Of a DNA stretch of 64,000 nt, positions 1 to 64,000 are shown piece by piece (the first letter of the stretch is position 1; every line of letters starts with the position of its first letter). Position numbers and translations under genes: made by a program. The DNA comes from Pelagibius sp. CAU 1746 (GTDB lineage Bacteria > Pseudomonadota > Alphaproteobacteria > Kiloniellales > Kiloniellaceae), in NCBI RefSeq assembly GCF_039839785.1, contig NZ_JBDOQT010000001.1, positions 2,852,001-2,916,000 of the forward strand, read 5' to 3'. The notes beneath the pieces are model-generated. The model did not search any database. It saw only the letters and a program-made list of their open reading frames with translations, and was not told the DNA's origin.

Positions 1-296
1 CCGTCCGGCACCTGCTTGACGATCTTCGCGGCGTAGACCTTGCCGACCTCGCCGAGGGAGACGCCCAGTTTGGCGGCTTCCTTCTCGTAGATCTCGCGGC
101 GCTTGGCGTTGATCTCGACGACCATGTCCTTGAGATTGGAATCGCGCGCCACGGCGAAGCCGTCGTAGCGTTCGCCGATCTTGCCGGCGGCCCTGAGGTC
201 ATCCAGGGACTGCGCCGCGGCGGGGCCGGCCAGCAGCGGAAGCGCCAGCGTGGCCGCCATGAGGAGGGAGAGGAGAGAGAACCAACGACGTGTCAT
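1..296 (-). CDS. ydbL: YdbL-like DUF1318 periplasmic protein (3' end outside window)
   Basis: The minus-strand ATG at 296 opens a frame with a signal peptide ending in AGPAAAQ. A short helical domain follows with the phrases SLDDLRAAGKIGERYDGF and INAKRREIYEKEAAKLGV, which match the DUF1318/YdbL family. The frame is open to base 1, so the C-terminus is missing. It is the third gene after ydbH (697-3831) and ynbE (348-551), the same order as in E. coli, where YdbL assists the YdbH-YnbE envelope bridge. The assignment rests on both sequence and order. Confidence 0.85.
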   Translation of the reverse strand, partial: MTRRWFSLLSLLMAATLALPLLAGPAAAQSLDDLRAAGKIGERYDGFAVARDSNLKDMVVEINAKRREIYEKEAAKLGVSLGEVGKVYAAKIVKQVPD

Positions 297-347
297 GTTC
301 GATCCTTTGGGGACTGTCCGTGGGCGTGTCGGGAAAGAAGCGCCCGA

Positions 348-551
348 CTAGAAGATATCCGGGTTCTGCTGGATATCCTTCTCAGCCTGTTCTTCAATCT
401 TTACGCGGACTTCCGCATCCAATTTCACATTCAGGTTTATCGTGATTGGCTCTTTTGGCGCCTCGACCTGGACCTTCGGGGTGCAGGCGGCGAGGGCGAA
501 GCAGAGGAGAATTCCCCCCAGAGCGGTGTCACGACCGCCAAAGCTGCTCAA
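348..551 (-). CDS. ynbE: YnbE-like outer-membrane lipoprotein
   Basis: This 67-residue protein has a hydrophobic leader ending in a lipobox-like LAAC, so Cys23 is the predicted lipidated residue. The mature part is short and contains the phrase ITINLNVKLDAEV, typical of YnbE. In E. coli YnbE is an outer-membrane lipoprotein that pairs by beta-strand contact with YdbH and completes a lipid-conducting bridge. Here the gene lies between ydbH and ydbL on the same strand. The gap from ydbH is about 145 bp and the gap to ydbL about 50 bp. Confidence 0.85.
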   Translation of the reverse strand: MSSFGGRDTALGGILLCFALAACTPKVQVEAPKEPITINLNVKLDAEVRVKIEEQAEKDIQQNPDIF

Positions 552-696
552 ATCGTCTCTCCCCTTGCTGTCGGAACCCTCTCTGAAAAGGGCCGAAACT
601 GAAAGTTAGCATAGCAGCCAAGCCTTGCCGCTGCCATGTGACCTAACGGGTGATTCGCAAGAAGACTGCCGTTTATCCCCGCCCCGTACAAGACGC

Positions 697-3600
697 TCAA
701 TCGCGCAGTTTCCAGGCCCGCCGTAAAGCATCGTCCGACAGGCTGTAGCCCTGCTGCAGCGCCTCCAGGACGCTGCTCAGGTTGCTTTCCAGGTTGATGT
801 TGAACTGGAAGGGCTGGCCGTCCAGCACCGCCGGATTCTGCCCCAGGGTCGAGAGGCGCACCGTGGCGTCGTTGGCGGCGGTCTTGGAGAGGGTCACTGA
901 GAGGTTCTCGTAGTGAAAGTCCTCCAGCGCCTGGATCGCCAAGGCGACGGTCTCGCCACCGCCGGAGAGCGCCGAGCGCAACGTCTCGAAGCGGATCGAC
1001 AGGCGGCCCGGTTCCTGGGCCTCGAAGCGGCCGTCCTCGACGATGATGTCCTCACCGGTGAAGACGATGGGGACGCTGCCCTTCAGGGTGCCGCTGCCAG
1101 ATAAACCGTCGACCTCGATGAGGCGGAAGAAAGTCGCCAGATCCAAGGCGTCCGTGCCCAGCACGATGCGGTTCCGCGCGGCCGCCGGATCGAGCACCGC
1201 GGGCGCGATGCTCCAGCGCGCGCCTCCCAGGTCGAAGCCGCCTTCGGCGATGCGCAGGCGTGGCGGGGATTCGACGGAGAAGGTGACCTCGATTGCTTCG
1301 ACCGGCACTCCGGCTTCCAGCCGGCTGAGGGTCAGGCGCTGGCCCGGCGCGGCGGTCGGAGGCAGCAGGCTGTCAAGCGTCAGGGAGAGGTCGAGACCGT
1401 CCACCTCCGCCGGTCCGCTGAAGGAGAGTCCGCTCACGGTGATCCGGGCCTGCTCGGCAGCCGCATCCCGCGGCCAGACCAGGCTCGCTTTGGCGGAAAG
1501 ACTGCCGTCGACTTCCTCAAGCGCGGCCAGCAACGGCGAGACCCGTGCGGGCTGCAGGCCCTCCGGTGTGAAGACGATCAGCTTGCTGGCGGCTTCCATT
1601 CGGGCTTTGCCATCGTCGCTGTAGCGCCCGCTGACGTCCGCCAGTGGCGTCGCATCTTCGGCCAGCGCCAGTTCCGCGGTCAGATCGTAGCCCTTGCCCT
1701 TGCGCGCGAAACGACCGTCGATCCGCAGCGGCGCGGTAAGGGCCTCGTGCTCCGCCATACTGAGAGACCCGCTGCCGAAACTGCCCTGAACCGGTCGCAG
1801 CCCCCGGTCCAAGGACGTTTCGACGGCGAGATTTTCGGCACGGACGCCACGGTCCGGCAACGTCAGGCTGGTGAGTGAGGCTTTTGCCCAGGCCTCGAAG
1901 GCCGCGCCGCCGTTTTCCCGCCCGCCGTGGTCCCGTCCGCCGGCCTGCAGGGAGAAGGGACCGGCGACCAGCGGGATGGGCTCTGCCGCCGTCAGAAGGC
2001 TGAGGCCGTTGCTTTTCGCGTTTTCAGCCGAGAAGCGATAGCTGTAGCCGGCGGCCTTGGGCTCGACGTGGAACTGAAGGTCGGTGAGGCTGAGCGCCAG
2101 GGGGGCGCCGAGGCGCAGCGGCAGTTCGCCGCCCAACTGGTCCATCGCCACGCGGCCCTTGCGTTTCAGGTTCAGGTCGAGTCCCTGCGGGCCGTAGTCG
2201 ATGTCGAGAGGCAGAGCGAGGGAGAGGTTCTCTATCACGCGGCCGGCCCGGGTGTAGCGCCCCAGGGAAGCCTCTGTTTCCACCGTGCCGGTGAAGCTTG
2301 TCGCTTGCAGATTGGCATCCAAAATCGCGTCGCCCTGGGTGGCGGCGGCGATCTGCAGTCCCTGGTCGCTGCTGCCCTGCGCCGCCACGGCGACCTTCAC
2401 CGCGCGCGGCGGCCAGGGCGGGGAAGCGGCGAGGGCGAAGGGCAGGTCGCCGCCGGCCTTGAGGGTCAAGGTCAGACCGGAGGTAATCAGGGGCAGCAGT
2501 TCCTCCGGCGCGCCGAGGCGGCGCAGGTTCGCGAGCGCCGGGCGCTCGACACGCACCGCGGCGTCCTGGCTGAGCGTCAAGTTCAGGGTGCGGCCGCTGC
2601 TCTCGGCGATCAGCGGCAGGTGCGCGGAGATACCCTCGGTGCCGTCGGCAAGATCGACATCGGCCAGGATGGCGTCGCCCTTCAGGGACAGCTCGGCCTG
2701 GGAGAGCTGCGCCAACAGGGCCTCCAGGGTCCGCGGCAGGGTGGCCTCGGCCGGCAGGGTGCTGCTGCCCTCGGCCTGCAGGACCAGGGAGCCGGCGGTA
2801 ACCTGCGGGCCGGGCAGGGTGACCAGGCGCGCCAGGCCGCCGGCGCTGAGCACCTCGCCTTGCAGCGTCAGCCGCGCTTGCCGCTTGGCCGCGCCGGCGG
2901 GCGGCGCGCTGGCAGTGGCCGTCAGTTCCAGGTGTTCACCGTCGCCTTCCAGGCTGAGTCGCACCTCGCTCAGTAGCGGATTGCCGACGATGCGCAACTG
3001 CCCGGTGGAGAGTTCGAGCGGGGCGCCGTCGCGCGGCAGGTAGCGCAGGCCGTTGAGGTCCAGATCGGCGCCGGCATGGGGATCGTCGCCGCCCAGGCCT
3101 TCCACCGAGAGCCGGCCGCTGAAACCGCCGACCGTCAGACCCTCCCAGTTCAGCCGGCCTTCGCTGAGGCCGGCGGTGACCTGCAGGATGCCTGCCGGGT
3201 CGCGGTGCCCTTCCAGCCTGGCGTGGAAACGCCCGAGAGGGCTGTCGAGGTTCAGCGTGCAGCTGGCCAGCAGGCCGCCGTCATCGGTGGGCTCCACGAC
3301 GCCGGTGAGGTCGGCGGTCATGGCACCCGAGGGCGTGGCGAAGTCGATCTGCGCGTCTGTGAGCGTGACGACGGGCAGCGCCCGGGGGGCGGGCGGCGTC
3401 GCTGTGGCGGGTCCGGTATCGCCGGCGGCTTCGCCGTCGCCGCCGGTGAAGCGTTCCAGCAGCGGTTGCAGACTGCCAAGCAAAGGAGATTCGCCGGTCA
3501 CATCGAGGCTCAGGCGCAGCCCTGTGATCTCGGCCTGCGTTACCTCCGGAGAGAGCCCCGGCCAGGAGAGGGTGACGGCAAGTTCCTGAGCCGCGGCCTC

Positions 3601-3831
3601 GCGGTTGTCGCCCAAGGCGATATCCTGGAGCGTCAATGTGCTGGGTGTCAGCGTGGCGACACGCAGCCCCTGGACAGTGACGCCTTGGCCCTCGAGATAG
3701 GACACGGCGGCCCGCGTCGCGAGGGGCTCGCGCAGCAGGACGGCCACGGCGAGGGCGGTCAGCAGCAGCAGGCCGCTGATGGCGAGGGTACGGCGAAGGC
3801 CGCGCCGTCGTGGGGCATCACCTTGAGACAT
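697..3831 (-). CDS. ydbH: YdbH-family AsmA-like intermembrane lipid transport protein
   Basis: The protein has 1044 residues. It starts with a basic stretch and one N-terminal membrane anchor at about residues 15-33, followed by a very long periplasmic region of repetitive beta-strand sequence rich in alternating Leu, Thr, Asp and Gly. Near the C-terminus the phrases LSGSGTLKGSVPIVF and LSIRFETLR are typical of the YdbH dicarboxylate-transport/AsmA-like domain. YdbH with TamB and YhdP moves phospholipids to the outer membrane in E. coli. The ATG at 3831 places the anchor correctly. It is the first gene of the ydbH-ynbE-ydbL operon. Confidence 0.85.
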   Translation of the reverse strand: MSQGDAPRRRGLRRTLAISGLLLLTALAVAVLLREPLATRAAVSYLEGQGVTVQGLRVATLTPSTLTLQDIALGDNREAAAQELAVTLSWPGLSPEVTQAEITGLRLSLDVTGESPLLGSLQPLLERFTGGDGEAAGDTGPATATPPAPRALPVVTLTDAQIDFATPSGAMTADLTGVVEPTDDGGLLASCTLNLDSPLGRFHARLEGHRDPAGILQVTAGLSEGRLNWEGLTVGGFSGRLSVEGLGGDDPHAGADLDLNGLRYLPRDGAPLELSTGQLRIVGNPLLSEVRLSLEGDGEHLELTATASAPPAGAAKRQARLTLQGEVLSAGGLARLVTLPGPQVTAGSLVLQAEGSSTLPAEATLPRTLEALLAQLSQAELSLKGDAILADVDLADGTEGISAHLPLIAESSGRTLNLTLSQDAAVRVERPALANLRRLGAPEELLPLITSGLTLTLKAGGDLPFALAASPPWPPRAVKVAVAAQGSSDQGLQIAAATQGDAILDANLQATSFTGTVETEASLGRYTRAGRVIENLSLALPLDIDYGPQGLDLNLKRKGRVAMDQLGGELPLRLGAPLALSLTDLQFHVEPKAAGYSYRFSAENAKSNGLSLLTAAEPIPLVAGPFSLQAGGRDHGGRENGGAAFEAWAKASLTSLTLPDRGVRAENLAVETSLDRGLRPVQGSFGSGSLSMAEHEALTAPLRIDGRFARKGKGYDLTAELALAEDATPLADVSGRYSDDGKARMEAASKLIVFTPEGLQPARVSPLLAALEEVDGSLSAKASLVWPRDAAAEQARITVSGLSFSGPAEVDGLDLSLTLDSLLPPTAAPGQRLTLSRLEAGVPVEAIEVTFSVESPPRLRIAEGGFDLGGARWSIAPAVLDPAAARNRIVLGTDALDLATFFRLIEVDGLSGSGTLKGSVPIVFTGEDIIVEDGRFEAQEPGRLSIRFETLRSALSGGGETVALAIQALEDFHYENLSVTLSKTAANDATVRLSTLGQNPAVLDGQPFQFNINLESNLSSVLEALQQGYSLSDDALRRAWKLRD

Positions 3832-3870
3832 AAGGGAAAGCTAGCGCAGGCCGGGCGGGAAGGCGATTCC

Positions 3871-3907
3871 GCAAAAGAAATGGGGCCGGCCCGTTGCGGC
3901 CGGCCCC
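3871..3907 (-). terminator. Rho-independent terminator of the cox operon
   Basis: A perfect 10-bp GC-only inverted repeat, 3882-3891 with 3898-3907 and a 6-nt loop, is followed on the minus strand by a T-rich tract (ATTTCTTTTG). It lies 39 bp after the coxM stop and before the ydbH start at 3831, so it separates the two operons. Confidence 0.85.
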
Positions 3908-3945
3908 AGTGAACTTTCTCTTTCTCAGCGGTTTGCGGAGGGCGG

Positions 3946-4740
3946 TCAGCCCGCCGCGGCGACCGCTCGTTTCAGCATCACGCCCACCAGATTGGCGCGA
4001 TACTCCGCCGAGGCATGGAGATCGCTGTTGAGTCCCTCGGAGGACACGCTGACGTTCGCCACCGCGTCGGGTGAAAACCCACCGCCCAGCGCCGCCTCGG
4101 CGTCGCTGAGGCGGAAAACGCAGGGGCCCGCCCCGGTCACGGCCACACGCAGGCCGGCCGGTCCAGAGCTGACCATGACGCCGACGATGGCGTAGCGCGA
4201 GGCCGGGTTGGCGAACTTCGCGTAGGCCGCCTTCTCGGGGACCGGAAAGGCAACGGCGGTGATGATCTCGTCCTCCGCCAGGGCGGTCTCGAACAAGCCG
4301 GTGAAGAACTCATCGGCCGGGATTTGCCGCTTGGTGGTGTGCACCGTGGCGCCGAGACCGACCAGACCGGCCGGATAGTCCGCCGCCGGATCGTTGTTGG
4401 CGATGGAACCGCCGATGGTCCCGCGGTTGCGCACCTGGGGGTCGCCGATGCCGTCGGCCAGGGCGGCGAGGGCCGGAATCTTGGCCTTCACCGTGGCGTT
4501 GCCGGCCACTGCCGCGTGGGTGGTCATGGCGCCGATGACGATGTTGCCGCCTTCCTCCTTGATCCCCTTGAGCCCGGCGATCGCGCCCAGATCCACGATG
4601 TCCGACGGGCTGGCGAGGCGCTGCTTCATGGTCGGGATCAGCGTCTGCCCTCCGGCCATGATTTTTCCGTCGCTGGCCGCGCCCAGCGCCGAAACGGCGT
4701 CGTCCACGGAAGCGGGGCGATGATGATTGAAGTCGTACAT
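3946..4740 (-). CDS. coxM: Molybdenum hydroxylase FAD-binding subunit (CoxM/CutM type)
   Basis: A 264-residue FAD-binding subunit of the xanthine dehydrogenase/CO dehydrogenase family, which passes electrons from the Fe-S subunit to the acceptor. The two FAD motifs are visible: [14 protein letters not shown] at about residue 30 and [17 protein letters not shown] at about residue 107. The start [15 protein letters not shown] is typical. The gene follows coxL after 15 bp on the same strand. The substrate cannot be told from this subunit. The length is slightly below the usual 265-290 residues, with no sign of truncation. Confidence 0.93.
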
Positions 4741-4755
4741 TTTCTCGTTCTCCCC

Positions 4756-7122
4756 TTATTCCGCGGCCTGGGCATGCTGGTTGGCGAGCCGCCAGACCTT
4801 TTCCGGGGTCGCCGGCATGTCCATGGACAGAATGCCCAGTGCGTTGGTGATGGCGTTGATGGTCGCCGCCGGCGCCGCGATGGCGCCCGCTTCACCGCAG
4901 CCCTTCACGCCCAGCGGGTTGTGGGTGCAGGCGGTGCGGGTCATGCCGACCCGGAACGACGGCAGGTCGTCGGCCCGGGGCATGCAGTAGTCCATGTAGG
5001 AGCCGGTCAGGAGCTGGCCGCTGTCGCCGTCGTAAACCGCGTTTTCCAGCAGCGCCTGGCCGATGCCCTGGGCAATGCCCCCGTGGACCTGGCCTTCGAC
5101 CACCATGGGATTGATGACGTTGCCGAAGTCGTCCACCGCAACCCAGTCGACGATCTCCGTAACGCCGGTCGTGGGGTCGATCTCCACCTCGGCGATGTGG
5201 ACGCCGGAGGGATAGGTGAAGTTCAGCGGATCGTAGAAGGCGGTCTCGTCAAGACCGGGCTCCAGATCCTCCGGGTAGTTGTGCGGCACATAGGCGGTGA
5301 AGGCGATCTCCGCGATCGACTTTTCCTTGTCGGTGCCCTTCACGCGGAAGGTGCCCTTGTCGAACTCCACGTCGTCGACCGAGGCCTCCATCAGGTGGGC
5401 CGCGATCTTCTTCGACTTCTCGATGATCTTGTCGCAGGCCTTGGCGATGGCCGAGCCGCCGACGGCCAGCGAGCGCGAGCCGTAGGTGCCCATGCCCATG
5501 GGGATGGAGCCGGTGTCGCCGTGGATCACCTCGACGTTCTCGACCGGCAGGCCGAGGGTGTCGGCCACCAGTTGCGAGAAGGTGGTCTCGTGGCCCTGGC
5601 CGTGGCTGTGGGCGCCGGTGAAGACCGACACCGTGCCGGTGGCGTTGAAGCGCACTTGCGCCGATTCCCACAGGCCGACGCCGGCGCCCAGCGAGCCGAC
5701 CACCGCCGAGGGGGCGATGCCGCAGGCCTCGATGTAGGCCGAGAAGCCGATGCCGCGCAGCTTGCCCTTGGCCTCGGAGGCCGCCTTGCGGGCCGGGAAG
5801 CCGTCGTAATCGATCATCTCCAGGGCCTTGGTCATGGAGGCGTCGTAGTCGCCGATGTCGTACTGCAGGGCCACCGGAGTCTGATAGGGGAACTGATCCG
5901 GCTTGATGAAGTTGCGCCGGCGGATTTCCGCCGGGTCGAGGTTCATCTCACGGGCCGCCACTTCGACCAGCCGCTCCACCACGTAGGTCGCCTCCGGCCG
6001 CCCGGCGCCGCGATAGGCATCGACCGGCGCGGTGTTGGTGAAGGCCGACTTCACGTTCACGTAGATCACCGGCGTGGTGTACTGGCCGGCCAGCAGGGTG
6101 GCGTAGAGATAGGTAGGAATGGAGGTGGCGAAGCTGGAGAGGTAGGCCCCCATGTTCGCGGTGGTCTCGACCTTCATGCCCAGGAACTTGCCGTTTTCGT
6201 CCATGGCGAGCTGGGCATGGGTAATATGGTCGCGGCCGTGGGCGTCGGAGGTGAAGGCCTCCGAGCGGTCGCCCGTCCACTTCACCGGCGCCCTGACCTT
6301 CTTGGCCGCCCAGGTGCAGACGGTCTCCTCCGCATAGCAGAAGATTTTGGAGCCGAAGCCGCCACCGACATCCGGGGCGATGACCCGCAGCTTGTTCTCG
6401 GACAGGCCGAGCACGAAGGCGCAGAGGATGAGCTTCAGCAGATGCGGGTTCTGGCTGGTCGAATACAGGGTGTAGCTGTCGGTGCCGCCGTCATACTCGC
6501 CGATGGCCGCGCGCGGTTCCATGGCGTTGGGGATCAGGCGGTTGTTCACCAGGTCGACCTTGGTGATGTGCGCGGCCTTGGCGAAGGCGGCGTCGGCCTC
6601 GGCTTCGTCGCCCAGGACCCAATCGTAGCAGAGGTTGCCCGGCGCTTCGTCATGAACCTGCGGCGCACCGGAATCCAGTGCGGTTCTTAGGCCGGCGGCG
6701 GCGGGCAATTCCTCGTAGTCGACCTCGACCAACTCGCCGGCTTCCTTGGCCTGGGCGTAGGTTTCGGCGATGACCACGGCGACGTGGTCGCCGACGTAGC
6801 GCGTCTTGTCGCGGGCCAGCGGGAAATGCGGCGGCGCCTTGTGCGGTTCGCCGTGACGGTCGGTCACGACCCAGCCGCAGGGCAAGGAGCCGACATTGTC
6901 GGCGGCCATGTCGGCGCCGGTGAAGACGGCGCGCACGCCGGGGCTCTTCGCTGCCTCGGAGGTGTTGACGCCCTTGATCTTGGCGTGGGCGTGCGGCGAG
7001 CGCACGAAGTAGGCGTAGAGCTGGCCCGGACGGTTGATGTCGTCGGTGTAGCGGCCCTGGCCGGTGAGGAAACGGAAGTCTTCCTTGCGCTTGAGGCTGG
7101 CGCCAATTCCGGTGTCTGACAT
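4756..7122 (-). CDS. Molybdenum hydroxylase large subunit, form II (CoxL-like)
   Basis: A 788-residue molybdopterin-cytosine-dinucleotide subunit of the xanthine dehydrogenase family. GGGFGSK (residues 253-259) binds the cofactor, and GVKGCGEAG near the C-terminus carries the conserved catalytic Glu. The active-site loop at 369-375 is AYRGAGR. Proven aerobic CO dehydrogenases of form I have AYxCSFR instead, so this is a form II enzyme whose substrate is unknown and may be an aldehyde, a purine or another heterocycle. It lies 4 bp after coxS and 15 bp before coxM. No CoxD/CoxE/CoxF maturation genes are next to it. Confidence 0.92.
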
Positions 7123-7126
7123 GATC

Positions 7127-7594
<468 letters not shown>

Positions 7595-7788
7595 GGAGTA
7601 TCTCCCTTCCTTGACCTCCGAACGAAATGTCCGGTTCTTCTTGTTATTTCTGGCCGCGCGGCATCCGGGGGGCGCCAAGCGGTATGAATTCCTCGAACCG
7701 TGAAGTCTGTTGCCGCAAGCGAGTCACGTCAAGGGGCGCGGCCCGCAGGCCTCGTGAATTTTTCATCACAAAAAAAGTGCGGGTCCAC

Positions 7789-8412
7789 TCAAAGAGCGAA
7801 GACGGCGATCAGGATCAGCACTGCGACCAGGAGGCCGGTGACCCAGACCCCCAGCGAGGCGCCGGCCCCCACATCGGCGTCCGATGGCTCCGGTGCGGCT
7901 GCGGCAGGCTGCGGGGCAGCCGCAGGGGGCGCTGGGGTTTCCGCAGCCGCGGCGGGCGGGGTTTCGGCCGCGGGCGCGCCGACGTTCTGCGCGAAGCGTG
8001 AGAAGAAATCGTCAGCCATTTTCTTGGCGGTGCCGTCGATCAGGCGTGAGCCGATCTGCGCCAGTTTGCCGCCCACCTGGGCTTGGACGTCGTAGTTCAG
8101 CAGGGTCGCGGCGCCGTCCTCCTCCAGGCTCACCTTGGCGCCGCCCTTGGCGAAGCCGGCGGCGCCGCCCTTGCCCTCGCCGGAGATGGTGTAGCCCTTG
8201 GGCGGGTCCAGGTCGCTCAAGGTGACATGGCCGGCGAAGCGGGCCGAAACCGGGCCAACCTTGGCGCGCACCTTGGCCGTGAAGGAGGTGTCGGAGGTCT
8301 TTTCGATCTCTTCGATCCCGGGGATGCAGAGACGCAGGACCTCGACGTCGTTCAGAGCTTCCCACACGGTCTCGCGCGGGGCCTCGATGCGGTATTGGCC
8401 GGTCATCTGCAT
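7789..8412 (-). CDS. coxG: CoxG-like SRPBCC protein with C-terminal membrane anchor
   Basis: Starting at the ATG at 8412 gives MQMTGQYRIEAPRETVWEAL, a standard CoxG start; the frame upstream to 8520 has no family similarity. Residues 1-150 form an SRPBCC/START-like domain (phrases IPGIEEIEK and GKLAQIGSRLIDGTAKKMA). A roughly 35-residue Ala/Pro-rich linker and a C-terminal hydrophobic helix follow. CoxG tethers CO dehydrogenase-type enzymes to the cytoplasmic membrane, and the tail anchor fits that role. It is the first gene of the coxG-S-L-M set. Confidence 0.9.
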   Translation of the reverse strand: MQMTGQYRIEAPRETVWEALNDVEVLRLCIPGIEEIEKTSDTSFTAKVRAKVGPVSARFAGHVTLSDLDPPKGYTISGEGKGGAAGFAKGGAKVSLEEDGAATLLNYDVQAQVGGKLAQIGSRLIDGTAKKMADDFFSRFAQNVGAPAAETPPAAAAETPAPPAAAPQPAAAAPEPSDADVGAGASLGVWVTGLLVAVLILIAVFAL

Positions 8413-8537
8413 GATTTCGTGCTTACCCTTTTCCCTGTGGCGCCCCCCAGCGGGGGCGGCTCCCTTCGCCAGTTCTGAACGGTGTGAAGAGGCCTCGGCC
8501 TCTCGCTTCGCCCATTTCACTCAGAATTGACGTTCCG

Positions 8538-8590
8538 CGCCCGCGGATCAAGCCCCCCTTGGTCCAAATGGGGGTTGACGGACGCGGGCG
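8538..8590 (-). promoter_or_regulatory. Two-tier hairpin between amidase and coxG
   Basis: An outer perfect 8-bp inverted repeat (8538-8545 with 8583-8590) encloses an inner run of five C (8553-8557) that can pair with five G (8570-8574). It lies after the amidase stop and 126 bp before the coxG start on the same strand. No clear U tract follows, so it may be a terminator without a tail or a leader structure. Confidence 0.4.
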
Positions 8591-8650
8591 GAGGCCCGCT
8601 TCGGGAGCTTGGACAGGGTTGACGCGGAGATAGCGGTGATGGCCGGCATC

Positions 8651-9979
8651 TTACCCGGTTTTCAGAAGGTCCTCGACGGCCGTTGCCAGCGCCAGCAGAT
8701 CCCGGTCCTGCCCGTGCCGCATCGAAATCTGCAGACCGCTCGGCAGGTTCGAACCGCCGCCGCCGAGCGGCAGGGAGACCGCGCAGAGGTCGTAATAGTT
8801 GGCGGCCCGGGTCAGGCGGGACATGGGGATCGTGGATTCGTCAACCTGCTCGAGCGGGATGGGGAGCTTCGGCGTCGTCGGCAGGATCAGCGCGGAAAAC
8901 CCAGAAAAGACGTCCTGGAACGCTTCGATGTCCCGGCGCCGCTGCTCGACCATGGCCGTGTAGTCCTGCTCGCTGATCTGGGCACCGGCCAGGACGCGCC
9001 GCCGAACGCAGGGATCGAGCGGCAGCGAGTCGTCGTCGACCCAGGGGTACAGATAGGCATAAGCCTCGTACGCCATGATACCGCCGTTGCGCGCCTGGAC
9101 CTCCAGGGGTGCCAGGGGGAGGCGGAGCGGCGTCAGCCGGCAGCCGGCGTCCCGCAGCCGTTGAATCGCGGCGCGATGCCGCTCGCGCACCACGTCGTCC
9201 AGCGGTTCTGCCTGCTCGTCGTCGAGAACGGCGAGCTTCAATCCGTCCAGCGAAGCTTTGGGCAGCGGCCTGTCGGCGCCGGTCAGTCCATCGAGCGCCA
9301 GTCCGGCATCCGCGACGTTGTGGGTGAGGGGGCCGATAGTGTCGAAGGTGGGGCTGAGCGGGGCGACGCCGGCCGTGGAGACGAGACCGCTCGAGGTCTT
9401 CAGGCCGACCAGCCCGCAGAGCGAGGCTGGAATACGCACGGAACCGCCGGTATCGCTGCCGATGGCAAAGGGAACCATGCCCGCGGCCACCGCCACGGCG
9501 GAGCCGCTGCTGGAGCCGCCCGCGACCCGGTCTTGCCGGCGGTCGCAGGGATTGACGGGGGACCCGAGGGCATAGTTCGTGCCCCAACTCCCGAAGGCGA
9601 ATTCGACCATCTGGGTCTTGCCGAGAACGAGGGCGCCGGCCGCCCGCAAGCGGGCGACGAACGCGGCATCGGCCTTGGCCGCGCCGGTGGCGTAGGCCTT
9701 GGAGCCGAAACCCGTGGGATCGCCGGCTACATCGGCCAGATCCTTCACGGCCACCGGGATGCCGTGCAGCGGCCCCCGGTTGCGCCCGGCCCGCAGTTCC
9801 CCGTCCAGGTCCCGCGCGGCGCTCAGAGCCTGCTCGGCGAAGACCGAGACAAAGGCATTGAGCGCGCCGTCGTCCCTCTCGATGGCTTGGAGGCACGAGT
9901 CCACGATCTCGGAGACCGAGACATGGCCCTCTTGCAGAAGGTGGCGGAGTTGGCCTATCGAAAGCGCTGAAAGTTGCAT
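8651..9979 (-). CDS. Amidase signature family hydrolase
   Basis: A 442-residue amidase (GatA/AtzF-like fold). The Ser-cisSer-Lys triad is visible as Lys79 in PVAVKD, Ser156 in GGSSSGS and Ser180 in SDTGGSVRIP. Such enzymes hydrolyse amides to acid plus ammonia. A GatA role in glutamyl-tRNA amidation is unlikely because no gatB or gatC is nearby. It diverges from a branched-chain/amide-type ABC importer starting at 10244, so the transported solute may be its substrate or precursor; that link is inference. The ATG at 9979 gives a normal family N-terminus. Confidence 0.9.
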   Translation of the reverse strand: MQLSALSIGQLRHLLQEGHVSVSEIVDSCLQAIERDDGALNAFVSVFAEQALSAARDLDGELRAGRNRGPLHGIPVAVKDLADVAGDPTGFGSKAYATGAAKADAAFVARLRAAGALVLGKTQMVEFAFGSWGTNYALGSPVNPCDRRQDRVAGGSSSGSAVAVAAGMVPFAIGSDTGGSVRIPASLCGLVGLKTSSGLVSTAGVAPLSPTFDTIGPLTHNVADAGLALDGLTGADRPLPKASLDGLKLAVLDDEQAEPLDDVVRERHRAAIQRLRDAGCRLTPLRLPLAPLEVQARNGGIMAYEAYAYLYPWVDDDSLPLDPCVRRRVLAGAQISEQDYTAMVEQRRRDIEAFQDVFSGFSALILPTTPKLPIPLEQVDESTIPMSRLTRAANYYDLCAVSLPLGGGGSNLPSGLQISMRHGQDRDLLALATAVEDLLKTG

Positions 9980-10100
9980 GTCCTGGGATCGCTGTTGTAC
10001 GTCGGCGGGTCGGGAAGGCCGGCAGGCTGCGGGCCATTCCTTATAGCGGGGGCAAGCGTGGGGTGAGGCTCGCCTTCCTCCGCACGCCTTGAGCGAACTG

Positions 10101-10128
10101 GAAAATAAAAGGGGTCAAGTCGCGTCAG
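10101..10128 (+). promoter_or_regulatory. 28-nt candidate operator, copy 1 (amidase/livH)
   Basis: A 28-nt segment made of an A-rich block followed by GGGGTCAAGTCGCGTCAG. It matches 15132-15159 at 23 of 28 positions by my hand alignment. It lies in the divergent region between the amidase start (9979) and livH (10244). The core holds two GTCA units in direct repeat 10 bp apart, about one helical turn. It may be bound by the regulator encoded at 15176. Confidence 0.5.
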
Positions 10129-10243
10129 GTTGTTGGGACCCGCCGTCTTGTCAGAACCAACAGCCTCCGGAAAATCAGCCTCCATTCTTCAGGGGCGGCG
10201 AACCCGCGCATTTGCGCGCGTCCGAAGCGGTCAAAGGTAGAAA

Positions 10244-11146
10244 ATGTCTTTGCTAGCAATCTCCGAGCAGGCTCTGAATGGATTGATCATCAGTACCCTC
10301 TATGCGCTGACCGCGTTGGGGCTGTCGATCATCTTCGGTGTCCTGCGAATCGTCAATTTCGCTCATGGCGAAATCTATATGCTCGGCGGGTACGTGTATT
10401 TCTGCGCCGCCAGCATCCTGGGACTGCCTCCGCTGGTTGCAGTCCTGAGCGCAGCGGCGGTGCTGATGGCGGCCGGCGCCGTGATCGAACGCGGGCTTAT
10501 CCGCCCGGTGCACCAGGGAAAGGTCGATCGCCCCGACGAGTACGCGATCATGATCACCTTCGCGCTGTCGGTCTTTCTTCTCAATCTGGCGAACTCGGTA
10601 TTCGGCCCTTGGCCGCAACGCCCGGCGCCGCTGTTCCGCGGGCGCATCGAGATCGGTGAACTGATCGTGAGCGGCGATCGCTTGGCTGCCGCCGGGGCGG
10701 GGATTCTGCTCATCGTCGCGACCGTACTGGTGCTGCGATATACCTGGATGGGCAAGGCGGTGCGGGCGATCAGCCAGGATCGCGGCGCGGCCGAGATCTT
10801 CGGGGTCGACGTCAGCCGCTATTCGATGCTGGCTTTCGGCATTGGAACGGCGCTGGCCGCGGCTGCCGGAGCCCTGATTGGACCGGTCTTCAACGTCACC
10901 CCGGTCATGGGCGTGATCCCGGTGATCAAGGCCTACATCATCGTGGTCCTGGGCGGCCTGGGATCGATTCCCGGCGCCATCGTGGGCGCACTGATTCTGG
11001 GCCAGGTGGAGAGTTTCGCCACCGTTCTGATCCCCGATACCAGCCGCGCCCTGGCCTATAAGGACGCCTACGGCCTGGTGGTGCTGGTGCTGATCCTTCT
11101 GTTCCGGCCGCAAGGCCTCTTCGGCAAGCGGGAGCGCCGGGCATGA
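10244..11146 (+). CDS. livH: Branched-chain amino acid-type ABC permease LivH (system 1)
   Basis: A 300-residue inner-membrane permease with about eight hydrophobic helices. The conserved phrases ALGLSIIFGVLRIVNFAHGE near the N-terminus and VVLGGLGSIPGAIVGALILG near the C-terminus are LivH hallmarks. It forms the channel with LivM. First gene of livHMGF; its stop overlaps the livM start (ATGA at 11143). Family members move branched-chain amino acids, urea or short amides. The adjacent amidase leans toward an amide, but the sequence does not fix the solute. Confidence 0.93.
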   Translation: MSLLAISEQALNGLIISTLYALTALGLSIIFGVLRIVNFAHGEIYMLGGYVYFCAASILGLPPLVAVLSAAAVLMAAGAVIERGLIRPVHQGKVDRPDEYAIMITFALSVFLLNLANSVFGPWPQRPAPLFRGRIEIGELIVSGDRLAAAGAGILLIVATVLVLRYTWMGKAVRAISQDRGAAEIFGVDVSRYSMLAFGIGTALAAAAGALIGPVFNVTPVMGVIPVIKAYIIVVLGGLGSIPGAIVGALILGQVESFATVLIPDTSRALAYKDAYGLVVLVLILLFRPQGLFGKRERRA

Positions 11147-12084
11147 GCACCTTGTTTGGACACCGCGCCTTTCTGCCTTGCATCGCCCTCTTGGCCGCTT
11201 TCGCCGCCCTGCCTGTGCTGGGGTTGCCGGACTATTGGATCTACACCACGACCATCGGGTTCTATTACGCGATCCTGACCGCCAGTTGGTCGCTGCTGGT
11301 CGGCTTCGTCGGGCGGATCAGCTTTGCGCAGACCGCCATGGCCGGCCTCGGCGCCTACTCGGCGGTGCTGCTGAGCCAGCACCTGGGGCTTTCGATCCTG
11401 GGCGGGATGATCGCCGGCGTTGTCATCGCGGCCCTGGTGGGGCTCGCCATCGGCTGGCTGACGCTTCGGCTCCACGGCGCCTATCTGGGTCTCACCACCA
11501 TCGCCTTTGCTGAGATCCTGCGGATCACCATCACCGCCGAGCACGGCGTGACCAAAGGCAGCCTCGGCCTGCAGGCCCCGGCGCTGATCCCGGATGGAAC
11601 GCGCAGCGACTACTATTACCTCTTCCTGGCCGTCACGGTGGCCTGCCTCCTGGCTATGGCGCTGTTGCTGCGCTCGCGCGTCGGCCTGTTCTTTCAGGCG
11701 ATCCGCGAGGACGAGGACGGAGCGGCCAGCCTGGGCGTGCGCGTCACCTTGTGGAAGACCCTGGCTTTCGCGATCTCCAGCGCCTTCGCGGGTCTCGCCG
11801 GCGGGCTCTATGCCCATTTCATTCAGCTCATCACACCGTCGATGATGTCGCTGCAGGAGATGGGCTTCGTCCTGGCGATGGCGGTCATCGGCGGCTTCCA
11901 CAACATCCTTTTTGCCGCGCTGGGCGGCGTGGGCCTGCAATTCCTGCTGGAGGTGCTGCGGGAAATGGGTGAATGGCGCCTCGTCGTCTTCGGTGCCGTC
12001 GCCATTGTCATGCTGCGCTTCGCGCCCAACGGCGTCTTCGGACTGCTGGCGAGCGTCTTTCCGTCGAAGAGGAACAAATCATGA
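11143..12084 (+). CDS. livM: Branched-chain amino acid-type ABC permease LivM (system 1)
   Basis: A 313-residue multi-helix permease with LivM hallmarks: LVGFVGRISFAQTAMAGLGA at about residues 50-70, GAYLGLTTIAFAEILR in the middle, and FQAIREDEDGAASLGV in the cytoplasmic loop. It partners LivH. Start and stop are coupled to its neighbours by 4-bp ATGA overlaps with livH and livG, which indicates translational coupling in one transcript. Confidence 0.93.
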   Translation: MSTLFGHRAFLPCIALLAAFAALPVLGLPDYWIYTTTIGFYYAILTASWSLLVGFVGRISFAQTAMAGLGAYSAVLLSQHLGLSILGGMIAGVVIAALVGLAIGWLTLRLHGAYLGLTTIAFAEILRITITAEHGVTKGSLGLQAPALIPDGTRSDYYYLFLAVTVACLLAMALLLRSRVGLFFQAIREDEDGAASLGVRVTLWKTLAFAISSAFAGLAGGLYAHFIQLITPSMMSLQEMGFVLAMAVIGGFHNILFAALGGVGLQFLLEVLREMGEWRLVVFGAVAIVMLRFAPNGVFGLLASVFPSKRNKS

Positions 12085-12809
12085 GTCCGCAGCTCGAGAT
12101 AAAGCAGCTGACCAAGAGCTTTCAGGGCCTCGTCGCGTTGGATGCCGTCGACCTTTCCATCGAAGCCGGCGATCTTGTCGGCCTGATCGGGCCCAACGGC
12201 TCCGGCAAGACCACGATGCTCAACATCGTGGGCGGCTACTACGATGCCAGTTCGGGGCGGGTCGATTTCCAGGGCCAGCGCATTGACGGCAAGGCGCCCA
12301 GCGCCCTGGCGCGCCTCGGCATCGGCCGGTCGTTCCAGGTCACGAAAGTCTTCAAACGCCTGACCGTCTTGGAGAACCTGGTCGTTCCCGGAGCCACCGA
12401 TTGGACGGCCGGTAAGGCAAGCATCGTCGAACGGGCCATGCAGATCCTGCGCGAGCTGAATCTGGAACGCCTGGCCACGGAGCGGGCCAGCAGTCTGTCG
12501 GGCGGGCAAGCCAAGCTGCTCGAGTTCGGCCGCATCATGATGCTCTCGCCCAAGCTGGTTCTTCTCGATGAACCCTTCGGCGGCGTCCACCCGGAACTGA
12601 AGGCCTTTATGTACGAGAGGATCCGCGACTGGAACGCGGCGGGCGTGACGGTCATCCTGGTGAGCCATGACATGGGCTCCATCTTCGATCTCTGCCGCCG
12701 TGTCGTGACGCTGTCCTACGGCCACATCATCGCGGACGGCACACCCGAAGAGGTGCGCAATGACCCCGCCGTCCTCGACGCCTACCTGGGAGACCACCAT
12801 GTCGCTTGA
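12081..12809 (+). CDS. livG: Liv ABC transporter ATPase LivG (system 1)
   Basis: The ATG at 12081 overlaps the livM stop and gives MSPQLEIKQLTKSF, the usual start; the frame extends upstream to 11973, but that part is livM shadow. The 242-residue product has Walker A GPNGSGKT, signature LSGGQAKLLE, Walker B LVLLDEPFGG and the switch His in SHDMG. It powers import through LivH and LivM. Confidence 0.94.
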   Translation: MSPQLEIKQLTKSFQGLVALDAVDLSIEAGDLVGLIGPNGSGKTTMLNIVGGYYDASSGRVDFQGQRIDGKAPSALARLGIGRSFQVTKVFKRLTVLENLVVPGATDWTAGKASIVERAMQILRELNLERLATERASSLSGGQAKLLEFGRIMMLSPKLVLLDEPFGGVHPELKAFMYERIRDWNAAGVTVILVSHDMGSIFDLCRRVVTLSYGHIIADGTPEEVRNDPAVLDAYLGDHHVA

Positions 12810-13515
12810 GGTCGTGAATCTTCACGCGGGCTATCAGCGTGATATCGATATCCTGCGCGGCCTGAACCTGGTGGCGCGCGATGGCCAACTGACGACGATC
12901 ATCGGCGCCAACGGCGTCGGCAAGTCGACCTTGCTGAAGAGCATCGTGGGACAGCTGAAGCCGCATAGCGGCAGCCTGACCTATCAGGGGCTGGATTTGA
13001 TCAAGACGCCGGCCAAGGATCTGGTGCGCCACGGGATCGCCTATATCGCTCAACAGCACGCCATCTTCAAAGAGATGACCGTGGAAGAGAACGTCGAGAT
13101 GGCGACCTGGAGCTTCAGGGGCGAGAGAGCCCGGGCCAGGCGGGCGCGGGAGCGGATCTACGACCGTGCGCCCTATCTGAAGGAGTTCAGGTCGCGGCGG
13201 GCCGGTTTGATGTCGGGCGGGCAGCAGCGGCTTATGCAGCTGGAGCTCGCCTTGATGAGCGATCCTCAGCTCTTGCTGATCGACGAGCCGACCGTGGGAC
13301 TGGATCCCAAGCGCGCCCACACCATCTACACCCACCTTCGGGCGCTGGTGAGCGAAGAGGGAAAGACGATTCTGATGGTCGATCAGAACGTCATCGCCGG
13401 AACCGACGTGGCTGACTACATCTATGTTCTGGAGTTGGGCCAGAACAAGCTGGAAGGCAGCAAGGAGAAGTTCGACCGCGAGTATCGCGACACTATCGCC
13501 GACTGGCTGATCTAG
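12799..13515 (+). CDS. livF: Liv ABC transporter ATPase LivF (system 1)
   Basis: The ATG at 12799 (MSLEVVNLHAGY) overlaps the livG end by 11 bp. The 238-residue product has Walker A GANGVGKST, signature MSGGQQRLMQ and Walker B LLLIDEPTVGL. The post-Walker phrase MVDQNV replaces the usual MVEQN; the His-switch position is atypical, as in many LivF proteins. Last gene of the plus-strand operon, followed by a long inverted repeat. Confidence 0.93.
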   Translation: MSLEVVNLHAGYQRDIDILRGLNLVARDGQLTTIIGANGVGKSTLLKSIVGQLKPHSGSLTYQGLDLIKTPAKDLVRHGIAYIAQQHAIFKEMTVEENVEMATWSFRGERARARRARERIYDRAPYLKEFRSRRAGLMSGGQQRLMQLELALMSDPQLLLIDEPTVGLDPKRAHTIYTHLRALVSEEGKTILMVDQNVIAGTDVADYIYVLELGQNKLEGSKEKFDREYRDTIADWLI

Positions 13516-13523
13516 ACCGGATC

Positions 13524-13562
13524 ACGTGCAGACGGAATCACTGTGTGCTTCCGTCTGCACGT
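13524..13562 (+). terminator. Long perfect hairpin after livF
   Basis: A perfect 14-bp inverted repeat (13524-13537 with 13549-13562, 11-nt loop) begins 8 bp after the livF stop. No U run follows, so it may act as an mRNA 3'-end stabiliser or a Rho-assisted stop rather than a classical terminator. Confidence 0.6.
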
Positions 13563-13701
13563 CTGGATCCGATCCAACTCAAATAGCATCGAGCATATTC
13601 ACAAGGGCGCCGGTTCGCTTTCGCCGATCCATCTACCCTGATCCGCTCCAGGCTCCCCCCTTTCGAAGCCTCCATCCTTCGCCGGACACTTCCCATCCGG
13701 G

Positions 13702-13735
13702 CAAAAAAATGCCCCGCCGGCAGCGCCGGTGGGGC
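13702..13735 (-). terminator. Rho-independent terminator of livK (system 1)
   Basis: On the minus strand a GC-rich hairpin of about 12 bp with one wobble pair (13710-13721 with 13724-13735) is followed by seven T. It lies 24 bp beyond the livK stop at 13760, between the convergent livF and livK. Confidence 0.88.
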
Positions 13736-13759
13736 AGTTCTTAGGGCAGGTATCTTACC

Positions 13760-14971
13760 TTACGGCTGCAACAGCAACGAGTCCGTGGTCGCCTGAGCCC
13801 GCGGCCAGAGGATCTCGGATTCCGCCGGGGTCTGGTTCGGCTTGCTGTACTGGATCACGAAGATCGGAACTTCCGGCCACTGCTGGAACTTCCACTTCGG
13901 TTCGGCCGTCTGCGGGAAGTAGATCTTCCCACGGGTGCCGTCCCACTGCAGCTTGCGCAGCGCGTCCTGGATCGCTTCACGATCCGCGGAGCCCGCCGCC
14001 TTGATCGCCTCGGCGATGACCATCACGCCATCGTAGCCTTCCATGGCCACGGCGTTGGCCGGGCGGCCGTAGGCGTCTTCGTAGGCCTTGGCGAAGCTGC
14101 GGGAAAGCGGCGTGTCGGGCTTGCCGGGCAGGCCGGCAGGGTTGCCGATGACGTAGACGCCGTCGTCGCCCATGACGTTCCAGAATTCCGGCTCCAGCAC
14201 GTCGGCGCCGGCCGCGAAGATCGCCGTGTTCTTGGACGGCGCAACGCCCAAGTCATAGGCCTGGCGCAGCATCAGCAGCAGGTTCGAACCGGTGAAGCCG
14301 GCGACAATGAGGTCGGGCTGCGGATCGGAACGCTTGAGCTGCAGGAGCTGCGGGGTGAAGTCGCTGACGGTGCGCTCGGCGGTGAAGGAGGTCACCTTCG
14401 CGCCGGTGTCCTTCAGGTTCTTCTCGAAGACGTCGATGATGCCGAAGCCCCAGTCCGAGTTCTCGGAGATGACGGCGACGTGCTTGAAACCGGCTTCCTT
14501 GACCCAGTCCGCGGCCACGGAATAGACCAGGGAGTTGGCGACGGTGATGCGGAAGACTTCGGGAATCTGGGCCGCGGTAACGCTGTCCGACCAGCATTCG
14601 CCGGCGATGAAGGCGGTGCCGTACTTTTCGGCCACAGGGCCGACGGCGGAGCAGACCGCGCTGTGCGCGCTGCCGGTCACGGCGACGACCTGTTCCTTAG
14701 AGGCCAGCCGTTCAAAGGCCGCGACGCCCTTTTCCGGCACGCCGGAAGTATCCTCGACGATGAGCTCGATCTGCTTGCCCATGACGCCGCCGGCGGCATT
14801 CAGTTCCTCGACCGCGATGCGCATACCGTCGCGCAGCGATTCTCCGGTCTGCACGCCGCCCGGAGGCGACAGAGGCGCGATACCGCCGATCTTAATGGTT
14901 TCCTGGGCCACGGCCGGTGCCGCCGCCAAGGCCGCCACCAGGGCGGCCGATGTGAGCCAACTGCGTTTCAT
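13760..14971 (-). CDS. livK: Periplasmic solute-binding protein LivK-like (system 1)
   Basis: The ATG at 14971 follows a GGAGAGAGG ribosome site and opens a clean signal peptide, MKRSWLTSAALVAALAAAPA-VAQ; the frame upstream to 15022 is not needed. The mature protein of about 380 residues is a type I periplasmic binding protein (Peripla_BP_6): IKIGGIAPLSPPGGVQTGES near the start, VTGSAHSAVCSAV in the ligand cleft, and MEGYDGVMVIAEAI late. It delivers solute to LivHMGF. It is transcribed convergently with livF and has its own promoter region shared with the regulator at 15176. Confidence 0.92.
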   Translation of the reverse strand: MKRSWLTSAALVAALAAAPAVAQETIKIGGIAPLSPPGGVQTGESLRDGMRIAVEELNAAGGVMGKQIELIVEDTSGVPEKGVAAFERLASKEQVVAVTGSAHSAVCSAVGPVAEKYGTAFIAGECWSDSVTAAQIPEVFRITVANSLVYSVAADWVKEAGFKHVAVISENSDWGFGIIDVFEKNLKDTGAKVTSFTAERTVSDFTPQLLQLKRSDPQPDLIVAGFTGSNLLLMLRQAYDLGVAPSKNTAIFAAGADVLEPEFWNVMGDDGVYVIGNPAGLPGKPDTPLSRSFAKAYEDAYGRPANAVAMEGYDGVMVIAEAIKAAGSADREAIQDALRKLQWDGTRGKIYFPQTAEPKWKFQQWPEVPIFVIQYSKPNQTPAESEILWPRAQATTDSLLLQP

Positions 14972-15131
14972 TTCGGACCTCTCTCCGCTACATATTGGCC
15001 GCTGCCGGTGCCGGGCTTCCATTCATGCTCTGCCGCGGCACGTCAGCGAACCTCCCATTCAGGGCCCTGAATCTGCGGGTTTCCAGGGTCCAGGCACAAT
15101 AAACATGGTATCGATCCTCTGGCGCGTGTAT

Positions 15132-15159
15132 GAAAGAAAAATGCGTCAACTCGCGTCAG
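15132..15159 (+). promoter_or_regulatory. 28-nt candidate operator, copy 2 (livK/regulator)
   Basis: Matches 10101-10128 at 23 of 28 positions, with core GCGTCAACTCGCGTCAG. It ends 16 bp before the TTG start of the XRE-type regulator and sits 161 bp upstream of livK. That position would suit autorepression of the regulator. Confidence 0.5.
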
Positions 15160-15175
15160 TCGGAAAGGGCGTCGT

Positions 15176-16012
15176 TTGAGGACGGATTTCATCGCCAACC
15201 TGCGGTTGCTGTGCAGCTATCACGCCTCGACTTCGGAGGTTTGCCGGAAGATCGGCATCAGCCGCCAGCAGTTCACGAAGTATCTCTCGGGGAGCAGTTT
15301 TCCCAGTCAGCGGAACCTTCGCGTGCTCTGCGACTTCTTCGGCGTGGAGGACTACGAACTGCTGATGCCGAGCGACCAGTTCGCCAATATCGTACGCCTG
15401 AGGCCGGTGCGCGGCGACGATGGGCCGCGCCTGCCGCCCCGCTTCGAGCGCCTGATCGGTACCGCGGCGCGCCATGCCAACCAGCTCCGGCGGTTCCACG
15501 GCTACTATTTCAAGTACTTCTACTCGCTGTCGGAACCCGGAATGGTCCTGCGGTCGCTGGTCTATATCTATTCTTCCGAGAACCTCACGCAGTACAAGAC
15601 CATCGAGCGCCTGAGGCCTTTCGGCAGCCGCGCGAGCACGCCTTACATCTTCAAGTATGATGGGATACTGCTTCTGGTGGGCGACCGGCTTCACATGATC
15701 GACCACGAAGTCGTGGTCGGAAACGAGGTCTCGCAGTCGATCCTCTACCTGCCGAACCGCAATCGTCTTTCACAGCTTTTCGGCCTGATGATCGGCGTTG
15801 CGGGCACGGAGGCGCACCAACCCGCCGCCGTGAAGGTTGTCCTGGAATATCTGGGCAAGACGGTCGACCGGAAGCGTGCGCTGGCCCATTGCGGACTGCT
15901 GGATCCGGCGCACGCCTCAATCGACCCGCAGATCTGCGAGTACATCGCCATGCCGCAGGGCCTGGAGGCCGACGCCCTGCGCTGTGAGGTGCCGACTTCG
16001 ATGCTCTCGTAG
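15176..16012 (+). CDS. XRE-type helix-turn-helix regulator of unknown ligand
   Basis: The start is TTG at 15176 with GGAAAGG about 8 nt upstream; no ATG gives the full HTH. The product has 278 residues. Residues 1-65 form an XRE/Cro-like HTH: TSEVCRKIGISRQQFTKYL is the helix-turn-helix and NLRVLCDFFGVEDYELL the following helix. The remaining 210 residues contain no domain I can name and may bind a ligand. It is divergent from livK and convergent with the second Liv operon. The shared 28-nt motif suggests it controls both the livHMGF/amidase region and itself. Confidence 0.8.
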   Translation: MRTDFIANLRLLCSYHASTSEVCRKIGISRQQFTKYLSGSSFPSQRNLRVLCDFFGVEDYELLMPSDQFANIVRLRPVRGDDGPRLPPRFERLIGTAARHANQLRRFHGYYFKYFYSLSEPGMVLRSLVYIYSSENLTQYKTIERLRPFGSRASTPYIFKYDGILLLVGDRLHMIDHEVVVGNEVSQSILYLPNRNRLSQLFGLMIGVAGTEAHQPAAVKVVLEYLGKTVDRKRALAHCGLLDPAHASIDPQICEYIAMPQGLEADALRCEVPTSMLS

Positions 16013-16026
16013 CGGCCGGGGAGGGG

Positions 16027-16896
16027 TCAGCCTCCCAGGAACAGTCTCCCGACCTCCGGATCTTCCAGCAGTACGTCGCCTCTGTCCGCCATGGCCAGCT
16101 CGCCGGAGACCAGGACGTAGCCGATGTCGGCGAACTCCAGCCCTTTCTTGGCGTTCTGTTCGACCATGATGATGGTCTTGCCTTCGCCCTTCTGCAGGTC
16201 CTCAAGAATCTCGAAAACCATGTCGATAAAGCGCGGCTCCAGGCCGATGGAGGGCTCGTCGACGAGCAGTACGTCCGGGTCCATCACCAGGGCGCGGGAG
16301 ATCTCCAGCAGGCGCCGCTCGCCGCCGGAGAGGACCTTCGCGGGGTGGCGGCGCCGTTCGGCCAGGCGTGAGTACTTCTCGAAAATCTGCTCGGCCTTCT
16401 CCTTGGCCTGTTGCGGCTTGTCCATCAGATAGCCGCCCATCCAAAGGTTCTCCTCCACCGTCATTCCGGGAAAGACCGACTTGTCCTGCAGAATATAGGC
16501 GACCCCGGCCGAACGCAGCTTGTCCTTGGGGGACAGCTTGGTCACGTCCTTGCCGTTGACCTTCACCGTGCCGGAAAAGATGTTGGTGAAACCGAAGATC
16601 GAGTGCAGCACCGTCGACTTGCCGGCGCCGTTGGGCCCGATGAGGCAGAGCGACTGGCCTTTGCCGACCTGCAGATTGAAGTCGTGAAGAATCTGCATCT
16701 TGCCGTAGCCGGCGCGCAGCTTTTCTATGGTGACGAAACCGTCCGTCCCCGCCAACTCGGCCAGCCGGCTGGGTGGAATGCCCTCCTTGGCCAACTGGGA
16801 CGCCTGGCGGTTGACGTCCTCGACGGAGATGACGGTTTCGACGCCGCCCCGGCCATAGCCGCGGATCGGTTGCTTGTCTTGGCTATGATCGCTCAT
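16027..16896 (-). CDS. livF: Liv ABC transporter ATPase LivF (system 2) with N-terminal extension
   Basis: A 289-residue ATPase with Walker A GPNGAGKST, signature LSGGERRLLE, Walker B VLLVDEPSIGL and the post-Walker phrase MVEQN. About 54 residues before the ABC core (MSDHSQDKQPIRGYGRGG... through LAKEGIPPSRLAELAG) are extra relative to a usual 235-residue LivF. The ATG at 16896 overlaps the livG stop by one base, so the extension is probably translated. Last gene of the minus-strand operon. Confidence 0.92.
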   Translation of the reverse strand: MSDHSQDKQPIRGYGRGGVETVISVEDVNRQASQLAKEGIPPSRLAELAGTDGFVTIEKLRAGYGKMQILHDFNLQVGKGQSLCLIGPNGAGKSTVLHSIFGFTNIFSGTVKVNGKDVTKLSPKDKLRSAGVAYILQDKSVFPGMTVEENLWMGGYLMDKPQQAKEKAEQIFEKYSRLAERRRHPAKVLSGGERRLLEISRALVMDPDVLLVDEPSIGLEPRFIDMVFEILEDLQKGEGKTIIMVEQNAKKGLEFADIGYVLVSGELAMADRGDVLLEDPEVGRLFLGG

Positions 16897-17642
16897 CAGT
16901 GCGCCCCCAGGTAGGCGTCGATGACGCGCTGATCGTTCTGGATCTCGTCAGGATTGCCCTCGGCGAGCATCTCTCCATGGGCGAGACAGTAGATGTGTTC
17001 GGCCAGGTTCATGATCACCCGCATGTTGTGCTCGATGACCAGCAGGGTGATGCCGAACTCTTCATTGGCCCGCTTCAGGCGGTCGATTAGCCCGTTGATC
17101 AGCGTCGGGTTGATGCCCGCCGTCGGCTCGTCGAGCAGCAAGACCTTGGGATCGTTCATCAGCGCCATGGCGAACTCCAGCAGTTTCTGCTGTCCGAAGG
17201 AGAGGTCGCCGGACATGAGATGGCGTTTCTGGTAAAGGCCGACGAACTCCAGCAGGGCTTCCGCCTTGTCCTTCTGTTCGCCGGAGTAGCCCCTGAACAT
17301 GTCGACGAATCCCTGGTTGCGATGGGGCACCGAGATCAACATGTTCCGCACACAGTCCATCTTGCCGTAGATACGGGTCTGCTGGAAGGTGCGGAGCAGG
17401 CCCAGGCGGGCGATCTCCGGCACCTTGAGATCGGAAATCTCCTGGCCCTCGAACTTGATGGAGCCCTGGTCGACCGGGTGATAGCCGACGATCGAATTGA
17501 ACAGTGTGGTCTTGCCGGAGCCGTTGGGCCCGATTAGTCCCGTGATCTTGCCCTCCGTGACCGAAATGGAAATGTCGTGATTGGCGCGGACGCCGCCGAA
17601 CGACTTCGAGACATTCTCGACTCTGATCAATTCCGCGTTCAT
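16896..17642 (-). CDS. livG: Liv ABC transporter ATPase LivG (system 2)
   Basis: The ATG at 17642 overlaps the livM stop (ATGA) and gives MNAELIRVENVSKSFGG. The frame is open to 18020, but that upstream part is a shadow of livM. The 248-residue product has Walker A GPNGSGKT, signature LSFGQQKLLE (a Phe variant of the LSGGQ loop that is common in LivG), Walker B VLLLDEPTAG and the switch EHNM. It energises the second Liv importer. Confidence 0.94.
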   Translation of the reverse strand: MNAELIRVENVSKSFGGVRANHDISISVTEGKITGLIGPNGSGKTTLFNSIVGYHPVDQGSIKFEGQEISDLKVPEIARLGLLRTFQQTRIYGKMDCVRNMLISVPHRNQGFVDMFRGYSGEQKDKAEALLEFVGLYQKRHLMSGDLSFGQQKLLEFAMALMNDPKVLLLDEPTAGINPTLINGLIDRLKRANEEFGITLLVIEHNMRVIMNLAEHIYCLAHGEMLAEGNPDEIQNDQRVIDAYLGAH

Positions 17643-18787
17643 CGTCCGGCCTCCGTGGTCCCGCCGCCGGAATCGGACAGGCGCTGGTCGACCGTGATGC
17701 CGAAGCGCTCGGGCCATTTGCGCTGCATCCAGCCCATGATGCCTTCTTGGAAGAACACCACGTTGACGACGATCAGCAAGCCCAAGGCCACCCATTGCCA
17801 GCCCAGCAGATAGGTCCATGTGACTTCCTTGACGACGTGGAACAGGGTGGCGCCGATCACCGGACCCCACAAGGTGCCCTTGCCGCCCAGCAGCGCCATG
17901 ACGACCATGAAGATGCCGAAGGTGGCGGCTGGGAAGGCGACTTCCAGGGGTTCCACGAAGCCCGTCAGGTTGCCGAAGATCGCTCCCGACATGCCGAGGA
18001 AGAATGCCGCGGCGGACCATGCCACCAGTTTGTGGCGCAGCGTATGGATGCCCATCGCCTCGGCCTTTTCCTCATCGTCGCGGATCGCGTTGACCGCCAG
18101 CCCGAAGCGGGTGGAATAGAGCCAACGCACGAAGACGAAGGTGAGCGCCGCCAGCACGAAGAACAGAATGTAGAAGATCACCGATCTTTCGTGCGGCTGG
18201 CCCGGATAGACGGGCATGGCGATGCCGCTGCCGCCGCCTATCCATTCCCATGTGCCGACCAGCTCGCGCGCCGAGAGGGCGATGCCGAGCGTGCCGATGG
18301 CGAAGTAGGGGCCGCGCAGGCCGAAGACGATACGCCCCAGCACGATGGCGAAAAAGGCGCAACCGATGGCGGCGGCGCCGGTGCCGGCGGCGAGGCTGAG
18401 AAAGTAATCGAAGTAGTCCAACTGCAGCTGTTCGCCGCCGCGGGCGGAAGTATAGGCCCCCACGTCGGTGAACATACCCACCTGCACGACCGCGCAGATG
18501 TACATGCCGGCGCCGAAGAAGAAGATGTTTCCGAGAGAGTTGTACCCCATCTGTCCGCCGGCGATGTCCCAGGTCAGGGCGAAGAGGATCATCAGCCAGA
18601 GAAACGCGATCTGTGTCGTATAGGCGGGGAACACGAAGGGAGCCAGCAGGGCCGCGGCGGCGATCACCGCATAGACGTACCAAGGGGTGGTGTCGCGGTT
18701 GATCTCGATCCTGCTGGAATGGCTGCCCAAGGCGGCTCCCGCGTCGGGAGCGCCTGTGCCGGAAGGAAGTGTGTTGTCGCTGGTCAT
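17639..18787 (-). CDS. livM: Branched-chain amino acid-type ABC permease LivM (system 2)
   Basis: A 382-residue permease, longer than usual because of a hydrophilic N-terminus of about 35 residues before the first helix. LivM hallmarks are GGQMGYNSLGNIFFFGAGMY, GPYFAIGTLGIALSARELVG and AIRDDEEKAEAMGI. It pairs with LivH, which ends 3 bp upstream, and overlaps livG by 4 bp. Confidence 0.92.
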   Translation of the reverse strand: MTSDNTLPSGTGAPDAGAALGSHSSRIEINRDTTPWYVYAVIAAAALLAPFVFPAYTTQIAFLWLMILFALTWDIAGGQMGYNSLGNIFFFGAGMYICAVVQVGMFTDVGAYTSARGGEQLQLDYFDYFLSLAAGTGAAAIGCAFFAIVLGRIVFGLRGPYFAIGTLGIALSARELVGTWEWIGGGSGIAMPVYPGQPHERSVIFYILFFVLAALTFVFVRWLYSTRFGLAVNAIRDDEEKAEAMGIHTLRHKLVAWSAAAFFLGMSGAIFGNLTGFVEPLEVAFPAATFGIFMVVMALLGGKGTLWGPVIGATLFHVVKEVTWTYLLGWQWVALGLLIVVNVVFFQEGIMGWMQRKWPERFGITVDQRLSDSGGGTTEAGR

Positions 18788-18790
18788 GGC

Positions 18791-19693
18791 TTATTGCACC
18801 ACCTGTCTGTGCCGCGCCATCTGGACTTGCCGCCAAATCAGAACCAGCAGCAGCAGGATGAGCGGCGTCGCCTGTTGGAACTCGGCGCCGAGCACGAAGC
18901 CCGAATACTGCTCGGCCACACCCAGGCCGAGACCGGTGACGATCACGCCGGGAATGTTCCCCAGGCCTGCCGCGGTCACGATGACGAAAGCGCGAATGGA
19001 GTGAGGGATGCCGTAGAAAGGCTGAATCACCCAGATCATCGAGACAAGCACGCCCGCGGCGCCGCAGATCGCGGCGTTGAGTGCGTAGGTGAAGGCGTAG
19101 ACCCGCTCGGTGTCGATCCCCATGATCTTCGCCGCGCGGGGATCCTGCGCCGTGGCGCGAATCGCTTGGCCCATGCGGCTGGTCTTCATGAAGGTGATGA
19201 CCGCGGCGGCCAGCCCGATGCTGAGCACGAAGGAGACGATCTTGATCTCCGCCACCGTCACCAGACCGCCGAACAGAGCGTGGGAGGTGAAGCCGGATTC
19301 CGCGGTACGCACCTCCGGACCGTAGGCCAGGTTCAGGGCCTGCTGCACCACAAGGGCGATGCCGAAGGTGGCGAGCAGCGAGGTGAAGAGGTCGCGGGAT
19401 ATCACGTAGCGGATGATCGCCAGGTACACCGCCCAGCCGAAGGCGAACATGATCGCGAAAACGATCGGGATGGAGGCGATGGGGTGGATGCCAAAGGTGC
19501 TGAGATGCCAGGCGAAGTATCCGCCCATGATCACGAACTCGCCTTGGGCGAGGTTCTTGACGTTCATCACGCCCCAGACAAGTGCCAGGCCGTAGGCCGC
19601 GAGCACGAAGATTGCGCCGACGAAGAGTCCGTCCAGCAGCAATTGGATGTTGAGCGCCGGTGCGAGCGCCAACAGGTCGAGATTGTCGAACAT
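18791..19693 (-). CDS. livH: Branched-chain amino acid-type ABC permease LivH (system 2)
   Basis: A 300-residue multi-helix permease with the LivH phrases GLALVWGVMNVKNLAQGEFV and VTAAGLGNIPGVIVTGL. Helices run through the whole length. It lies 88 bp downstream of livK and is separated from it by a strong hairpin, so it is probably expressed at a lower level than the binding protein. Confidence 0.92.
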   Translation of the reverse strand: MFDNLDLLALAPALNIQLLLDGLFVGAIFVLAAYGLALVWGVMNVKNLAQGEFVIMGGYFAWHLSTFGIHPIASIPIVFAIMFAFGWAVYLAIIRYVISRDLFTSLLATFGIALVVQQALNLAYGPEVRTAESGFTSHALFGGLVTVAEIKIVSFVLSIGLAAAVITFMKTSRMGQAIRATAQDPRAAKIMGIDTERVYAFTYALNAAICGAAGVLVSMIWVIQPFYGIPHSIRAFVIVTAAGLGNIPGVIVTGLGLGVAEQYSGFVLGAEFQQATPLILLLLVLIWRQVQMARHRQVVQ

Positions 19694-19738
19694 AACTGTC
19701 CTTCGCCCGAGATTGCCCGAAGGCAGTAGAAGCTAAAA

Positions 19739-19766
19739 CCCCCGCCCGAATGGTTTCGGGCGGGGG
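19739..19766 (-). terminator. Intra-operon hairpin between livK and livH (system 2)
   Basis: An inverted repeat of about 12 bp (19739-19750 with 19755-19766) made of C5GC3GAA and its complement lies directly after the livK stop. On the minus strand GGTTTTAG follows. It is probably a partial terminator or mRNA stabiliser that raises binding-protein expression over the permease genes. Confidence 0.7.
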
Positions 19767-19781
19767 TAGTCGGGCGAACCC

Positions 19782-21059
19782 TCAGTACATGGCCTCGCGC
19801 GGCCACACCAAGGAATCGGAGGCGTACTTGGACGGAGCGACAACCTTGTACTCGCCGCCCTGAATCTGCCGCAGCACCATCGGCTTTGCGAGGTTGTTGC
19901 CGGCTTCGGAGAACTTGATCGGACCGTAGAAGGTCTCCGTGTCCGTCGCCGCGATGGCGTCGCGCACCTTGTCCGTCTCGAATGCATTGGCGGCTTCGAA
20001 GGCCTCCTTCCAGACGATCACGGCGGCGGAAGCCTGAGCCGCTTGGTAGGGCACGTTCGAGTAGCCTTCGAAGGTCGACTTGAAGAGCTTGTCGTAGTCG
20101 GCCGCGGAACCGAAGTAGCCGTCGGAGTAGCTCAGCGTTTCGGCCCACTGGGTCGGGCAGAGATAGCCGTCGGCGGCGGCACCGAACTGCTGGACGATCT
20201 TGGCGCCTTCGCAGTGGGTCATGGCGACCATCGGCACCTGGACCTGAAGCTCCTGCATCTGACGGGCCGCGGTGACGGCGCCCTTGTTGTGGCCGGAGAT
20301 GACCAGCAGGTCGGGCTTCAGGGCCTTGACCTTCGTCAGCGTCGCGGAGATGTCGGACAGGTCGGCCGGCATCTTGTCGTCGATGACGGTCTTCATGCCG
20401 AACTTCTTCATGTCCTCGACCACGCCAGCGCGCACGTCGAGGGAGAAGGCGTCGTTCTCGAAGACCATCGCGACGCGGACGTCGGCGGGGTTCTTGCCGT
20501 TCTTCTCGGCGATCTCCGCCGCGAGGCCGACCGCGCTGGCGAGATACTGCTCGGAGGTCGACAGCACCGCGAAGAGGTACTTGTAGCCCTTGTTGAAAAG
20601 GGCGCGCGAGGCGCCTTCGGCCTCGATCATCGGCACCTGGTACTTCTCGGTCACCGGCGCGGCGGCGATGGTGGTCGCCGAGCTGTAGGGGCCGAGGATG
20701 TACTGCACGCCGTCCTGCTCGATCAGGCGTTCCAGGAGCTGCGCGGTACGGGCCGGGGTCGATTCGTCGTCATAGTACTGGATCTTGAGCTTGTAGCTCT
20801 TGCCGCCGACCTTGACGCCGCCCATCTCGTTGATCTTCTTGACCGCGAGATCGTAGCCGTTCTGGGTGTCGATACCGTTGGAGGAATACTTGCCGGTCAG
20901 CGAGATCGCCGATCCGAGGATGATGGTGTCGCCGTCGACCTTGGCGCTGGCGGGCCCCGCGGCGATCATGCCGGCGGCGGCACCTGCCAGAACGAGACCG
21001 GAAAAGGTCCGGGCTCCAATGCTATTCCAAGCCTTTACAGGCGTATTGATGGATTTCAT
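19782..21059 (-). CDS. livK: Periplasmic solute-binding protein LivK-like (system 2)
   Basis: A 425-residue type I periplasmic binding protein. Its signal peptide ends near AAGPASA-K, followed by IILGSAISLTGKYSSNG, the usual mature start. LGPYSSATTIAAAPVTEKY lines the ligand site. It shows little obvious similarity to the system 1 binding protein, so the two importers probably take different solutes. First gene of livK-H-M-G-F; an inverted repeat lies between promoter and ribosome site (GGGAGG). Confidence 0.92.
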   Translation of the reverse strand: MKSINTPVKAWNSIGARTFSGLVLAGAAAGMIAAGPASAKVDGDTIILGSAISLTGKYSSNGIDTQNGYDLAVKKINEMGGVKVGGKSYKLKIQYYDDESTPARTAQLLERLIEQDGVQYILGPYSSATTIAAAPVTEKYQVPMIEAEGASRALFNKGYKYLFAVLSTSEQYLASAVGLAAEIAEKNGKNPADVRVAMVFENDAFSLDVRAGVVEDMKKFGMKTVIDDKMPADLSDISATLTKVKALKPDLLVISGHNKGAVTAARQMQELQVQVPMVAMTHCEGAKIVQQFGAAADGYLCPTQWAETLSYSDGYFGSAADYDKLFKSTFEGYSNVPYQAAQASAAVIVWKEAFEAANAFETDKVRDAIAATDTETFYGPIKFSEAGNNLAKPMVLRQIQGGEYKVVAPSKYASDSLVWPREAMY

Positions 21060-21505
21060 AGATGGCCTCCCTTAGTCCAAGTGGATTTTCCACTTAGTTC
21101 ATTTCTGCAACTTCAACGGTGCAGTTGGCATGAATAATAGAGGGGTGGCGTTCGGACGCAAGTCCTGCAAGTCACCGGTCCTCTGGACGGCAGGAATTAC
21201 GGCGTCGAATCCGTAAGTTCGCCAGGTCGGCGGGCGGGCGCGGGGCGGCGGGCTTCAGGCGAATGGCAGCGCCGAAAAGGCCGCGAATCCGGCGAATCGC
21301 CGGGAGTCCGCGAAGATCGAGGTTTCGCCGGCCCGCTCGCCGGAACGGTGGACGGTAGCGGCCTTGGGGTTGCCTATCGCTAGGGGCGCGCTTGCCTGTG
21401 GGGCTGGCGGCGGCCGCTGCCGTTGCGGCACCACTCTTAGGCGATGATGCGTCTAAGAATGAACCTTAGATTGTTCTACCGCTTACCCCTGGCGGCTGGA
21501 CCGCG
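21060..21505. other. 446-bp intergenic region upstream of livK (system 2)
   Basis: No credible gene. The livK-proximal end holds the inverted repeat at 21079-21095. The middle is GC-rich without evident structure. Near 21434-21459 an imperfect palindrome built on TCTTAG...CTAAGA lies just beyond the end of the mnh operon. Confidence 0.7.
21079..21095 (-). promoter_or_regulatory. Perfect inverted repeat before livK (system 2)
   Basis: AAGTGGA-TTT-TCCACTT, 7-bp arms, lies 20-36 nt upstream of the livK ATG, directly before its ribosome site. It could be an operator or an RNA hairpin that affects ribosome access. Confidence 0.45.
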
Positions 21506-23224
21506 TTACAGGAACAAGGCGATCGCATAGGCGATGAGCAGCACGGCGATCCACAAAGCGGCGGCGCCGATCGCCCAGTCGCGGGCCAGCAGACCGTCGC
21601 GGGCGCTTTCCGCCACGTCCTCTCCGACCGGCTTCGGGGCGAGCAGGGAGCGGGTCGGCGGACGCAGCAATCCGCGCAGGTCGCGCAGCCGTGCGTCCAG
21701 CCAAGACCGCAGGGCGCCGAGGAGGGCGTAGCCGGCCGCCCCGGCCTTGGCGAAGAGAACCCGCCAGAACCAGTCGAAGTCCAGGCTGATGGTGAGCGTG
21801 CGGCGCATCAGCGGCAACAGCAGGAAGAACGCCAGTCCGGAGAACAGCAGCAACTGCAGGTAATAGACGACCTTGGCGGGTTTATAGGCCTCATAGGCCA
21901 CCGGGTAGGGCAACAGGTCGTAGAGCGGTTGCGGGTAGACTCCCAGCAGGATGCAGAGCGCCGAGAAGATCACCATGGCGAGCCCCATGTTCCAGGGCGC
22001 GTCCTTGGGGCGCAGGCCGGAATCCTTCTGGAAGAAGACGAACCAGGGGAACTTGATGCCGGCATGCAGGAAGACGCCGGCGGAAGCGGCGGCGAGCAGC
22101 ATGTAGACCAGCCCGAGATGCTCCATGGCCGCCGCTTCTGAGATCATGGTCTTGGTGGTGAACCCGGAGGTCAGCGGAAAGCCGGAGATCGCCAGCGCCC
22201 CGATGATGCCGCAGATCGCCGTCAGGGGCATGGTGCGGAAAAGGCCGCCGACGTCGGTACAGAGGTGCTTGCCGGTGCGGTAGACCACCGTACCGGCGCT
22301 CATCAGCAGCAGGGCCTTGTAGATGATGTGGGCGAAGGCGTGGGCGGCCGCGCCGTTCAGCGCCATCTCGGTGCCGATGCCGATGGCGGTCACCATGAAG
22401 CCCACCTGGTTGACGATCGAGTAGGCGAGGATGCGCCGCACGTTGTTTTCCAGCAGGGCGTAGATGATGCCGTACATGACCATGTAGAGGCCGACGCCGA
22501 TCAGCACCGGCTCGCCCGGGAACAGTAGGATCAGCGCCAGCACCGCGGTCTTGGTGGTGAAGGCCGAGAGGAAGACCGAGCCTGTGGGGCTCGCTTCGGG
22601 ATAGGCGTCGGCCAGCCAGGCGGAGACCGGCGGGGCGGCTGCGTTGACCAGGAGGCCGATCAGCACCATCCAGGTTGCGGGATCGACCGCGCGCAGCGGC
22701 TGAACCGCCACAGAGCCGCTCTGCACGATGACGCCGACGATGCCCACCATCAGGATCACGCCGCCGACCAGGTGCATCACCGCGTAGCGGAAGCCGGCCC
22801 GGCGCGCCGCCGGAGTGCCGCCGCAGAGCACCACCAGGGTGGAGAACAGCGCCATGATCTCCCAATAGACGAACAGGGTGACGAGGTCTCCGGCGAAGCT
22901 GCAGCCGATGGCGCCGGCGGCATAGGCATGGGCCGCGGCCAGTTCCTGCCAGCGGGCCTGGCGGAAGGCGAAGAGGCCGCCGGTGAAGGCCATGAGAGCG
23001 AAGATGGTGGCGAACAGCCGGCGCAGCGGGCTGCCGGCCAGCGGTGTGAGCTGATAGTCGAGGAAAGGCAGGCTCGTGACCGCGCCGTCGGGAACCTGCC
23101 AGATGGCCCAGAGCGTCAACAGCGGTGCGGCGAGGATCACGAGGCTGCGCAGATGACCGCGCGCCAGGCCGACCAGCAGGGCGCCGAAGAAAAGGATGAA
23201 GGCGGGCGACAGTCCTTCAATCAT
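21506..23224 (-). CDS. MnhD/NuoM-like antiporter subunit (third copy, divergent)
   Basis: A 572-residue polytopic protein of the proton_antipo_M family. The helix-5 Glu is kept (YWEIMALFS), and a later Lys is kept in SAFTTKTAV. The usual helix-7 motif GxKAAxxPLHxWLP is replaced by VNAAAPPVSAWLADAYPEAS, so the canonical Lys is absent. The C-terminal hydrophilic stretch of about 60 residues ends in another helix. It is the last gene of the Mnh-type operon and overlaps the 88-residue gene by 8 bp. It may be a structural or modified pumping subunit. Confidence 0.85.
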   Translation of the reverse strand: MIEGLSPAFILFFGALLVGLARGHLRSLVILAAPLLTLWAIWQVPDGAVTSLPFLDYQLTPLAGSPLRRLFATIFALMAFTGGLFAFRQARWQELAAAHAYAAGAIGCSFAGDLVTLFVYWEIMALFSTLVVLCGGTPAARRAGFRYAVMHLVGGVILMVGIVGVIVQSGSVAVQPLRAVDPATWMVLIGLLVNAAAPPVSAWLADAYPEASPTGSVFLSAFTTKTAVLALILLFPGEPVLIGVGLYMVMYGIIYALLENNVRRILAYSIVNQVGFMVTAIGIGTEMALNGAAAHAFAHIIYKALLLMSAGTVVYRTGKHLCTDVGGLFRTMPLTAICGIIGALAISGFPLTSGFTTKTMISEAAAMEHLGLVYMLLAAASAGVFLHAGIKFPWFVFFQKDSGLRPKDAPWNMGLAMVIFSALCILLGVYPQPLYDLLPYPVAYEAYKPAKVVYYLQLLLFSGLAFFLLLPLMRRTLTISLDFDWFWRVLFAKAGAAGYALLGALRSWLDARLRDLRGLLRPPTRSLLAPKPVGEDVAESARDGLLARDWAIGAAALWIAVLLIAYAIALFL

Positions 23225-23483
23225 CGCCGCCGCCTCCGCCGTAGTAGTCCTGCGGGCGCTTCAAGATGAAACCCAGGCCCTTGGCGACCAGCACCATGGC
23301 AAGGCAGGAGAGGAAGCCATAGGCAGCGCCGAAACCGAACCAGCCGTCGATGCCGAAATGCCCGTCGCTGCCCGAGGCGAACTGGAGGGCGACGGCGATC
23401 AGCAGGATCACGATGAAGACCTTCCAGAGCAGCCGGATGGTCTCGGGCCGCGCCAGCCAGTGGTCGTCTTTGGGGTTCGTCAT
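23217..23483 (-). CDS. Two-helix membrane protein of unknown function in the mnh operon
   Basis: An 88-residue protein with two predicted helices, at about residues 20-38 and 52-72, and a Gly/Asp tail (YYGGGGGDD). No family recognised. Its position between two MnhD-like genes, with an overlap into the downstream one, makes it a likely accessory subunit of the antiporter complex. Confidence 0.75.
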   Translation of the reverse strand: MTNPKDDHWLARPETIRLLWKVFIVILLIAVALQFASGSDGHFGIDGWFGFGAAYGFLSCLAMVLVAKGLGFILKRPQDYYGGGGGDD

Positions 23484-23514
23484 GACTGTCTCCCCCTCGT
23501 GGTGGTCGCCGGCA

Positions 23515-25017
23515 TCAGGGCATACCCATGGGAATCTCGCTGGCGAGCCTGACCGCCGGCTGATGGAAGAAGAAGAAGGCGATGGTCAGGCCAGCCGTGA
23601 TGGTGAGCGCCAGGACGGCCGGGAAGGGTGCCTCGCCGTGTTCCTTCTTGATTGACGATGTCGCCGCGGCGCCGGCACTGCCGGGAGAGGCTTCCTCGCG
23701 GGCGAACCAGGCAAGGACGATGATCGGCAGGAAATAGGCGGCGTTCAGAGCGGTGCTGAGCACGACGGTCGCCATGGCGGCATAGTTGTCGGCCTCGTAG
23801 GCGCCGGCCAGGAGATACCATTTGGAAATGAACCCGCCGGTCGGCGGCACGCCGATCATGCTCAAGGCGCCGATAGTGAAGGCGGCCATGGTCCAGGGCA
23901 TGCGCCGGCCGATGCCGCGCAGTTGGTGAACCTCCGTCTTCTTCGAGGCGGTGTAGATCGCGCCGGCGGCGAAGAACAGGGTGATCTTGGCAAAGGCATG
24001 GGCGGCGATGTGCAGCACGGCGCCGACTTCGGCCAGCGGTTTGAAGAGCGCCGCGGCCAGGACCACGTAGGAGAGCTGCGAGCAGGTCGAATAGGCCAGC
24101 AGCCGTTTCAGGTTCTGCTGGCGCAGGGCGACGAGGCTGGCGGCCAGGATGGTGAAGGCGGCGGCATAGAGCAGCCAGTCGGCGCTGGGGGCCGCGGCCA
24201 GGAAGTCGACCCCGAAAACGTAGAAGACGACCTTCAGGATGGTGAAGACGCCGGCCTTCACCACGGCGACGGCATGCAGCAGGGCGCTGACCGGCGTCGG
24301 CGCGACCATGGCGGCCGGTAGCCAGCGGTGTACCGGCATCAGCGCGGCCTTGCCGATGCCGAAGACAAAGAGTCCGAGCAGCAGACCGACGGCCGGGCCG
24401 CTGATCTTGCCGGCCAAGATGCCTCCGTCGGCGAAGTCGCCGGTGCCCGCGACGCCATAGGTCCAGATGACGGCCGGCAGCAGGAGACCGATGGACGTCA
24501 AAAGGAGGATGCCGAGATAGACACGGGCCGAGCGGACGGAGTTCTCGTCGCCCTTGTGCGTCACCAGCGGGTAGGTCGAGAGGGTCAGGGCTTCGTAGAA
24601 CAGGTAGAGCGTGAAGAGGTTCGACGCAAAGGCGACCCCCATGGCGGCGACGATGGCGAGCGCGAAGAAGGCGTAGAAGCGGGTCTGATGCTTCTCGTTG
24701 TTGCCGCGCATGTAGCCGATGGAGTAGAGCGAATTCACGATCCACAGCCCCGAGGCGATGGTCGCAAAGAGCATGCCCAGCGGTTCGACCTTGAACGCGA
24801 TGTCGATGCCCGGGACCAGGGTGGCGAGGTGGACCGCGGGGCGGGCGCCGGCCAGCACCTCGGGCAACAGGCTCAAGACGTTGGCGGCCAGCAGGACCGC
24901 GGTTACCAGCGTCACGGCCTCGCGCAGGTTGGCACTGAAGCGCCCCGCCAGCAGGATGCCGAGGGTTCCGATCGCGGGCAGGAGCAGCGCGGCGATGATG
25001 GAGGCTTCGGGGCTCAT
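23515..25017 (-). CDS. mnhD: MnhD-like monovalent cation/proton antiporter subunit (second copy)
   Basis: The ATG at 25017 gives MSPEASIIAALLLPAIGTLG; the frame upstream to 25245 is a shadow of the preceding gene. The 500-residue protein has about 14 helices. The helix-5 Glu is in FYEALTLSTYP and the helix-7 Lys in GIGKAALMPVHRWLP, followed by VSALLHAVAVVKAG, the classical channel signature. It conducts protons coupled to Na+/K+ exchange in Mrp complexes. Confidence 0.9.
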   Translation of the reverse strand: MSPEASIIAALLLPAIGTLGILLAGRFSANLREAVTLVTAVLLAANVLSLLPEVLAGARPAVHLATLVPGIDIAFKVEPLGMLFATIASGLWIVNSLYSIGYMRGNNEKHQTRFYAFFALAIVAAMGVAFASNLFTLYLFYEALTLSTYPLVTHKGDENSVRSARVYLGILLLTSIGLLLPAVIWTYGVAGTGDFADGGILAGKISGPAVGLLLGLFVFGIGKAALMPVHRWLPAAMVAPTPVSALLHAVAVVKAGVFTILKVVFYVFGVDFLAAAPSADWLLYAAAFTILAASLVALRQQNLKRLLAYSTCSQLSYVVLAAALFKPLAEVGAVLHIAAHAFAKITLFFAAGAIYTASKKTEVHQLRGIGRRMPWTMAAFTIGALSMIGVPPTGGFISKWYLLAGAYEADNYAAMATVVLSTALNAAYFLPIIVLAWFAREEASPGSAGAAATSSIKKEHGEAPFPAVLALTITAGLTIAFFFFHQPAVRLASEIPMGMP

Positions 25018-25042
25018 GCGAGAGGACTCATGGGGGCGGGCC

Positions 25043-26536
25043 TCATGGCAGTGACTGCAGCAGGGACGCCGCCGCTGCCTGTGAGAGTTGGACCGGCAGC
25101 CCGGGCTGCAGGCCGAAGTAGATGTTGGCGAGCACTGCGGCCCAGGTCGCGGCCAGCAGCATCGGCGGCGCCTCGCGCTGATCCGCCACAGCCTGCTGCG
25201 GGGCCCGGAAATAGGCCGCTTCCACGACGCGCCAGACATAGACAACGGCCATCAGCGAGCCGAGCAGCACCACGGCCACGAGGACGATTCCCAGGCTGCC
25301 CTCCGCCAGCGCGGCGGAGATCAGCAGCCACTTGCTGACGAATCCCGCGGTGCCGGGCAGGCCGATAAGGCTGAGGCCGGCGAGGACGAAGGCGGCCATG
25401 GTCCAAGGCATGCGCTTGGCAGCTCCGGCCAGTTGGTCGAGCCTCAGGCCCTGGTAGTGCATTCCCAGGCCGGCGACGGCGAGGAACAGGGCGCCCTTGG
25501 CGAGCGCATGGTTGAAGATGTGGATGATGCCGGCGGAGAGTCCGGCGGCGCTCAGCAGGCTCGTGCCCAGCATGATATAGCCGATCTGGGCGACGGACGA
25601 ATAGGCCAGCAGGCGCTTCAGGTTGCGTTCCATCATCGCCACGCCCGAAGCCAGCACGATGGCGAGCAGGGCCAGCGGCATGAGAAAACGCGAGAACTGC
25701 AGGTCGTGGTCGGTGAGGTTGCCTTGGAAGACCAGGAAGTCGAAGCGCAGCATCACGTAGATCTGCACCTTGGTCGCACAGGCCGCGAGGAATACCGTGA
25801 CGATGTGCGGCGCATAGGTGTAGGCGTTGGGCAGCCAGGCGTGCAGTGGGAGGACCGCCGCCTTCAAGGCCAGGCCGACGATGATGAAGCCGCCCGCGGC
25901 CAGGATCGGCCGCTGGTCCGCGACCTCGCTGATGCGCTGCGCCATGTCCGCGAGGTTCAGCGTCCCGGTCATCATGTAGATCAGCCCGACGCCGATCAGG
26001 TAGAACGTCGCCCCGATGGTTCCCATCACCAGGTACTTGAAGGTCGCCGCCAGGGCGCGCCGGTTCGGCCCGGCCGCGATCAGGACGTAGCTGGCGAGGG
26101 ACGAGACTTCCATGAACACGAAGATGTTGAAGGCATCGGCCGACACGACGATGCCGCAGAGGCCCGCCAAGGCCAGCATCCAGGCGCCGTAGAACAGGGG
26201 TTGGCGCGCCTCGTCGATATCGCCGTCGAGACTGCGCCGTCCGGCGAAGAGGGCCAGCAGCGAGGCGCCGCTGACCACCAGCAGGGCGACGCTGGTGAGA
26301 GCGTCGACCCTGATCTCGATGCCGTAGGGGGCGGGCCAGCCGCCCACGGCATAGCGGTACTCGATCCCGGAAAGCACGCCGGCCGTCAGCATGACGGCGA
26401 CGGCAAACGCCATGGCGCTGGCCGCGGTTGCCGCCGCCCAGGCCAGGCCGCGCGGGCGCAGCAGGATGATGAGGGGTGCCGAAAGCAGCGGCACCACAAC
26501 CTGCAGCACCGCGAGGTGGTAGGCTTCGCTGCTCAC
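25043..26536 (-). CDS. mnhD: MnhD-like monovalent cation/proton antiporter subunit (first copy)
   Basis: A 497-residue proton_antipo_M protein with a complete signature: helix-5 Glu in FMEVSSLASYVL and Lys in GLALKAAVLPLHAWLPNAY. It overlaps mnhC by 4 bp and is the copy in the usual mnhC-mnhD position, so it is the best candidate for the canonical MnhD. Confidence 0.92.
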   Translation of the reverse strand: MSSEAYHLAVLQVVVPLLSAPLIILLRPRGLAWAAATAASAMAFAVAVMLTAGVLSGIEYRYAVGGWPAPYGIEIRVDALTSVALLVVSGASLLALFAGRRSLDGDIDEARQPLFYGAWMLALAGLCGIVVSADAFNIFVFMEVSSLASYVLIAAGPNRRALAATFKYLVMGTIGATFYLIGVGLIYMMTGTLNLADMAQRISEVADQRPILAAGGFIIVGLALKAAVLPLHAWLPNAYTYAPHIVTVFLAACATKVQIYVMLRFDFLVFQGNLTDHDLQFSRFLMPLALLAIVLASGVAMMERNLKRLLAYSSVAQIGYIMLGTSLLSAAGLSAGIIHIFNHALAKGALFLAVAGLGMHYQGLRLDQLAGAAKRMPWTMAAFVLAGLSLIGLPGTAGFVSKWLLISAALAEGSLGIVLVAVVLLGSLMAVVYVWRVVEAAYFRAPQQAVADQREAPPMLLAATWAAVLANIYFGLQPGLPVQLSQAAAASLLQSLP

Positions 26537-26892
26537 TTCCGATCGAGCTCCCTGATTTCGTTCTCCTCGATCGAACCGTAGGCTTCCTTGATCCTCACGA
26601 TGATGGCGAGGCCGAGAGCAAGGGTGGAGATGCCGACCACGATGGCCGTCAGGATCAGCACCGACGGCAGCGGATTGGAAAGCAGCTTGTCGGAAGCGTT
26701 CTCATGGAAGATCGGCGCCGTGCCGCCCTCGACGGGCCCCATGGAGATGTAGAGCAGGAACACGGCGGACTGGAACAGCGAGAGCCCGATGAGTTTCTTG
26801 ACCAAGTTGAGCTTTGCGGTCACGGCGTAGAAGCCGATCATCAGCAGGATCGAGAAGACCCAGTAATTGTAGAGTTCGAGGGTTTCCATCAT
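26533..26892 (-). CDS. mnhC: Mnh antiporter subunit C (NuoK-like)
   Basis: A 119-residue three-helix protein of the NuoK/MnhC family. Phrases KLIGLSLFQSAVFLLYIS and NPLPSVLILTAIVVGISTLALGLAI are typical. It is a small membrane subunit of the Mrp complex. Coupled by 4-bp overlaps to the fused subunit upstream and mnhD downstream. Confidence 0.93.
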   Translation of the reverse strand: MMETLELYNYWVFSILLMIGFYAVTAKLNLVKKLIGLSLFQSAVFLLYISMGPVEGGTAPIFHENASDKLLSNPLPSVLILTAIVVGISTLALGLAIIVRIKEAYGSIEENEIRELDRK

Positions 26893-27887
26893 TTCGCTCC
26901 GCGCGCCGCGAAGGAATGGAAGATGCTGATCAGCACGCCCGTGACGGTGATGCCGACGCCGGCCTCGATGATCAGGATGCCGTAATGCTGGCCGTGCACC
27001 GGGTCATGGGCCAGCGCCGAGTAGTCCAGGAAGTTGCCGCCCAGCAGCATACAGGCCACGCCGGTCAGGCCGTAGAGCAGGGGGCCGGCTGCGATCATGA
27101 GCTTCAGCAGACCCGCCGGCAGGGCCAGGCGGGCCTGTTCCTCGCCTTCGAGCAGCGCGTAGAGCACGACGCTTGCGGCGACGATGACGCCGGCCTGGAA
27201 GCCGCCGCCCGGACTGAAATCGCCGTGGAACTGGACGTAGAGCGCGAACAGCAGGATGAAGGGGATCAGCAGACGGCCGACCACCCGCGGGATCTGGTAG
27301 TGACGCAGCCCGGCCTTGCCGGCGAAGGTCATGGCCGGCGACACCTTCGGCTGGCCGACCGGTGCCTTGCCGAGGAGAAAGAGCACGCCGATGCCCGCGG
27401 TGAAGACCACGAAGGTCTCACCCAGGGTGTCGTAGCCGCGAAAGCTCGCCAGGACTGCGGTCACCACGTTGGGCACGTCGATGTACTCGGGCGTCTTCTC
27501 AAGGTACCAGGGCGCGACGTGGAGTTGAGCCGGGGCGTTCGGATCGCCGAGACGCGGCATGTCGAAGGTGGCGTAGACCAGCAGCGCGGCGATGACCGTC
27601 ACCACGCCGAGGGCGGCCAGGCGGCCCGCGGTGCCGGCCCGCTCGTGCTCTGCGGTCAGTGCCAGAGCGCCTAGGAACAGCACGGTGGAGATGCCGGCGC
27701 CGACGGCGGCCTCCGTCAGGGCGACGTCGGCGGCATCGAGCAGGAAGAAGACCATGGCGCTCAGCAGGCTGAAGATGCCCGAGAGCATGGCGGCGGCGAA
27801 AAGATTCTTCGTTTGCACGATCGCCAGCGCGGTGATCACCAGGAGCGTCAGCAGGAAGATGATGAAGAAGACGGTGAAGACGGTCAT
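26889..27887 (-). CDS. mnhB: Fused DUF4040(MbhD/E)-MnhB antiporter subunit
   Basis: The ATG at 27887 (MTVFTVFFII) overlaps the mnhG stop. The 332-residue product combines an N-terminal DUF4040/MbhD-like domain (LDAADVALTEAAVGAGISTV), a middle MbhE-like part (VVTAVLASFRGYDTLGETFV) and a C-terminal MnhB domain (FALYVQFHGDFSPGGGFQAG). In standard Mrp operons the first two parts belong to the C-terminus of MnhA. The fusion therefore carries the piece that would otherwise be lost with the missing MnhA. Confidence 0.9.
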   Translation of the reverse strand: MTVFTVFFIIFLLTLLVITALAIVQTKNLFAAAMLSGIFSLLSAMVFFLLDAADVALTEAAVGAGISTVLFLGALALTAEHERAGTAGRLAALGVVTVIAALLVYATFDMPRLGDPNAPAQLHVAPWYLEKTPEYIDVPNVVTAVLASFRGYDTLGETFVVFTAGIGVLFLLGKAPVGQPKVSPAMTFAGKAGLRHYQIPRVVGRLLIPFILLFALYVQFHGDFSPGGGFQAGVIVAASVVLYALLEGEEQARLALPAGLLKLMIAAGPLLYGLTGVACMLLGGNFLDYSALAHDPVHGQHYGILIIEAGVGITVTGVLISIFHSFAARGAK

Positions 27888-28213
27888 GAGCGCGGCTCTT
27901 GTCGCCACGGTTTGGCCAGTCCCGGATTGATGCCCGCCAGCAGGGCGGCGCTGGCAAGCGCGTTGGCGGAGGTCGGGCTGGTAAACAGCATGAAGATGAG
28001 AATCGCTGCCAGCTTCACCGCGTCCAGAGAGAAGCCGGCCTGCAGGACCAGGCCGCTGAGGACCAGCATCGCGCCCAGCGAATCCGTGACGCTGGCCGCG
28101 TGCATGCGGGTATAGAGGTCCGGCATGCGCAGGGCGCCGATTCCGCCGACCAGCACGAAAAACCCTCCGGCGGTGAGCAGCATCCAGCTGATAACGTCCA
28201 CGGCCATGGCCAT
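27884..28213 (-). CDS. mnhG: Mnh antiporter subunit G
   Basis: A 109-residue three-helix protein with the MnhG phrases GGIGALRMPDLYTRMHAASV and LIFMLFTSPTSANALA. It is a small subunit of the Mrp-type complex. It starts 4 bp after mnhF and overlaps the fused mnhB by 4 bp. Confidence 0.93.
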   Translation of the reverse strand: MAMAVDVISWMLLTAGGFFVLVGGIGALRMPDLYTRMHAASVTDSLGAMLVLSGLVLQAGFSLDAVKLAAILIFMLFTSPTSANALASAALLAGINPGLAKPWRQEPRS

Positions 28214-28217
28214 CGGG

Positions 28218-28502
28218 CTAGTCCCCCTTCTCTTCTTCGGCCAGGCGGCGCTGGGCGCGCACGCGGAAAAACTCCAGGACCGCCAGGGTGCCGATGAAGT
28301 TGATCAGGGCGTAGGTCAGCGCCAGGTCGAGAAAATCCGGCCGGCCGATGAAGAATGCGGCCACCGCCAGCAGCAGCACGGTCTTGGTGCCGAGCATGTT
28401 GACCGCCAGGACACGGTCGTAAACGCTGGGGCCGAGCAGCGCGCGCGCCAGGGCGAGGGCCATGGTAGCGAGGATGGCGACGATCACGGCGTAGTAAAGC
28501 AT
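28218..28502 (-). CDS. mnhF: Mnh antiporter subunit F
   Basis: The ATG at 28502 shares one base with the mnhE stop (TGATG); a TTG codon lies just before it. The 94-residue three-helix protein carries RALLGPSVYDRVLAVNMLGT and LTYALINFIGTLAVLEFFR, MnhF hallmarks. Confidence 0.93.
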   Translation of the reverse strand: MLYYAVIVAILATMALALARALLGPSVYDRVLAVNMLGTKTVLLLAVAAFFIGRPDFLDLALTYALINFIGTLAVLEFFRVRAQRRLAEEEKGD

Positions 28503-28996
28503 CAACGCTCCCCCAGCTTTGCGACCCGCCGATCCATCTCACCCGACATCAGGTCGTCGGCGCCTTGCTGGGTCAGGGCGTGGACTTTCAATTCGCCGTG
28601 GTACAGGTCGAGGGTCAGGGTTCCCGGGGTCAAGGTGATGGAGTTCGCAAAAATCACCTGGCCGATGGGGCCGGGTGCGCTGGCCTTCAGTTCAATGTAG
28701 CGGGCGCTGATCGGCAGGCGTGGGTCCAGCACCACTTTGGCGACCGCCAGGCTGGACTTCACGATCTCCTTGATGAGCCAACACCAGTAGGCCAAAAGCC
28801 GCAGACTGATGGTGAGGGCGAAGATTTCCCTGTCGAAATAGCCCATGCGCCAGACGACGATCAACGTCGCCAGACAGGAAAAGGCGCCAAGTCCGAGCAA
28901 CAAGGGTTCGGTATGGCCCGACCACAGCAGCCAGGCAGCCACCAGAAAGCCGAGCAGCACCAGCACCCCGCGCGATATGGCGGCGGGACTCTTCAT
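28502..28996 (-). CDS. mnhE: Mnh antiporter subunit E
   Basis: A 164-residue protein with two or three N-terminal helices and a cytoplasmic domain, typical of MnhE: YWCWLIKEIVKSSLAVAKVV and SITLTPGTLTLDLYHGELKV. First gene of the operon mnhE-F-G-B-C-D-D-x-D. The ATG at 28996 gives a normal start; the divergent nucleoside hydrolase begins 437 bp away. Confidence 0.92.
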   Translation of the reverse strand: MKSPAAISRGVLVLLGFLVAAWLLWSGHTEPLLLGLGAFSCLATLIVVWRMGYFDREIFALTISLRLLAYWCWLIKEIVKSSLAVAKVVLDPRLPISARYIELKASAPGPIGQVIFANSITLTPGTLTLDLYHGELKVHALTQQGADDLMSGEMDRRVAKLGER

Positions 28997-29432
28997 GGGA
29001 CCGGCAGCGTCCGTGTCCGCTCTTTCAGGGTGAGGATTCTCACTCAGCCCGCAGCTCCCCGAGACTTAATCCTTGTCTTATCCCTGCCTTGGGATTCCCC
29101 TCTTAGGCGGAACGAGCCTACTGACCGAGCCGCGCCGGTCAAGACAAACCGGCGCAAAACCAACCGATTCCGCCTCGGCGGCGGCGGCGGCCGCCGGGCC
29201 GGTCTGGCAGCTCGACCAATTGCCGCCCAGCAGGTGAGAATCCGGTCTGCCGTGTGGACCTCAGGCGGGGGCGGGAACCAGGGCCGCGGCCCGAACGCTT
29301 TGGCGTCCGGCGAATCGTCGGCCGCGCTCGCGCGAGGCTTGCGCGGCGCGGGGCGATGGGGCATCGCTTACCGCGGGACACTCTATTAGAGTCCCCCGCA
29401 GAAAAACACTTTCGCGCAGCAGGAGAGGCGCC
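28997..29432. other. 436-bp divergent promoter region, mnhE and nucleoside hydrolase
   Basis: No credible gene. It should hold both promoters. A short inverted repeat GTGAG-GATT-CTCAC lies close to the mnhE side, near 29029-29044. Nothing else stands out. Confidence 0.6.
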
Positions 29433-30389
29433 GTGGCCGCCCAGCCGAGCAATCCCAGGCCCATCATCATCGACACCGATCCCGGTCAGGACGATGCCAT
29501 CGCCATCCTCCTGGCGCTGGCGTCGGAGGAGTTCCACCTTCTGGGCATTACCGTGGTGGCGGGTAACGTACCCCTGGCGTTGACGGAGCAGAACGCCCGC
29601 AAGGTCTGCGAACTGGCCGGCCGGCGCGAGGTTAAGGTCTTCGCCGGTTGCGCCCGCCCCTTGGTGCGCCCGCTGGTGACCGCGGAAAACGTGCACGGCA
29701 AGACCGGCCTCGACGGCCCGGACCTTCCGGCCCCGGCGATGCCGCTGCAGGAGCGTCACGCCGTGGACTGGATCGTCGATACGCTGCGCGAGGCGCCGGC
29801 CGGCACGATCACGCTCTGTACCCTGGGGCCGCTCACCAACATCGCGACGGCGTTGATCAAGGCGCCGGACATCGCCCCGCGGATCGCCGAGATCGTCATG
29901 ATGGGCGGCGGCTTCTTCGAGGGCGGCAATACCACGCCGGCCGCCGAGTTCAACGTCTATGTCGATCCGCACGCCGCCCAGGTCGTCTTTACTTCCGGCG
30001 TCAAGTTGACGATGCATCCGCTTGATGTGACGCATAAAGCCTTGATGTCCAAGGCCTGGATCGACTCGCTGCGCGCGCTCGGCACCCGCACCGGCGCCGC
30101 CGCCGCGGCAATGCTGGACTTCTACGAGCGCTTCGATATGGAGAAGTATGGCGAGGCGGGCGGCCCACTGCACGATCCCTGCGTGCTGGCCTACCTGCTG
30201 AAGCCCGAACTCTTCGGCGGGAAAGACTGCAGCGTTCAGGTCGAGACGGGATCCGAGCTGACGATGGGGATGACGGTGGTCGATTGGTGGAACGTCACCC
30301 CGGCGCCGCCCAACTGCAGGGTGATAAACCAGATCGACGCCGCCGGCTTCTACGACCTGATCGGCGAGCGGCTGGCGCGCCTGCCTTAG
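29433..30389 (+). CDS. Nucleoside hydrolase (IunH/RihA family)
   Basis: A GTG start at 29433 with an AGGAGAGG ribosome site. The 318-residue protein opens with IIIDTDPGQDDAIAILLAL, the Asp-rich Ca2+/ribose-binding motif of inosine-uridine nucleoside hydrolases. CTLGPLTNIATALIKAP and EFNVYVDPHAAQVVF are the other family motifs. It cleaves nucleosides to base and ribose in the cytoplasm. It is followed after 12 bp by the deacetylase gene, probably one transcript. Base specificity cannot be told. Confidence 0.93.
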   Translation: MAAQPSNPRPIIIDTDPGQDDAIAILLALASEEFHLLGITVVAGNVPLALTEQNARKVCELAGRREVKVFAGCARPLVRPLVTAENVHGKTGLDGPDLPAPAMPLQERHAVDWIVDTLREAPAGTITLCTLGPLTNIATALIKAPDIAPRIAEIVMMGGGFFEGGNTTPAAEFNVYVDPHAAQVVFTSGVKLTMHPLDVTHKALMSKAWIDSLRALGTRTGAAAAAMLDFYERFDMEKYGEAGGPLHDPCVLAYLLKPELFGGKDCSVQVETGSELTMGMTVVDWWNVTPAPPNCRVINQIDAAGFYDLIGERLARLP

Positions 30390-30401
30390 CGCATTCGGCG
30401 C

Positions 30402-31544
30402 ATGCGGCCCCGCTTCATCGGCAGCGAGATCTACCGCCGCTCCACCTACGGCGGCCGGCACCCGCTGGCGATTCCCAGGGTCTCGACCTGTATCGATCTT
30501 TGCCGCGTCCTGGGCTGGCTGCCCCCCGCGGCCGATCCGGGCGATGTCTATATCGACAGCCCCCGCGCCTCGGCGGCGGAGTTGGCGCGTTTCCATGCGC
30601 CGGCCTATATCGACGCCGTGCGGCGCGCCGAGGCGGCGCAAGACCTGCCGAAAGAAGAGCAGGCGCGTTTCAACCTGGGGCGCAACGGCAATCCGATCTA
30701 TCCGGAGATCTTCCGCCGCCCCGCCACCGCCTGCGGCGCCTCGATCCTGGCCGGGCGCGCCTTGGCCGCGGCTGCGGGCACGATCTACAGCCCGGCGAGC
30801 GGCACCCATCATGGCCGCCCGGACCGGGCCAGCGGCTTCTGCTACTTCAACGACCCGGTGCTGGCCATCCTCGCCTTGCTGGATGGCGGCCTGGAGCGGG
30901 TGTTCTACCTGGATGTCGATGCGCACCATGGCGACGGCGTGCAGGACGCCTTTCACGACGACCCCCGGGTTTTCACTCTCTCCATCCACGAGAACGCGCG
31001 CTGGCCCATGGGGCAGGCGGATCGGACGCAGGGGGGCGGGACGCTCGATGACCGCGCGGGCGGGCAAGCGCGCAACCTGCCGGTGCCGCAGGATTTCAAC
31101 GACAGCGAGCTGGACTTCCTCATGCAGGCTGCGGTCCTGCCGCTGATCGAAGACTTCGCTCCCCAGGCCGTGGTCCTGCAATGCGGTGCCGATGCCTTGG
31201 CCGAAGATCCTTTGAGCAGGCTCGCCCTGTCCAACGGCGCCCTGTGGCGGGCCGTGGCAGAGGTCATGAGGCAAACCCCGCGTCTGTTCGTGACCGGGGG
31301 CGGGGGCTATAACCCCTGGTCGGTGGGCCGCGCCTGGGCCGGCGTCTGGGCGACCCTTAATGGCTTCGAGGTGCCCGACCGCCTGCCGCGGGAAGCCGAG
31401 GCGGTGCTGCGCGCCCTGGAATGGCGCCACAGCCGGGGCCGCAATCCTCCGGAGGCCTGGTTCACCACCCTGGCCGACCCGCCGCGGCCGGGACCGCTGC
31501 GCCCGGAGATCCGGCAGATGGCCACCGCCGTGCTGGCGCCGTAA
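30402..31544 (+). CDS. Histone deacetylase family / AcuC-like protein
   Basis: A 380-residue member of the arginase-like deacetylase superfamily. His136-His137 in GTHHGRPDRASGFCYFND form the charge relay. Asp173 and His175 in DVDAHHGDG are zinc ligands, and QCGADAL holds the third. The GGGGYN loop carries the catalytic Tyr. All catalytic residues are present, so it should remove acetyl or similar groups from a protein lysine or small molecule. It lies directly after a nucleoside hydrolase. The substrate is unknown. Confidence 0.92.
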   Translation: MRPRFIGSEIYRRSTYGGRHPLAIPRVSTCIDLCRVLGWLPPAADPGDVYIDSPRASAAELARFHAPAYIDAVRRAEAAQDLPKEEQARFNLGRNGNPIYPEIFRRPATACGASILAGRALAAAAGTIYSPASGTHHGRPDRASGFCYFNDPVLAILALLDGGLERVFYLDVDAHHGDGVQDAFHDDPRVFTLSIHENARWPMGQADRTQGGGTLDDRAGGQARNLPVPQDFNDSELDFLMQAAVLPLIEDFAPQAVVLQCGADALAEDPLSRLALSNGALWRAVAEVMRQTPRLFVTGGGGYNPWSVGRAWAGVWATLNGFEVPDRLPREAEAVLRALEWRHSRGRNPPEAWFTTLADPPRPGPLRPEIRQMATAVLAP

Positions 31545-31598
31545 GCGGCGCTCAGGTGGCTCTGGACGCGCCGGGAAGCTGCCGCTACATCTAAGCGC

Positions 31599-32072
31599 AT
31601 GAAACAGTTCTTATCCCTGCTGGTTTTGCTTGCCGCCGCTGCCTTGCCGGTGCCGCCAGCTGTGGCGCAATCCGGTTCGCTGGTCGTTTTCGGGACCGGC
31701 GAACTCACCATCGAAACCGCTGCCGGCGCAAACCACACATTTCAGGTGGAGATCGCCGAGACCACGCCTCAGCGTGCCCAGGGGCTGATGTTCCGGCGGC
31801 AGATGGCCGCGGACGCCGGCATGCTGTTTCTTTTCGAGGGCGGCTTGCGGGAACGGGCGATGTGGATGAAGAACACGCTTATCCCATTGGACATGCTGTT
31901 CATCGATGAGGCGGGGGAGATTCTGCGCATCGAGCAGCGCACGGTGCCGCATTCCTTGCGGGCGATCAGATCGGGGCAGCCTGCGGCTGCTGTGCTGGAA
32001 CTCAACGCCGGGACGACGTCACGTCTTGCGATCGAACCCGGCGACCGGGTGATCCATCCAGCATTCAACTAA
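31599..32072 (+). CDS. DUF192 secreted protein
   Basis: A 157-residue protein with a signal peptide ending near PPAVAQ. The DUF192 core is visible: ETTPQRAQGLMFRR, RAMWMKNTLIPLDMLF and VLELNAGTTSRLAIEPGD. It is probably periplasmic. The biochemical function of the family is not established. It starts 54 bp after the deacetylase stop on the same strand. Confidence 0.9.
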   Translation: MKQFLSLLVLLAAAALPVPPAVAQSGSLVVFGTGELTIETAAGANHTFQVEIAETTPQRAQGLMFRRQMAADAGMLFLFEGGLRERAMWMKNTLIPLDMLFIDEAGEILRIEQRTVPHSLRAIRSGQPAAAVLELNAGTTSRLAIEPGDRVIHPAFN

Positions 32073-32077
32073 AGTAA

Positions 32078-32150
32078 AGTTCCCGGGAACTCTCTAACAA
32101 CCGTCTAGGAGACGTTCACGTCTCGAGGAACCTGAGTGCATCGACCTCAG
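32078..32150. ncRNA. Candidate structured RNA or multi-hairpin 3' region
   Basis: Three hairpins stand in a row: AGTTCCCGGGAACT palindrome (32078-32091), GAGACGT-TC-ACGTCTC (32109-32124) and CTGAG...CTCAG (32132-32150). They lie between the DUF192 stop and the end of the opposing small gene. They could be a small RNA, a bidirectional 3'-end structure or chance. No promoter is clear. Confidence 0.3.
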
Positions 32151-32208
32151 CAAAGGGTCCTCTTGTCCGGCTCGCGCCGGTATCGCTCAACTGTAACCGG
32201 GCTGCTTC

Positions 32209-32517
32209 TTAGGCTTCCGGATCGAGGGCGACTTGCTCCATCGCACGCCAGCCTTCGCCGGCCGCGACCAGGCAGCTCATGCCCTGCGGGGTCGTCACGA
32301 TAATCGACCAGGTGGTGCCGTTGCCGGTGCTGAGCACCTCGACCAGGCCACCGTTGTGGGTGACGCCGAGGGCCACAGGCTGTTCCTTGTACTTCTGCTG
32401 CAGAACCTGCAGTACGGAGTCTCGCTGATCACACTGAGGCTGCGCCATCGCTGCGCTGGTGCTAACGAGGGCGAGTCCAGCGCCGAGCGCTAAAATCTTC
32501 CACATGATAAGCCTCAT
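32209..32517 (-). CDS. Small secreted protein of unknown function
   Basis: The ATG at 32517 (MRLIMWKILALGAGLALVS) has GGAA 7 nt upstream; a GTG at 32529 is possible. The 102-residue product has a signal peptide ending at SAAMA-Q and a compact mature domain with two Cys (CDQRDSVLQVLQQKYKEQP and GMSCLVAAGEGW), which may form a disulfide. Not a family I can name. A candidate CtrA site lies 70 bp upstream. Confidence 0.75.
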   Translation of the reverse strand: MRLIMWKILALGAGLALVSTSAAMAQPQCDQRDSVLQVLQQKYKEQPVALGVTHNGGLVEVLSTGNGTTWSIIVTTPQGMSCLVAAGEGWRAMEQVALDPEA

Positions 32518-32966
32518 CGTTTGTTCCACGGTCAGCGAAACCTTTTCGCCGATGTAAAGAGTCTTTCATGTGCGAATGAAGATGCTGTTAACACCTGCTT
32601 AAGCATGAGTTAACGGCGTGGGACAAATCCCGCCTGCGGAGCATGGATCGTGCACTTGAAGGTCTGCGCGAACACGCCGCTTCGGACAGGACGCAGTGAA
32701 CTAACGCTTTGAGGAGATGCGGACTTTGCGACTTGCGGGAAGAGGCCGCGGCGGCGCGGGCGTGCGCGCACGAAAGCGTTACCAAGCCGCAGGGGAAAAT
32801 ATTACCAGCCGCAAATATGTGCGCTGTCGCGCGGCAATTCGGGAAGGGCGCGCGCTAAGAACCGCCGTCGGCATTGCCGCTATCCGTGAGGGCGAAACCG
32901 TGGGTACGGATGCGCGCCGGGAACACACGAAAAGGTGGCCGCGACGCCTGCGCGGCGTTTCGGCTG
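32518..32966. other. 449-bp region without a convincing gene
   Basis: Contains the candidate CtrA site at 32587-32614. The remainder, about 32640-32966, is GC-rich with one Arg-rich frame from 32717 that I reject as coding. It lies between the divergent end of DUF1491 and the promoter of the small secreted gene. Confidence 0.6.
32587..32614 (-). promoter_or_regulatory. Candidate double CtrA-binding site
   Basis: Three TTAA blocks are spaced by exactly seven bases each: TTAA at 32588-32591, 32599-32602 and 32610-32613. Each neighbouring pair fits the TTAA-N7-TTAA box of the alphaproteobacterial master regulator CtrA. The 28-bp whole is a near-perfect dyad (12 of 14 positions). It lies 70 bp upstream of the small secreted gene. 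Confidence 0.6.
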
Positions 32967-33302
32967 CTACAGCAGTTTGCCCTCGAAGGGATGCTTGCCG
33001 TCGCGCTCCTCGATCTCCACGACCCAGACGTCCGGGTCGCGCTTGACCGCCCGTTCGATGTAGGCATCGGCATCGGCTTCCGTCACCAGCTCACCGCCCA
33101 GCGCCGGCATCCAGGCGATGGCGCCCTCCATGTCGCGGGTCTGGTTCAGCAGCTTCACGCCCCGGTCGAGCTGGTTGATCTTCAAGATCAGCGTGCCGCT
33201 GTTCTTCTCGCCGCGGTGAACCACCGTGGCCGGGATCCCGTCGACGATGCAACGCTTGATGTGCGCCTTGATCCACAGTTCCGCGGGCAGGCGATCATCC
33301 AT
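32967..33302 (-). CDS. DUF1491 family protein
   Basis: A 111-residue protein whose start LPAELWIKAHIKRCIVDGIP and the phrase VVHRGEKNSGTLILKIN match DUF1491, a family of alphaproteobacterial proteins without known function. It follows prfC after 27 bp on the same strand and is probably co-transcribed. Confidence 0.85.
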   Translation of the reverse strand: MDDRLPAELWIKAHIKRCIVDGIPATVVHRGEKNSGTLILKINQLDRGVKLLNQTRDMEGAIAWMPALGGELVTEADADAYIERAVKRDPDVWVVEIEERDGKHPFEGKLL

Positions 33303-33329
33303 ATCGGGAAAGACCCGGGGCGCCGTACA

Positions 33330-34916
<1,587 letters not shown>

Positions 34917-35149
34917 GCTCTAGTGGGTCAAGGGGGCGGTCTGGTGGCGCTCTCGGGGCCTGAACTGTCGGGAAAATGGGGCTTTTGCGCCGGTTTTACA
35001 AGCGTTTCCCGGTGTTTCGGTCGGCAGGAACTGACCCGGCAGCCCGCCGCGGGCTGGTTTTGCGCCCCGGCTGCCCCAATTGTCCTACTGGCAGCGGCTC
35101 GGGCGCCTGTGTTAGCCCTGCCAAACCACTGGCAACAAGGGTAGATTCG

Positions 35150-35536
35150 ATGGCTTCGCTGACTTCCTGGTCCCCCCACGTCCTCAGCCTGCTGCGCGTC
35201 GCCTCCGGTGCCGCCTTTTTGGCGCACGGCACCATGAAGTTGCTGAACTTCCCACCGGGCTATTCGCCGGAGCTGATGTCGATGCCCGGCGCGGCCGGAG
35301 TCGTCGAGCTGGTTGGCGGCGGCCTCCTGGTGCTGGGGCTCTTCACCCGCCCGGCGGCCTTCATCTGCTCCGGCACCATGGCCGCCGCTTATTTCGTGGC
35401 CCACGCCCCTAAGAGCTTCTTCCCGGTGCTGAACGGCGGCGACGCGGCGCTGCTCTATTGCTTCGTCTTCCTCTACCTGGTCTTCGCCGGCCCCGGCCCC
35501 TGGTCCCTGGACGCCATCGTCAGGAAGAAAGGGTAG
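35150..35536 (+). CDS. DoxX family membrane protein
   Basis: The ATG at 35150 (MASLTSWSPHVLSLLRVASG) is preferred over a frame open from 34976. The 128-residue product has four helices and the DoxX phrases FLAHGTMKLLNF, VELVGGGLLVLGLFTRPAAF and AHAPKSFFPVLNGGDAALLY. The role is uncertain; relatives act in respiration or redox balance. It ends 17 bp inside the 3' end of the opposing acetyltransferase gene. Confidence 0.9.
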   Translation: MASLTSWSPHVLSLLRVASGAAFLAHGTMKLLNFPPGYSPELMSMPGAAGVVELVGGGLLVLGLFTRPAAFICSGTMAAAYFVAHAPKSFFPVLNGGDAALLYCFVFLYLVFAGPGPWSLDAIVRKKG

Positions 35537-36272
35537 GCGCGCGCAATTCCGCCAGCCCGCGCTTCTGCCGCCCCTCGCCGTCGAAGTTCGCAGGGTCCAG
35601 CCAGGCCTGGAAGGCGGCCCTGGCCGCCGGCCATTCGCTGTCCAGGATCGAGAACCAGGCGCTGTCGCGGTTGCGGCCCTTGGAGACGACGGCCTGGCGG
35701 AAGATGCCCTCGAAGGTGAAGCCCAGGCGCAGCGCCGCGCGGCGTGAGCCCTCGTTGAGGGCGTTGCACTTCCATTCGTAGCGGCGGTAGTCCAGCTCGT
35801 CGAAAACGCGGGCCATCATCAGAGCCATGGCTTCCGTCGCGGCGGGGCTGCGCTGCAGGGCGGGACTGTAGTTGATGTGCCCGACCTCGATGACGCCCTG
35901 GGCCGGCGTGATCCGCAGATAGCTGGCGACGCCGAGGGCCTTGCCCGTTTCCAGGTCGACGATGGCATGGAACAGCGGGTCGTCGCCCCGGCAGGCGTTG
36001 TCCATCCAGGCTTGGTAGTCCTCCAGCGCCGCGAAGGGGCCGTAGGGCAGGTAGGTCCAGTTGCGGCCCTCGGCATCGGCGCTGTTGGCGGCGAAGAGGT
36101 CGGCGGCGTGGCGCGCGGCCTCCAGCGGTTCCACCCGGCAGAAGCGGCCTTCCATGGCCGTTCGCGGGGGCAGGGGGCGGGCCGTCCATCCCGGCACGGG
36201 GGCGCCGACGGGCTGGCCCAGGGCATTGGTCTCGTAGGGGGTGTCGAGGGGATCGTAGATATCGGTCGTCAT
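35520..36272 (-). CDS. GNAT family N-acetyltransferase (RimJ/RimL type)
   Basis: The ATG at 36272 (MTTDIYDPLDTPYETNALGQ) is the likely start; the frame upstream to 36383 lacks family similarity. The 250-residue product has the GNAT fold: GRFCRVEPLEAARHAADLF, VIEVGHINYSPALQRSPAAT and YEWKCNALNEGSRRAALRLG (acetyl-CoA loop and aminoacyl region). GFTFEGIFRQAVVSKGRNRD is typical of RimJ/RimL relatives. It acetylates an amine on a protein or small molecule; the substrate is unknown. Confidence 0.9.
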   Translation of the reverse strand: MTTDIYDPLDTPYETNALGQPVGAPVPGWTARPLPPRTAMEGRFCRVEPLEAARHAADLFAANSADAEGRNWTYLPYGPFAALEDYQAWMDNACRGDDPLFHAIVDLETGKALGVASYLRITPAQGVIEVGHINYSPALQRSPAATEAMALMMARVFDELDYRRYEWKCNALNEGSRRAALRLGFTFEGIFRQAVVSKGRNRDSAWFSILDSEWPAARAAFQAWLDPANFDGEGRQKRGLAELRAPTLSS

Positions 36273-36407
36273 GGCAGTCCGGACAAGGGAGGAACAAGGT
36301 ACTCCCTCTTGGCGCCGGGTGGACTGCAGCGCAAGGGCCATATCGGGATTTTGGAGGGAGCCACTTCGAAAGGTCCCCTCCAACCCCGGGTTCGCCCCCG
36401 GATTTCC

Positions 36408-37430
36408 CTAGAGCGTCATCACGATACGTCCGTCGATGGTGTTGGCGCGCATGCGATCGAAGATGCTGTTGATGTTGTCCAGTGGCTCGGTGGTGTAGTG
36501 CACCTTCACCTTGCCTTCGCCGGCGAACTGCAGGCATTCGGCCAGATCCATGCGGGTGCCGACGATGGAGCCGCGGATCGTCTTGCGCTCCAGCACGGTG
36601 TCGAAGATATCCAGATCGAAGGAGCCCGGCGGCAGGCCGACCAGGGACATGGTGCCACGCTTGCCCAGCATGCCGTGGGCCTGGCTGAAGGCCTGGCGCG
36701 AGACGGCGGTGACCAGCACGCCCTCGGCGCCGCCGCACAGCTTCTTCACTTCCGCGACCGGATCAGTCTCCCGCGCGTTGACCGCGGCATCGGCGCCAAC
36801 ATCCTTGGCGAGCTTCAACTTCTCGGGCGTGATGTCGACCGCGATAACGTGCAGACCCATCGCCTTGGCGTACTGCACGGCCAGATGGCCGAGGCCACCG
36901 ATGCCGGAGATCACCACGGTATCGCCAGGCTTCGTGTCTGTCTCCTTCAGTCCCTTGTAGACCGTGACGCCGGCGCAGAGGATCGGCGCGGCGGGTGCGA
37001 AGTCCAGCCCGTCGGGCAGATGGCCGACGTAGCCGGGATCGGCCAGTACGTATTCGGCAAAACCGCCGTTCACGGTATAGCCGGTCATTTGCTGGTCGTC
37101 GCACAGGGTTTCCCAGCTGGAGAGGCAGTGCTTGCAGTGACCGCAGGCGGTATGCAGCCAGGGCACGCCGACGCGGTCTCCTTCCTTCACGGAGGTGACG
37201 TTGTTACCGACTGCGGCAACCGTGCCGACACCCTCATGACCCGGAATGAAAGGCGGGCTGGGCTTCGCCGGCCAGTCGCCATCGGCGGCATGTAGGTCCG
37301 TGTGGCAAACGCCACAGGCGGCTACCTTTACCAGGATCTGCCCGGGGGTGACCTCCGGGACCGGTACCTCTTCGATGCTCAGCGGCTTCTTAAACTCGCG
37401 GACGACAGCCGCCCTCATGGATTTGCCCAT
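36408..37430 (-). CDS. adhP: Zinc-dependent alcohol dehydrogenase (AdhP type)
   Basis: A 340-residue medium-chain dehydrogenase. The catalytic zinc site is GVCHTDLHA plus GHEGVG, and the structural zinc is held by four Cys in CGHCKHCLSSWETLC. The Rossmann motif is SGIGGLGHLAVQYA. It oxidises primary alcohols or reduces aldehydes with NAD(H). Single gene between GNAT and the thiamine operon. Confidence 0.94.
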   Translation of the reverse strand: MGKSMRAAVVREFKKPLSIEEVPVPEVTPGQILVKVAACGVCHTDLHAADGDWPAKPSPPFIPGHEGVGTVAAVGNNVTSVKEGDRVGVPWLHTACGHCKHCLSSWETLCDDQQMTGYTVNGGFAEYVLADPGYVGHLPDGLDFAPAAPILCAGVTVYKGLKETDTKPGDTVVISGIGGLGHLAVQYAKAMGLHVIAVDITPEKLKLAKDVGADAAVNARETDPVAEVKKLCGGAEGVLVTAVSRQAFSQAHGMLGKRGTMSLVGLPPGSFDLDIFDTVLERKTIRGSIVGTRMDLAECLQFAGEGKVKVHYTTEPLDNINSIFDRMRANTIDGRIVMTL

Positions 37431-37610
37431 TGTCCTGCTCCCAAACTGCAGTGGAAAAGCACTCGGAGAATCAATCAGCTTCTTTCAGTTCCATGGGCTT
37501 TAGACCAGACCTATGCGTCTCTCTACGGCGCTTCAAGTGTCAAGTGAGCGGTTTGCCTTAGATTGCGGCAGCCGCCTTGCCGCGGCGGGGCCTGGAGCCT
37601 ATGGTGAGGG

Positions 37611-37708
37611 TGTCTCAACGGGGTGCCCCAAATGGGCTGAGAGTTCGGCGCAGACCGGACAACCCGATGAACCTGACCCGGGTAATGCCGGCGGAGGGAT
37701 TTGAGCGA
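37611..37708 (+). promoter_or_regulatory. TPP riboswitch (THI element)
   Basis: The conserved core is present: ACGGGGTGCC (from 37618), GGGCTGAGAG, then CCCGATGAACCTGACCCGGG and TAATGCCGGCGGAGGGA, ending at 37700. The P1 helix closes as CTCAA (37614-37618) with TTGAG (37701-37705). It lies 64 bp upstream of thiB and should shut off thiBPQ when thiamine pyrophosphate is plentiful, probably by hiding the ribosome site. Confidence 0.95.
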
Positions 37709-37771
37709 CAGGCCTTCACCAGACCCGCGTTTCTCAAAGCCAGCCGCCCCATAAGAGCTATGGAGCGACCG

Positions 37772-38785
37772 ATGCGCTTTTCGACCTTCCTCTTCGCCGC
37801 CGCGATCACGGCTGCCGCTCTGCCGGTTGCCCAAACGGCCGGGGCGGCGGAGCAGACTCTCACCGTCTATACCTATGACGCCTTCACCTCCGACTGGGGG
37901 CCGGGCCCGGCCATCAAGGAGGCCTTCGAGGCCGAGTGCGACTGCGCCCTGGAGTTCGTGGCGCTGGACTCCTCCATCGGCGTCCTCAGCCGCCTGCGCC
38001 TGGAAGGGGAGAACAACAAGGCCGACATCGTGCTCGGCCTCGACCTCAACATCCTGGCCGAGGCGCGCGACAGCGGTCTGCTGGCGCCGCACGGCGTGGC
38101 AACGGATCCTCTGGCGCTGCCGGTGGCCTGGGACGACGATACCTTCCTGCCCTTCGACTACGGCTATTTCGCCTTCGTCTACGACACCGAGAGCCTGGAC
38201 AGCCCGCCCAAGAGCCTGGAGGAACTGGTCGAGGCGCCGGACGACCTGAAGATCATCCTGGAGGACCCGCGCACCTCGACGCCGGGGCTGGGCCTGCTGC
38301 TCTGGGTGCGTGCGGTCTACGGTGATGAGGCGCCGGCGGCCTGGGCCAAGCTGGCCAGGAAGACCGTCACCACCACCAAGGGCTGGAGCGAGGCCTACGG
38401 CCTGTTCCTCGAAGGCGAGGCGCCGATGGTGTTGAGCTACACCACCTCGCCGGCCTATCACATGATCGCCGAGGACGAGCAGCGCTATCAGGCGGCGGCC
38501 TTCGCCGAGGGGCACTACATGCAGGTCGAGGTGGCGGCGATGACGAAGTCGACGGACACGCCCGAACTGGCGCGCCGCTTCCTGCAGTTCATGCTGAGCC
38601 CCGGTTTCCAGAAGAACATCCCGACGGCGCAGTGGATGTATCCGGCGACCGATCTGCCGGAGGGCCTGCCGCCGGCCTATGACAAGCTGGTCGATCCGGC
38701 CAAGCCGCTGCTCTTCACGGCGGAGGAGGTGGCGGCCAACCGCAAGGCCTGGGTCGAGGAGTGGCTGCAGGCCGTCAGCCAGTAG
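37772..38785 (+). CDS. thiB: Thiamine ABC transporter binding protein
   Basis: The ATG at 37772 (MRFSTFLFAAAITAAALP) has GGAGCG upstream and opens the signal peptide; longer frames run through the riboswitch. The 337-residue product carries LTVYTYDAFTSDWGPGPAIK, the ThiB mature start, and SRLRLEGENNKADIVLGLD. It binds thiamine, TMP or TPP in the periplasm. First gene after the TPP riboswitch. Confidence 0.95.
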   Translation: MRFSTFLFAAAITAAALPVAQTAGAAEQTLTVYTYDAFTSDWGPGPAIKEAFEAECDCALEFVALDSSIGVLSRLRLEGENNKADIVLGLDLNILAEARDSGLLAPHGVATDPLALPVAWDDDTFLPFDYGYFAFVYDTESLDSPPKSLEELVEAPDDLKIILEDPRTSTPGLGLLLWVRAVYGDEAPAAWAKLARKTVTTTKGWSEAYGLFLEGEAPMVLSYTTSPAYHMIAEDEQRYQAAAFAEGHYMQVEVAAMTKSTDTPELARRFLQFMLSPGFQKNIPTAQWMYPATDLPEGLPPAYDKLVDPAKPLLFTAEEVAANRKAWVEEWLQAVSQ

Positions 38786-38806
38786 CCCGCTTCCGGTCTG
38801 CCTGTT

Positions 38807-40402
38807 ATGCCCTGGTGGCTGCCCGCCGGCATCGCGCTCGCCCTGGTGGCGGCGGTGGTGGGCGGCGCGCTCATGGCGCTCGCTCTCGCCGCGCCGGGGC
38901 TCGACCTCGCCGGCAACCTGGGGGACGCCTACCTCTGGCGCGTGGTGCGCTTCACCCTGTTCCAGGCGACGCTCTCGACCCTGCTCTCCGTCGCCCTGGC
39001 GGTGCCCGTGGCCCGCGCCCTGGCGCGGCGGCGCTTTCCCGGGCGCGGCTTGCTGCTGCGGCTCTTCAGCCTCTCCCTGGTGATCCCCACCATCGTCGCC
39101 ATCTTCGGCATCGCCGCCGTGCATGGGCGCACCGGTTGGGTGAACGACGCCGCCGAGTTGCTGGGCCTCGGGCGGGCGCACTACCTCTACGGCCTGACCG
39201 GCATTCTCATCGGTCATGTCTTCTTCAACATGCCCTTCGTCGCGCGCATCCTGCTGCAGGCCATTGAAGCGGTGCCGCCGGAGACCTGGCGCGTCGCCAG
39301 CCAGTACGGCCTGCGCTCGCGCGACATCTTCCGCCTCATCGAGTGGCCGGCCATGCGCACGGTGCTGCCGGGCGCGGCGGGCCTGGTCTTCATGCTTTGC
39401 TTCACCTCCTTCGCCGTGGTGCTGACGCTGGGCGGCGGTCCCAAGGCGACGACCCTGGAGGTCGCGGTCTACCAGGCGCTGCGCTTCGACTTCGACCTCG
39501 GCCGCGCCGTCGCCCTGGCGCTGGTGCAGCTCGGCCTCTGCGGGGCCATCGTCTTGGCGGTCCTGCAGCTCGCGGTGCCGGGCAACATGACGCTCACCGA
39601 GGGACGGATCTACGAACGCCCGGACCGTGGCGGGCGCCTGGGTCTTGCCGTCGACACGCTCGCCGTGATCGTCACCCTCGCGCTGGTGGTGCTGCCGCTC
39701 GCCGCCGTCGCCGTCGCCGGCTTCAACCCCAGGACCTTCGGCGTGCTGTCCGACCCGCGCTTGTGGCGCGCCGTCGGGCAGTCGCTCGCGATCGCGCTCT
39801 CGGCGGGCGTCATCGCCCTGCTGCTGGGCGGCGCCGTCCTGGTCTCCAGCCGCATCCTGCGCCACCGCCTCGGGCGGCCCGGCGCCGCGGGGCGGCTGGA
39901 GCTTTGCGCCTCGCTGATCCTCGTGGTGCCGCCTTTCGTGCTGGCCACCGGCCTCTTCGTGCTGCTGCGCCCGGTGGCCGATGTCTTCGCCCTGGGCATG
40001 CCGCTGGTCGTGCTGGTCAACGCGCTGATGGCGCTGCCCTTCGTGGTGCGTTTCCTCGGCGGGCCGATGATGGAGGAGGCACAGCGCCACGACCGGCTGT
40101 GCCAGAGCCTCGGCATCGGCGGCTGGAACCGCCTGCGTCTCGTCGAGTGGCCGAACCTGCGGCGACCCGCATCCCTGGCCCTGGCGGTCGCGGCGACGCT
40201 CTCCCTCGGCGACCTGGGCGTCATCGCGCTGTTCGGCAGCCAGGACTTCGCCACCCTGCCGCTGCTGCTCTACCAAGCCATGGGCGGCTTCCGCATGGGC
40301 GAGGCGGCGGTTATCGCCGCCGTGCTCTCCCTGCTTTGCCTGGCGCTGTTCCTCGCCATCGAATGGGGCCTCGGCGGCCTGAAGAGGCATGCCCATGTCT
40401 GA
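38807..40402 (+). CDS. thiP: Thiamine ABC transporter permease
   Basis: A 531-residue permease made of two homologous halves of about six helices each. Each half has a permease loop: TWRVASQYGLRSRDIFRLIE and HDRLCQSLGIGGWNRLRLVE. The fused form is typical of ThiP. It starts 21 bp after thiB and overlaps thiQ. Confidence 0.95.
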   Translation: MPWWLPAGIALALVAAVVGGALMALALAAPGLDLAGNLGDAYLWRVVRFTLFQATLSTLLSVALAVPVARALARRRFPGRGLLLRLFSLSLVIPTIVAIFGIAAVHGRTGWVNDAAELLGLGRAHYLYGLTGILIGHVFFNMPFVARILLQAIEAVPPETWRVASQYGLRSRDIFRLIEWPAMRTVLPGAAGLVFMLCFTSFAVVLTLGGGPKATTLEVAVYQALRFDFDLGRAVALALVQLGLCGAIVLAVLQLAVPGNMTLTEGRIYERPDRGGRLGLAVDTLAVIVTLALVVLPLAAVAVAGFNPRTFGVLSDPRLWRAVGQSLAIALSAGVIALLLGGAVLVSSRILRHRLGRPGAAGRLELCASLILVVPPFVLATGLFVLLRPVADVFALGMPLVVLVNALMALPFVVRFLGGPMMEEAQRHDRLCQSLGIGGWNRLRLVEWPNLRRPASLALAVAATLSLGDLGVIALFGSQDFATLPLLLYQAMGGFRMGEAAVIAAVLSLLCLALFLAIEWGLGGLKRHAHV

Positions 40403-41117
40403 CTCCCCCATGCTTGAGGTGGAGGGACTGACCTTCCGTTACGACGACATGGAGATGGTCTTCGACCTCACCCTGGACCGGGGTGACTGCCTGGCCGTGC
40501 TGGGGCCGAGCGGCGCGGGCAAGTCGACGCTGTTGAGCCTCGTCGCCGGCTTCGACAAGCCGCTCGCCGGCCGGGTGCTGATCGGCGGCGAAGACGTCAC
40601 CGACTGGAAGCCCGCGGCGCGCCCGGTCACCAGCCTGTTTCAGGAGCACAACCTCTTCGCCCACCTGAACGCCGGGGAGAACGTGGGTCTCGGGCTCGAT
40701 CCGGGCCTACGCCTCGACGCGAGCCACCGGGCGGCGGTGCGCGAGGCTCTGGCGCGGGTCGGCCTGGAAGGCTTGGAGCAGCGCCGCCCGGCGCAGCTCT
40801 CCGGCGGCCAGCGCCAGCGGGTCGCCCTGGCGCGCAGCCTGGTGCGGGAAAAGCCGCTGTTGCTGCTGGACGAACCCTTCAGCGCCCTCGACCCCGGCCT
40901 GCGGCTGGAGATGCTGGATCTGGTACGCCAGCTCCAGCGGGAGCGGGGCCTGACCGTCGTGCTGGTCAGCCACAATCCGCACGACGCCCTCAGGGTCGCC
41001 GGCTCTGCCGCCTTCATACACGCCGGACGGGTATTGGCGGCCGGGGAAACCCGCTCCCTCCTGGAAGGGGTAGGGCCGCCGGAATTGCGGGCTTTCCTCG
41101 GTCCCAACCCCCTCTAG
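40395..41117 (+). CDS. thiQ: Thiamine ABC transporter ATPase
   Basis: The 240-residue ATPase has Walker A GPSGAGKST, signature LSGGQRQRVALAR, Walker B LLLDEPFSALD and the switch SHNPHD. Two in-frame ATGs exist, at 40389 and 40395; the second is chosen for better ribosome-site spacing. It overlaps the thiP end by 8 bp. The first line is MLEVEGLTFRYDDMEMVFDL, typical of ThiQ. Confidence 0.95.
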   Translation: MSDSPMLEVEGLTFRYDDMEMVFDLTLDRGDCLAVLGPSGAGKSTLLSLVAGFDKPLAGRVLIGGEDVTDWKPAARPVTSLFQEHNLFAHLNAGENVGLGLDPGLRLDASHRAAVREALARVGLEGLEQRRPAQLSGGQRQRVALARSLVREKPLLLLDEPFSALDPGLRLEMLDLVRQLQRERGLTVVLVSHNPHDALRVAGSAAFIHAGRVLAAGETRSLLEGVGPPELRAFLGPNPL

Positions 41118-41309
41118 CGGGGCGCCCCCGGCCGTGAAGCGGGGCAAAAAGGCAAATCCCGACGCTTGCCCTACCGCTCCCCCCGGGGATGTTTTAGGTT
41201 TGCGGCGGAGGGAGCCTTCCGTGCGGCCGCAGCCGTTGCGCCGGTGAGCCCGGGGCTTGCGCCACGTAGGCGGCACTCCAGCGCAGAATATCCAGCCAAG
41301 TAAGGTGGA

Positions 41310-43685
41310 ATGGGGACGGCACAAAGGATTCGAACCGGGGCAGAAGCGGCCGCCTGGGGATGCGCGCGCCTGCGGCCCGCCGTTCTCGCGGGGTTCCTGG
41401 CTTGCGCCGTCGTCCTGTCCGGTGCCGGCGGGCCCTGGGCCCGGGATGCCTCTCCCGGAGCCGTGGAGACGGCCGCAGGCAGCCTCGGTCCCGATGATTT
41501 GCAGAGCGCCTTCACGCTACTCGACGGTCTCGGCCGCTTCTTCGGGGCCTTCGCCGAGCGCGAGACCAACAGCCTGGCGCGGGACCGCTGGCGCCGGCTC
41601 AGCGCCAACTACCAGGGCACGGCCGAAATCCTGCGCGGCCTGCTGGCTGGCGGCGGGCTGATCCTGGACGATCTGCCGCCGGGCCACAGCAGCGGTTTGC
41701 TGGACGACAAGCGCATCGTCATCGACCGGGATCTGGACGGCCGCTGGCGCCAGGGCGCCGAGCAACTGCGCGACGAACTAGTGCCGGTGCTGATGCAGGG
41801 CCTGGCGCGGCGTAGCCTGTCTCAGGATTGGCCCTGGCTGGCGGATCATCTGCGCGCCGTCGGCGGTCTCGCCAAGCTCGCCGAAGATCCCCTCGCGCGG
41901 CCGCTGCTGGCGCGCTTCTTTCAGGCCAAGGACGCCTACATCTGGCTCGCCATGCAACGCATCGCCCAGGGCGACCCGGCGGCCCGGCGGGCGATCGCCC
42001 GCCGGCAGGTGGCCGTCTTCGAAACCGTCCGCGCGCTCCGCATCGATATGGCGGCGACTTTCGGGCCGCAGCCGGTGGAGCGGCTGCAGCACGATTGGGA
42101 GTCCTATGTCGCGCAGGTCGACGGTTTTGCCGCAACGCGTGGCTGGCTGCTGCTCGATCCGGCCTTGCGCCGGACCCAGCTTGGGACGGCGGCCCAGGCC
42201 GACGCGGTCGACCGCGCTGCTTCGGAAGTGGTGGCGGCGGCACCACGCTCTGCCCTGGCCGCGGCCCGTGGCGGTCTTGGCCTGCCGCCTGAGGAAAGCC
42301 GGCCTTCTCCGGTCCCGGAGCCCGCGGCGCCGGGCATCAGTTTGGGAGAGTTGGCCGCGCGCGCGAACACGAAAACGGCCGCCGATGGCTTGAAGCCGGA
42401 ACCGCCGCCCGCCCCGTCGGCAGCGGCGACGCAAACCGCCGCAGAGCCGGATCCGCAAAGGCTTCTGTCCGAGCGGGAGGCCGAACTGGAAACGGCCCGT
42501 CAGGAGTTGACCGCCTTGGACAGCCGTGTCGGCGATCTCGATGCCGCCCTCAAAGCGCGCGACGCGGAGACGGCGCGTCTCGAGGCGGAGTTGGCCGATC
42601 AGCGTGCGCGCCTGGGCGACGCCGAGCGCCGTGCCGCCGCCCAGGCAGCCAGCGCCGAATCGCTCTCCGCCGAGGTCCGGGAGCTGACGGCGTTGAAAGA
42701 CCGCCTGGCCGGGCTGGAGCGTCAGTTGGCGGCGCGCGGTGAGGAGGCCCAGCACCTTGCGACCGCCTTGGCGGTGGAGCGCGCGCGCCTGGCGCAGGCC
42801 GAAGCGGCGGCCCGCGCGCAGCCGGCTGCCGCCCAAGCTTCCGCGATAGACTCAGCGGTACCGGCGGACCAAGAGGCCGAACCGGCAGTGCCGGAATCTT
42901 CGGGGCTCCATGAGTACCGGCTCCTTATTTTCATCGCTTTCGGCGTGATTCTTCTGCTGGGATTCTTACTTTGGCAGCGGAGCCGGCGGCGCTTCGGCGC
43001 GGTGGACGGAGGGCAGGGGCCGGTGCTGCTGGTCCCGCTGTCGGCCGAGCAGGCGGTGGAGGATCCGGTGGCCGCGCGCCAGGCCGTTGACCTGCCCGAC
43101 GGCGTGGCGGCGGCGGAGCCTGCTCCTGCCGTCGTTTCCGAGCCGGCGCCGGCACCGGACCGCTCCGCCGACCTGCCGCGTCTGCGCCCGGGGCCGGGCG
43201 AGGGCGTGCGGATCAAGGTGAGCGGCGTCCCTCCGCTGACGCCGGAAGCCAGGGCGGCGATGCGCGCCGGCGCGATCAAGGCGCAGGCTGCCGAGGCGGC
43301 GGCCCAGGGCCGCGAGGCGGCCGCTGCCGGCGATCCGATGGTCCAGGCGTTGCGTAAGGGAAACCTGCCGCTCTTCGAACTGCTGTTCGCGGAGATGACC
43401 GGCCTGCGCGCCCCGCATCTGCAGCGTGTCGTCTATGGCGGCCAGGGAGAGGATCTGCTGGTGGTCTGCCGCGCTGTCGGCATCGAAAAGCTGCTCTTCG
43501 GTTCGATCTTCCTGCTGACCGATCCGCTGCGCGGTGGAGACGCCGACGAGGATCCGGCTCGGGCGGCCGAAGTGCTGCGCATGTACGACCGCCTGCCGCA
43601 GCCGATCGCCCGAAAGGTGCTGGCCAAGTGGCGCGAGACTTGGGGTGAGGGGACGCCGCGCCAGGGGGAGCCTTTCCTTGGCTAA
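41310..43685 (+). CDS. Large coiled-coil membrane protein with DUF2336-like C-terminus
   Basis: A 791-residue protein; ATG at 41310 after AAGGTGG. Residues 21-45 are a signal or anchor segment. Residues 55-290 are helical without recognised family, 330-380 Pro/Ala-rich, and 385-505 form a coiled coil of Glu/Arg/Ala heptads. A transmembrane helix lies at 537-556, and a cytoplasmic region extends to 791. Its last 120 residues (KGNLPLFELLFAEMTGLRAP, HLQRVVYGGQGEDLLVVCRA) resemble DUF2336. The gene overlaps the mtgA start, which suggests an envelope role. The DUF2336 link is by eye. Confidence 0.75.
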   Translation: MGTAQRIRTGAEAAAWGCARLRPAVLAGFLACAVVLSGAGGPWARDASPGAVETAAGSLGPDDLQSAFTLLDGLGRFFGAFAERETNSLARDRWRRLSANYQGTAEILRGLLAGGGLILDDLPPGHSSGLLDDKRIVIDRDLDGRWRQGAEQLRDELVPVLMQGLARRSLSQDWPWLADHLRAVGGLAKLAEDPLARPLLARFFQAKDAYIWLAMQRIAQGDPAARRAIARRQVAVFETVRALRIDMAATFGPQPVERLQHDWESYVAQVDGFAATRGWLLLDPALRRTQLGTAAQADAVDRAASEVVAAAPRSALAAARGGLGLPPEESRPSPVPEPAAPGISLGELAARANTKTAADGLKPEPPPAPSAAATQTAAEPDPQRLLSEREAELETARQELTALDSRVGDLDAALKARDAETARLEAELADQRARLGDAERRAAAQAASAESLSAEVRELTALKDRLAGLERQLAARGEEAQHLATALAVERARLAQAEAAARAQPAAAQASAIDSAVPADQEAEPAVPESSGLHEYRLLIFIAFGVILLLGFLLWQRSRRRFGAVDGGQGPVLLVPLSAEQAVEDPVAARQAVDLPDGVAAAEPAPAVVSEPAPAPDRSADLPRLRPGPGEGVRIKVSGVPPLTPEARAAMRAGAIKAQAAEAAAQGREAAAAGDPMVQALRKGNLPLFELLFAEMTGLRAPHLQRVVYGGQGEDLLVVCRAVGIEKLLFGSIFLLTDPLRGGDADEDPARAAEVLRMYDRLPQPIARKVLAKWRETWGEGTPRQGEPFLG

Positions 43686-44484
43686 ATCTCGGCGCCGCCG
43701 CGCCACGGCGCGCAGTCCTTCGAAGCGTGGCGGAGGAAAGACCAAGAGCCGGCAGAAGGACCGGTGGTGGCGGCCGCGCTGGTGGCGGACGATGCCGGTC
43801 GGCCTGCGCCGCTGGGGCCAGCGCGTACTCCTGGTCGTGCTGCTGGTTTTTGTCGTGTTGCCTTTGGGATTGATCCTGCTGTACCGGGTCGCACCGCCGC
43901 CGGTGACGCCGCTGATGCTGATCCGCCTCGCGGAAGGGCAGGGGCTCGACAGGCGCTGGGCCTCCTGGGATGAAATATCACCGCATCTGCGCAAGGCCGT
44001 GGTTGCCTCCGAAGACAATCTTTTTTGCGAGCACAGTGGGTTCGACTGGCAGTCCTTGGAAGCCGCGGCCAAGGCCTATGCGGCGGGTGAGCGTGCCGGT
44101 GGCGGCAGCACCATCTCGATGCAAACCGCCAAGAACCTCTTTCTCTGGCCGTCGCGCAGCATCCTGCGCAAGGGGTTGGAGGTGCCGCTGACCGCGTCTC
44201 TGGAACTGCTCTGGCCCAAGCAGCGCATCCTCGAAGTCTACCTGAACATCGCTGAGTGGGGTCCGGGGATCTATGGTGTCGAGGCGGCGGCGCGGCACTA
44301 CTTCAAACGCGGCGCCGAGGATTTGACGCCACGCCAGGCCTCGCAGCTCGTCGCCGTGCTGCCCAATCCCCTGGAGTGGCGTCCGGTGCCGCCCAGCGAC
44401 TACGTCGCGCGGCGGGCCAGCGTCATCCGCACCCGCATCCGCCAGCTCGGCCCCTTGCTCGACTGCGTCGGCGGTCAGGCCTGA
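43678..44484 (+). CDS. mtgA: Monofunctional peptidoglycan glycosyltransferase
   Basis: A TTG at 43678 with GGGGGAG 8 nt upstream starts a 268-residue protein; an ATG at 43792 is an alternative but has no such site. A basic N-terminus precedes one helix (about residues 47-65). The GT51 motifs are EDNLFCEHSGFDW (catalytic Glu), GGSTISMQTAKNLFL and RILEVYLNIAEWGPGIYGVE. It polymerises lipid II into glycan chains without a transpeptidase domain. The start lies inside the end of the upstream gene. Confidence 0.93.
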   Translation: MAKSRRRRATARSPSKRGGGKTKSRQKDRWWRPRWWRTMPVGLRRWGQRVLLVVLLVFVVLPLGLILLYRVAPPPVTPLMLIRLAEGQGLDRRWASWDEISPHLRKAVVASEDNLFCEHSGFDWQSLEAAAKAYAAGERAGGGSTISMQTAKNLFLWPSRSILRKGLEVPLTASLELLWPKQRILEVYLNIAEWGPGIYGVEAAARHYFKRGAEDLTPRQASQLVAVLPNPLEWRPVPPSDYVARRASVIRTRIRQLGPLLDCVGGQA

Positions 44485-44488
44485 GAAC

Positions 44489-44728
44489 TCAGACTCGCGT
44501 GTTCGCCTGCATGATGGCGAACATTTCCAGCTCCAGATCGGCGCGGCGGCGGCGCAACTGGTCGTCACGCTGGGCGTGTTCCGGGTCTTCCTGCGGGTTC
44601 AGCTTACGGATATCTGAGGTGAGCCGGGCATGCTGCGCACAGAGATCCTCGAAATCGGCGTCCGTGGCCGATATCCGCGCCAGCATGTTCTTCAGGCGAC
44701 TTGCGACGATATCGAATGGCTTGCTCAT
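44489..44728 (-). CDS. DUF465/YdcH-like small protein
   Basis: A 79-residue, all-helical charged protein. The phrase FEDLCAQHARLTSDIRKLN and the ending RRRRADLELEMFAIMQ match the DUF465 pattern of a short antiparallel coiled coil. Function unknown. Convergent with mtgA, 4 bp apart. Confidence 0.75.
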   Translation of the reverse strand: MSKPFDIVASRLKNMLARISATDADFEDLCAQHARLTSDIRKLNPQEDPEHAQRDDQLRRRRADLELEMFAIMQANTRV

Positions 44729-44854
44729 GGCGTTTCCTCGCCCTTTTCCCTCGGCCTGCTGGTTTGTGGAACCGCCAAGATCGCACGAGTGAGCCTCGCA
44801 AGCTGTTCCAGGAACGGTACCTAGTAGGGCTGTGGAGACGCCCGGCGCGGAGGG

Positions 44855-46537
44855 TCAGCAGCCGCCCGCGGGTTGCAGCAGGCCCCAGCCGAAGGTGCTG
44901 TCGCGGCCCGGCGTGCCGAGGTCGCGGGCGCTCTGGTGCAAGCCCTGGCGGATCGTCTGAGGGGAGGCGTCCGGCGCCTTGGCGAGGGAGAGGGCCGCTG
45001 CGGCGGCGACGAAGGGGGCCGCGAAGGAGGTGCCGCTGTTGTAGCGGCCGCCCCGGCCGCCGCGGGCGCTCCAGACATCGACGCCCGGTGCCGCCAGGTC
45101 GATGTAGTCGCCGCGGTTGGCTTCGGTATAGGGCTGCAGCGCCGCGTCCACCGCCGTCACCGCGACCACCGGCGCGTAGCCGGCGGGGAACACCGGCGCC
45201 GCATTGGGGCCTTCGTTGCCGGCCGCCGCGATCAGGATCATGCCGCTTTGGTGGGCGCGCTCCACGGTGAGGCGCATGACCTGGTTGCCCGGGCCCGACA
45301 GACTGAGGTTCACCACCCGCACGCCCTGTTGCCCGAGCCAGTCGACCGAGCGCGCGATGGCGTCGGTGGTGCCGACGATGCGGTTGTCGTCCCGCAACGA
45401 GAAAATCGCCGCCGCGAAAAGGCGGGCGGCGGGCAACAGTCCGCTTGAGTTGCTGCCGGGCGCGCCGACGATGATGGCGGCCACGGCGGTGCCATGGTCG
45501 GGCGGCGCCGGCGGTACGCCGCCGGCGATGAAACTTCGCGCCGTAACCTGGCGGTCGGTCAGCGCTTCATGGCCGGTATCGATGGCGGTATCGATCAGGC
45601 CGACGTCGACGGAGGTTTCGCAAGTCCGTTCCTCGCCGGGCCAGCCGATCAGTGCCTTGGCGTAGTGCCGCGGTGCGCCGCCGGCTTGCGAGGCGGCATC
45701 CGGCTCGTAAAGCGTGTTGGCGTCGAAAAGCGTAGCCGGGAAGGTCTGGCGCAGGGCATCGAGGGCCGCCGGCACGTCCTGGCCGCCGGGCACTCCCAGG
45801 CGCAGCAGCGCGAAGCCCAGCGCCGGAAGCTCCTGCAGAGAGCGCACTGCATAGCCGAGCGTGGTGAGCTGCTGGGCCAGGGCCGTCGCGTCGGCCAGCG
45901 ATGCGGTAATGGCCAGTACCTCGTCGGGCACGATGTCGGGATCGGCCGCAGCAGATTGACCAGGCGGCGGTGCCGGTGCGCCGGGCTGCGGACCCTGCGG
46001 CGTGGCGGTCGAGCTTGCCGCCGGACGGCGTGGCGTAGGCCGCCGCGGTTCGGGGTCGCGGCCGGGGCCGGGGTCGACCTGGGCGGAGGTGCCCCTATCG
46101 ATCGAGGGCCGGTTCGCACTTTCGCAGATCTGGACCGGGCGCCCCTGGCCCGACAGCCATTTGCCGCTGCGCGCTTCCTGAATTCCCAGGATGTACCACT
46201 TGCCGCGTTCCAGGGTCTTACTCTTCGGTACCGTGGCGTGGATCATCCGGTTGTTCCAGGAGGAAACCGGGAGTGCGACACTGACGTTGGGATCGCGGAT
46301 CACCAGCAGCCGGCCGGCGGCGCGGCCCAGGTTGCGGCCGCGCACTTTCAGCGTGTCGCCGAAGTCGACGCAACCGGTGAGGCCGATACCCATGATGACC
46401 GGCTGGGCGGTCGTCGTCGCGGCCTGCGCCTTGGCCGGGTTCTGGGCCGGCAGAAGAACGGCCAGCGCCACGGCCACGAGGCCGCCGAGCAGGCTACCGC
46501 GAAAGCGGGTCAGCCGGTCTGCGCGTGCGGCGGCCAT
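44855..46537 (-). CDS. Secreted S8 (subtilisin-like) serine protease
   Basis: A 560-residue protein with an N-terminal signal/anchor (residues 13-38). A TIG-like beta domain spans about 46-138, a Pro-rich linker 152-200 and a propeptide-like segment 205-275. The catalytic domain follows with Asp316 (VGLIDTAID), His348 (PPDHGTAVA), the oxyanion Asn441 (AAAGNEGP) and Ser504 (SGTSFAAP). All catalytic residues are present. It follows the anti-sigma gene by 6 bp and is the last gene of the six-gene run. A regulatory role toward the anti-sigma factor is inference. Confidence 0.93.
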   Translation of the reverse strand: MAAARADRLTRFRGSLLGGLVAVALAVLLPAQNPAKAQAATTTAQPVIMGIGLTGCVDFGDTLKVRGRNLGRAAGRLLVIRDPNVSVALPVSSWNNRMIHATVPKSKTLERGKWYILGIQEARSGKWLSGQGRPVQICESANRPSIDRGTSAQVDPGPGRDPEPRRPTPRRPAASSTATPQGPQPGAPAPPPGQSAAADPDIVPDEVLAITASLADATALAQQLTTLGYAVRSLQELPALGFALLRLGVPGGQDVPAALDALRQTFPATLFDANTLYEPDAASQAGGAPRHYAKALIGWPGEERTCETSVDVGLIDTAIDTGHEALTDRQVTARSFIAGGVPPAPPDHGTAVAAIIVGAPGSNSSGLLPAARLFAAAIFSLRDDNRIVGTTDAIARSVDWLGQQGVRVVNLSLSGPGNQVMRLTVERAHQSGMILIAAAGNEGPNAAPVFPAGYAPVVAVTAVDAALQPYTEANRGDYIDLAAPGVDVWSARGGRGGRYNSGTSFAAPFVAAAAALSLAKAPDASPQTIRQGLHQSARDLGTPGRDSTFGWGLLQPAGGC

Positions 46538-46543
46538 GGCGCG

Positions 46544-47176
46544 TCAGTTCCTTTCGGCGAAGGTGACGACCGTGCCGTTGGCCCGCAGGGCGGCGAGGGC
46601 TTCCTCCACCGTGGTGGCCTTGGGATCGACGAGGCGCAGGTTGTAGATGCCCAGGGCCGTCGGGCCGTCGGCGATGGAAGCGCCGGCCGCCTGCAGCACT
46701 TCGCGGATATCCTGCTCCGTGGCATCGGGCGCGAAGGTCACCTGCATCACGGCAGGTGCGCCGCCCGTGGCGGTCGTCACGTCGCCGCCGGTCGGGATCA
46801 GGCCGCTGTTCATGCCGACCATGACACCGGCCTGGACCACGATGGCCAAGCAGGCGGCGATGGCCAGCGGCCGCCAGAAGCTGGCGACGGTCAGAACCTT
46901 GCCGGTCATCCTGTCGGCGCTGCCCTTTTGCTGTTCGGCGTCCTGCTTGATCTCGCGCTTCAGGCGTTGCAGGCCCAGCTCGCCCGGGCTGTTCTCGAAG
47001 GCTTGATCCTTGACCTGCTGGCGCAGTTGGCGCAGCAGTTCCACCTCGTCGCGCGCCTGGGCGCTTTCTTCCAGGTAGGCCTCGACCGCCCGGCGTTCCC
47101 CAGCCTCCAGGGTGCCGTTGACGTACCAGGGCAGCAGCAGGTCCAGGTTCTCGTCTCTTTTTCCGTTGTCAGCCAT
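46544..47176 (-). CDS. Membrane anti-sigma factor with prodomain-like periplasmic domain
   Basis: The ATG at 47176 overlaps the sigma stop (TAATG), giving 210 residues. Residues 10-60 (DLLLPWYVNGTLEAGERRAV) are the sigma-binding domain; it lacks the His/Cys zinc motif. The helix is at about 100-122. Residues 142-210 lie outside the membrane and carry TALGIYNLRL and VEEALAALRAN. This part aligns by eye with residues 206-274 of the adjacent protease. It should hold the ECF factor inactive until a surface signal releases it. Confidence 0.88.
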   Translation of the reverse strand: MADNGKRDENLDLLLPWYVNGTLEAGERRAVEAYLEESAQARDEVELLRQLRQQVKDQAFENSPGELGLQRLKREIKQDAEQQKGSADRMTGKVLTVASFWRPLAIAACLAIVVQAGVMVGMNSGLIPTGGDVTTATGGAPAVMQVTFAPDATEQDIREVLQAAGASIADGPTALGIYNLRLVDPKATTVEEALAALRANGTVVTFAERN

Positions 47177-47730
47177 TATGACAATCCCATCTCTTTGAGC
47201 CCCGCAAGGCACTTCATCAGTGCCTTCTTCGCGTGAAACATCCTCGTCTTCACCGTGCCCTCGGGGCAGCCGACGATGTCGGCGATCTGCCCGTAGGGGA
47301 GGTCTTCGAAGAAAGCCAGATGGACCACGCTGCGGTGCGCCTCTGAGAGTTGATCAACACAGTGCCGCACCTGTTCCGCATCCTGGGCCGCGGAGAGTGT
47401 TTCTGCTGCGTTGGGAGATTCGTCCTCTGCAATCTCCGGATCCAGCTCCACGCTCTCTCCTGGCTTGCGCCGCCGGATCCGGTCGATCGCCTTGTGGTGA
47501 GCGATGCCTAGAACCCAGGTGCTCACCGAGGATCGGCCTTCAAAGCGGCTGGCGCTGCGCCAGACTTCGAACATGACCTCGTTGAGTACGTCGGAGGCAT
47601 CGAAGGAATCGTTCAATTTGGAACGAATAAAACGGTAAACCCGCCCCTCGTAGAGGCGATAGAAGGCATCCATCGCCGACTCGTCGCCGTTCGCCATTCG
47701 GCTCAGCAGCTCTCGATCGTCTTCTGTCAA
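47176..47730 (-). CDS. ECF-type RNA polymerase sigma factor
   Basis: A TTG start at 47730 with AGGGG 8 nt upstream gives 184 residues; the frame stays open to 47844, but that part overlaps the upstream gene. Region 2 is at about 18-85 (DAFYRLYEGRVYRFIRSKLN, SDVLNEVMFEVWR, STWVLGIAHHKAIDRIRRR) and region 4 at about 120-175 (FEDLPYGQIADIVGCPEGTV, KTRMFHAKKAL). Coupled to the anti-sigma gene by TAATG. Its targets probably include the operon itself. Confidence 0.93.
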   Translation of the reverse strand: MTEDDRELLSRMANGDESAMDAFYRLYEGRVYRFIRSKLNDSFDASDVLNEVMFEVWRSASRFEGRSSVSTWVLGIAHHKAIDRIRRRKPGESVELDPEIAEDESPNAAETLSAAQDAEQVRHCVDQLSEAHRSVVHLAFFEDLPYGQIADIVGCPEGTVKTRMFHAKKALMKCLAGLKEMGLS

Positions 47731-47785
47731 GAGTAGCCCCTGTGGCTGGCGGCGGCCACGGCCCCCTTGTGAGGGCGCAGGACGC

Positions 47786-48994
47786 CTAAGGTTTATGAAT
47801 CTCCCTCGCGGGACTGGTCCCGATAATAGCGCCATTAGCATCAATTGCGGTGACCATCCAGAGGTAGCGCTTGCCGCCGGGCAATTGCGCCAGGGTGAAG
47901 GCCTCCAGGCTCGCGGAAGTCCGCCCGCCGGGCACGAAGATGCCGGCCGCGGCGGGTTCGCCCGCCAGCGCCGTTCCGGCGGTCATCTGCCCAGCCGTCG
48001 CTTGGGTGTCACGGGCCGGGTCCAGCGGCTCCGCCGGGCCGGCCGGGGCGGTGAAGAAGGAAAGCTGGTAGGCATCGGCGCCGGGCAGGGCGTTCCAGGA
48101 AAAACGGGTCTGTGCGGTGAGCGGCGCGCCAGGGCGCGGCCCGGTCAGCAGGATATCGCGTCGCGCCATCGCGGGCAGGGCGCTGCGCTTGGGCGTTATG
48201 TAGTATTGCAGGGTAGGCGCGTCGAAGCCGAACTCGGGGTCGATCATCCTCAATCGCACCAGGTGGGTGCCTTCCTCACCGGTCGGCAGCGGCGGGCTGG
48301 TCAGCACTGTCCGTCCTCCCACGCCGACGCCCTGGCGCACCAGCGCGAGGGGATGGAACGCCGGAGCGCCCGCGGTGGAGGCGGCCGTGGCCACCTCCCA
48401 CTGCATCTGCAGCAGGCCGATGCCGCTGGTGTTGAGTTCGGCGACGACGCGCAGTTCGCTGCCCCTGGGCAGCACGCGGCTGCGCGTATGGTCGTCGAAG
48501 GTGAGCTCCAGGCGTTGAACCGAGAGCGCGGCCGAGCCCTCGCCGGTCGCCGCCACTTCGAACTGGCCGTCCTCGGTGCTGTTGTCGGCACTGTCCGTAA
48601 AGACGCGGCGCAGGGTCAGCGAGGCGCCTTCCTTGACGGCGCGATAGACCATTGCCTGGGGTATCTGGACGGTCTCCCGGAGACGCAAAACCTCCGAGTA
48701 GACCTCGCCCTTGGCGCTCTGGGACACCTTGCGGGGCAAGTTGCCCGCGGCGACGCCGTCGATGAACACTTGGACGGCGGATGACGAAACGATGCCCGGA
48801 TTGGGTACGTCGGGCGAGATTCGCTCCACGTTCCAGTTCACGGTGACCGCGGCCGGTCCGATGCTTGCAATCCGCGCGTTGGCCGGAGTGGCGGTAACGT
48901 CGTTGAGATACGCCTCCGCCTGCGGCAGCGCGATGGTCATGGCGGCCAGCGTGGCGGCCAGCACGGTGGGGAGTCTGAGGTTTCGGGCGCCCAT
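47786..48994 (-). CDS. Secreted paralogue B of unknown function
   Basis: The ATG at 48994 follows AAGGAA; a GTG two codons earlier is less well placed. The 402-residue protein has a signal peptide ending near ALPQAEA-Y and is otherwise beta-rich. It shares with the neighbour at 49143 the segments LNTSG-GL----QWEVATAA, FHPLALVRQ and the closing RYLW-V-A-D--GA-IG-SPAREI-KP. An Ig/FN3-like architecture is likely, but no family is recognised. It ends 56 bp before the sigma start. Confidence 0.8.
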   Translation of the reverse strand: MGARNLRLPTVLAATLAAMTIALPQAEAYLNDVTATPANARIASIGPAAVTVNWNVERISPDVPNPGIVSSSAVQVFIDGVAAGNLPRKVSQSAKGEVYSEVLRLRETVQIPQAMVYRAVKEGASLTLRRVFTDSADNSTEDGQFEVAATGEGSAALSVQRLELTFDDHTRSRVLPRGSELRVVAELNTSGIGLLQMQWEVATAASTAGAPAFHPLALVRQGVGVGGRTVLTSPPLPTGEEGTHLVRLRMIDPEFGFDAPTLQYYITPKRSALPAMARRDILLTGPRPGAPLTAQTRFSWNALPGADAYQLSFFTAPAGPAEPLDPARDTQATAGQMTAGTALAGEPAAAGIFVPGGRTSASLEAFTLAQLPGGKRYLWMVTAIDANGAIIGTSPAREIHKP

Positions 48995-49142
48995 GGTCAC
49001 ATTCCTTGGCTAACGGTTGTCCTTGCTCTCGAACGCTTTCGTGCAAGGACGACGGACGGCTTCCGGGCAGGCCGCCGCCGTTGCTCTTGCTCCCCGTTTG
49101 TCGTTGCGACGGAGGGAGTGGTTCAAAGAGCGGCGGGCGCCC

Positions 49143-50366
49143 TCAAGGCTTGTATATCTCGCGCGCCGGGCTCCTGCCGATGACCGCGCCTTCCTCGTCC
49201 AGGGCTCTGACGGACCATAGGTAGCGGCGGTCGTTGGGCAGGTGGGCCAGGGTGTGGCCTTGCAGGCGCAGCTCCGTCACGGCCGCGGGAACCACGATCC
49301 CGGTGAGAGGCCGCAGCCCCCGCAGGCTCTCGGTATCCGGTGCGCGGTCCAGCGGGACCGCCGTCACCACGTCGTTGGCCACCACGTTGCCGCCAGGGCC
49401 CGGCGGCGCGCCGAAGATCTCCAGCTTGTAGAGATGCGCCCCCGGCAAGCCCTGCCAGGCAAAGCGCGTGGTCAGAGTCAGCGGTGTGCCGAGGCTGGGT
49501 GAGGTGACCAGCATGGGCTGCGGGTCTTGGCGCTGCGGCAGCGGGCTTTCGGGCGTCACGTAGTACTGCAACTGCGGCTCGTCGAACAGCGGGTCGGGCT
49601 CGTCCAGCCGGAGCCGCACGAGGTTGTTGCCTTCGAAACGAGTGGGCAGCGGCGGGCTGGTGATGGTGACCGGGCGGCTGCCGGCGACCGGCTGACGGAC
49701 CAGGGCCAGAGGGCGGAAGACGGGCGTGCCCGCGGTCGTCGCCGCGGTGGCCACTTCCCACTGTCCGCGGATCAGGCCGGACCCCGAGGTGTTGAGCCGG
49801 GCGACGGCGCGCAGGCGCCGGTCCTTTGGCAAGACCTTGAAGCGCGAGTCGTCATCGAAGCGCAACTCCATGCGGCTGACATTCAAGGGCACCGAGCCAG
49901 GGCCGGAGGGCGTCAGCAGCGTGGTGCCGGACAAGCTGGGAGGAGGCGTGACCCCGAGGCTGTCGGTGAAGGTCCGCTGGTAGACGATCGGCACGCCGGA
50001 CTTGATGGCGCGGAAGGCCACGCCTTGCGGCACGGTGAAGGTCTCGGTGAAGATCAGGTTTTCGTTGGTGGCTGCCGGGCCCGGCGCAAAACGGGAGAGC
50101 GGGCGGTGGATGGTCGCCAGGACGGTGCCGTTGACGATGAGGGCTCCGCTCGGCGAACTGACGGTTCCGGGATTGGAAGGCGCGGAGCCGCCAAGGCGGA
50201 CCACCTGCCAGGTGACGGTCACGGTGCTGGGCCCGACGCTGGAAATCGGGATGCGGGCCTGGGTCGTGTCGACGCTCAAGATGCCGGCGAAGGCGCCGGG
50301 CGCGAGCGGCAGCACGCTTGCCGAGACGAGGAACGCGAGAGCGAGAGGGAGAAATCGAAGGTTCAT
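49143..50366 (-). CDS. Secreted paralogue A of unknown function
   Basis: A 407-residue protein with a signal peptide ending near PGAFA-G. It is a paralogue of the protein at 47786, of similar length and collinear over its whole length. SVGPSTVTVTWQVVR suggests an Ig-like first domain, and MELRFDDDSRFKVLPKD begins the best conserved central domain. It starts 10 bp after the beta-barrel gene and may be surface-exposed or periplasmic. A gap of about 148 bp separates it from paralogue B. Confidence 0.8.
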   Translation of the reverse strand: MNLRFLPLALAFLVSASVLPLAPGAFAGILSVDTTQARIPISSVGPSTVTVTWQVVRLGGSAPSNPGTVSSPSGALIVNGTVLATIHRPLSRFAPGPAATNENLIFTETFTVPQGVAFRAIKSGVPIVYQRTFTDSLGVTPPPSLSGTTLLTPSGPGSVPLNVSRMELRFDDDSRFKVLPKDRRLRAVARLNTSGSGLIRGQWEVATAATTAGTPVFRPLALVRQPVAGSRPVTITSPPLPTRFEGNNLVRLRLDEPDPLFDEPQLQYYVTPESPLPQRQDPQPMLVTSPSLGTPLTLTTRFAWQGLPGAHLYKLEIFGAPPGPGGNVVANDVVTAVPLDRAPDTESLRGLRPLTGIVVPAAVTELRLQGHTLAHLPNDRRYLWSVRALDEEGAVIGRSPAREIYKP

Positions 50367-50376
50367 CGGAGCGCTC

Positions 50377-52473
50377 TCAATAGGCCACGGGCAACGACAG
50401 ACGAAGGGATGTAAAGGCCTGGTATTGCAAGTCTTTCTCCGGATTATCGAAGTCGTCGTTGGTGTCCTGGACGTTCCCGCTCAGCGCCAGGGCCACGCCC
50501 AGCCGGTTGACGTCCGCCTGGCGCAGCGTCCACACGACCTCTCCATTCAGGCTGTTGGTGTCGGGTGTGTCGCCGTCGCCCATCCGATGGTTCAAAGAAT
50601 AATACAGGGTGGCGTCCAGGGTTTCCGGAATCACCGTGACATTTGCGCCCAAGTTCAGCAGCAGGCTCTGATTGTCGTCGCCGGTGTCCAGATCCTCGAA
50701 GTTGTCCCATTGGACACTGGGTTGGAGAGACAGCCAGTCGTCGACCATGACGTAGGCGCTGAGCGCCGTGCTGTTGTTGCGCGTGTCGCTGCTCAAGTCG
50801 ACGTGATCCTCGAAGGAGTAGATCGTGTGCGACAGGTTCCAGTTCCAGCTTTCGTAGTTCGCACCGGCGCTCAAGGTAAGGGAGCGCGTGGAGTTGTTGG
50901 CGTCGTCGTCGGGGAAATCCTGTGATCTGTCGATGCGGTCGATTTCGAAGAACGAGGCGGAGAGTCCGAAGAAGGGTTGGCCGTACCATGGCAGGGAACC
51001 GTCTTCCAGCGGCTCGACGTAGGGTGTGTAGTTGCCGTTGAAGTAGACGTTGATGTTCCGGTCGGTCGGCAGATAGTCCAGGTCGTCGACGTTGTTCACT
51101 TGGTGGTCGACCCGCAACTGCGCCGAGAACTCGTCCCAAAGGAAATCCGAGAAGACCGACGTCGTCTCCCGGTCGGGCTCGAGGTAAGGGTTGGCCAGGC
51201 TGCTGAAGAAGGTATCTACCTCGTCGCGCTGCACGCCGATCGTCCAGGTGAAGACGCTGCCGTCCAGGGTGGCGCCGCGCAGCGGCTCAAGGGAGGCCAA
51301 TACCGAATAGGCCTCGGCGTTTTCCGCGTCAAAGCCTTGGTCCTTGCCGTCGAAATCGAAGCTCGTCTGGGCATATTCGCCGCGCAGCCGCAGGGCCTCG
51401 TCGAACCACAGCGTGTCGGCGGCGATGGACCAGCCGTCGCCTTCGTTGACGGCTTCCTCCGATCCGATGCCGAAGCCGCCGTCGCCGCCCTCGCCGGTGT
51501 AGTAGGTTCCCGTCAGGACGACGTTGTCCTTCAGGGCTTCGACAGGCCGCACCGAAACCGAAACGCCTTCGACCCGCTCTTCGTCGTGGCTGATGCCCAG
51601 CACGTGCTTGGTGCCGACCATGGCCTCGGTGCGCTGCACGAAGCCGGTGACGGTGAGGCGTTCGTCTGCGAGGCCCGCCCGCAAGGAGACGCCGCGCCGG
51701 TAGAAGCCCGACATGATCAGGTTTTCGATGCCGGTGTCATGATCGCCGACCGTGAACCCGGCGAAAGAGCTCTCGCGCTCGTAGTCGCCGTCGATCCTGA
51801 ATTCGCCGAGGTCGAGGTTGCGCTCGTCGATGCCCAGTTCGAGCTGGCTGTTATAGAGATAGTTGCCCTGCGCGGTGATGCGCCAGTGGTCGTCGCCAGC
51901 CGCCGCCTCGACGTTGCCGGCACTTTCGCCGGTGACGTGCTGGGGAGGAACGTCGACGCCGTTCTCGGCGATCCGGGCGTTCACTTCGCCGGCCAGGTCG
52001 GCATTCAGCGAGAGATCGCGGATCAGATCGGAATGGCGGATCTCGAGGCTCCAGTAACCGCGCTCCAGGATGGCGCCGTCGCCGCTGCGCTCGACAAGGC
52101 GCAAGCTGTGGCTGCCGGTGGAGAGCGGTTCCGGCGGCGTGACCACCAGGCGGGGACCCTCGAGCGCGACGAAGGCGGTGACGTCGAGGTCGTCCAGCTC
52201 GACCGCCAGGCTCCGGTAGACGGCGGGATCCAGGTCTGCCGGCAGCAGGATAACGATGGGGTCGCTGCGCCCGCGGGTTTCCGAGGTCAGGGATTCAAGT
52301 TCCGGAATCCAGTCGCCCTGCGCCGCGGCCGGCGGGCTGCCGCAAAGGGACAGGGCCAGGAGGATCGTGGCCAGCCCGGTGGTGGAACAGATATAAGAAC
52401 GTCCGGCCGTCCTGCGGCCGGATAGCACTAAAGGACGCCTGGTGCCCTGCGCACCACGCTTGCTTTCCTGCAT
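50377..52473 (-). CDS. Outer-membrane beta-barrel protein
   Basis: A 698-residue protein with a long basic N-terminus, a signal helix at about 30-50 ending in PPAAAQ, and an N-terminal periplasmic region to about 200 with an Ig-like part (STGSHSLRLVERSGDGAI). A long series of alternating polar/aromatic strands follows, for example LRLRGEYAQTSFDFDG and WNWNLSHTIYSFEDH. It ends in Tyr (LRLSLPVAY), the aromatic terminal residue expected for barrel insertion. No plug or TonB box is seen. First gene of the six-gene run. The solute or partner is unknown. Confidence 0.82.
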   Translation of the reverse strand: MQESKRGAQGTRRPLVLSGRRTAGRSYICSTTGLATILLALSLCGSPPAAAQGDWIPELESLTSETRGRSDPIVILLPADLDPAVYRSLAVELDDLDVTAFVALEGPRLVVTPPEPLSTGSHSLRLVERSGDGAILERGYWSLEIRHSDLIRDLSLNADLAGEVNARIAENGVDVPPQHVTGESAGNVEAAAGDDHWRITAQGNYLYNSQLELGIDERNLDLGEFRIDGDYERESSFAGFTVGDHDTGIENLIMSGFYRRGVSLRAGLADERLTVTGFVQRTEAMVGTKHVLGISHDEERVEGVSVSVRPVEALKDNVVLTGTYYTGEGGDGGFGIGSEEAVNEGDGWSIAADTLWFDEALRLRGEYAQTSFDFDGKDQGFDAENAEAYSVLASLEPLRGATLDGSVFTWTIGVQRDEVDTFFSSLANPYLEPDRETTSVFSDFLWDEFSAQLRVDHQVNNVDDLDYLPTDRNINVYFNGNYTPYVEPLEDGSLPWYGQPFFGLSASFFEIDRIDRSQDFPDDDANNSTRSLTLSAGANYESWNWNLSHTIYSFEDHVDLSSDTRNNSTALSAYVMVDDWLSLQPSVQWDNFEDLDTGDDNQSLLLNLGANVTVIPETLDATLYYSLNHRMGDGDTPDTNSLNGEVVWTLRQADVNRLGVALALSGNVQDTNDDFDNPEKDLQYQAFTSLRLSLPVAY

Positions 52474-52504
52474 TGCCCTACCTTTCGGTCCACCCCCCGG
52501 CGAA

Positions 52505-52533
52505 CGAATTTAAGGGCGACTCTCCCACGTCAA
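52505..52533 (-). promoter_or_regulatory. Possible promoter of the six-gene surface operon
   Basis: TTGACG (complement of 52528-52533) followed on the minus strand by a T/A-rich TTAAATTC about 15 bp on lies some 35-55 bp upstream of the barrel gene. The spacing is not ideal for a housekeeping promoter. Confidence 0.25.
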
Positions 52534-52717
52534 GGGCATCCTATTATCCTGAAAGTGCCCGCGAAGGAAGAGCGAGCTTACCCCTAGTACCGAATTTCTT
52601 GCGGGCCCGGAGGGGCGGTGGCGTCTTTGGGCTGCGGAGATGATGGGTTAACCTAAGGAAATTCCAGCTTTCCGGCCGGTTGGGGCTGCCGGGGGCGGCC
52701 GCGTTGCGAGTGCTGAG

Positions 52718-53533
52718 ATGATGAAAGAACCACGGGGGAAGGGAGCGTTCCGGTTTTCGGAGGTGCCGATGGGCAGGTCCATCGGCAAGGAGCGCTACCA
52801 GAAGAAGCTGACAGACCTGCAGCTCCGGCTGCGCCAGGTCCAGCAGGCCTATCTGGCGACCGGCGACCGGGGGATCGTCGTTTTCGAGGGCTGGGATGCG
52901 GGCGGGAAGGGCGGTACGATCCGCCGGATGAGCGCGGTCATGGACCCCCGCGGTTTCAAGGTCTGGCCCATCGCCGCGCCTCGTGACGTGGATAAGGAAC
53001 GCCACTTCCTCTATCGCTTCTGGGAGAGAGTGCCGCCCCGCGGCGCCATCTCCGTCTTCGATCGCTCCTGGTACGGGCGGGTGTTGGTCGAACGCGTGGA
53101 AAACCTGGCGACAAGGTCGGAATGGCGCCGCGCCTACCGGGAAATAAACGAGTTCGAACGAATGCTGATCGATGACGGCGCCCGGATCGTCAAGCTGTTC
53201 CTGCACATCACGCCGGAAGAGCAGCTCAAGCGTTTCGAGCAACGCCTCGCCGATCCCATGAAGCGTTGGAAGCTGACCTACGAAGACTTCCGCAACCGCA
53301 AGCGCCGGCCCGACTACGAAAAGGCGGTCGAGGAGATGATCGCGCGCACCTCGACCGTGCGGGCGCCCTGGCACGTCATAGCGGCGAACGACAAGAAGTA
53401 TGCCCGGATCGAGGCCCTGAGCCTGATCGCGGAGACCCTGGCAGAGGGCGTCGACCTCGGCCCCCGGCCCATGGACGAAGAGGCCAAGGCTCTGGCAAGA
53501 GCCGTGTTCGGGAGTCTGCCCGACGGTCTATGA
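52718..53533 (+). CDS. ppk2: Polyphosphate kinase 2 family protein
   Basis: A 271-residue PPK2 protein. Walker A is GWDAGGKGGTIRR, Walker B FDRSWYGRVLVERV, and the lid segment is RRPDYEKAVEEMIARTS. PPK2 enzymes move phosphate between polyphosphate and nucleotides. All the motifs needed for activity are visible. Which nucleotide it prefers cannot be told. Its end overlaps the opposing O-antigen ligase gene by 6 bp. Confidence 0.93.
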   Translation: MMKEPRGKGAFRFSEVPMGRSIGKERYQKKLTDLQLRLRQVQQAYLATGDRGIVVFEGWDAGGKGGTIRRMSAVMDPRGFKVWPIAAPRDVDKERHFLYRFWERVPPRGAISVFDRSWYGRVLVERVENLATRSEWRRAYREINEFERMLIDDGARIVKLFLHITPEEQLKRFEQRLADPMKRWKLTYEDFRNRKRRPDYEKAVEEMIARTSTVRAPWHVIAANDKKYARIEALSLIAETLAEGVDLGPRPMDEEAKALARAVFGSLPDGL

Positions 53534-54751
53534 CGCTGGGTCTGCGGCTTCGGGACCGTTGCCGCCGCGCAGTTCTCCGGCGGCCAGGAGGGCGATGGGC
53601 AGCCAGAGGGTGATCCACTCACGCCCCAGATTCTGCAACAGGCTGCGCGAATCGAACAACGAGGCGGCGAGCCCGTAGAGCAGCAGGACCAGATAGATCG
53701 CCTGGCCGCGGCGCAGGTGCCGCACGGCGAGCCACACGGCGTAGCCGAGCAGCGCGGCCAGCAGCAGGGTGGCCGGCAGACCGCCGTAGATCTGGTTGGC
53801 GAGGAGCAGATTGTGCGGCGAACGCTGCGGCCCGTATTTTCCGGTGAACATGATGTCCGTGAGACTGCCGTAACCGAACCAGGGACGCTCGGCAATGGCC
53901 GCCAGCGCCTGTCGCCACAGCTCGAAATGCCCGCTCTGCGTTCTTTCGTAGAGTGCTGTGACGGGCCGGAGCTCCGCCAGTGCGGCGGCAAGGAGAACCG
54001 CGGCCCCCAAGGCGATGGCCACCGCCGCCACTCGACGGTTGGCCGAAACCAGGCCGATGGCCAGCGCCCCCGCCAATGACAGAAGCGGGCCGCGGCTGCC
54101 GGAAAGGACCATGAAAATCGCACAGAGCACGGCGATGCCCAGCCACAGCAGGCGCTCAGCTCTGCCGCTGGCGCGCGGCAGCAGGACGAAGACCGAAACC
54201 AACGCTACGAAGCCGTAGAGCGTCGCGCCGATGACTTCGTGCGAGGCCAGTCCGAATGCGGTCAGCCGCAGCCCCGGCGTGACCAGGCCGCTCAAGACGC
54301 CGGCGAAGAGCGCCAAGAGGCTGGCCGCGGCGGTCAGCGAGAGGCAGAAGTAGAGGCGGTATTCCAAGCGCGGCTCGCGGGCCGCCAGCAGCGCGGTGAT
54401 GGCGAAGAAGACCGCGAGAAGCGCTGCCACGCGCAACAGGTCGCCCATCTCATCCCAGTCGAAGCCGCTGCCGAAAAAGCCGGCGGCCAGGAAATAACCG
54501 ACATAGATCGCAGCCAGCCGCACCAGGTGGGATCGCCACAGCCCCCGCGCTTTCAAAGCGTAGAGATTGATGATGAAGACCGGCAGGCCCAAGAGATAGA
54601 AGAGATTACGGTGCCCGCGCGTTTCCAGCACGAAGGCGGCACAAAGCAGCAGGATATAGACCGCCGAGAGCGTCTCGATCCGCGTGACTACGCGATAGAG
54701 CTTTCTTGCGGGATTGGATCCGCTGTGGATTCCGTGTTCTCGGTTGGCCAA
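53528..54751 (-). CDS. O-antigen ligase/polymerase-like membrane protein
   Basis: A 407-residue polytopic protein with about ten helices. The central phrase MVLSGSRGPLLSLAGALAIG is the Wzy_C/WaaL signature, and a periplasmic loop precedes WFGYGSLTDIMFTGKYGPQRS, with the usual late PHNLLL motif. It joins or polymerises surface polysaccharide. The start is TTG at 54751 with a weak ribosome site and overlaps the glycosyltransferase end by 64 bp, so it may be translated by coupling. Confidence 0.85.
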   Translation of the reverse strand: MANREHGIHSGSNPARKLYRVVTRIETLSAVYILLLCAAFVLETRGHRNLFYLLGLPVFIINLYALKARGLWRSHLVRLAAIYVGYFLAAGFFGSGFDWDEMGDLLRVAALLAVFFAITALLAAREPRLEYRLYFCLSLTAAASLLALFAGVLSGLVTPGLRLTAFGLASHEVIGATLYGFVALVSVFVLLPRASGRAERLLWLGIAVLCAIFMVLSGSRGPLLSLAGALAIGLVSANRRVAAVAIALGAAVLLAAALAELRPVTALYERTQSGHFELWRQALAAIAERPWFGYGSLTDIMFTGKYGPQRSPHNLLLANQIYGGLPATLLLAALLGYAVWLAVRHLRRGQAIYLVLLLYGLAASLFDSRSLLQNLGREWITLWLPIALLAAGELRGGNGPEAADPAS

Positions 54752-55770
54752 GGATAGGACTCGGAAAGAGGCTCGGCGAAACTACGCTCCAGGATGTACT
54801 TCGCGATGCGGTGCGAGGCAAACATGGAATGGGCCGCGCGCCAACCGGCTTCGGCGACGCGGCGGCGCTCGGTGTCGTGGCGGGCGAAGTAATCCAGTTT
54901 GCCGACCAGTTCCTCCAAATCGCCGAAGAAGGCGATCTGGTCCTCGGCAAAGAGATCCTGAAACCCGGTGCTGCGCGAGACAAAGGTCAGCAGGCCGTTC
55001 CCCAGCAGTTGGCTCATGCGGTCCGAGGCGTAGAGGTAGACGTTGTCCGGCCGGCTCATGCTGAAGCCCATACGGGCATTGTTCATGGCCTCCAAAAAGG
55101 CGGCGCCGCGCAGTGGGGCGCTGCCGGGCAGGCCGCGGATGTCGGCTTTCAGTTGCGGCAGCCGCTGCAGCGCCTTCAGCAGGAACCGAACCCGCTCGTC
55201 GCTGCCGTCGCCGGTGCCGACGGCGAAGAAAAGGTCGAAGTCCTGGTCGCTGCGGGCGAAGGCACGGCCGGTGTCCACCGCCGGGTCCACCGGGTTCGGC
55301 ATGAAATATACCTTGGCGCGGCAGTCGGAGGGCACGCCGTGGATGGGGGCGGCGGAGGTTACGAAAATGGCGTCGACGGTGTCGGCGCGGCGCAGGAGCC
55401 GTGCCCGGTTGGCGGTGTCGGTCAGGGTGTCGACGTTGCGAAAGGCAATGCGTAATGCGGGGTTTTCGCGGCGCAGGGTCTCCAGGGTTGCGTTTTCGAT
55501 GGGCTCGCTATGGCCCATCAGCAGCAGGTCGGGGCGGAAGTTTCGGGCGGTCTCGATCAGTTTGCGGTTCGCGGCGCGCCGGCCGGGACCGGTGGAGAGA
55601 AAGGGCGTCGAGCCGCGCGCCACTTCGCGGTCGTTGAAGACATACAGGTTGCAGCCCAGGCGTATGAAGCCATGCAGCAGCTTGGGCATGATCATGTAGT
55701 ACTCGTTGCCCATCTCGCGGCCGAAGACGTTCCCGACGAGGAGAACTTTACGGTTAATGTAGTCGGACAT
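54688..55770 (-). CDS. Glycosyltransferase (CgeB-like, GT-B fold)
   Basis: A 360-residue protein with an N-terminal half VLLVGNVFGREMGNEYYMIM, a middle VYFMPNPVDPAVD, and a C-terminal nucleotide-sugar half MSRPDNVYLYASDRMSQLLG followed by GLLTFVSRSTGFQDLF. The layout resembles CgeB/Glyco_trans_1_2 enzymes, which add sugars to surface polysaccharides or proteins. It forms a two-gene unit with the ligase-like gene. Confidence 0.8.
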   Translation of the reverse strand: MSDYINRKVLLVGNVFGREMGNEYYMIMPKLLHGFIRLGCNLYVFNDREVARGSTPFLSTGPGRRAANRKLIETARNFRPDLLLMGHSEPIENATLETLRRENPALRIAFRNVDTLTDTANRARLLRRADTVDAIFVTSAAPIHGVPSDCRAKVYFMPNPVDPAVDTGRAFARSDQDFDLFFAVGTGDGSDERVRFLLKALQRLPQLKADIRGLPGSAPLRGAAFLEAMNNARMGFSMSRPDNVYLYASDRMSQLLGNGLLTFVSRSTGFQDLFAEDQIAFFGDLEELVGKLDYFARHDTERRRVAEAGWRAAHSMFASHRIAKYILERSFAEPLSESYPWPTENTESTADPIPQESSIA

Positions 55771-55903
55771 TAAGTGCTCTAAGGTTTCTTGTAATTCTTG
55801 AATACAAGCAATACTAGTGCCTTGGGGGGCTCGGGCAAAGGGCTTGGAGGTGGGCGCTTTGTCGTTGCCAAAGCTGAGGCGAGACCCTAGGTTTTCCGCG
55901 CAT

Positions 55904-55981
<78 letters not shown>

Positions 55982-56049
55982 CCTTCATCTTCCCGGAACT
56001 GCCGCGAGCCGATAGAGTTTCGGCGCACGACCGGCCGGAAACCGACCTC

Positions 56050-56463
56050 ATGGCGCTCGCCAAACTCGATCACGTCAACCTGCGCACCGCCCGCCTGGAC
56101 GGCATGCGCGCCTTCTATACGGAGGTGCTGGGACTGACAGAGGGGCCGCGCCCGGCTTTCGGTTTCGGAGGCGCTTGGCTGTATTGCGGTGATGTGGCGG
56201 CGGTGCACATGATCGAGGTGGCCCGCCAGCCGGCCCCTGAAGGGGAACTGCGGCTGGAACACTTCGCCTTTAGGGCGGAGGGTCTGGCGGAGTTCCTGGC
56301 GCTGTTGAGGGCGCGTGGCCAGGATATCCGCATCGCGGTGATCCCGGATTTTGGGATCATCCAGGTCAATCTTCACGACCCCGACGGCAACCACATTCAC
56401 GTCGACTTCGCCGCCGCCGAGGCCGCCGCAGTGACCGGGGAGCCGGCTCTGGCCCGGTTGTGA
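56050..56463 (+). CDS. VOC (glyoxalase-fold) family protein
   Basis: The ATG at 56050 (MALAKLDHVNLRTARLDGM) is chosen; the frame upstream runs into the tRNA. The 137-residue protein has two beta-alpha-beta-beta-beta modules. Metal-type positions His8 (LDHVNLRT), HMIEVA, HFAFRAEG and the closing DPDGNHIHVDF are the usual VOC ligands. The reaction is unknown: dioxygenase, lyase or resistance type are all possible. Confidence 0.87.
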   Translation: MALAKLDHVNLRTARLDGMRAFYTEVLGLTEGPRPAFGFGGAWLYCGDVAAVHMIEVARQPAPEGELRLEHFAFRAEGLAEFLALLRARGQDIRIAVIPDFGIIQVNLHDPDGNHIHVDFAAAEAAAVTGEPALARL

Positions 56464-56609
56464 GGGGCTTTGAGGCCATCAAAGTCGTTGCGCGGGGCCG
56501 GTCAGCGGCTATCATGCGGCGCGAATCACGAGGCGCCGGACCTTGGAACCGGGCCGAAGAAAAACGCTGATTTTCAGCACGTTGATCCTCAAAAGGTGTA
56601 GGGGCAACC

Positions 56610-56915
56610 ATGCAAGTGCGCATCTTTCAGCCACCGAAGACCGCGATGCAGTCGGGACGGGCCGCCACCAAGCAGTGGGTCATGGAGTTCGAGCCCCAGG
56701 CCGCCCGCGAGGTCGAGCCGTTGATGGGCTGGACCTCTTCGGCCGACACCCACGCCCAATTGCGCCTGCGCTTCGACACGCTGGAGGAGGCGATCGCCTA
56801 CGCTCAGAAGGAAGGCCTCATGTACAGCGTCGAGCGGCCGCACGAAAGAAAAATGAAACCAAAGGCTTACGCGGACAATTTCAGATACGACCGCCTGGGC
56901 CGCTGGACCCATTGA
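56610..56915 (+). CDS. NDUFS4-like complex I accessory subunit (ETC_C1_NDUFA4)
   Basis: A 101-residue protein with the family phrases MQVRIFQPPKTAMQSGRAAT, WVMEFEP, MGWTSSADTHAQLRLRFDT and KPKAYADNFRYDRLGRWTH. It is the alphaproteobacterial homologue of mitochondrial NDUFS4, an accessory subunit at the peripheral arm of complex I. Single gene between two tRNAs; no nuo gene is in the window. Confidence 0.93.
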   Translation: MQVRIFQPPKTAMQSGRAATKQWVMEFEPQAAREVEPLMGWTSSADTHAQLRLRFDTLEEAIAYAQKEGLMYSVERPHERKMKPKAYADNFRYDRLGRWTH

Positions 56916-56998
56916 GGGACGCCGCGCCGATCCTTGAACGGGGCAGCTTTGCTGCCGGGGGCCGCGCGGTTCGCCAGAAACCCGGAGCAAGCCTCCCA

Positions 56999-57075
56999 GC
57001 GCCCGTAGCTCAGTTGGATAGAGCACGTGCCTTCTAAGCATGGGGTCGCAGGTTCAAATCCTGCCGGGCGCACCA
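56999..57075 (+). tRNA. tRNA-Arg (anticodon TCT)
   Basis: A 77-nt cloverleaf. Acceptor GCGCCCG pairs with CGGGCGC, followed by A and the encoded CCA. The anticodon stem CGTGC/GCATG (one wobble pair) encloses CT-TCT-AA. The T arm is GCAGGTTCAAATCCTGC. Confidence 0.96.
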
Positions 57076-57195
57076 ATCTTCTCGATATTTACCGCAGTTG
57101 ACACCCAGCCGAAGATTCTTCGGATTCCTATCGACCGGAACCTGAAGCTGGCTTAAAAACATGGAGTTGTCTGAACGGCGGCGTTTCCGGAGCCT

Positions 57196-57681
57196 ATGAA
57201 ACTCGATAAGCGCGACCTGCAGATACTCGCCATCCTGCAAGAGGAAGGGCGGATCACCAAGTCCGAGCTGGCGGCGCGGATCAGCCTCTCGCCCGCGGCC
57301 TGTTGGGATCGCCTGAAGCGTCTCGACCAAGCCGGCTTCATCAAGGGCTACCGCGCCGAGGTGGCGTTGGAGAAGATCGCCCCGACTTCGCACTTCCTGG
57401 TCCAGATCGAGCTGGAGAGCCATCAGGCCGCCGACTTCCAGCGCTTCGAGGATGCCATGCTCGAGATCCCGCAGGTCGTGCGCTGCGTCGCCGTCGGGGG
57501 CGGCGTCGACTACTTCATCGAGATCGTCTGCCGTGATGTCGCCGCCTATCAGGACCTGATCGACGAGGTTCTGGAGAGCAAGATCGGCGTGAAGCGTTAC
57601 TTCACCTTCGTCGTCACCAAACCGGTGAAAGATTCGCCGCCGCCTCTGGAACTGCTGCGCGGCGGCGACGGCGACGACTAG
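57196..57681 (+). CDS. Lrp/AsnC family regulator (DoeX-like)
   Basis: A 161-residue protein. Its HTH spans about residues 5-50 (LDKRDLQILAILQEEGRITK, SPAACWDRLKRLDQAGFIKG), and a RAM ligand domain spans about 65-150 (PQVVRCVAVGGGVDYFIEIV). It precedes an aldehyde dehydrogenase and a class III aminotransferase on the same strand, as doeX precedes doeC and doeD in ectoine degraders. It probably senses an amino acid or diamine and controls the two genes; the ectoine link is inference. Confidence 0.9.
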   Translation: MKLDKRDLQILAILQEEGRITKSELAARISLSPAACWDRLKRLDQAGFIKGYRAEVALEKIAPTSHFLVQIELESHQAADFQRFEDAMLEIPQVVRCVAVGGGVDYFIEIVCRDVAAYQDLIDEVLESKIGVKRYFTFVVTKPVKDSPPPLELLRGGDGDD

Positions 57682-57841
57682 AGGTCCGAATCGCCGGGCC
57701 GAAGATTATTTGACCGGTCGGGCCTGGCGGCGTTGAATCGTCGGCGCGGCACTGCCACTTCCGAGCCACTTTCCTCCAGTCGCCCGCTACGATCCGGCGA
57801 ATCACCCCGCAGAGTCGCGTCGATTTGCAGGAGAAAGCGCC

Positions 57842-59362
57842 GTGCCGCAGTCACCGAGCAGCAGAGCCGTGTCCAATGCCGTCTTCGAGGATGCCTTCGC
57901 CTTGGAGGACCCGGGGCTGTTGGCCGGCTGCTCCTACGTCGACGGCGCCTGGGCCGAGGCCGCCGAGGCCGCCGAGGCCGCCGAGGCCAGCGTGCTGGCG
58001 GTCACCAACCCCGCCGACGGCGCAGCCATCGCCGAGGTGGCGGCCTTGGGCGAGGCCGGCGCGCGGCGCGCGGTGGGCGCGGCGCAGCGGGCTTTCCCCG
58101 CTTGGGCCGCCCTGTTGCCGCAGCAACGCAGCGACTGTCTGCGTCGCTGGTATGAGCTGATGGTGGCGCACAAGGAAGACCTCGCCCGCATCATGACCCT
58201 GGAGCAGGGCAAGCCGATCTCCGAAGCGCGCGGCGAGATCGACTACGGCGCCTCTTTTGCTGAGTACTTCGCCGAGGAGGCCAAGCGTCCGGACATCATG
58301 AGCGTGACCTCGCATCTGCCCTCGGCGGAGGTCGAGCTGTGGCGCGAGCCGGTCGGCGTCGCCGCCCTGGTCACCCCCTGGAACTTCCCCAACGCCATGA
58401 TCACCCGCAAGGCCGCGGCGGCCCTGGCGGTGGGTTGCACCGTCGTGGTGCATCCCTCCAAGGAGACGCCGCTCTCTGCCCTGGCGCTGGCCGAACTGGG
58501 CCAGCGCGCCGGCTTTCCGCCGGGCGTCTTCAACGTGGTGGTCGGCGAGCCGGCGCCCATCGTCCGCGCCTGGACGTCGGACAAGCGGGTAAGGGCGCTG
58601 TCCTTCACCGGCTCCACCGAGATCGGCCGGCTGCTTTACGCACAGTCCGCGCCCTCCATCAAGCGGCTGAGCCTGGAACTGGGCGGCCATGCGCCCTTCA
58701 TCGTTTTTGCCGATGCCGACTTGGACAAGGCGGTCGAGGAAGCCATCGGCGCCAAGTTCGCGACTTCCGGCCAGGACTGCCTGGGCGCAAATCGGTTCTT
58801 CATCGAGCGGCCGGTCTACGAAGAGTTCTGCCGCCGCTTTGCCGCGAGGACCGAGGCGCTGACCCTCGGCTTCGGCCTCGACGATCCCGACATCGGACCG
58901 TTGATGAACAGCGCCGCCGTCGCCAAGCAGGAGGACCACGTGGCCGACGCTCTGGCCAAGGGCGCGCGACTGCTGTGCGGCGGCGAGGGGCACGAACTGG
59001 GGCCGCTGTTCTACAAACCGACGGTGCTGGCCGACGTGCCGGATGACGCGAAGATCATGACGGAGGAGACGTTCGGGCCGGTGGCCGCCATGGCGCCTTT
59101 CGACGGCGAGGCCGAGGTCATCACGCGCGCCAACGCCACCGACTTCGGACTGGTGGCTTACCTGCACACCAGGGAGCCGGCGCGCATCTACCGCATGAGC
59201 CGCGCCCTGGAATTCGGCATGGTGGCGGTCAACCGCACCAAGGTGACGGGCGCGCCCATTCCCTTCGGCGGCATGAAGCAATCGGGCCTCGGGCGCGAAG
59301 GCTCGCGCCTCGGTATTGAGGCCTTTTCCGATGTGAAGTACGTATGCCGCGACTGGTCCTGA
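57842..59362 (+). CDS. NAD(P)-dependent aldehyde dehydrogenase (succinate/aspartate-semialdehyde type)
   Basis: A GTG start at 57842 after AGGAGAAAG gives 506 residues. The nucleophile Cys313 lies in SGQDCLGANRFF and the general base Glu279 in LELGGHAPF. The conserved Lys in the cofactor motif VVxKPxExTP is His here (VVVHPSKETP), which is unusual. The N-terminus carries a short AEA repeat. It resembles GabD and the DoeC aspartate-semialdehyde dehydrogenase. It is followed after 13 bp by an aminotransferase whose product aldehyde it may oxidise. Confidence 0.88.
   Translation: MPQSPSSRAVSNAVFEDAFALEDPGLLAGCSYVDGAWAEAAEAAEAAEASVLAVTNPADGAAIAEVAALGEAGARRAVGAAQRAFPAWAALLPQQRSDCLRRWYELMVAHKEDLARIMTLEQGKPISEARGEIDYGASFAEYFAEEAKRPDIMSVTSHLPSAEVELWREPVGVAALVTPWNFPNAMITRKAAAALAVGCTVVVHPSKETPLSALALAELGQRAGFPPGVFNVVVGEPAPIVRAWTSDKRVRALSFTGSTEIGRLLYAQSAPSIKRLSLELGGHAPFIVFADADLDKAVEEAIGAKFATSGQDCLGANRFFIERPVYEEFCRRFAARTEALTLGFGLDDPDIGPLMNSAAVAKQEDHVADALAKGARLLCGGEGHELGPLFYKPTVLADVPDDAKIMTEETFGPVAAMAPFDGEAEVITRANATDFGLVAYLHTREPARIYRMSRALEFGMVAVNRTKVTGAPIPFGGMKQSGLGREGSRLGIEAFSDVKYVCRDWS
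57953..57988 (+). repeat. Four perfect 9-bp tandem repeats in the aldehyde dehydrogenase gene
   Basis: GCCGAGGCC is repeated four times without change and encodes Ala-Glu-Ala units at residues 38-49. Slippage may change the copy number without breaking the frame. Confidence 0.95.
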
Positions 59363-59375
59363 GAGGAGAAGAAAG

Positions 59376-60755
59376 ATGTTGTTGAAGAACGATCAACTGG
59401 AGACTTGGGACCGGGAGTGTTTTTTCCACCCTTCGACCCACCTGGCGCAGTTCGCGCGCGGCGAGGCGCCGCAGCGTATCGTCACCGGCGGTGAGGGCGT
59501 TTACATCCGCGACCGCGAGGGCAACAAGCTGCTCGACGCCTTCGCGGGGCTTTACTGCGTGAATGTCGGCTACGGCCGCCGGCAGATCGCCAAGGCCATC
59601 GCCAAGCAGGCCGAGGAACTGGCCTACTACCACGCCTACGTTGGCCACGGCACCGAGGCTTCGATCACCTTGTCGCGCATGATCATCGACCGTGCCCCCA
59701 AGGGGATGAGCAAGGTCTACTACGGCCTCTCCGGGTCGGATGCCAACGAGACCAACATCAAGCTGGTTTGGTACTACAACAACATCCTCGGGCGGCCGGA
59801 GAAGAAGAAGATCATCTCGCGCTGGCGCGGCTATCACGGCTCCGGCCTGATGACCGGCTCGCTGACCGGCCTGGAGCTGTTCCACAAGAAGTTCGACCTG
59901 CCGCTGGCCCAGGTGGTCCATACCGAGGCGCCCTACTATTACCGCCGCCGGGACGACGCCATGAGCGAGGAGGAGTTCTCCGCCCATTGCGCCGCCGAGT
60001 TGGACAAGCTGATCCAGGCCGAGGGGCCGGACACGGTCGCCGCCTTCATCGGCGAGCCGGCGCTTGGCACCGGCGGCCTGGTGCCGCCGCCGGCGGGCTA
60101 TTGGGCGGCGATCCAGGAGGTGCTGGCCAAGTACGACATCCTGCTGATCGCCGACGAGGTGGTCACCGGCTTCGGGCGGCTGGGCTCCATGTTCGGCTCC
60201 GACCACTACGGCATCCGCCCCGACATCATCACCTCGGCCAAGGGTCTGACCTCGGCCTACGCGCCGCTGTCGGCCTCCATCATCGGCGACAAGGTCTGGA
60301 AGGTGCTGGAGCAGGGTACCGACGAGAACGGCGCCATCGGCCACGGCTGGACCTATTCGGCGCATCCCATCGGCGCGGCGGCCGGCGTCGCCAACCTGAA
60401 GCTGGTCGACGAGTTGGACCTCGTGACCAACGCGCGCGAGGTCGGCGGCTACTTCAACAGCGCCATGAAGAAGGCGCTGGGCAATCATCCCCGTGTCGGC
60501 GAGGTGCGCGGCGACGGCATGCTCTGCGCGGTCGAGCTGGTCGAGGACAAGGACAGGCGCAAGTTCTTCGAACCGGCGGGTCAGGTCGGCCCCAAGGTGG
60601 CATCGGCCCTGTTGAAGCGCGACGTCATCGCCCGCGCCATGCCGCAGGGCGATATCCTGGGTTTCGCACCGCCGCTCTGCCTTAGCCAGGACGAGGCCGA
60701 CATCGTCGTCGGCGCCATGCGCGAGGCGATGGAGGAGGTCTTCGCCGGCGCGTGA
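59376..60755 (+). CDS. Class III PLP-dependent aminotransferase (DoeD/SpuC-like)
   Basis: A 459-residue aminotransferase. The PLP Lys289 lies in ITSAKGLTSAY and the pyridine-N Asp260 in LLIADEVVTGFGR. The N-terminus FFHPSTHLAQFARGEAPQ and DAFAGLYCVNVGYGRRQIAK are typical of omega-amino acid or diamine transaminases. Together with the upstream dehydrogenase it could convert 2,4-diaminobutyrate to aspartate (ectoine lower pathway), or putrescine/GABA to succinate. No doeA or doeB is in the window, so the substrate stays open. Confidence 0.88.
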   Translation: MLLKNDQLETWDRECFFHPSTHLAQFARGEAPQRIVTGGEGVYIRDREGNKLLDAFAGLYCVNVGYGRRQIAKAIAKQAEELAYYHAYVGHGTEASITLSRMIIDRAPKGMSKVYYGLSGSDANETNIKLVWYYNNILGRPEKKKIISRWRGYHGSGLMTGSLTGLELFHKKFDLPLAQVVHTEAPYYYRRRDDAMSEEEFSAHCAAELDKLIQAEGPDTVAAFIGEPALGTGGLVPPPAGYWAAIQEVLAKYDILLIADEVVTGFGRLGSMFGSDHYGIRPDIITSAKGLTSAYAPLSASIIGDKVWKVLEQGTDENGAIGHGWTYSAHPIGAAAGVANLKLVDELDLVTNAREVGGYFNSAMKKALGNHPRVGEVRGDGMLCAVELVEDKDRRKFFEPAGQVGPKVASALLKRDVIARAMPQGDILGFAPPLCLSQDEADIVVGAMREAMEEVFAGA

Positions 60756-60864
60756 TCCTGCTGCCGTCTCCACAAGGACCCTTTCGGCAGGGCATTACTT
60801 CGGCTAAGGGATGGCGGAGGCGGGTTCTCGGGCCCGCACCGCTGTCGCTGCTGGGGAGGAAGTC

Positions 60865-62181
60865 ATGACCGGCACCGGATCGGGCGAACAACTGATTCCG
60901 CGGGTAAAGAACGAGATCCGGGCGGTGCGTACCGCCTTGTGGTTCCGCCCCAGCGCCTATTGTCTCATCGCCGCGCTGGCCGCGGCCTTCGTTGCCACCG
61001 TCGACGGATTCCTGCCACCGCACAGCCTGGACTGGCTGCCAGAAGTGGAACAGGAGACAGTCACCGAACTGTTGAAGCTGATGGCTGGCAGCATGCTGAC
61101 CGTGGCGACGGTGACGCTTTCGGTCCTGATGCTGGTGCTGAGCCTCGCCGCCGGCCAGGCCTCGCCGCGCGCGGTGCCCGAAATCATGGCCGACCCGGTG
61201 ACGCAAAACGCTCTCGGCACCTTCCTGGCTACCTTTACCTACGCGCTGGCGGCGCTGCTGCTCTTCGGCTTCGGCGCGGTAGCGGGGCCGGGCGTCACGC
61301 TGATCTTTTTCGGGGCGCTTTTCCTGGTGCTGAACGCACTGCGCTACCTGGTGCAGTGGATTCATCATGTGGCCGACACCTTGAAGATCAACCGCATGAT
61401 CCACCGCATTCATCGCCAGGCGCGGACGGTGCTGCAGACTTATCTGGACCGGCAGCAGGAAGGCAAGACCGAGTCCGCGGAGGCTAAGGCGGGGGAGGAG
61501 AATCCCGTCTTCCCGACGGCCACCGGCTACGTGCAACTCATCGATGCGCGGCGCCTGCACGACCTGGCCCGCGCGCAGGATCTGACGATTTGCCTCTGCG
61601 TGCAGGAGGGCGACTTCGTCCACGACCACCGCAACCTTATGATGCTACGCGGCAGCCGTGCCGACGACGAGCTTTGCAAGGCACTGCGGGCGACGGTGGT
61701 GATCGGTTTCGAGCGCAGCCACGCAGGCGATCCGCGCCTCGGCTTTGAGCTGCTGGCGGAGGTCGCCTGCCGGGCCCTCTCGCCGGGCATCAACGACCCC
61801 CAGACGGCCATGGCCGCGATCGAGTACCTCGGCAGCCTGCTGGCCCTGGCGGCCGCTCGGCCGGCCGCAGACTATCCGGCGTGCAGCACCGCCGACGGCC
61901 GTGTCACCTTCCTGTGCCCGGATTTCGGCGCCATGCTGGAGCGTGCCCTGCGGCCGGTGATCCGTGACGGGGCCGCGAAAGCCGAGGTCATGGAGGCGGT
62001 GATGCAGGTGCTCTGCGACTTGGCTGCCTGCGCGGCCCCGGACCATCTGGACGTCGTCCTGGAAGAAGCCCAGCGCGCCGAAGCCTTCGGCCTGTCGGCC
62101 CTGACCCTGGAGCGGGACAAGAAGGCCTTCTGCGAAAAGGTTCAAGAGCTGCGCGATCACATCGCCGGGCGGCGGCGATAA
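60865..62181 (+). CDS. DUF2254 membrane protein
   Basis: The ATG at 60865 follows GGGGAGGAAG; the frame upstream to 60811 is not used. The 438-residue protein has about four helices in the first 170 residues, including the DUF2254 phrases MLTVATVTLSVLMLVLSLAA and LGTFLATFTYALAALLLFG. A cytoplasmic part follows with RALSPGINDPQTAMAAIEYL, the family's best-conserved stretch. Function unknown. Confidence 0.9.
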   Translation: MTGTGSGEQLIPRVKNEIRAVRTALWFRPSAYCLIAALAAAFVATVDGFLPPHSLDWLPEVEQETVTELLKLMAGSMLTVATVTLSVLMLVLSLAAGQASPRAVPEIMADPVTQNALGTFLATFTYALAALLLFGFGAVAGPGVTLIFFGALFLVLNALRYLVQWIHHVADTLKINRMIHRIHRQARTVLQTYLDRQQEGKTESAEAKAGEENPVFPTATGYVQLIDARRLHDLARAQDLTICLCVQEGDFVHDHRNLMMLRGSRADDELCKALRATVVIGFERSHAGDPRLGFELLAEVACRALSPGINDPQTAMAAIEYLGSLLALAAARPAADYPACSTADGRVTFLCPDFGAMLERALRPVIRDGAAKAEVMEAVMQVLCDLAACAAPDHLDVVLEEAQRAEAFGLSALTLERDKKAFCEKVQELRDHIAGRRR

Positions 62182-62326
62182 GCCCTGCCATCATGGCCGA
62201 TTGGCGTTTCTGTGCGTTGCAGTCCCCGGGCGTCCCCGGCACACTATGCCATGGTCAATGTCCGGCGGGCCCGCTTTGCCGTAACGCCGGTGATGGGTAG
62301 CAAACAGGAGAGAGGGTACGACATCC

Positions 62327-62620
62327 ATGGCAGCTTCCAGCGACAGCCTGCATGCGCCGCGTGAGCGGTTGAGCAAGGAAACCATCCATCTGCATCAAGC
62401 CATCGTTTCCTTGATGGAGGAACTGGAGGCGGTCGATTGGTACCGTCAGCGCGCGGACGATTGCGACGACGCGGAGCTGAAGGAGATTCTCCTGCACAAC
62501 ATGCGCGAAGAGATGGAACATGCCGCGATGGTGCTGGAATGGATCCGCCGTAACAGCCCGGACTTCGACAAGCACCTGAAGGAGTTCCTCTTCAAGGAAG
62601 GGGACATCTCCCACCACTGA
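62327..62620 (+). CDS. EncFtn-type ferritin-like protein without encapsulin tail
   Basis: A 97-residue protein with AGGAGAGAGG upstream. It is two helices of the encapsulated-ferritin family. The iron residues fall at the numbers I recall for Rhodospirillum rubrum EncFtn: Glu32, Glu62 and His65 (ferroxidase), Glu31 and Glu34 (entry), Trp38 and Tyr39. The phrase MEELEAVDWY is near-identical to that protein. The protein stops at KEGDISHH and lacks the C-terminal targeting peptide. No encapsulin gene follows within the window. It should oxidise Fe2+ as a ring-shaped oligomer. Confidence 0.87.
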   Translation: MAASSDSLHAPRERLSKETIHLHQAIVSLMEELEAVDWYRQRADDCDDAELKEILLHNMREEMEHAAMVLEWIRRNSPDFDKHLKEFLFKEGDISHH

Positions 62621-62641
62621 GGACCCTGCGGCCCGGGCGTT

Positions 62642-62782
62642 TCAATCGCGCTGCTCCTCGCGCTCCCAGAAGGGGCCGGAGTTGCGCGAGTCCGGGTGTG
62701 CCGACTGATAGGCCGGCGGCCGGCAGCCGGCCAGGAAAGCGGTCAGGACGATCAGGGTAATCACCAGGGACGGTCGGGGCAT
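62642..62782 (-). CDS. Small lipoprotein, 46 residues
   Basis: The ATG at 62782 has GGGAG about 9 nt upstream. The frame gives MPRPSLVITLIVLTAFLAGC, a signal with lipobox LAGC, so Cys20 is lipidated. A 26-residue polar tail ending REEQRD follows. No family recognised. Convergent with the ferritin gene, 21 bp apart. Confidence 0.65.
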   Translation of the reverse strand: MPRPSLVITLIVLTAFLAGCRPPAYQSAHPDSRNSGPFWEREEQRD

Positions 62783-62932
62783 CGGAGTCCGCTCCCTTTC
62801 TGAGACCGGGCACCCCTGCAAGATCGCATGGGACGCTCATGGTTCATGAAATGGATCGGTGGACGCCGTCGGCAAGGCCCCGGCGGCGGTGGTCGTGCCG
62901 GTGCGGGGCCCGGAAATCACGCGAGAGTGCGG

Positions 62933-63208
62933 CTAGCGGGCGTTTCGCGCGGTGGCGGGACGGGAGCGGGGGCGCAGTACCTTGGCCGAAGAACTCGGAC
63001 CCGCCTGCCAATTGAGATCGACGCCCTGTTCCTTCAGATAGGATTCCGCGGCGGCGCGGGCCTCCGCATGGGAATCGGCAAAGCCCTGGGCATAGAAACG
63101 TCCGTCCTTTTCGTAGGAGACGGTCCAGCGAAAGCCCTCGGAGCCTTTCTGGTTGCGCGGCCCCGGATTGCCGCGCCAAGGTTCGATCAAGATATCGTGC
63201 TTTTTCAT
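62933..63208 (-). CDS. Small conserved-looking protein of unknown function
   Basis: A 91-residue basic protein; its first 70 residues (WRGNPGPRNQKGSEGFRWTV, DGRFYAQGFADSHAEARAAA) look like a compact beta-alpha domain followed by a disordered Arg/Ser tail. The ribosome site is weak. No family recognised. Confidence 0.6.
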   Translation of the reverse strand: MKKHDILIEPWRGNPGPRNQKGSEGFRWTVSYEKDGRFYAQGFADSHAEARAAAESYLKEQGVDLNWQAGPSSSAKVLRPRSRPATARNAR

Positions 63209-63309
63209 AGTGACTACGTTGATTTCTTACCAGTCAGAGTCAAAGGCGTTGGCCGCGGTGATCATAAGCCAAGCGGGGTGCTCTTGTGGACTCCGTTTTG
63301 CGGGCCAGC

Positions 63310-63558
63310 CTAGTGGCGCAGCACCATCAGGGCGCCTTCGATCAGCTTGACCAGATCGGTGTGGCCGTCGGTCGCCGCCATGTCGCGGGCCAGCTCCAGC
63401 TTGGCGATACCTTCGTCCGGCGTGGTGGCGGGGCGCGAGATGATCGTCGCGTCCAGTTGACTCACCGTATCCTCCATGGTGCCGCGGTCGAGATGATGGT
63501 GGTCGCGGAGCAGGCGGGCGCGAAAGATGGCGAGTTCATTCAACGTATGCATGCTCAT
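63310..63558 (-). CDS. Small helical protein of unknown function
   Basis: Starting at the ATG at 63558 (MSMHTLNELAIFRARLL) gives 82 residues, largely helical, with a His cluster (RDHHHLDRGTMEDTVSQLD). A longer frame begins at 63612. No family recognised. Confidence 0.6.
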   Translation of the reverse strand: MSMHTLNELAIFRARLLRDHHHLDRGTMEDTVSQLDATIISRPATTPDEGIAKLELARDMAATDGHTDLVKLIEGALMVLRH

Positions 63559-63657
63559 GATTAAACCCCGCTCACTGACATCCAAAGTGTGACAATTCGC
63601 GGTCACCTGCACACCGCCGCGGGCATCATACAGCAGGCACCTGCGACTGTCGCGCCC

Positions 63658-64000
63658 TCAGTCTTCCTCGCTCAGGAAGCGGTCGGCGGCGTCGCGCCGG
63701 CCCAGGCTCTGGCGGTCGATGGCGACGCTCTTGATCAGCGCATAGACCTGGAGGCCGGGCTTGAGCCCCAGCGCCGTGCGCGACCGGGCGGTGATGCGCG
63801 CCCAGATGGGCGCGCCGCCGGCGTCGAGCTGCAGGTCGATCTGGGGACTCTTTTCCTCACCAATTGCCTCAATAGTGCAAGGTATAATATTGAGAATACT
63901 TATATTTTCTGGAGGGCTGAGGGCAATCGAGACGTCGCGGGCGCGAACCCGGACACGCAGCTTCTGGCCCAGCGGCAGGTTCAGGTGCGGCACGCGCAGG
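63658..64000 (-). CDS. modC: Molybdate ABC transporter ATPase, C-terminal part (start outside window)
   Basis: The minus-strand frame is open at the window end and closes at 63658. The visible 114 residues are the regulatory C-terminus of ModC: LRVRVRARDVSIALSPPENI links to a TOBE/Mop domain (IEAIGEEKSPQIDLQLDAGG, ARITARSRTALGLKPGLQVY). ModC energises molybdate import, which would feed the molybdenum enzyme at 4756-7594. The stretch coding ENISILNIIP is strikingly AT-rich and uses ATA codons. Confidence 0.9.
   Translation of the reverse strand, partial: LRVPHLNLPLGQKLRVRVRARDVSIALSPPENISILNIIPCTIEAIGEEKSPQIDLQLDAGGAPIWARITARSRTALGLKPGLQVYALIKSVAIDRQSLGRRDAADRFLSEED

Follow-up and report, generated by a model that had tools for sequence, protein, structure and literature searches.

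Subtilase prosegments inhibit their enzymes with a C-terminal tail that is threaded into the active site. POIA1 and other I9-type inhibitors also carry an inhibitory C-terminal tail. SREBP receives its site-1 cut from a subtilase, mammalian S1P (SKI-1). The accessible part of a review (PMC7593790) names the proteases DegS, DegP, SipS, SipT and Prc, and the word subtilisin is absent from that part. In Sinorhizobium meliloti, the serine protease gene SMa0142 is divergent from rpoE6-ecfR6 and is a target of RpoE6, as described in the accessible portion of PMC6180224. According to the same portion, RpoE6-EcfR6 belongs to group ECF26, in which a linked serine protease is widely conserved, and the periplasmic domain of EcfR6 has some similarity to RsiW. 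That portion makes no mention of a prodomain-like domain for this pair. A literature search found no description of an anti-sigma factor with a subtilase-prodomain domain beside an S8 protease gene.

The window, a stretch of 64,000 nucleotides from Pelagibius sp. CAU 1746, contains such a gene pair. Coordinates below are window positions, and all features lie on the minus strand. An ECF sigma factor gene (47176..47844; Pfam Sigma70_r2 and r4_2) is followed by a gene for a membrane anti-sigma factor of 210 amino acids (46544..47176), and the two genes overlap by a single base, where the sigma stop codon meets the anti-sigma ATG at 47176 (TAATG). The sigma reading frame opens with TTG at 47844, and orthologues of 184 amino acids suggest a start near 47730. 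The next gene past the anti-sigma factor encodes an S8 subtilase of 560 amino acids (44855..46537; PF00082, E 1.5e-37), predicted to be secreted from a signal peptide recognized by inspection. On the other side of the sigma gene are two paralogous proteins of 404 and 407 amino acids (47786..50366; ORFs 47786-49000 and 49143-50366), also predicted by inspection to be secreted. They have no Pfam match below E 0.3 and no NCBIfam match at E<=10. The pair is part of a conserved cassette, with a homologue present in 45 of 80 homologous loci. The first conserved cassette gene encodes a protein of 698 amino acids (50377..52473), a putative outer-membrane beta-barrel by inspection, for which Pfam and NCBIfam gave no family at E<=1 and which has a homologue in 41 of the 80 loci.

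A conserved 14-mer upstream of the cassette (52515..52528), found by aligning loci, is a candidate regulatory site. It is exact in the window and in five of seven other aligned loci, has one mismatch in a sixth (L066), and was not found in L067, the most distant of the seven. The whole genome holds a single exact copy. By eye, the 14-mer offers no clear -35/-10 pair, and we rejected it as an ECF promoter. The genome has 22 copies with two mismatches, below the 46 matches obtained with a reversed control pattern, and a regulon is not claimed. At three mismatches, copies within the window are no more numerous than in shuffles.

The anti-sigma factor begins with a cytoplasmic helical domain (residues 1-86; 46919..47176) that resembles zf-HC2. 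The zf-HC2 family is detected at E<=1 in 52 of 62 anti-sigma family members, with the window protein under the cut-off at E 0.08, and a VIA comparison matches RslA (3hug) to residues 6-63 with Z 7.6. A transmembrane helix follows (residues 102-123; 46808..46873), identified from an AF2 helix and from hydrophobic sequence by inspection. The periplasmic linker (residues 124-142; 46751..46807), with pLDDT below 50 at residues 124-134, is the candidate place for a site-1 cut. A sigma gene lies directly upstream of the anti-sigma gene in 73 of 80 loci. Judged by its zf-HC2-like domain and the adjoining ECF sigma gene, the product classifies as a class I ECF anti-sigma factor, with predicted sigma binding.

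The protein ends in a periplasmic subtilase-prodomain-like domain without a C-terminal tail (residues 143-210; 46547..46750). PF22148 (Fervidolysin_NPro-like) matches this domain with E 1.2e-4 and 22.9 bits, over the cut-off of 21, and is the commonest family after zf-HC2 among the anti-sigma family members (25/62 at E<=1). AF2 predicts a confident b-a-b-b-a-b fold (pLDDT 93-98). The Foldseek match at rank 1 is the subtilisin BPN' prosegment (1spb_P), with probability 1.00 and an E of only 0.044; fervidolysin (1r6v) is at rank 46. In VIA comparisons the prosegment reaches Z 7.5 against 5.6-6.8 for unrelated ACT, RRM and Taco1 structures, values in a range (under 8) that may reflect just a common arrangement. 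PF22148 describes an N-terminal subtilase part with an active-site tail, and the domain found here is C-terminal and tail-less. The domain is related to prodomains but does not serve as one.

The neighboring protease has an N-terminal all-beta, IPT/TIG-like domain (residues 45-138; 46124..46405), seen as AF2 strands and as TIG in relatives (7 of 39 protease family members at E<=1, the window protease not among them). Its propeptide (residues 202-279; 45701..45934) has the b-a-b-b-a-b order in AF2 and is supported by VIA and hhalign. Pro-subtilisin E (3whi) aligns with residues 204-560 at Z 41.3, and alignment to mature subtilisins delimits the catalytic domain (residues 287-560; 44858..45679). 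D316, H348, N441 and S504 are invariant in all 39 aligned proteases, the window protein and 38 others. With an Asp-His-Ser triad and oxyanion Asn in PF00082, the protein is, as predicted from its sequence, an S8 protease. No Pfam match to PF22148 or Inhibitor_I9 was obtained at E<=1 in any of the 39 proteases. The genome has only two S8 genes. It also contains three M50 genes.

The original prediction had aligned anti-sigma residues 142-210 with protease residues 206-274 by eye. The two genes lie at the positions it gave, and its residue numbers are correct. Of the shared pattern, V-x2-AL-x-ALR is exact in both proteins; the other element is spaced ALG-x3-LRL rather than ALG-x4-LRL (ALGIYNLRL, anti-sigma 174-182; ALGFALLRL, protease 239-247). 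BLASTP of the pair gives 13 identities in 25 positions, with E 0.056. A comparison of the two family profiles by hhalign is collinear over 48 columns with 31% identity, a probability of 3.9% and P 0.011. Its score of 15.9 was reached by 4 of 300 column shuffles (largest 18.8), and a reversed propeptide scored 12.4. Among 11 sliding 95-residue protease segments, only the two covering the propeptide (starts 181 and 226) exceeded 12.1. Taken alone, this direct sequence comparison makes a weak case for kinship. An HMM of the anti-sigma domain also found just one match in 125 S8 ORFs at E<=10, outside such cassettes, and the link was therefore made through PF22148-type S8 prodomains. Against these, the anti-sigma domain reaches 96.7% in hhalign (P 3e-10, 65 columns), and a value of 94.1% is obtained for the cognate propeptide (P 1e-7, 61 columns). 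The HMA and ACT controls, which share the topology, reach 0.4-17.7% over 11-25 columns against either segment, with 11.3% for HMA and 17.7% for ACT against the anti-sigma domain; ACT against the PF22148-type prodomains themselves gives 22.9%. The likeness of the pair becomes firm because both segments match the same prodomains, and the order of strands and helices predicted by AF2 is the same in both. Profile comparison and predicted structure thus bear out the proposed resemblance, and membership of both segments in the subtilase-prodomain superfamily is supported. The protease propeptide is another branch of this superfamily. A second weak PF22148 match in the genome (L002, E 0.03) lies in an ORF that looks HMG-CoA-lyase-like by inspection and was dropped as chance.

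Gene adjacency is widely conserved. In the 80 homologous loci, an S8 gene lies directly downstream in 59, each time on the same strand as the anti-sigma gene (59/59), and a caspase gene takes its place in 11, so that a protease is present in 70. Four loci with readable flanks are without a protease (L086, L087, L092 and L131). The anti-sigma factor of L131 is truncated. An even draw of 299 genomes yielded 24 domain matches, window included; 21 are beside S8 genes, one is beside a caspase gene, and two have no protease within 1.5 kb. The anti-sigma and secreted-protease genes are conserved neighbors, and their adjacency spans many proteobacteria. In one genome (G199) profiles recognize both partners, encoded by neighboring genes (L177/L143): the S8 prodomain matches PF22148 (E 9.8e-6) and the anti-sigma domain matches the A4 profile (E 5.8e-14). 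At L056 and L058, an S8 gene is near a sigma pair whose anti-sigma factor has no prodomain-like domain. The one caspase-partnered anti-sigma factor scanned alone (L109) had no PF22148 match at E<=1. C-terminal acidity was considered as a mark of subtilase partners (39/52 S8-partnered against 0/3 caspase-partnered) and set aside, the caspase cases being too few and from one clade.

The domain and the gene adjacency suggest that the protease may operate the sigma switch. This proposal builds on computed features: the domain's family and predicted fold, the tail-less end of most members, catalytic residues that are intact, and a gene order that is conserved. The mature subtilase would dock on the tail-less prodomain and make a site-1 cut that releases the sigma factor. 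We give this reading, in which both binding and cleavage are inferred, a probability of about 45%. The subtilase would shed its own propeptide, leaving its propeptide-binding surface free to dock the anti-sigma periplasmic domain. Once docked, it would cut the flexible linker between the membrane helix and the domain. An M50-family site-2 protease would then free the sigma factor, which would transcribe its own operon. In this scheme the subtilase would act as a dedicated site-1 protease, with the signal given by its maturation or arrival. The domain keeps the body of a prosegment without the inhibitory tail, which speaks for this mechanism. The original prediction had left open whether the domain is a decoy or a cleavage target; the cleavage-target version fits best, with the cleavage itself putative. 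A caspase, which belongs to another clan, at the same place in 11 loci fits the idea that a secreted protease acts on the anti-sigma factor. A more far-reaching version can be advanced only tentatively: an ECF system could have a bacterial subtilase as its dedicated site-1 protease, which would recognize the anti-sigma factor through a borrowed propeptide fold, the protease's own propeptide and the anti-sigma domain competing for one surface, with zymogen maturation as the signal that reaches transcription.

Alternatively, the protease could lie on the output side or be an independent partner, with the sigma factor controlling a secreted protease together with an outer-membrane module. The domain would then have been recruited long ago to bind another signal, such as an outer-membrane or secreted cassette protein. 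The available text on S. meliloti (PMC6180224) lends weight to this idea: RpoE6 activates a neighboring serine protease gene, and the cognate anti-sigma factor has a somewhat RsiW-like periplasmic domain. A sigma-linked protease may therefore be output only. The caspase loci, the retention of the other cassette genes in about half of the loci and the lack of cognate similarity point the same way. Across 34 loci, anti-sigma domains are no closer to their own propeptides than to others (permutation p 0.27), and the window pair ranks fifth. Caspase cassettes hold the domain family without a subtilase in the fetched locus, and for that reason docking is not strictly prodomain-specific. Both the caspase substitution and the S. 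meliloti case, in which a sigma factor activates a serine protease gene near an anti-sigma factor of a different type, speak against a strictly prodomain-specific mechanism. The loci without a protease, and those where S8 is near an anti-sigma factor without the domain (L056 and L058), also count against the docking reading. A protease that is only an output would, however, leave unexplained why the periplasmic domain belongs to the subtilase-prodomain family and why most domain matches in the even genome draw are beside a subtilase. We regard it as rather unlikely.

The decoy idea corresponds to a domain that acts in trans like POIA1: anchored in the membrane, it would inhibit the protease, hold it or chaperone its folding. 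The subtilase would thereby stay inactive or remain tethered at the inner membrane, and its loss would alter the anti-sigma factor without cleavage. The fold is indeed common to prosegments and POIA1, a free-standing subtilisin inhibitor (1v5i_B, Z 6.5; 1itp, Z 6.2), and two small PF22148 ORFs lie immediately before S8 genes in other genomes. In addition, 14 of the 62 family members have at least seven residues after the last strand. Most of these longer tails are rich in G, P and S. In 48 of the 62, no more than five residues follow the position equivalent to 208, counts that rest on an uncertain alignment of divergent C-termini. The predominance of such short ends makes a decoy inhibitor less likely. 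The window protein itself extends only to the position matching prosegment residue 71 of 77 and so lacks the active-site tail of an I9-type stand-alone inhibitor, and the protease is already equipped with its own complete propeptide. A decoy derived by recent duplication of that propeptide was rejected as unsupported, because scores for cognate pairs are not above those for non-cognate pairs. The decoy version thus fared poorly, and we consider an inhibitor or holder improbable. That the likeness reflects only a ferredoxin-like fold in general, without shared ancestry with prodomains, is disfavored and very improbable: the fold is widespread, unrelated structures come close in Z and the direct pair comparison is weak, but profile comparison separates prodomains from HMA and ACT, the domain exceeds the PF22148 cut-off, and PF22148 elsewhere in the 299 genomes is in or beside S8 genes at 19 of 20 places and in such an anti-sigma factor at the other.

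If the docking and site-1 cleavage reading is true, a subtilase performs the site-1 step of regulated intramembrane proteolysis in a bacterium. To our knowledge, a subtilase site-1 cut is known for mammalian S1P and for no bacterial anti-sigma factor. The same reading would also mean that a protease propeptide fold was reused as a docking site, making a regulator readable by that protease. The cassette is testable in genera with cultured strains (Pelagibius, Kiloniella, Methylophaga and Dyella), and a second, caspase-partnered version is predicted in Burkholderiales.

The anti-sigma domain shares with the fervidolysin-type S8 prodomains of PF22148 the fold, profile similarity over 65 columns and a core ending at the last strand. 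Those prodomains are N-terminal in a protease, whereas the window domain forms the C-terminal, periplasmic part of a membrane anti-sigma factor and has no active-site tail. POIA1 and I9-type free-standing inhibitors are structurally matched and likewise have a prodomain fold acting outside its own protease; most anti-sigma family members differ from them in the missing tail and in a domain tethered to a membrane regulator. The RpoE6-EcfR6 system, as far as the available text describes it, likewise links a serine protease gene to an ECF sigma/anti-sigma pair. The ECF26 protease gene is divergent and its anti-sigma factor RsiW-like, whereas the window-type S8 gene is co-directional in 59 of 59 loci and its anti-sigma factor prodomain-like. 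The RseA-DegS-RseP pathway of regulated intramembrane proteolysis resembles the window system in the zf-HC2-like domain, the single membrane helix, the periplasmic domain and the M50 proteases in the genome, and differs in that the candidate site-1 protease here is a subtilase encoded in the operon. In this respect the cassette would follow the logic of S1P and SREBP, with a putative subtilase site-1 step ahead of an M50 site-2 step.

The minus strand of the window carries a cassette that begins, in transcription order, with a 698-aa protein (50377-52473) and two paralogous proteins (ORFs 49143-50366 and 47786-49000). These are followed by an ECF sigma factor with Pfam Sigma70 regions 2 and 4 (47176-47844), a 210-aa membrane anti-sigma factor (46544-47176) whose start shares one base with the sigma stop, and, last, a 560-aa S8 protease (Pfam Peptidase_S8; 44855-46537), one of two S8 genes in the genome. 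In Pfam, the anti-sigma factor matches PF22148 (Fervidolysin_NPro-like) at its C-terminal end. D316, H348, N441 and S504 of the protease are present in 39 of 39 proteases, so the catalytic residues are intact. The anti-sigma factor encoded next to this subtilase has a domain of the prodomain family, presumably on its periplasmic side. The domain would dock onto the mature protease at the place vacated by the propeptide, and the docked protease would cut the flexible linker of the anti-sigma factor. We give this reading, a subtilase acting on the anti-sigma factor as site-1 protease, a probability of about 0.45.

Neither Pfam nor NCBIfam has a family that matches the 698-aa protein at E<=1; for the paralogues, NCBIfam gives nothing at E<=10 and Pfam nothing below E 0.3. 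By inspection only, the 698-aa protein appears to be an outer-membrane barrel and the paralogues secreted; these proteins may be either the sensing part of the system or its output. Upstream of the cassette, a 14-mer (52515-52528) is exact in the window and in five of seven other aligned loci, with one mismatch in a sixth, and has a single exact copy in the window's genome.

Two conserved peptides served to scan 84,980 genomes; 212 relatives were confirmed, and the best 80 of these were used. They come mostly from Alpha-, Beta- and Gammaproteobacteria; Nitrospiria, Mariprofundaceae, Deltaproteobacteria and Methylomirabilota each appear as the label of a single record. Homologues of the 698-aa protein and of the paralogues occur in 41 and 45 of the 80 loci, respectively. 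The sigma gene is directly upstream of the anti-sigma gene in 73 loci, and an S8 gene is directly downstream in 59, always on the same strand (59/59). In 11 loci, a caspase ORF that overlaps or follows the anti-sigma end replaces the S8 gene (PF00656 confirmed in four); wherever the record title is informative, these are Burkholderiales or Rhodocyclaceae. Ten of the 11 caspase-partnered domains read GPGQLGDYY, and most S8-partnered ones read GPSALG, then I/V/L, then Y. The remaining 10 loci reach a contig end (L068, L072, L108, L122), have S8 upstream (L103, L113) or have no protease gene (L086, L087, L092, L131). In some Kiloniellaceae, the anti-sigma and S8 pair (L069, L070, L088) has no sigma match within the flanks examined, and L087, L092 and L131 are second, orphan anti-sigma genes without sigma or protease. 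In three loci (L124, L126, L133), small proteins that look secreted and contain repeats of the GVAEQNGKI-x-NST kind are encoded past the sigma/anti-sigma/caspase cassette, some 2-3 kb downstream of the anti-sigma gene.

Because the ranking of the 80 loci favours those most like the window, and several come from its genus, linkage was tested again in 299 genomes drawn evenly across the phylum. The domain profile marks at least 24 places in 22 genomes, a lower bound since some first-look candidates were left unscored. All 24, the window included, are anti-sigma ORFs with a sigma match nearby; within 1.5-kb flanks, 21 have S8, one has a caspase, and two, both in one genome, have neither. PF22148 at E<=1e-4 marks 20 places in these genomes, 19 in or adjoining S8 genes and one in a prodomain-type anti-sigma factor; the anti-sigma protein of the window, at E 2.0e-4, marginally misses this limit. 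Two small ORFs in this draw (L180, L181; 113- and 151-aa open frames) carry PF22148 directly before S8 genes that bear their own PF22148 prodomain, and are possible stand-alone propeptide-type partners. The caspase cassettes favour the general case of a secreted protease acting on the anti-sigma factor, and to the same degree disfavour docking requirements that a subtilase alone could fulfil. That the sigma-linked protease is an output, or that the domain serves another signal, is rather unlikely, and is the strongest of the alternatives.

AlphaFold2, run with 62 sequences from the window and 61 of the 80 loci, models the anti-sigma C-domain at pLDDT 93-98, preceded by residues 124-134 at pLDDT below 50. 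The 19 loci excluded were near-duplicates, shortened or of uncertain start, and include 8 of the 11 caspase-partnered ones. The domain has strands 144-148, 166-170, 177-182 and 204-209 and helices 154-164 and 190-199, and the model of protease residues 202-279 has the same order of elements, as the original prediction required. By VIA structure comparison, the proenzyme (residues 204-560) superposes on pro-subtilisin E in its unprocessed form (Z 41.3, 338 residues). For the anti-sigma model, Foldseek ranks the subtilisin BPN' prosegment first (probability 1.00, E only 0.044), with no match at E 0.001 or better. VIA aligns the domain to 1spb_P at Z 7.5 (62 residues, 2.7 A), to other prosegments at Z 6.0-7.5 and to POIA1 at Z 6.5, scores to be read against unrelated ferredoxin-like proteins, which reach Z 6.8.

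In the alignment to 1spb_P, the final anti-sigma residue pairs with prosegment residue 71 of 77. The end of the subtilisin prosegment enters the active site of the protease, so the part that would do so is absent here. Past the equivalent of residue 208, 45 of the 62 members have at most four residues, 48 at most five and 14 at least seven. The domain had also been proposed to bind the protease as a decoy; the missing tail argues against the classical form of this idea and likewise against a tethered inhibitor, a reading that we consider improbable despite the prosegment-like fold.

The relationship of the two segments is poorly visible in the pair itself. Anti-sigma residues 142-210 and protease residues 206-274 exist as numbered, and the motif proposed for them is real except that its first spacer is three residues rather than four. 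BLASTP finds 13 of 25 residues identical (E 0.056). The proposed profile-profile comparison is collinear over 48 columns but reaches a probability of only 3.9% (P 0.011), and 4 of 300 column shuffles match the pair score. An HMM of the anti-sigma domain has one match among 125 S8 ORFs, outside such cassettes, and Pfam recognises no propeptide at E<=1 in any of 39 cassette proteases. As a bare pair, the segments are close to chance; the eye was correct, and proof from the pair alone is insufficient. The bridge is an 18-row alignment of PF22148-type prodomains from the phylum-wide draw. It matches the anti-sigma domain set (A4; window plus 37 loci) at 96.7% (P 3e-10, 65 columns) and the cassette propeptide at 94.1% (P 1e-7, 61 columns). 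HMA (24 sequences) and ACT (18 sequences), two control families that share the prodomain topology, score 11.3% over 25 columns and 17.7% over 21 columns with the anti-sigma domain. Against the propeptide they score 4.4% and 0.4%, and against the prodomain alignment 14.0% and 22.9%, so that probabilities near 20% are background. Ferredoxin-like structure scores notwithstanding, an unrelated fold is very improbable beside these values.

Set against the weak pair scores, the bridge places the anti-sigma domain nearer to ordinary prodomains than to its neighbour's propeptide. Cognate domain/propeptide pairs are no more alike than non-cognate ones, and recent duplication of the neighbouring propeptide is therefore rejected as the origin of the domain. 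In one genome of the draw (G199), PF22148 matches the adjacent S8 prodomain (E 9.8e-6), and A4 matches the anti-sigma domain (E 5.8e-14). Among the 62 members, the window protein is above the PF22148 cut-off and 25 match at E<=1; zf-HC2 matches 52 at E<=1. Rarer Pfam matches are DUF3379 (9), POTRA_TamA_1 (4) and ACT_4 (2).

Among the matches listed in a literature search, titles and abstract starts mention neither a subtilase propeptide domain on an anti-sigma factor nor a subtilase that makes the site-1 cut in an ECF system; the standard ECF reclassification may note this gene neighbourhood. The term 'subtilisin' is absent from the available portions of the regulated-proteolysis reviews PMC10202637 and PMC7593790, and of PMC7406223 and PMC8103513. 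According to the accessible text of PMC6180224, RpoE6 activates a divergent serine protease gene at rpoE6-ecfR6, an arrangement termed widely conserved in group ECF26. Two loci (L056, L058) resemble the rpoE6 arrangement of Sinorhizobium, with S8 about 2 kb away, divergent and on the other strand. They encode a different sigma/anti-sigma pair, whose anti-sigma factor is without the prodomain-like domain, and their proteases align Glu and Asp where others carry the oxyanion-hole Asn. As far as that text describes it, rpoE6-ecfR6 with its serine protease, a subtilase or other, is the nearest published arrangement found (PMC6180224).
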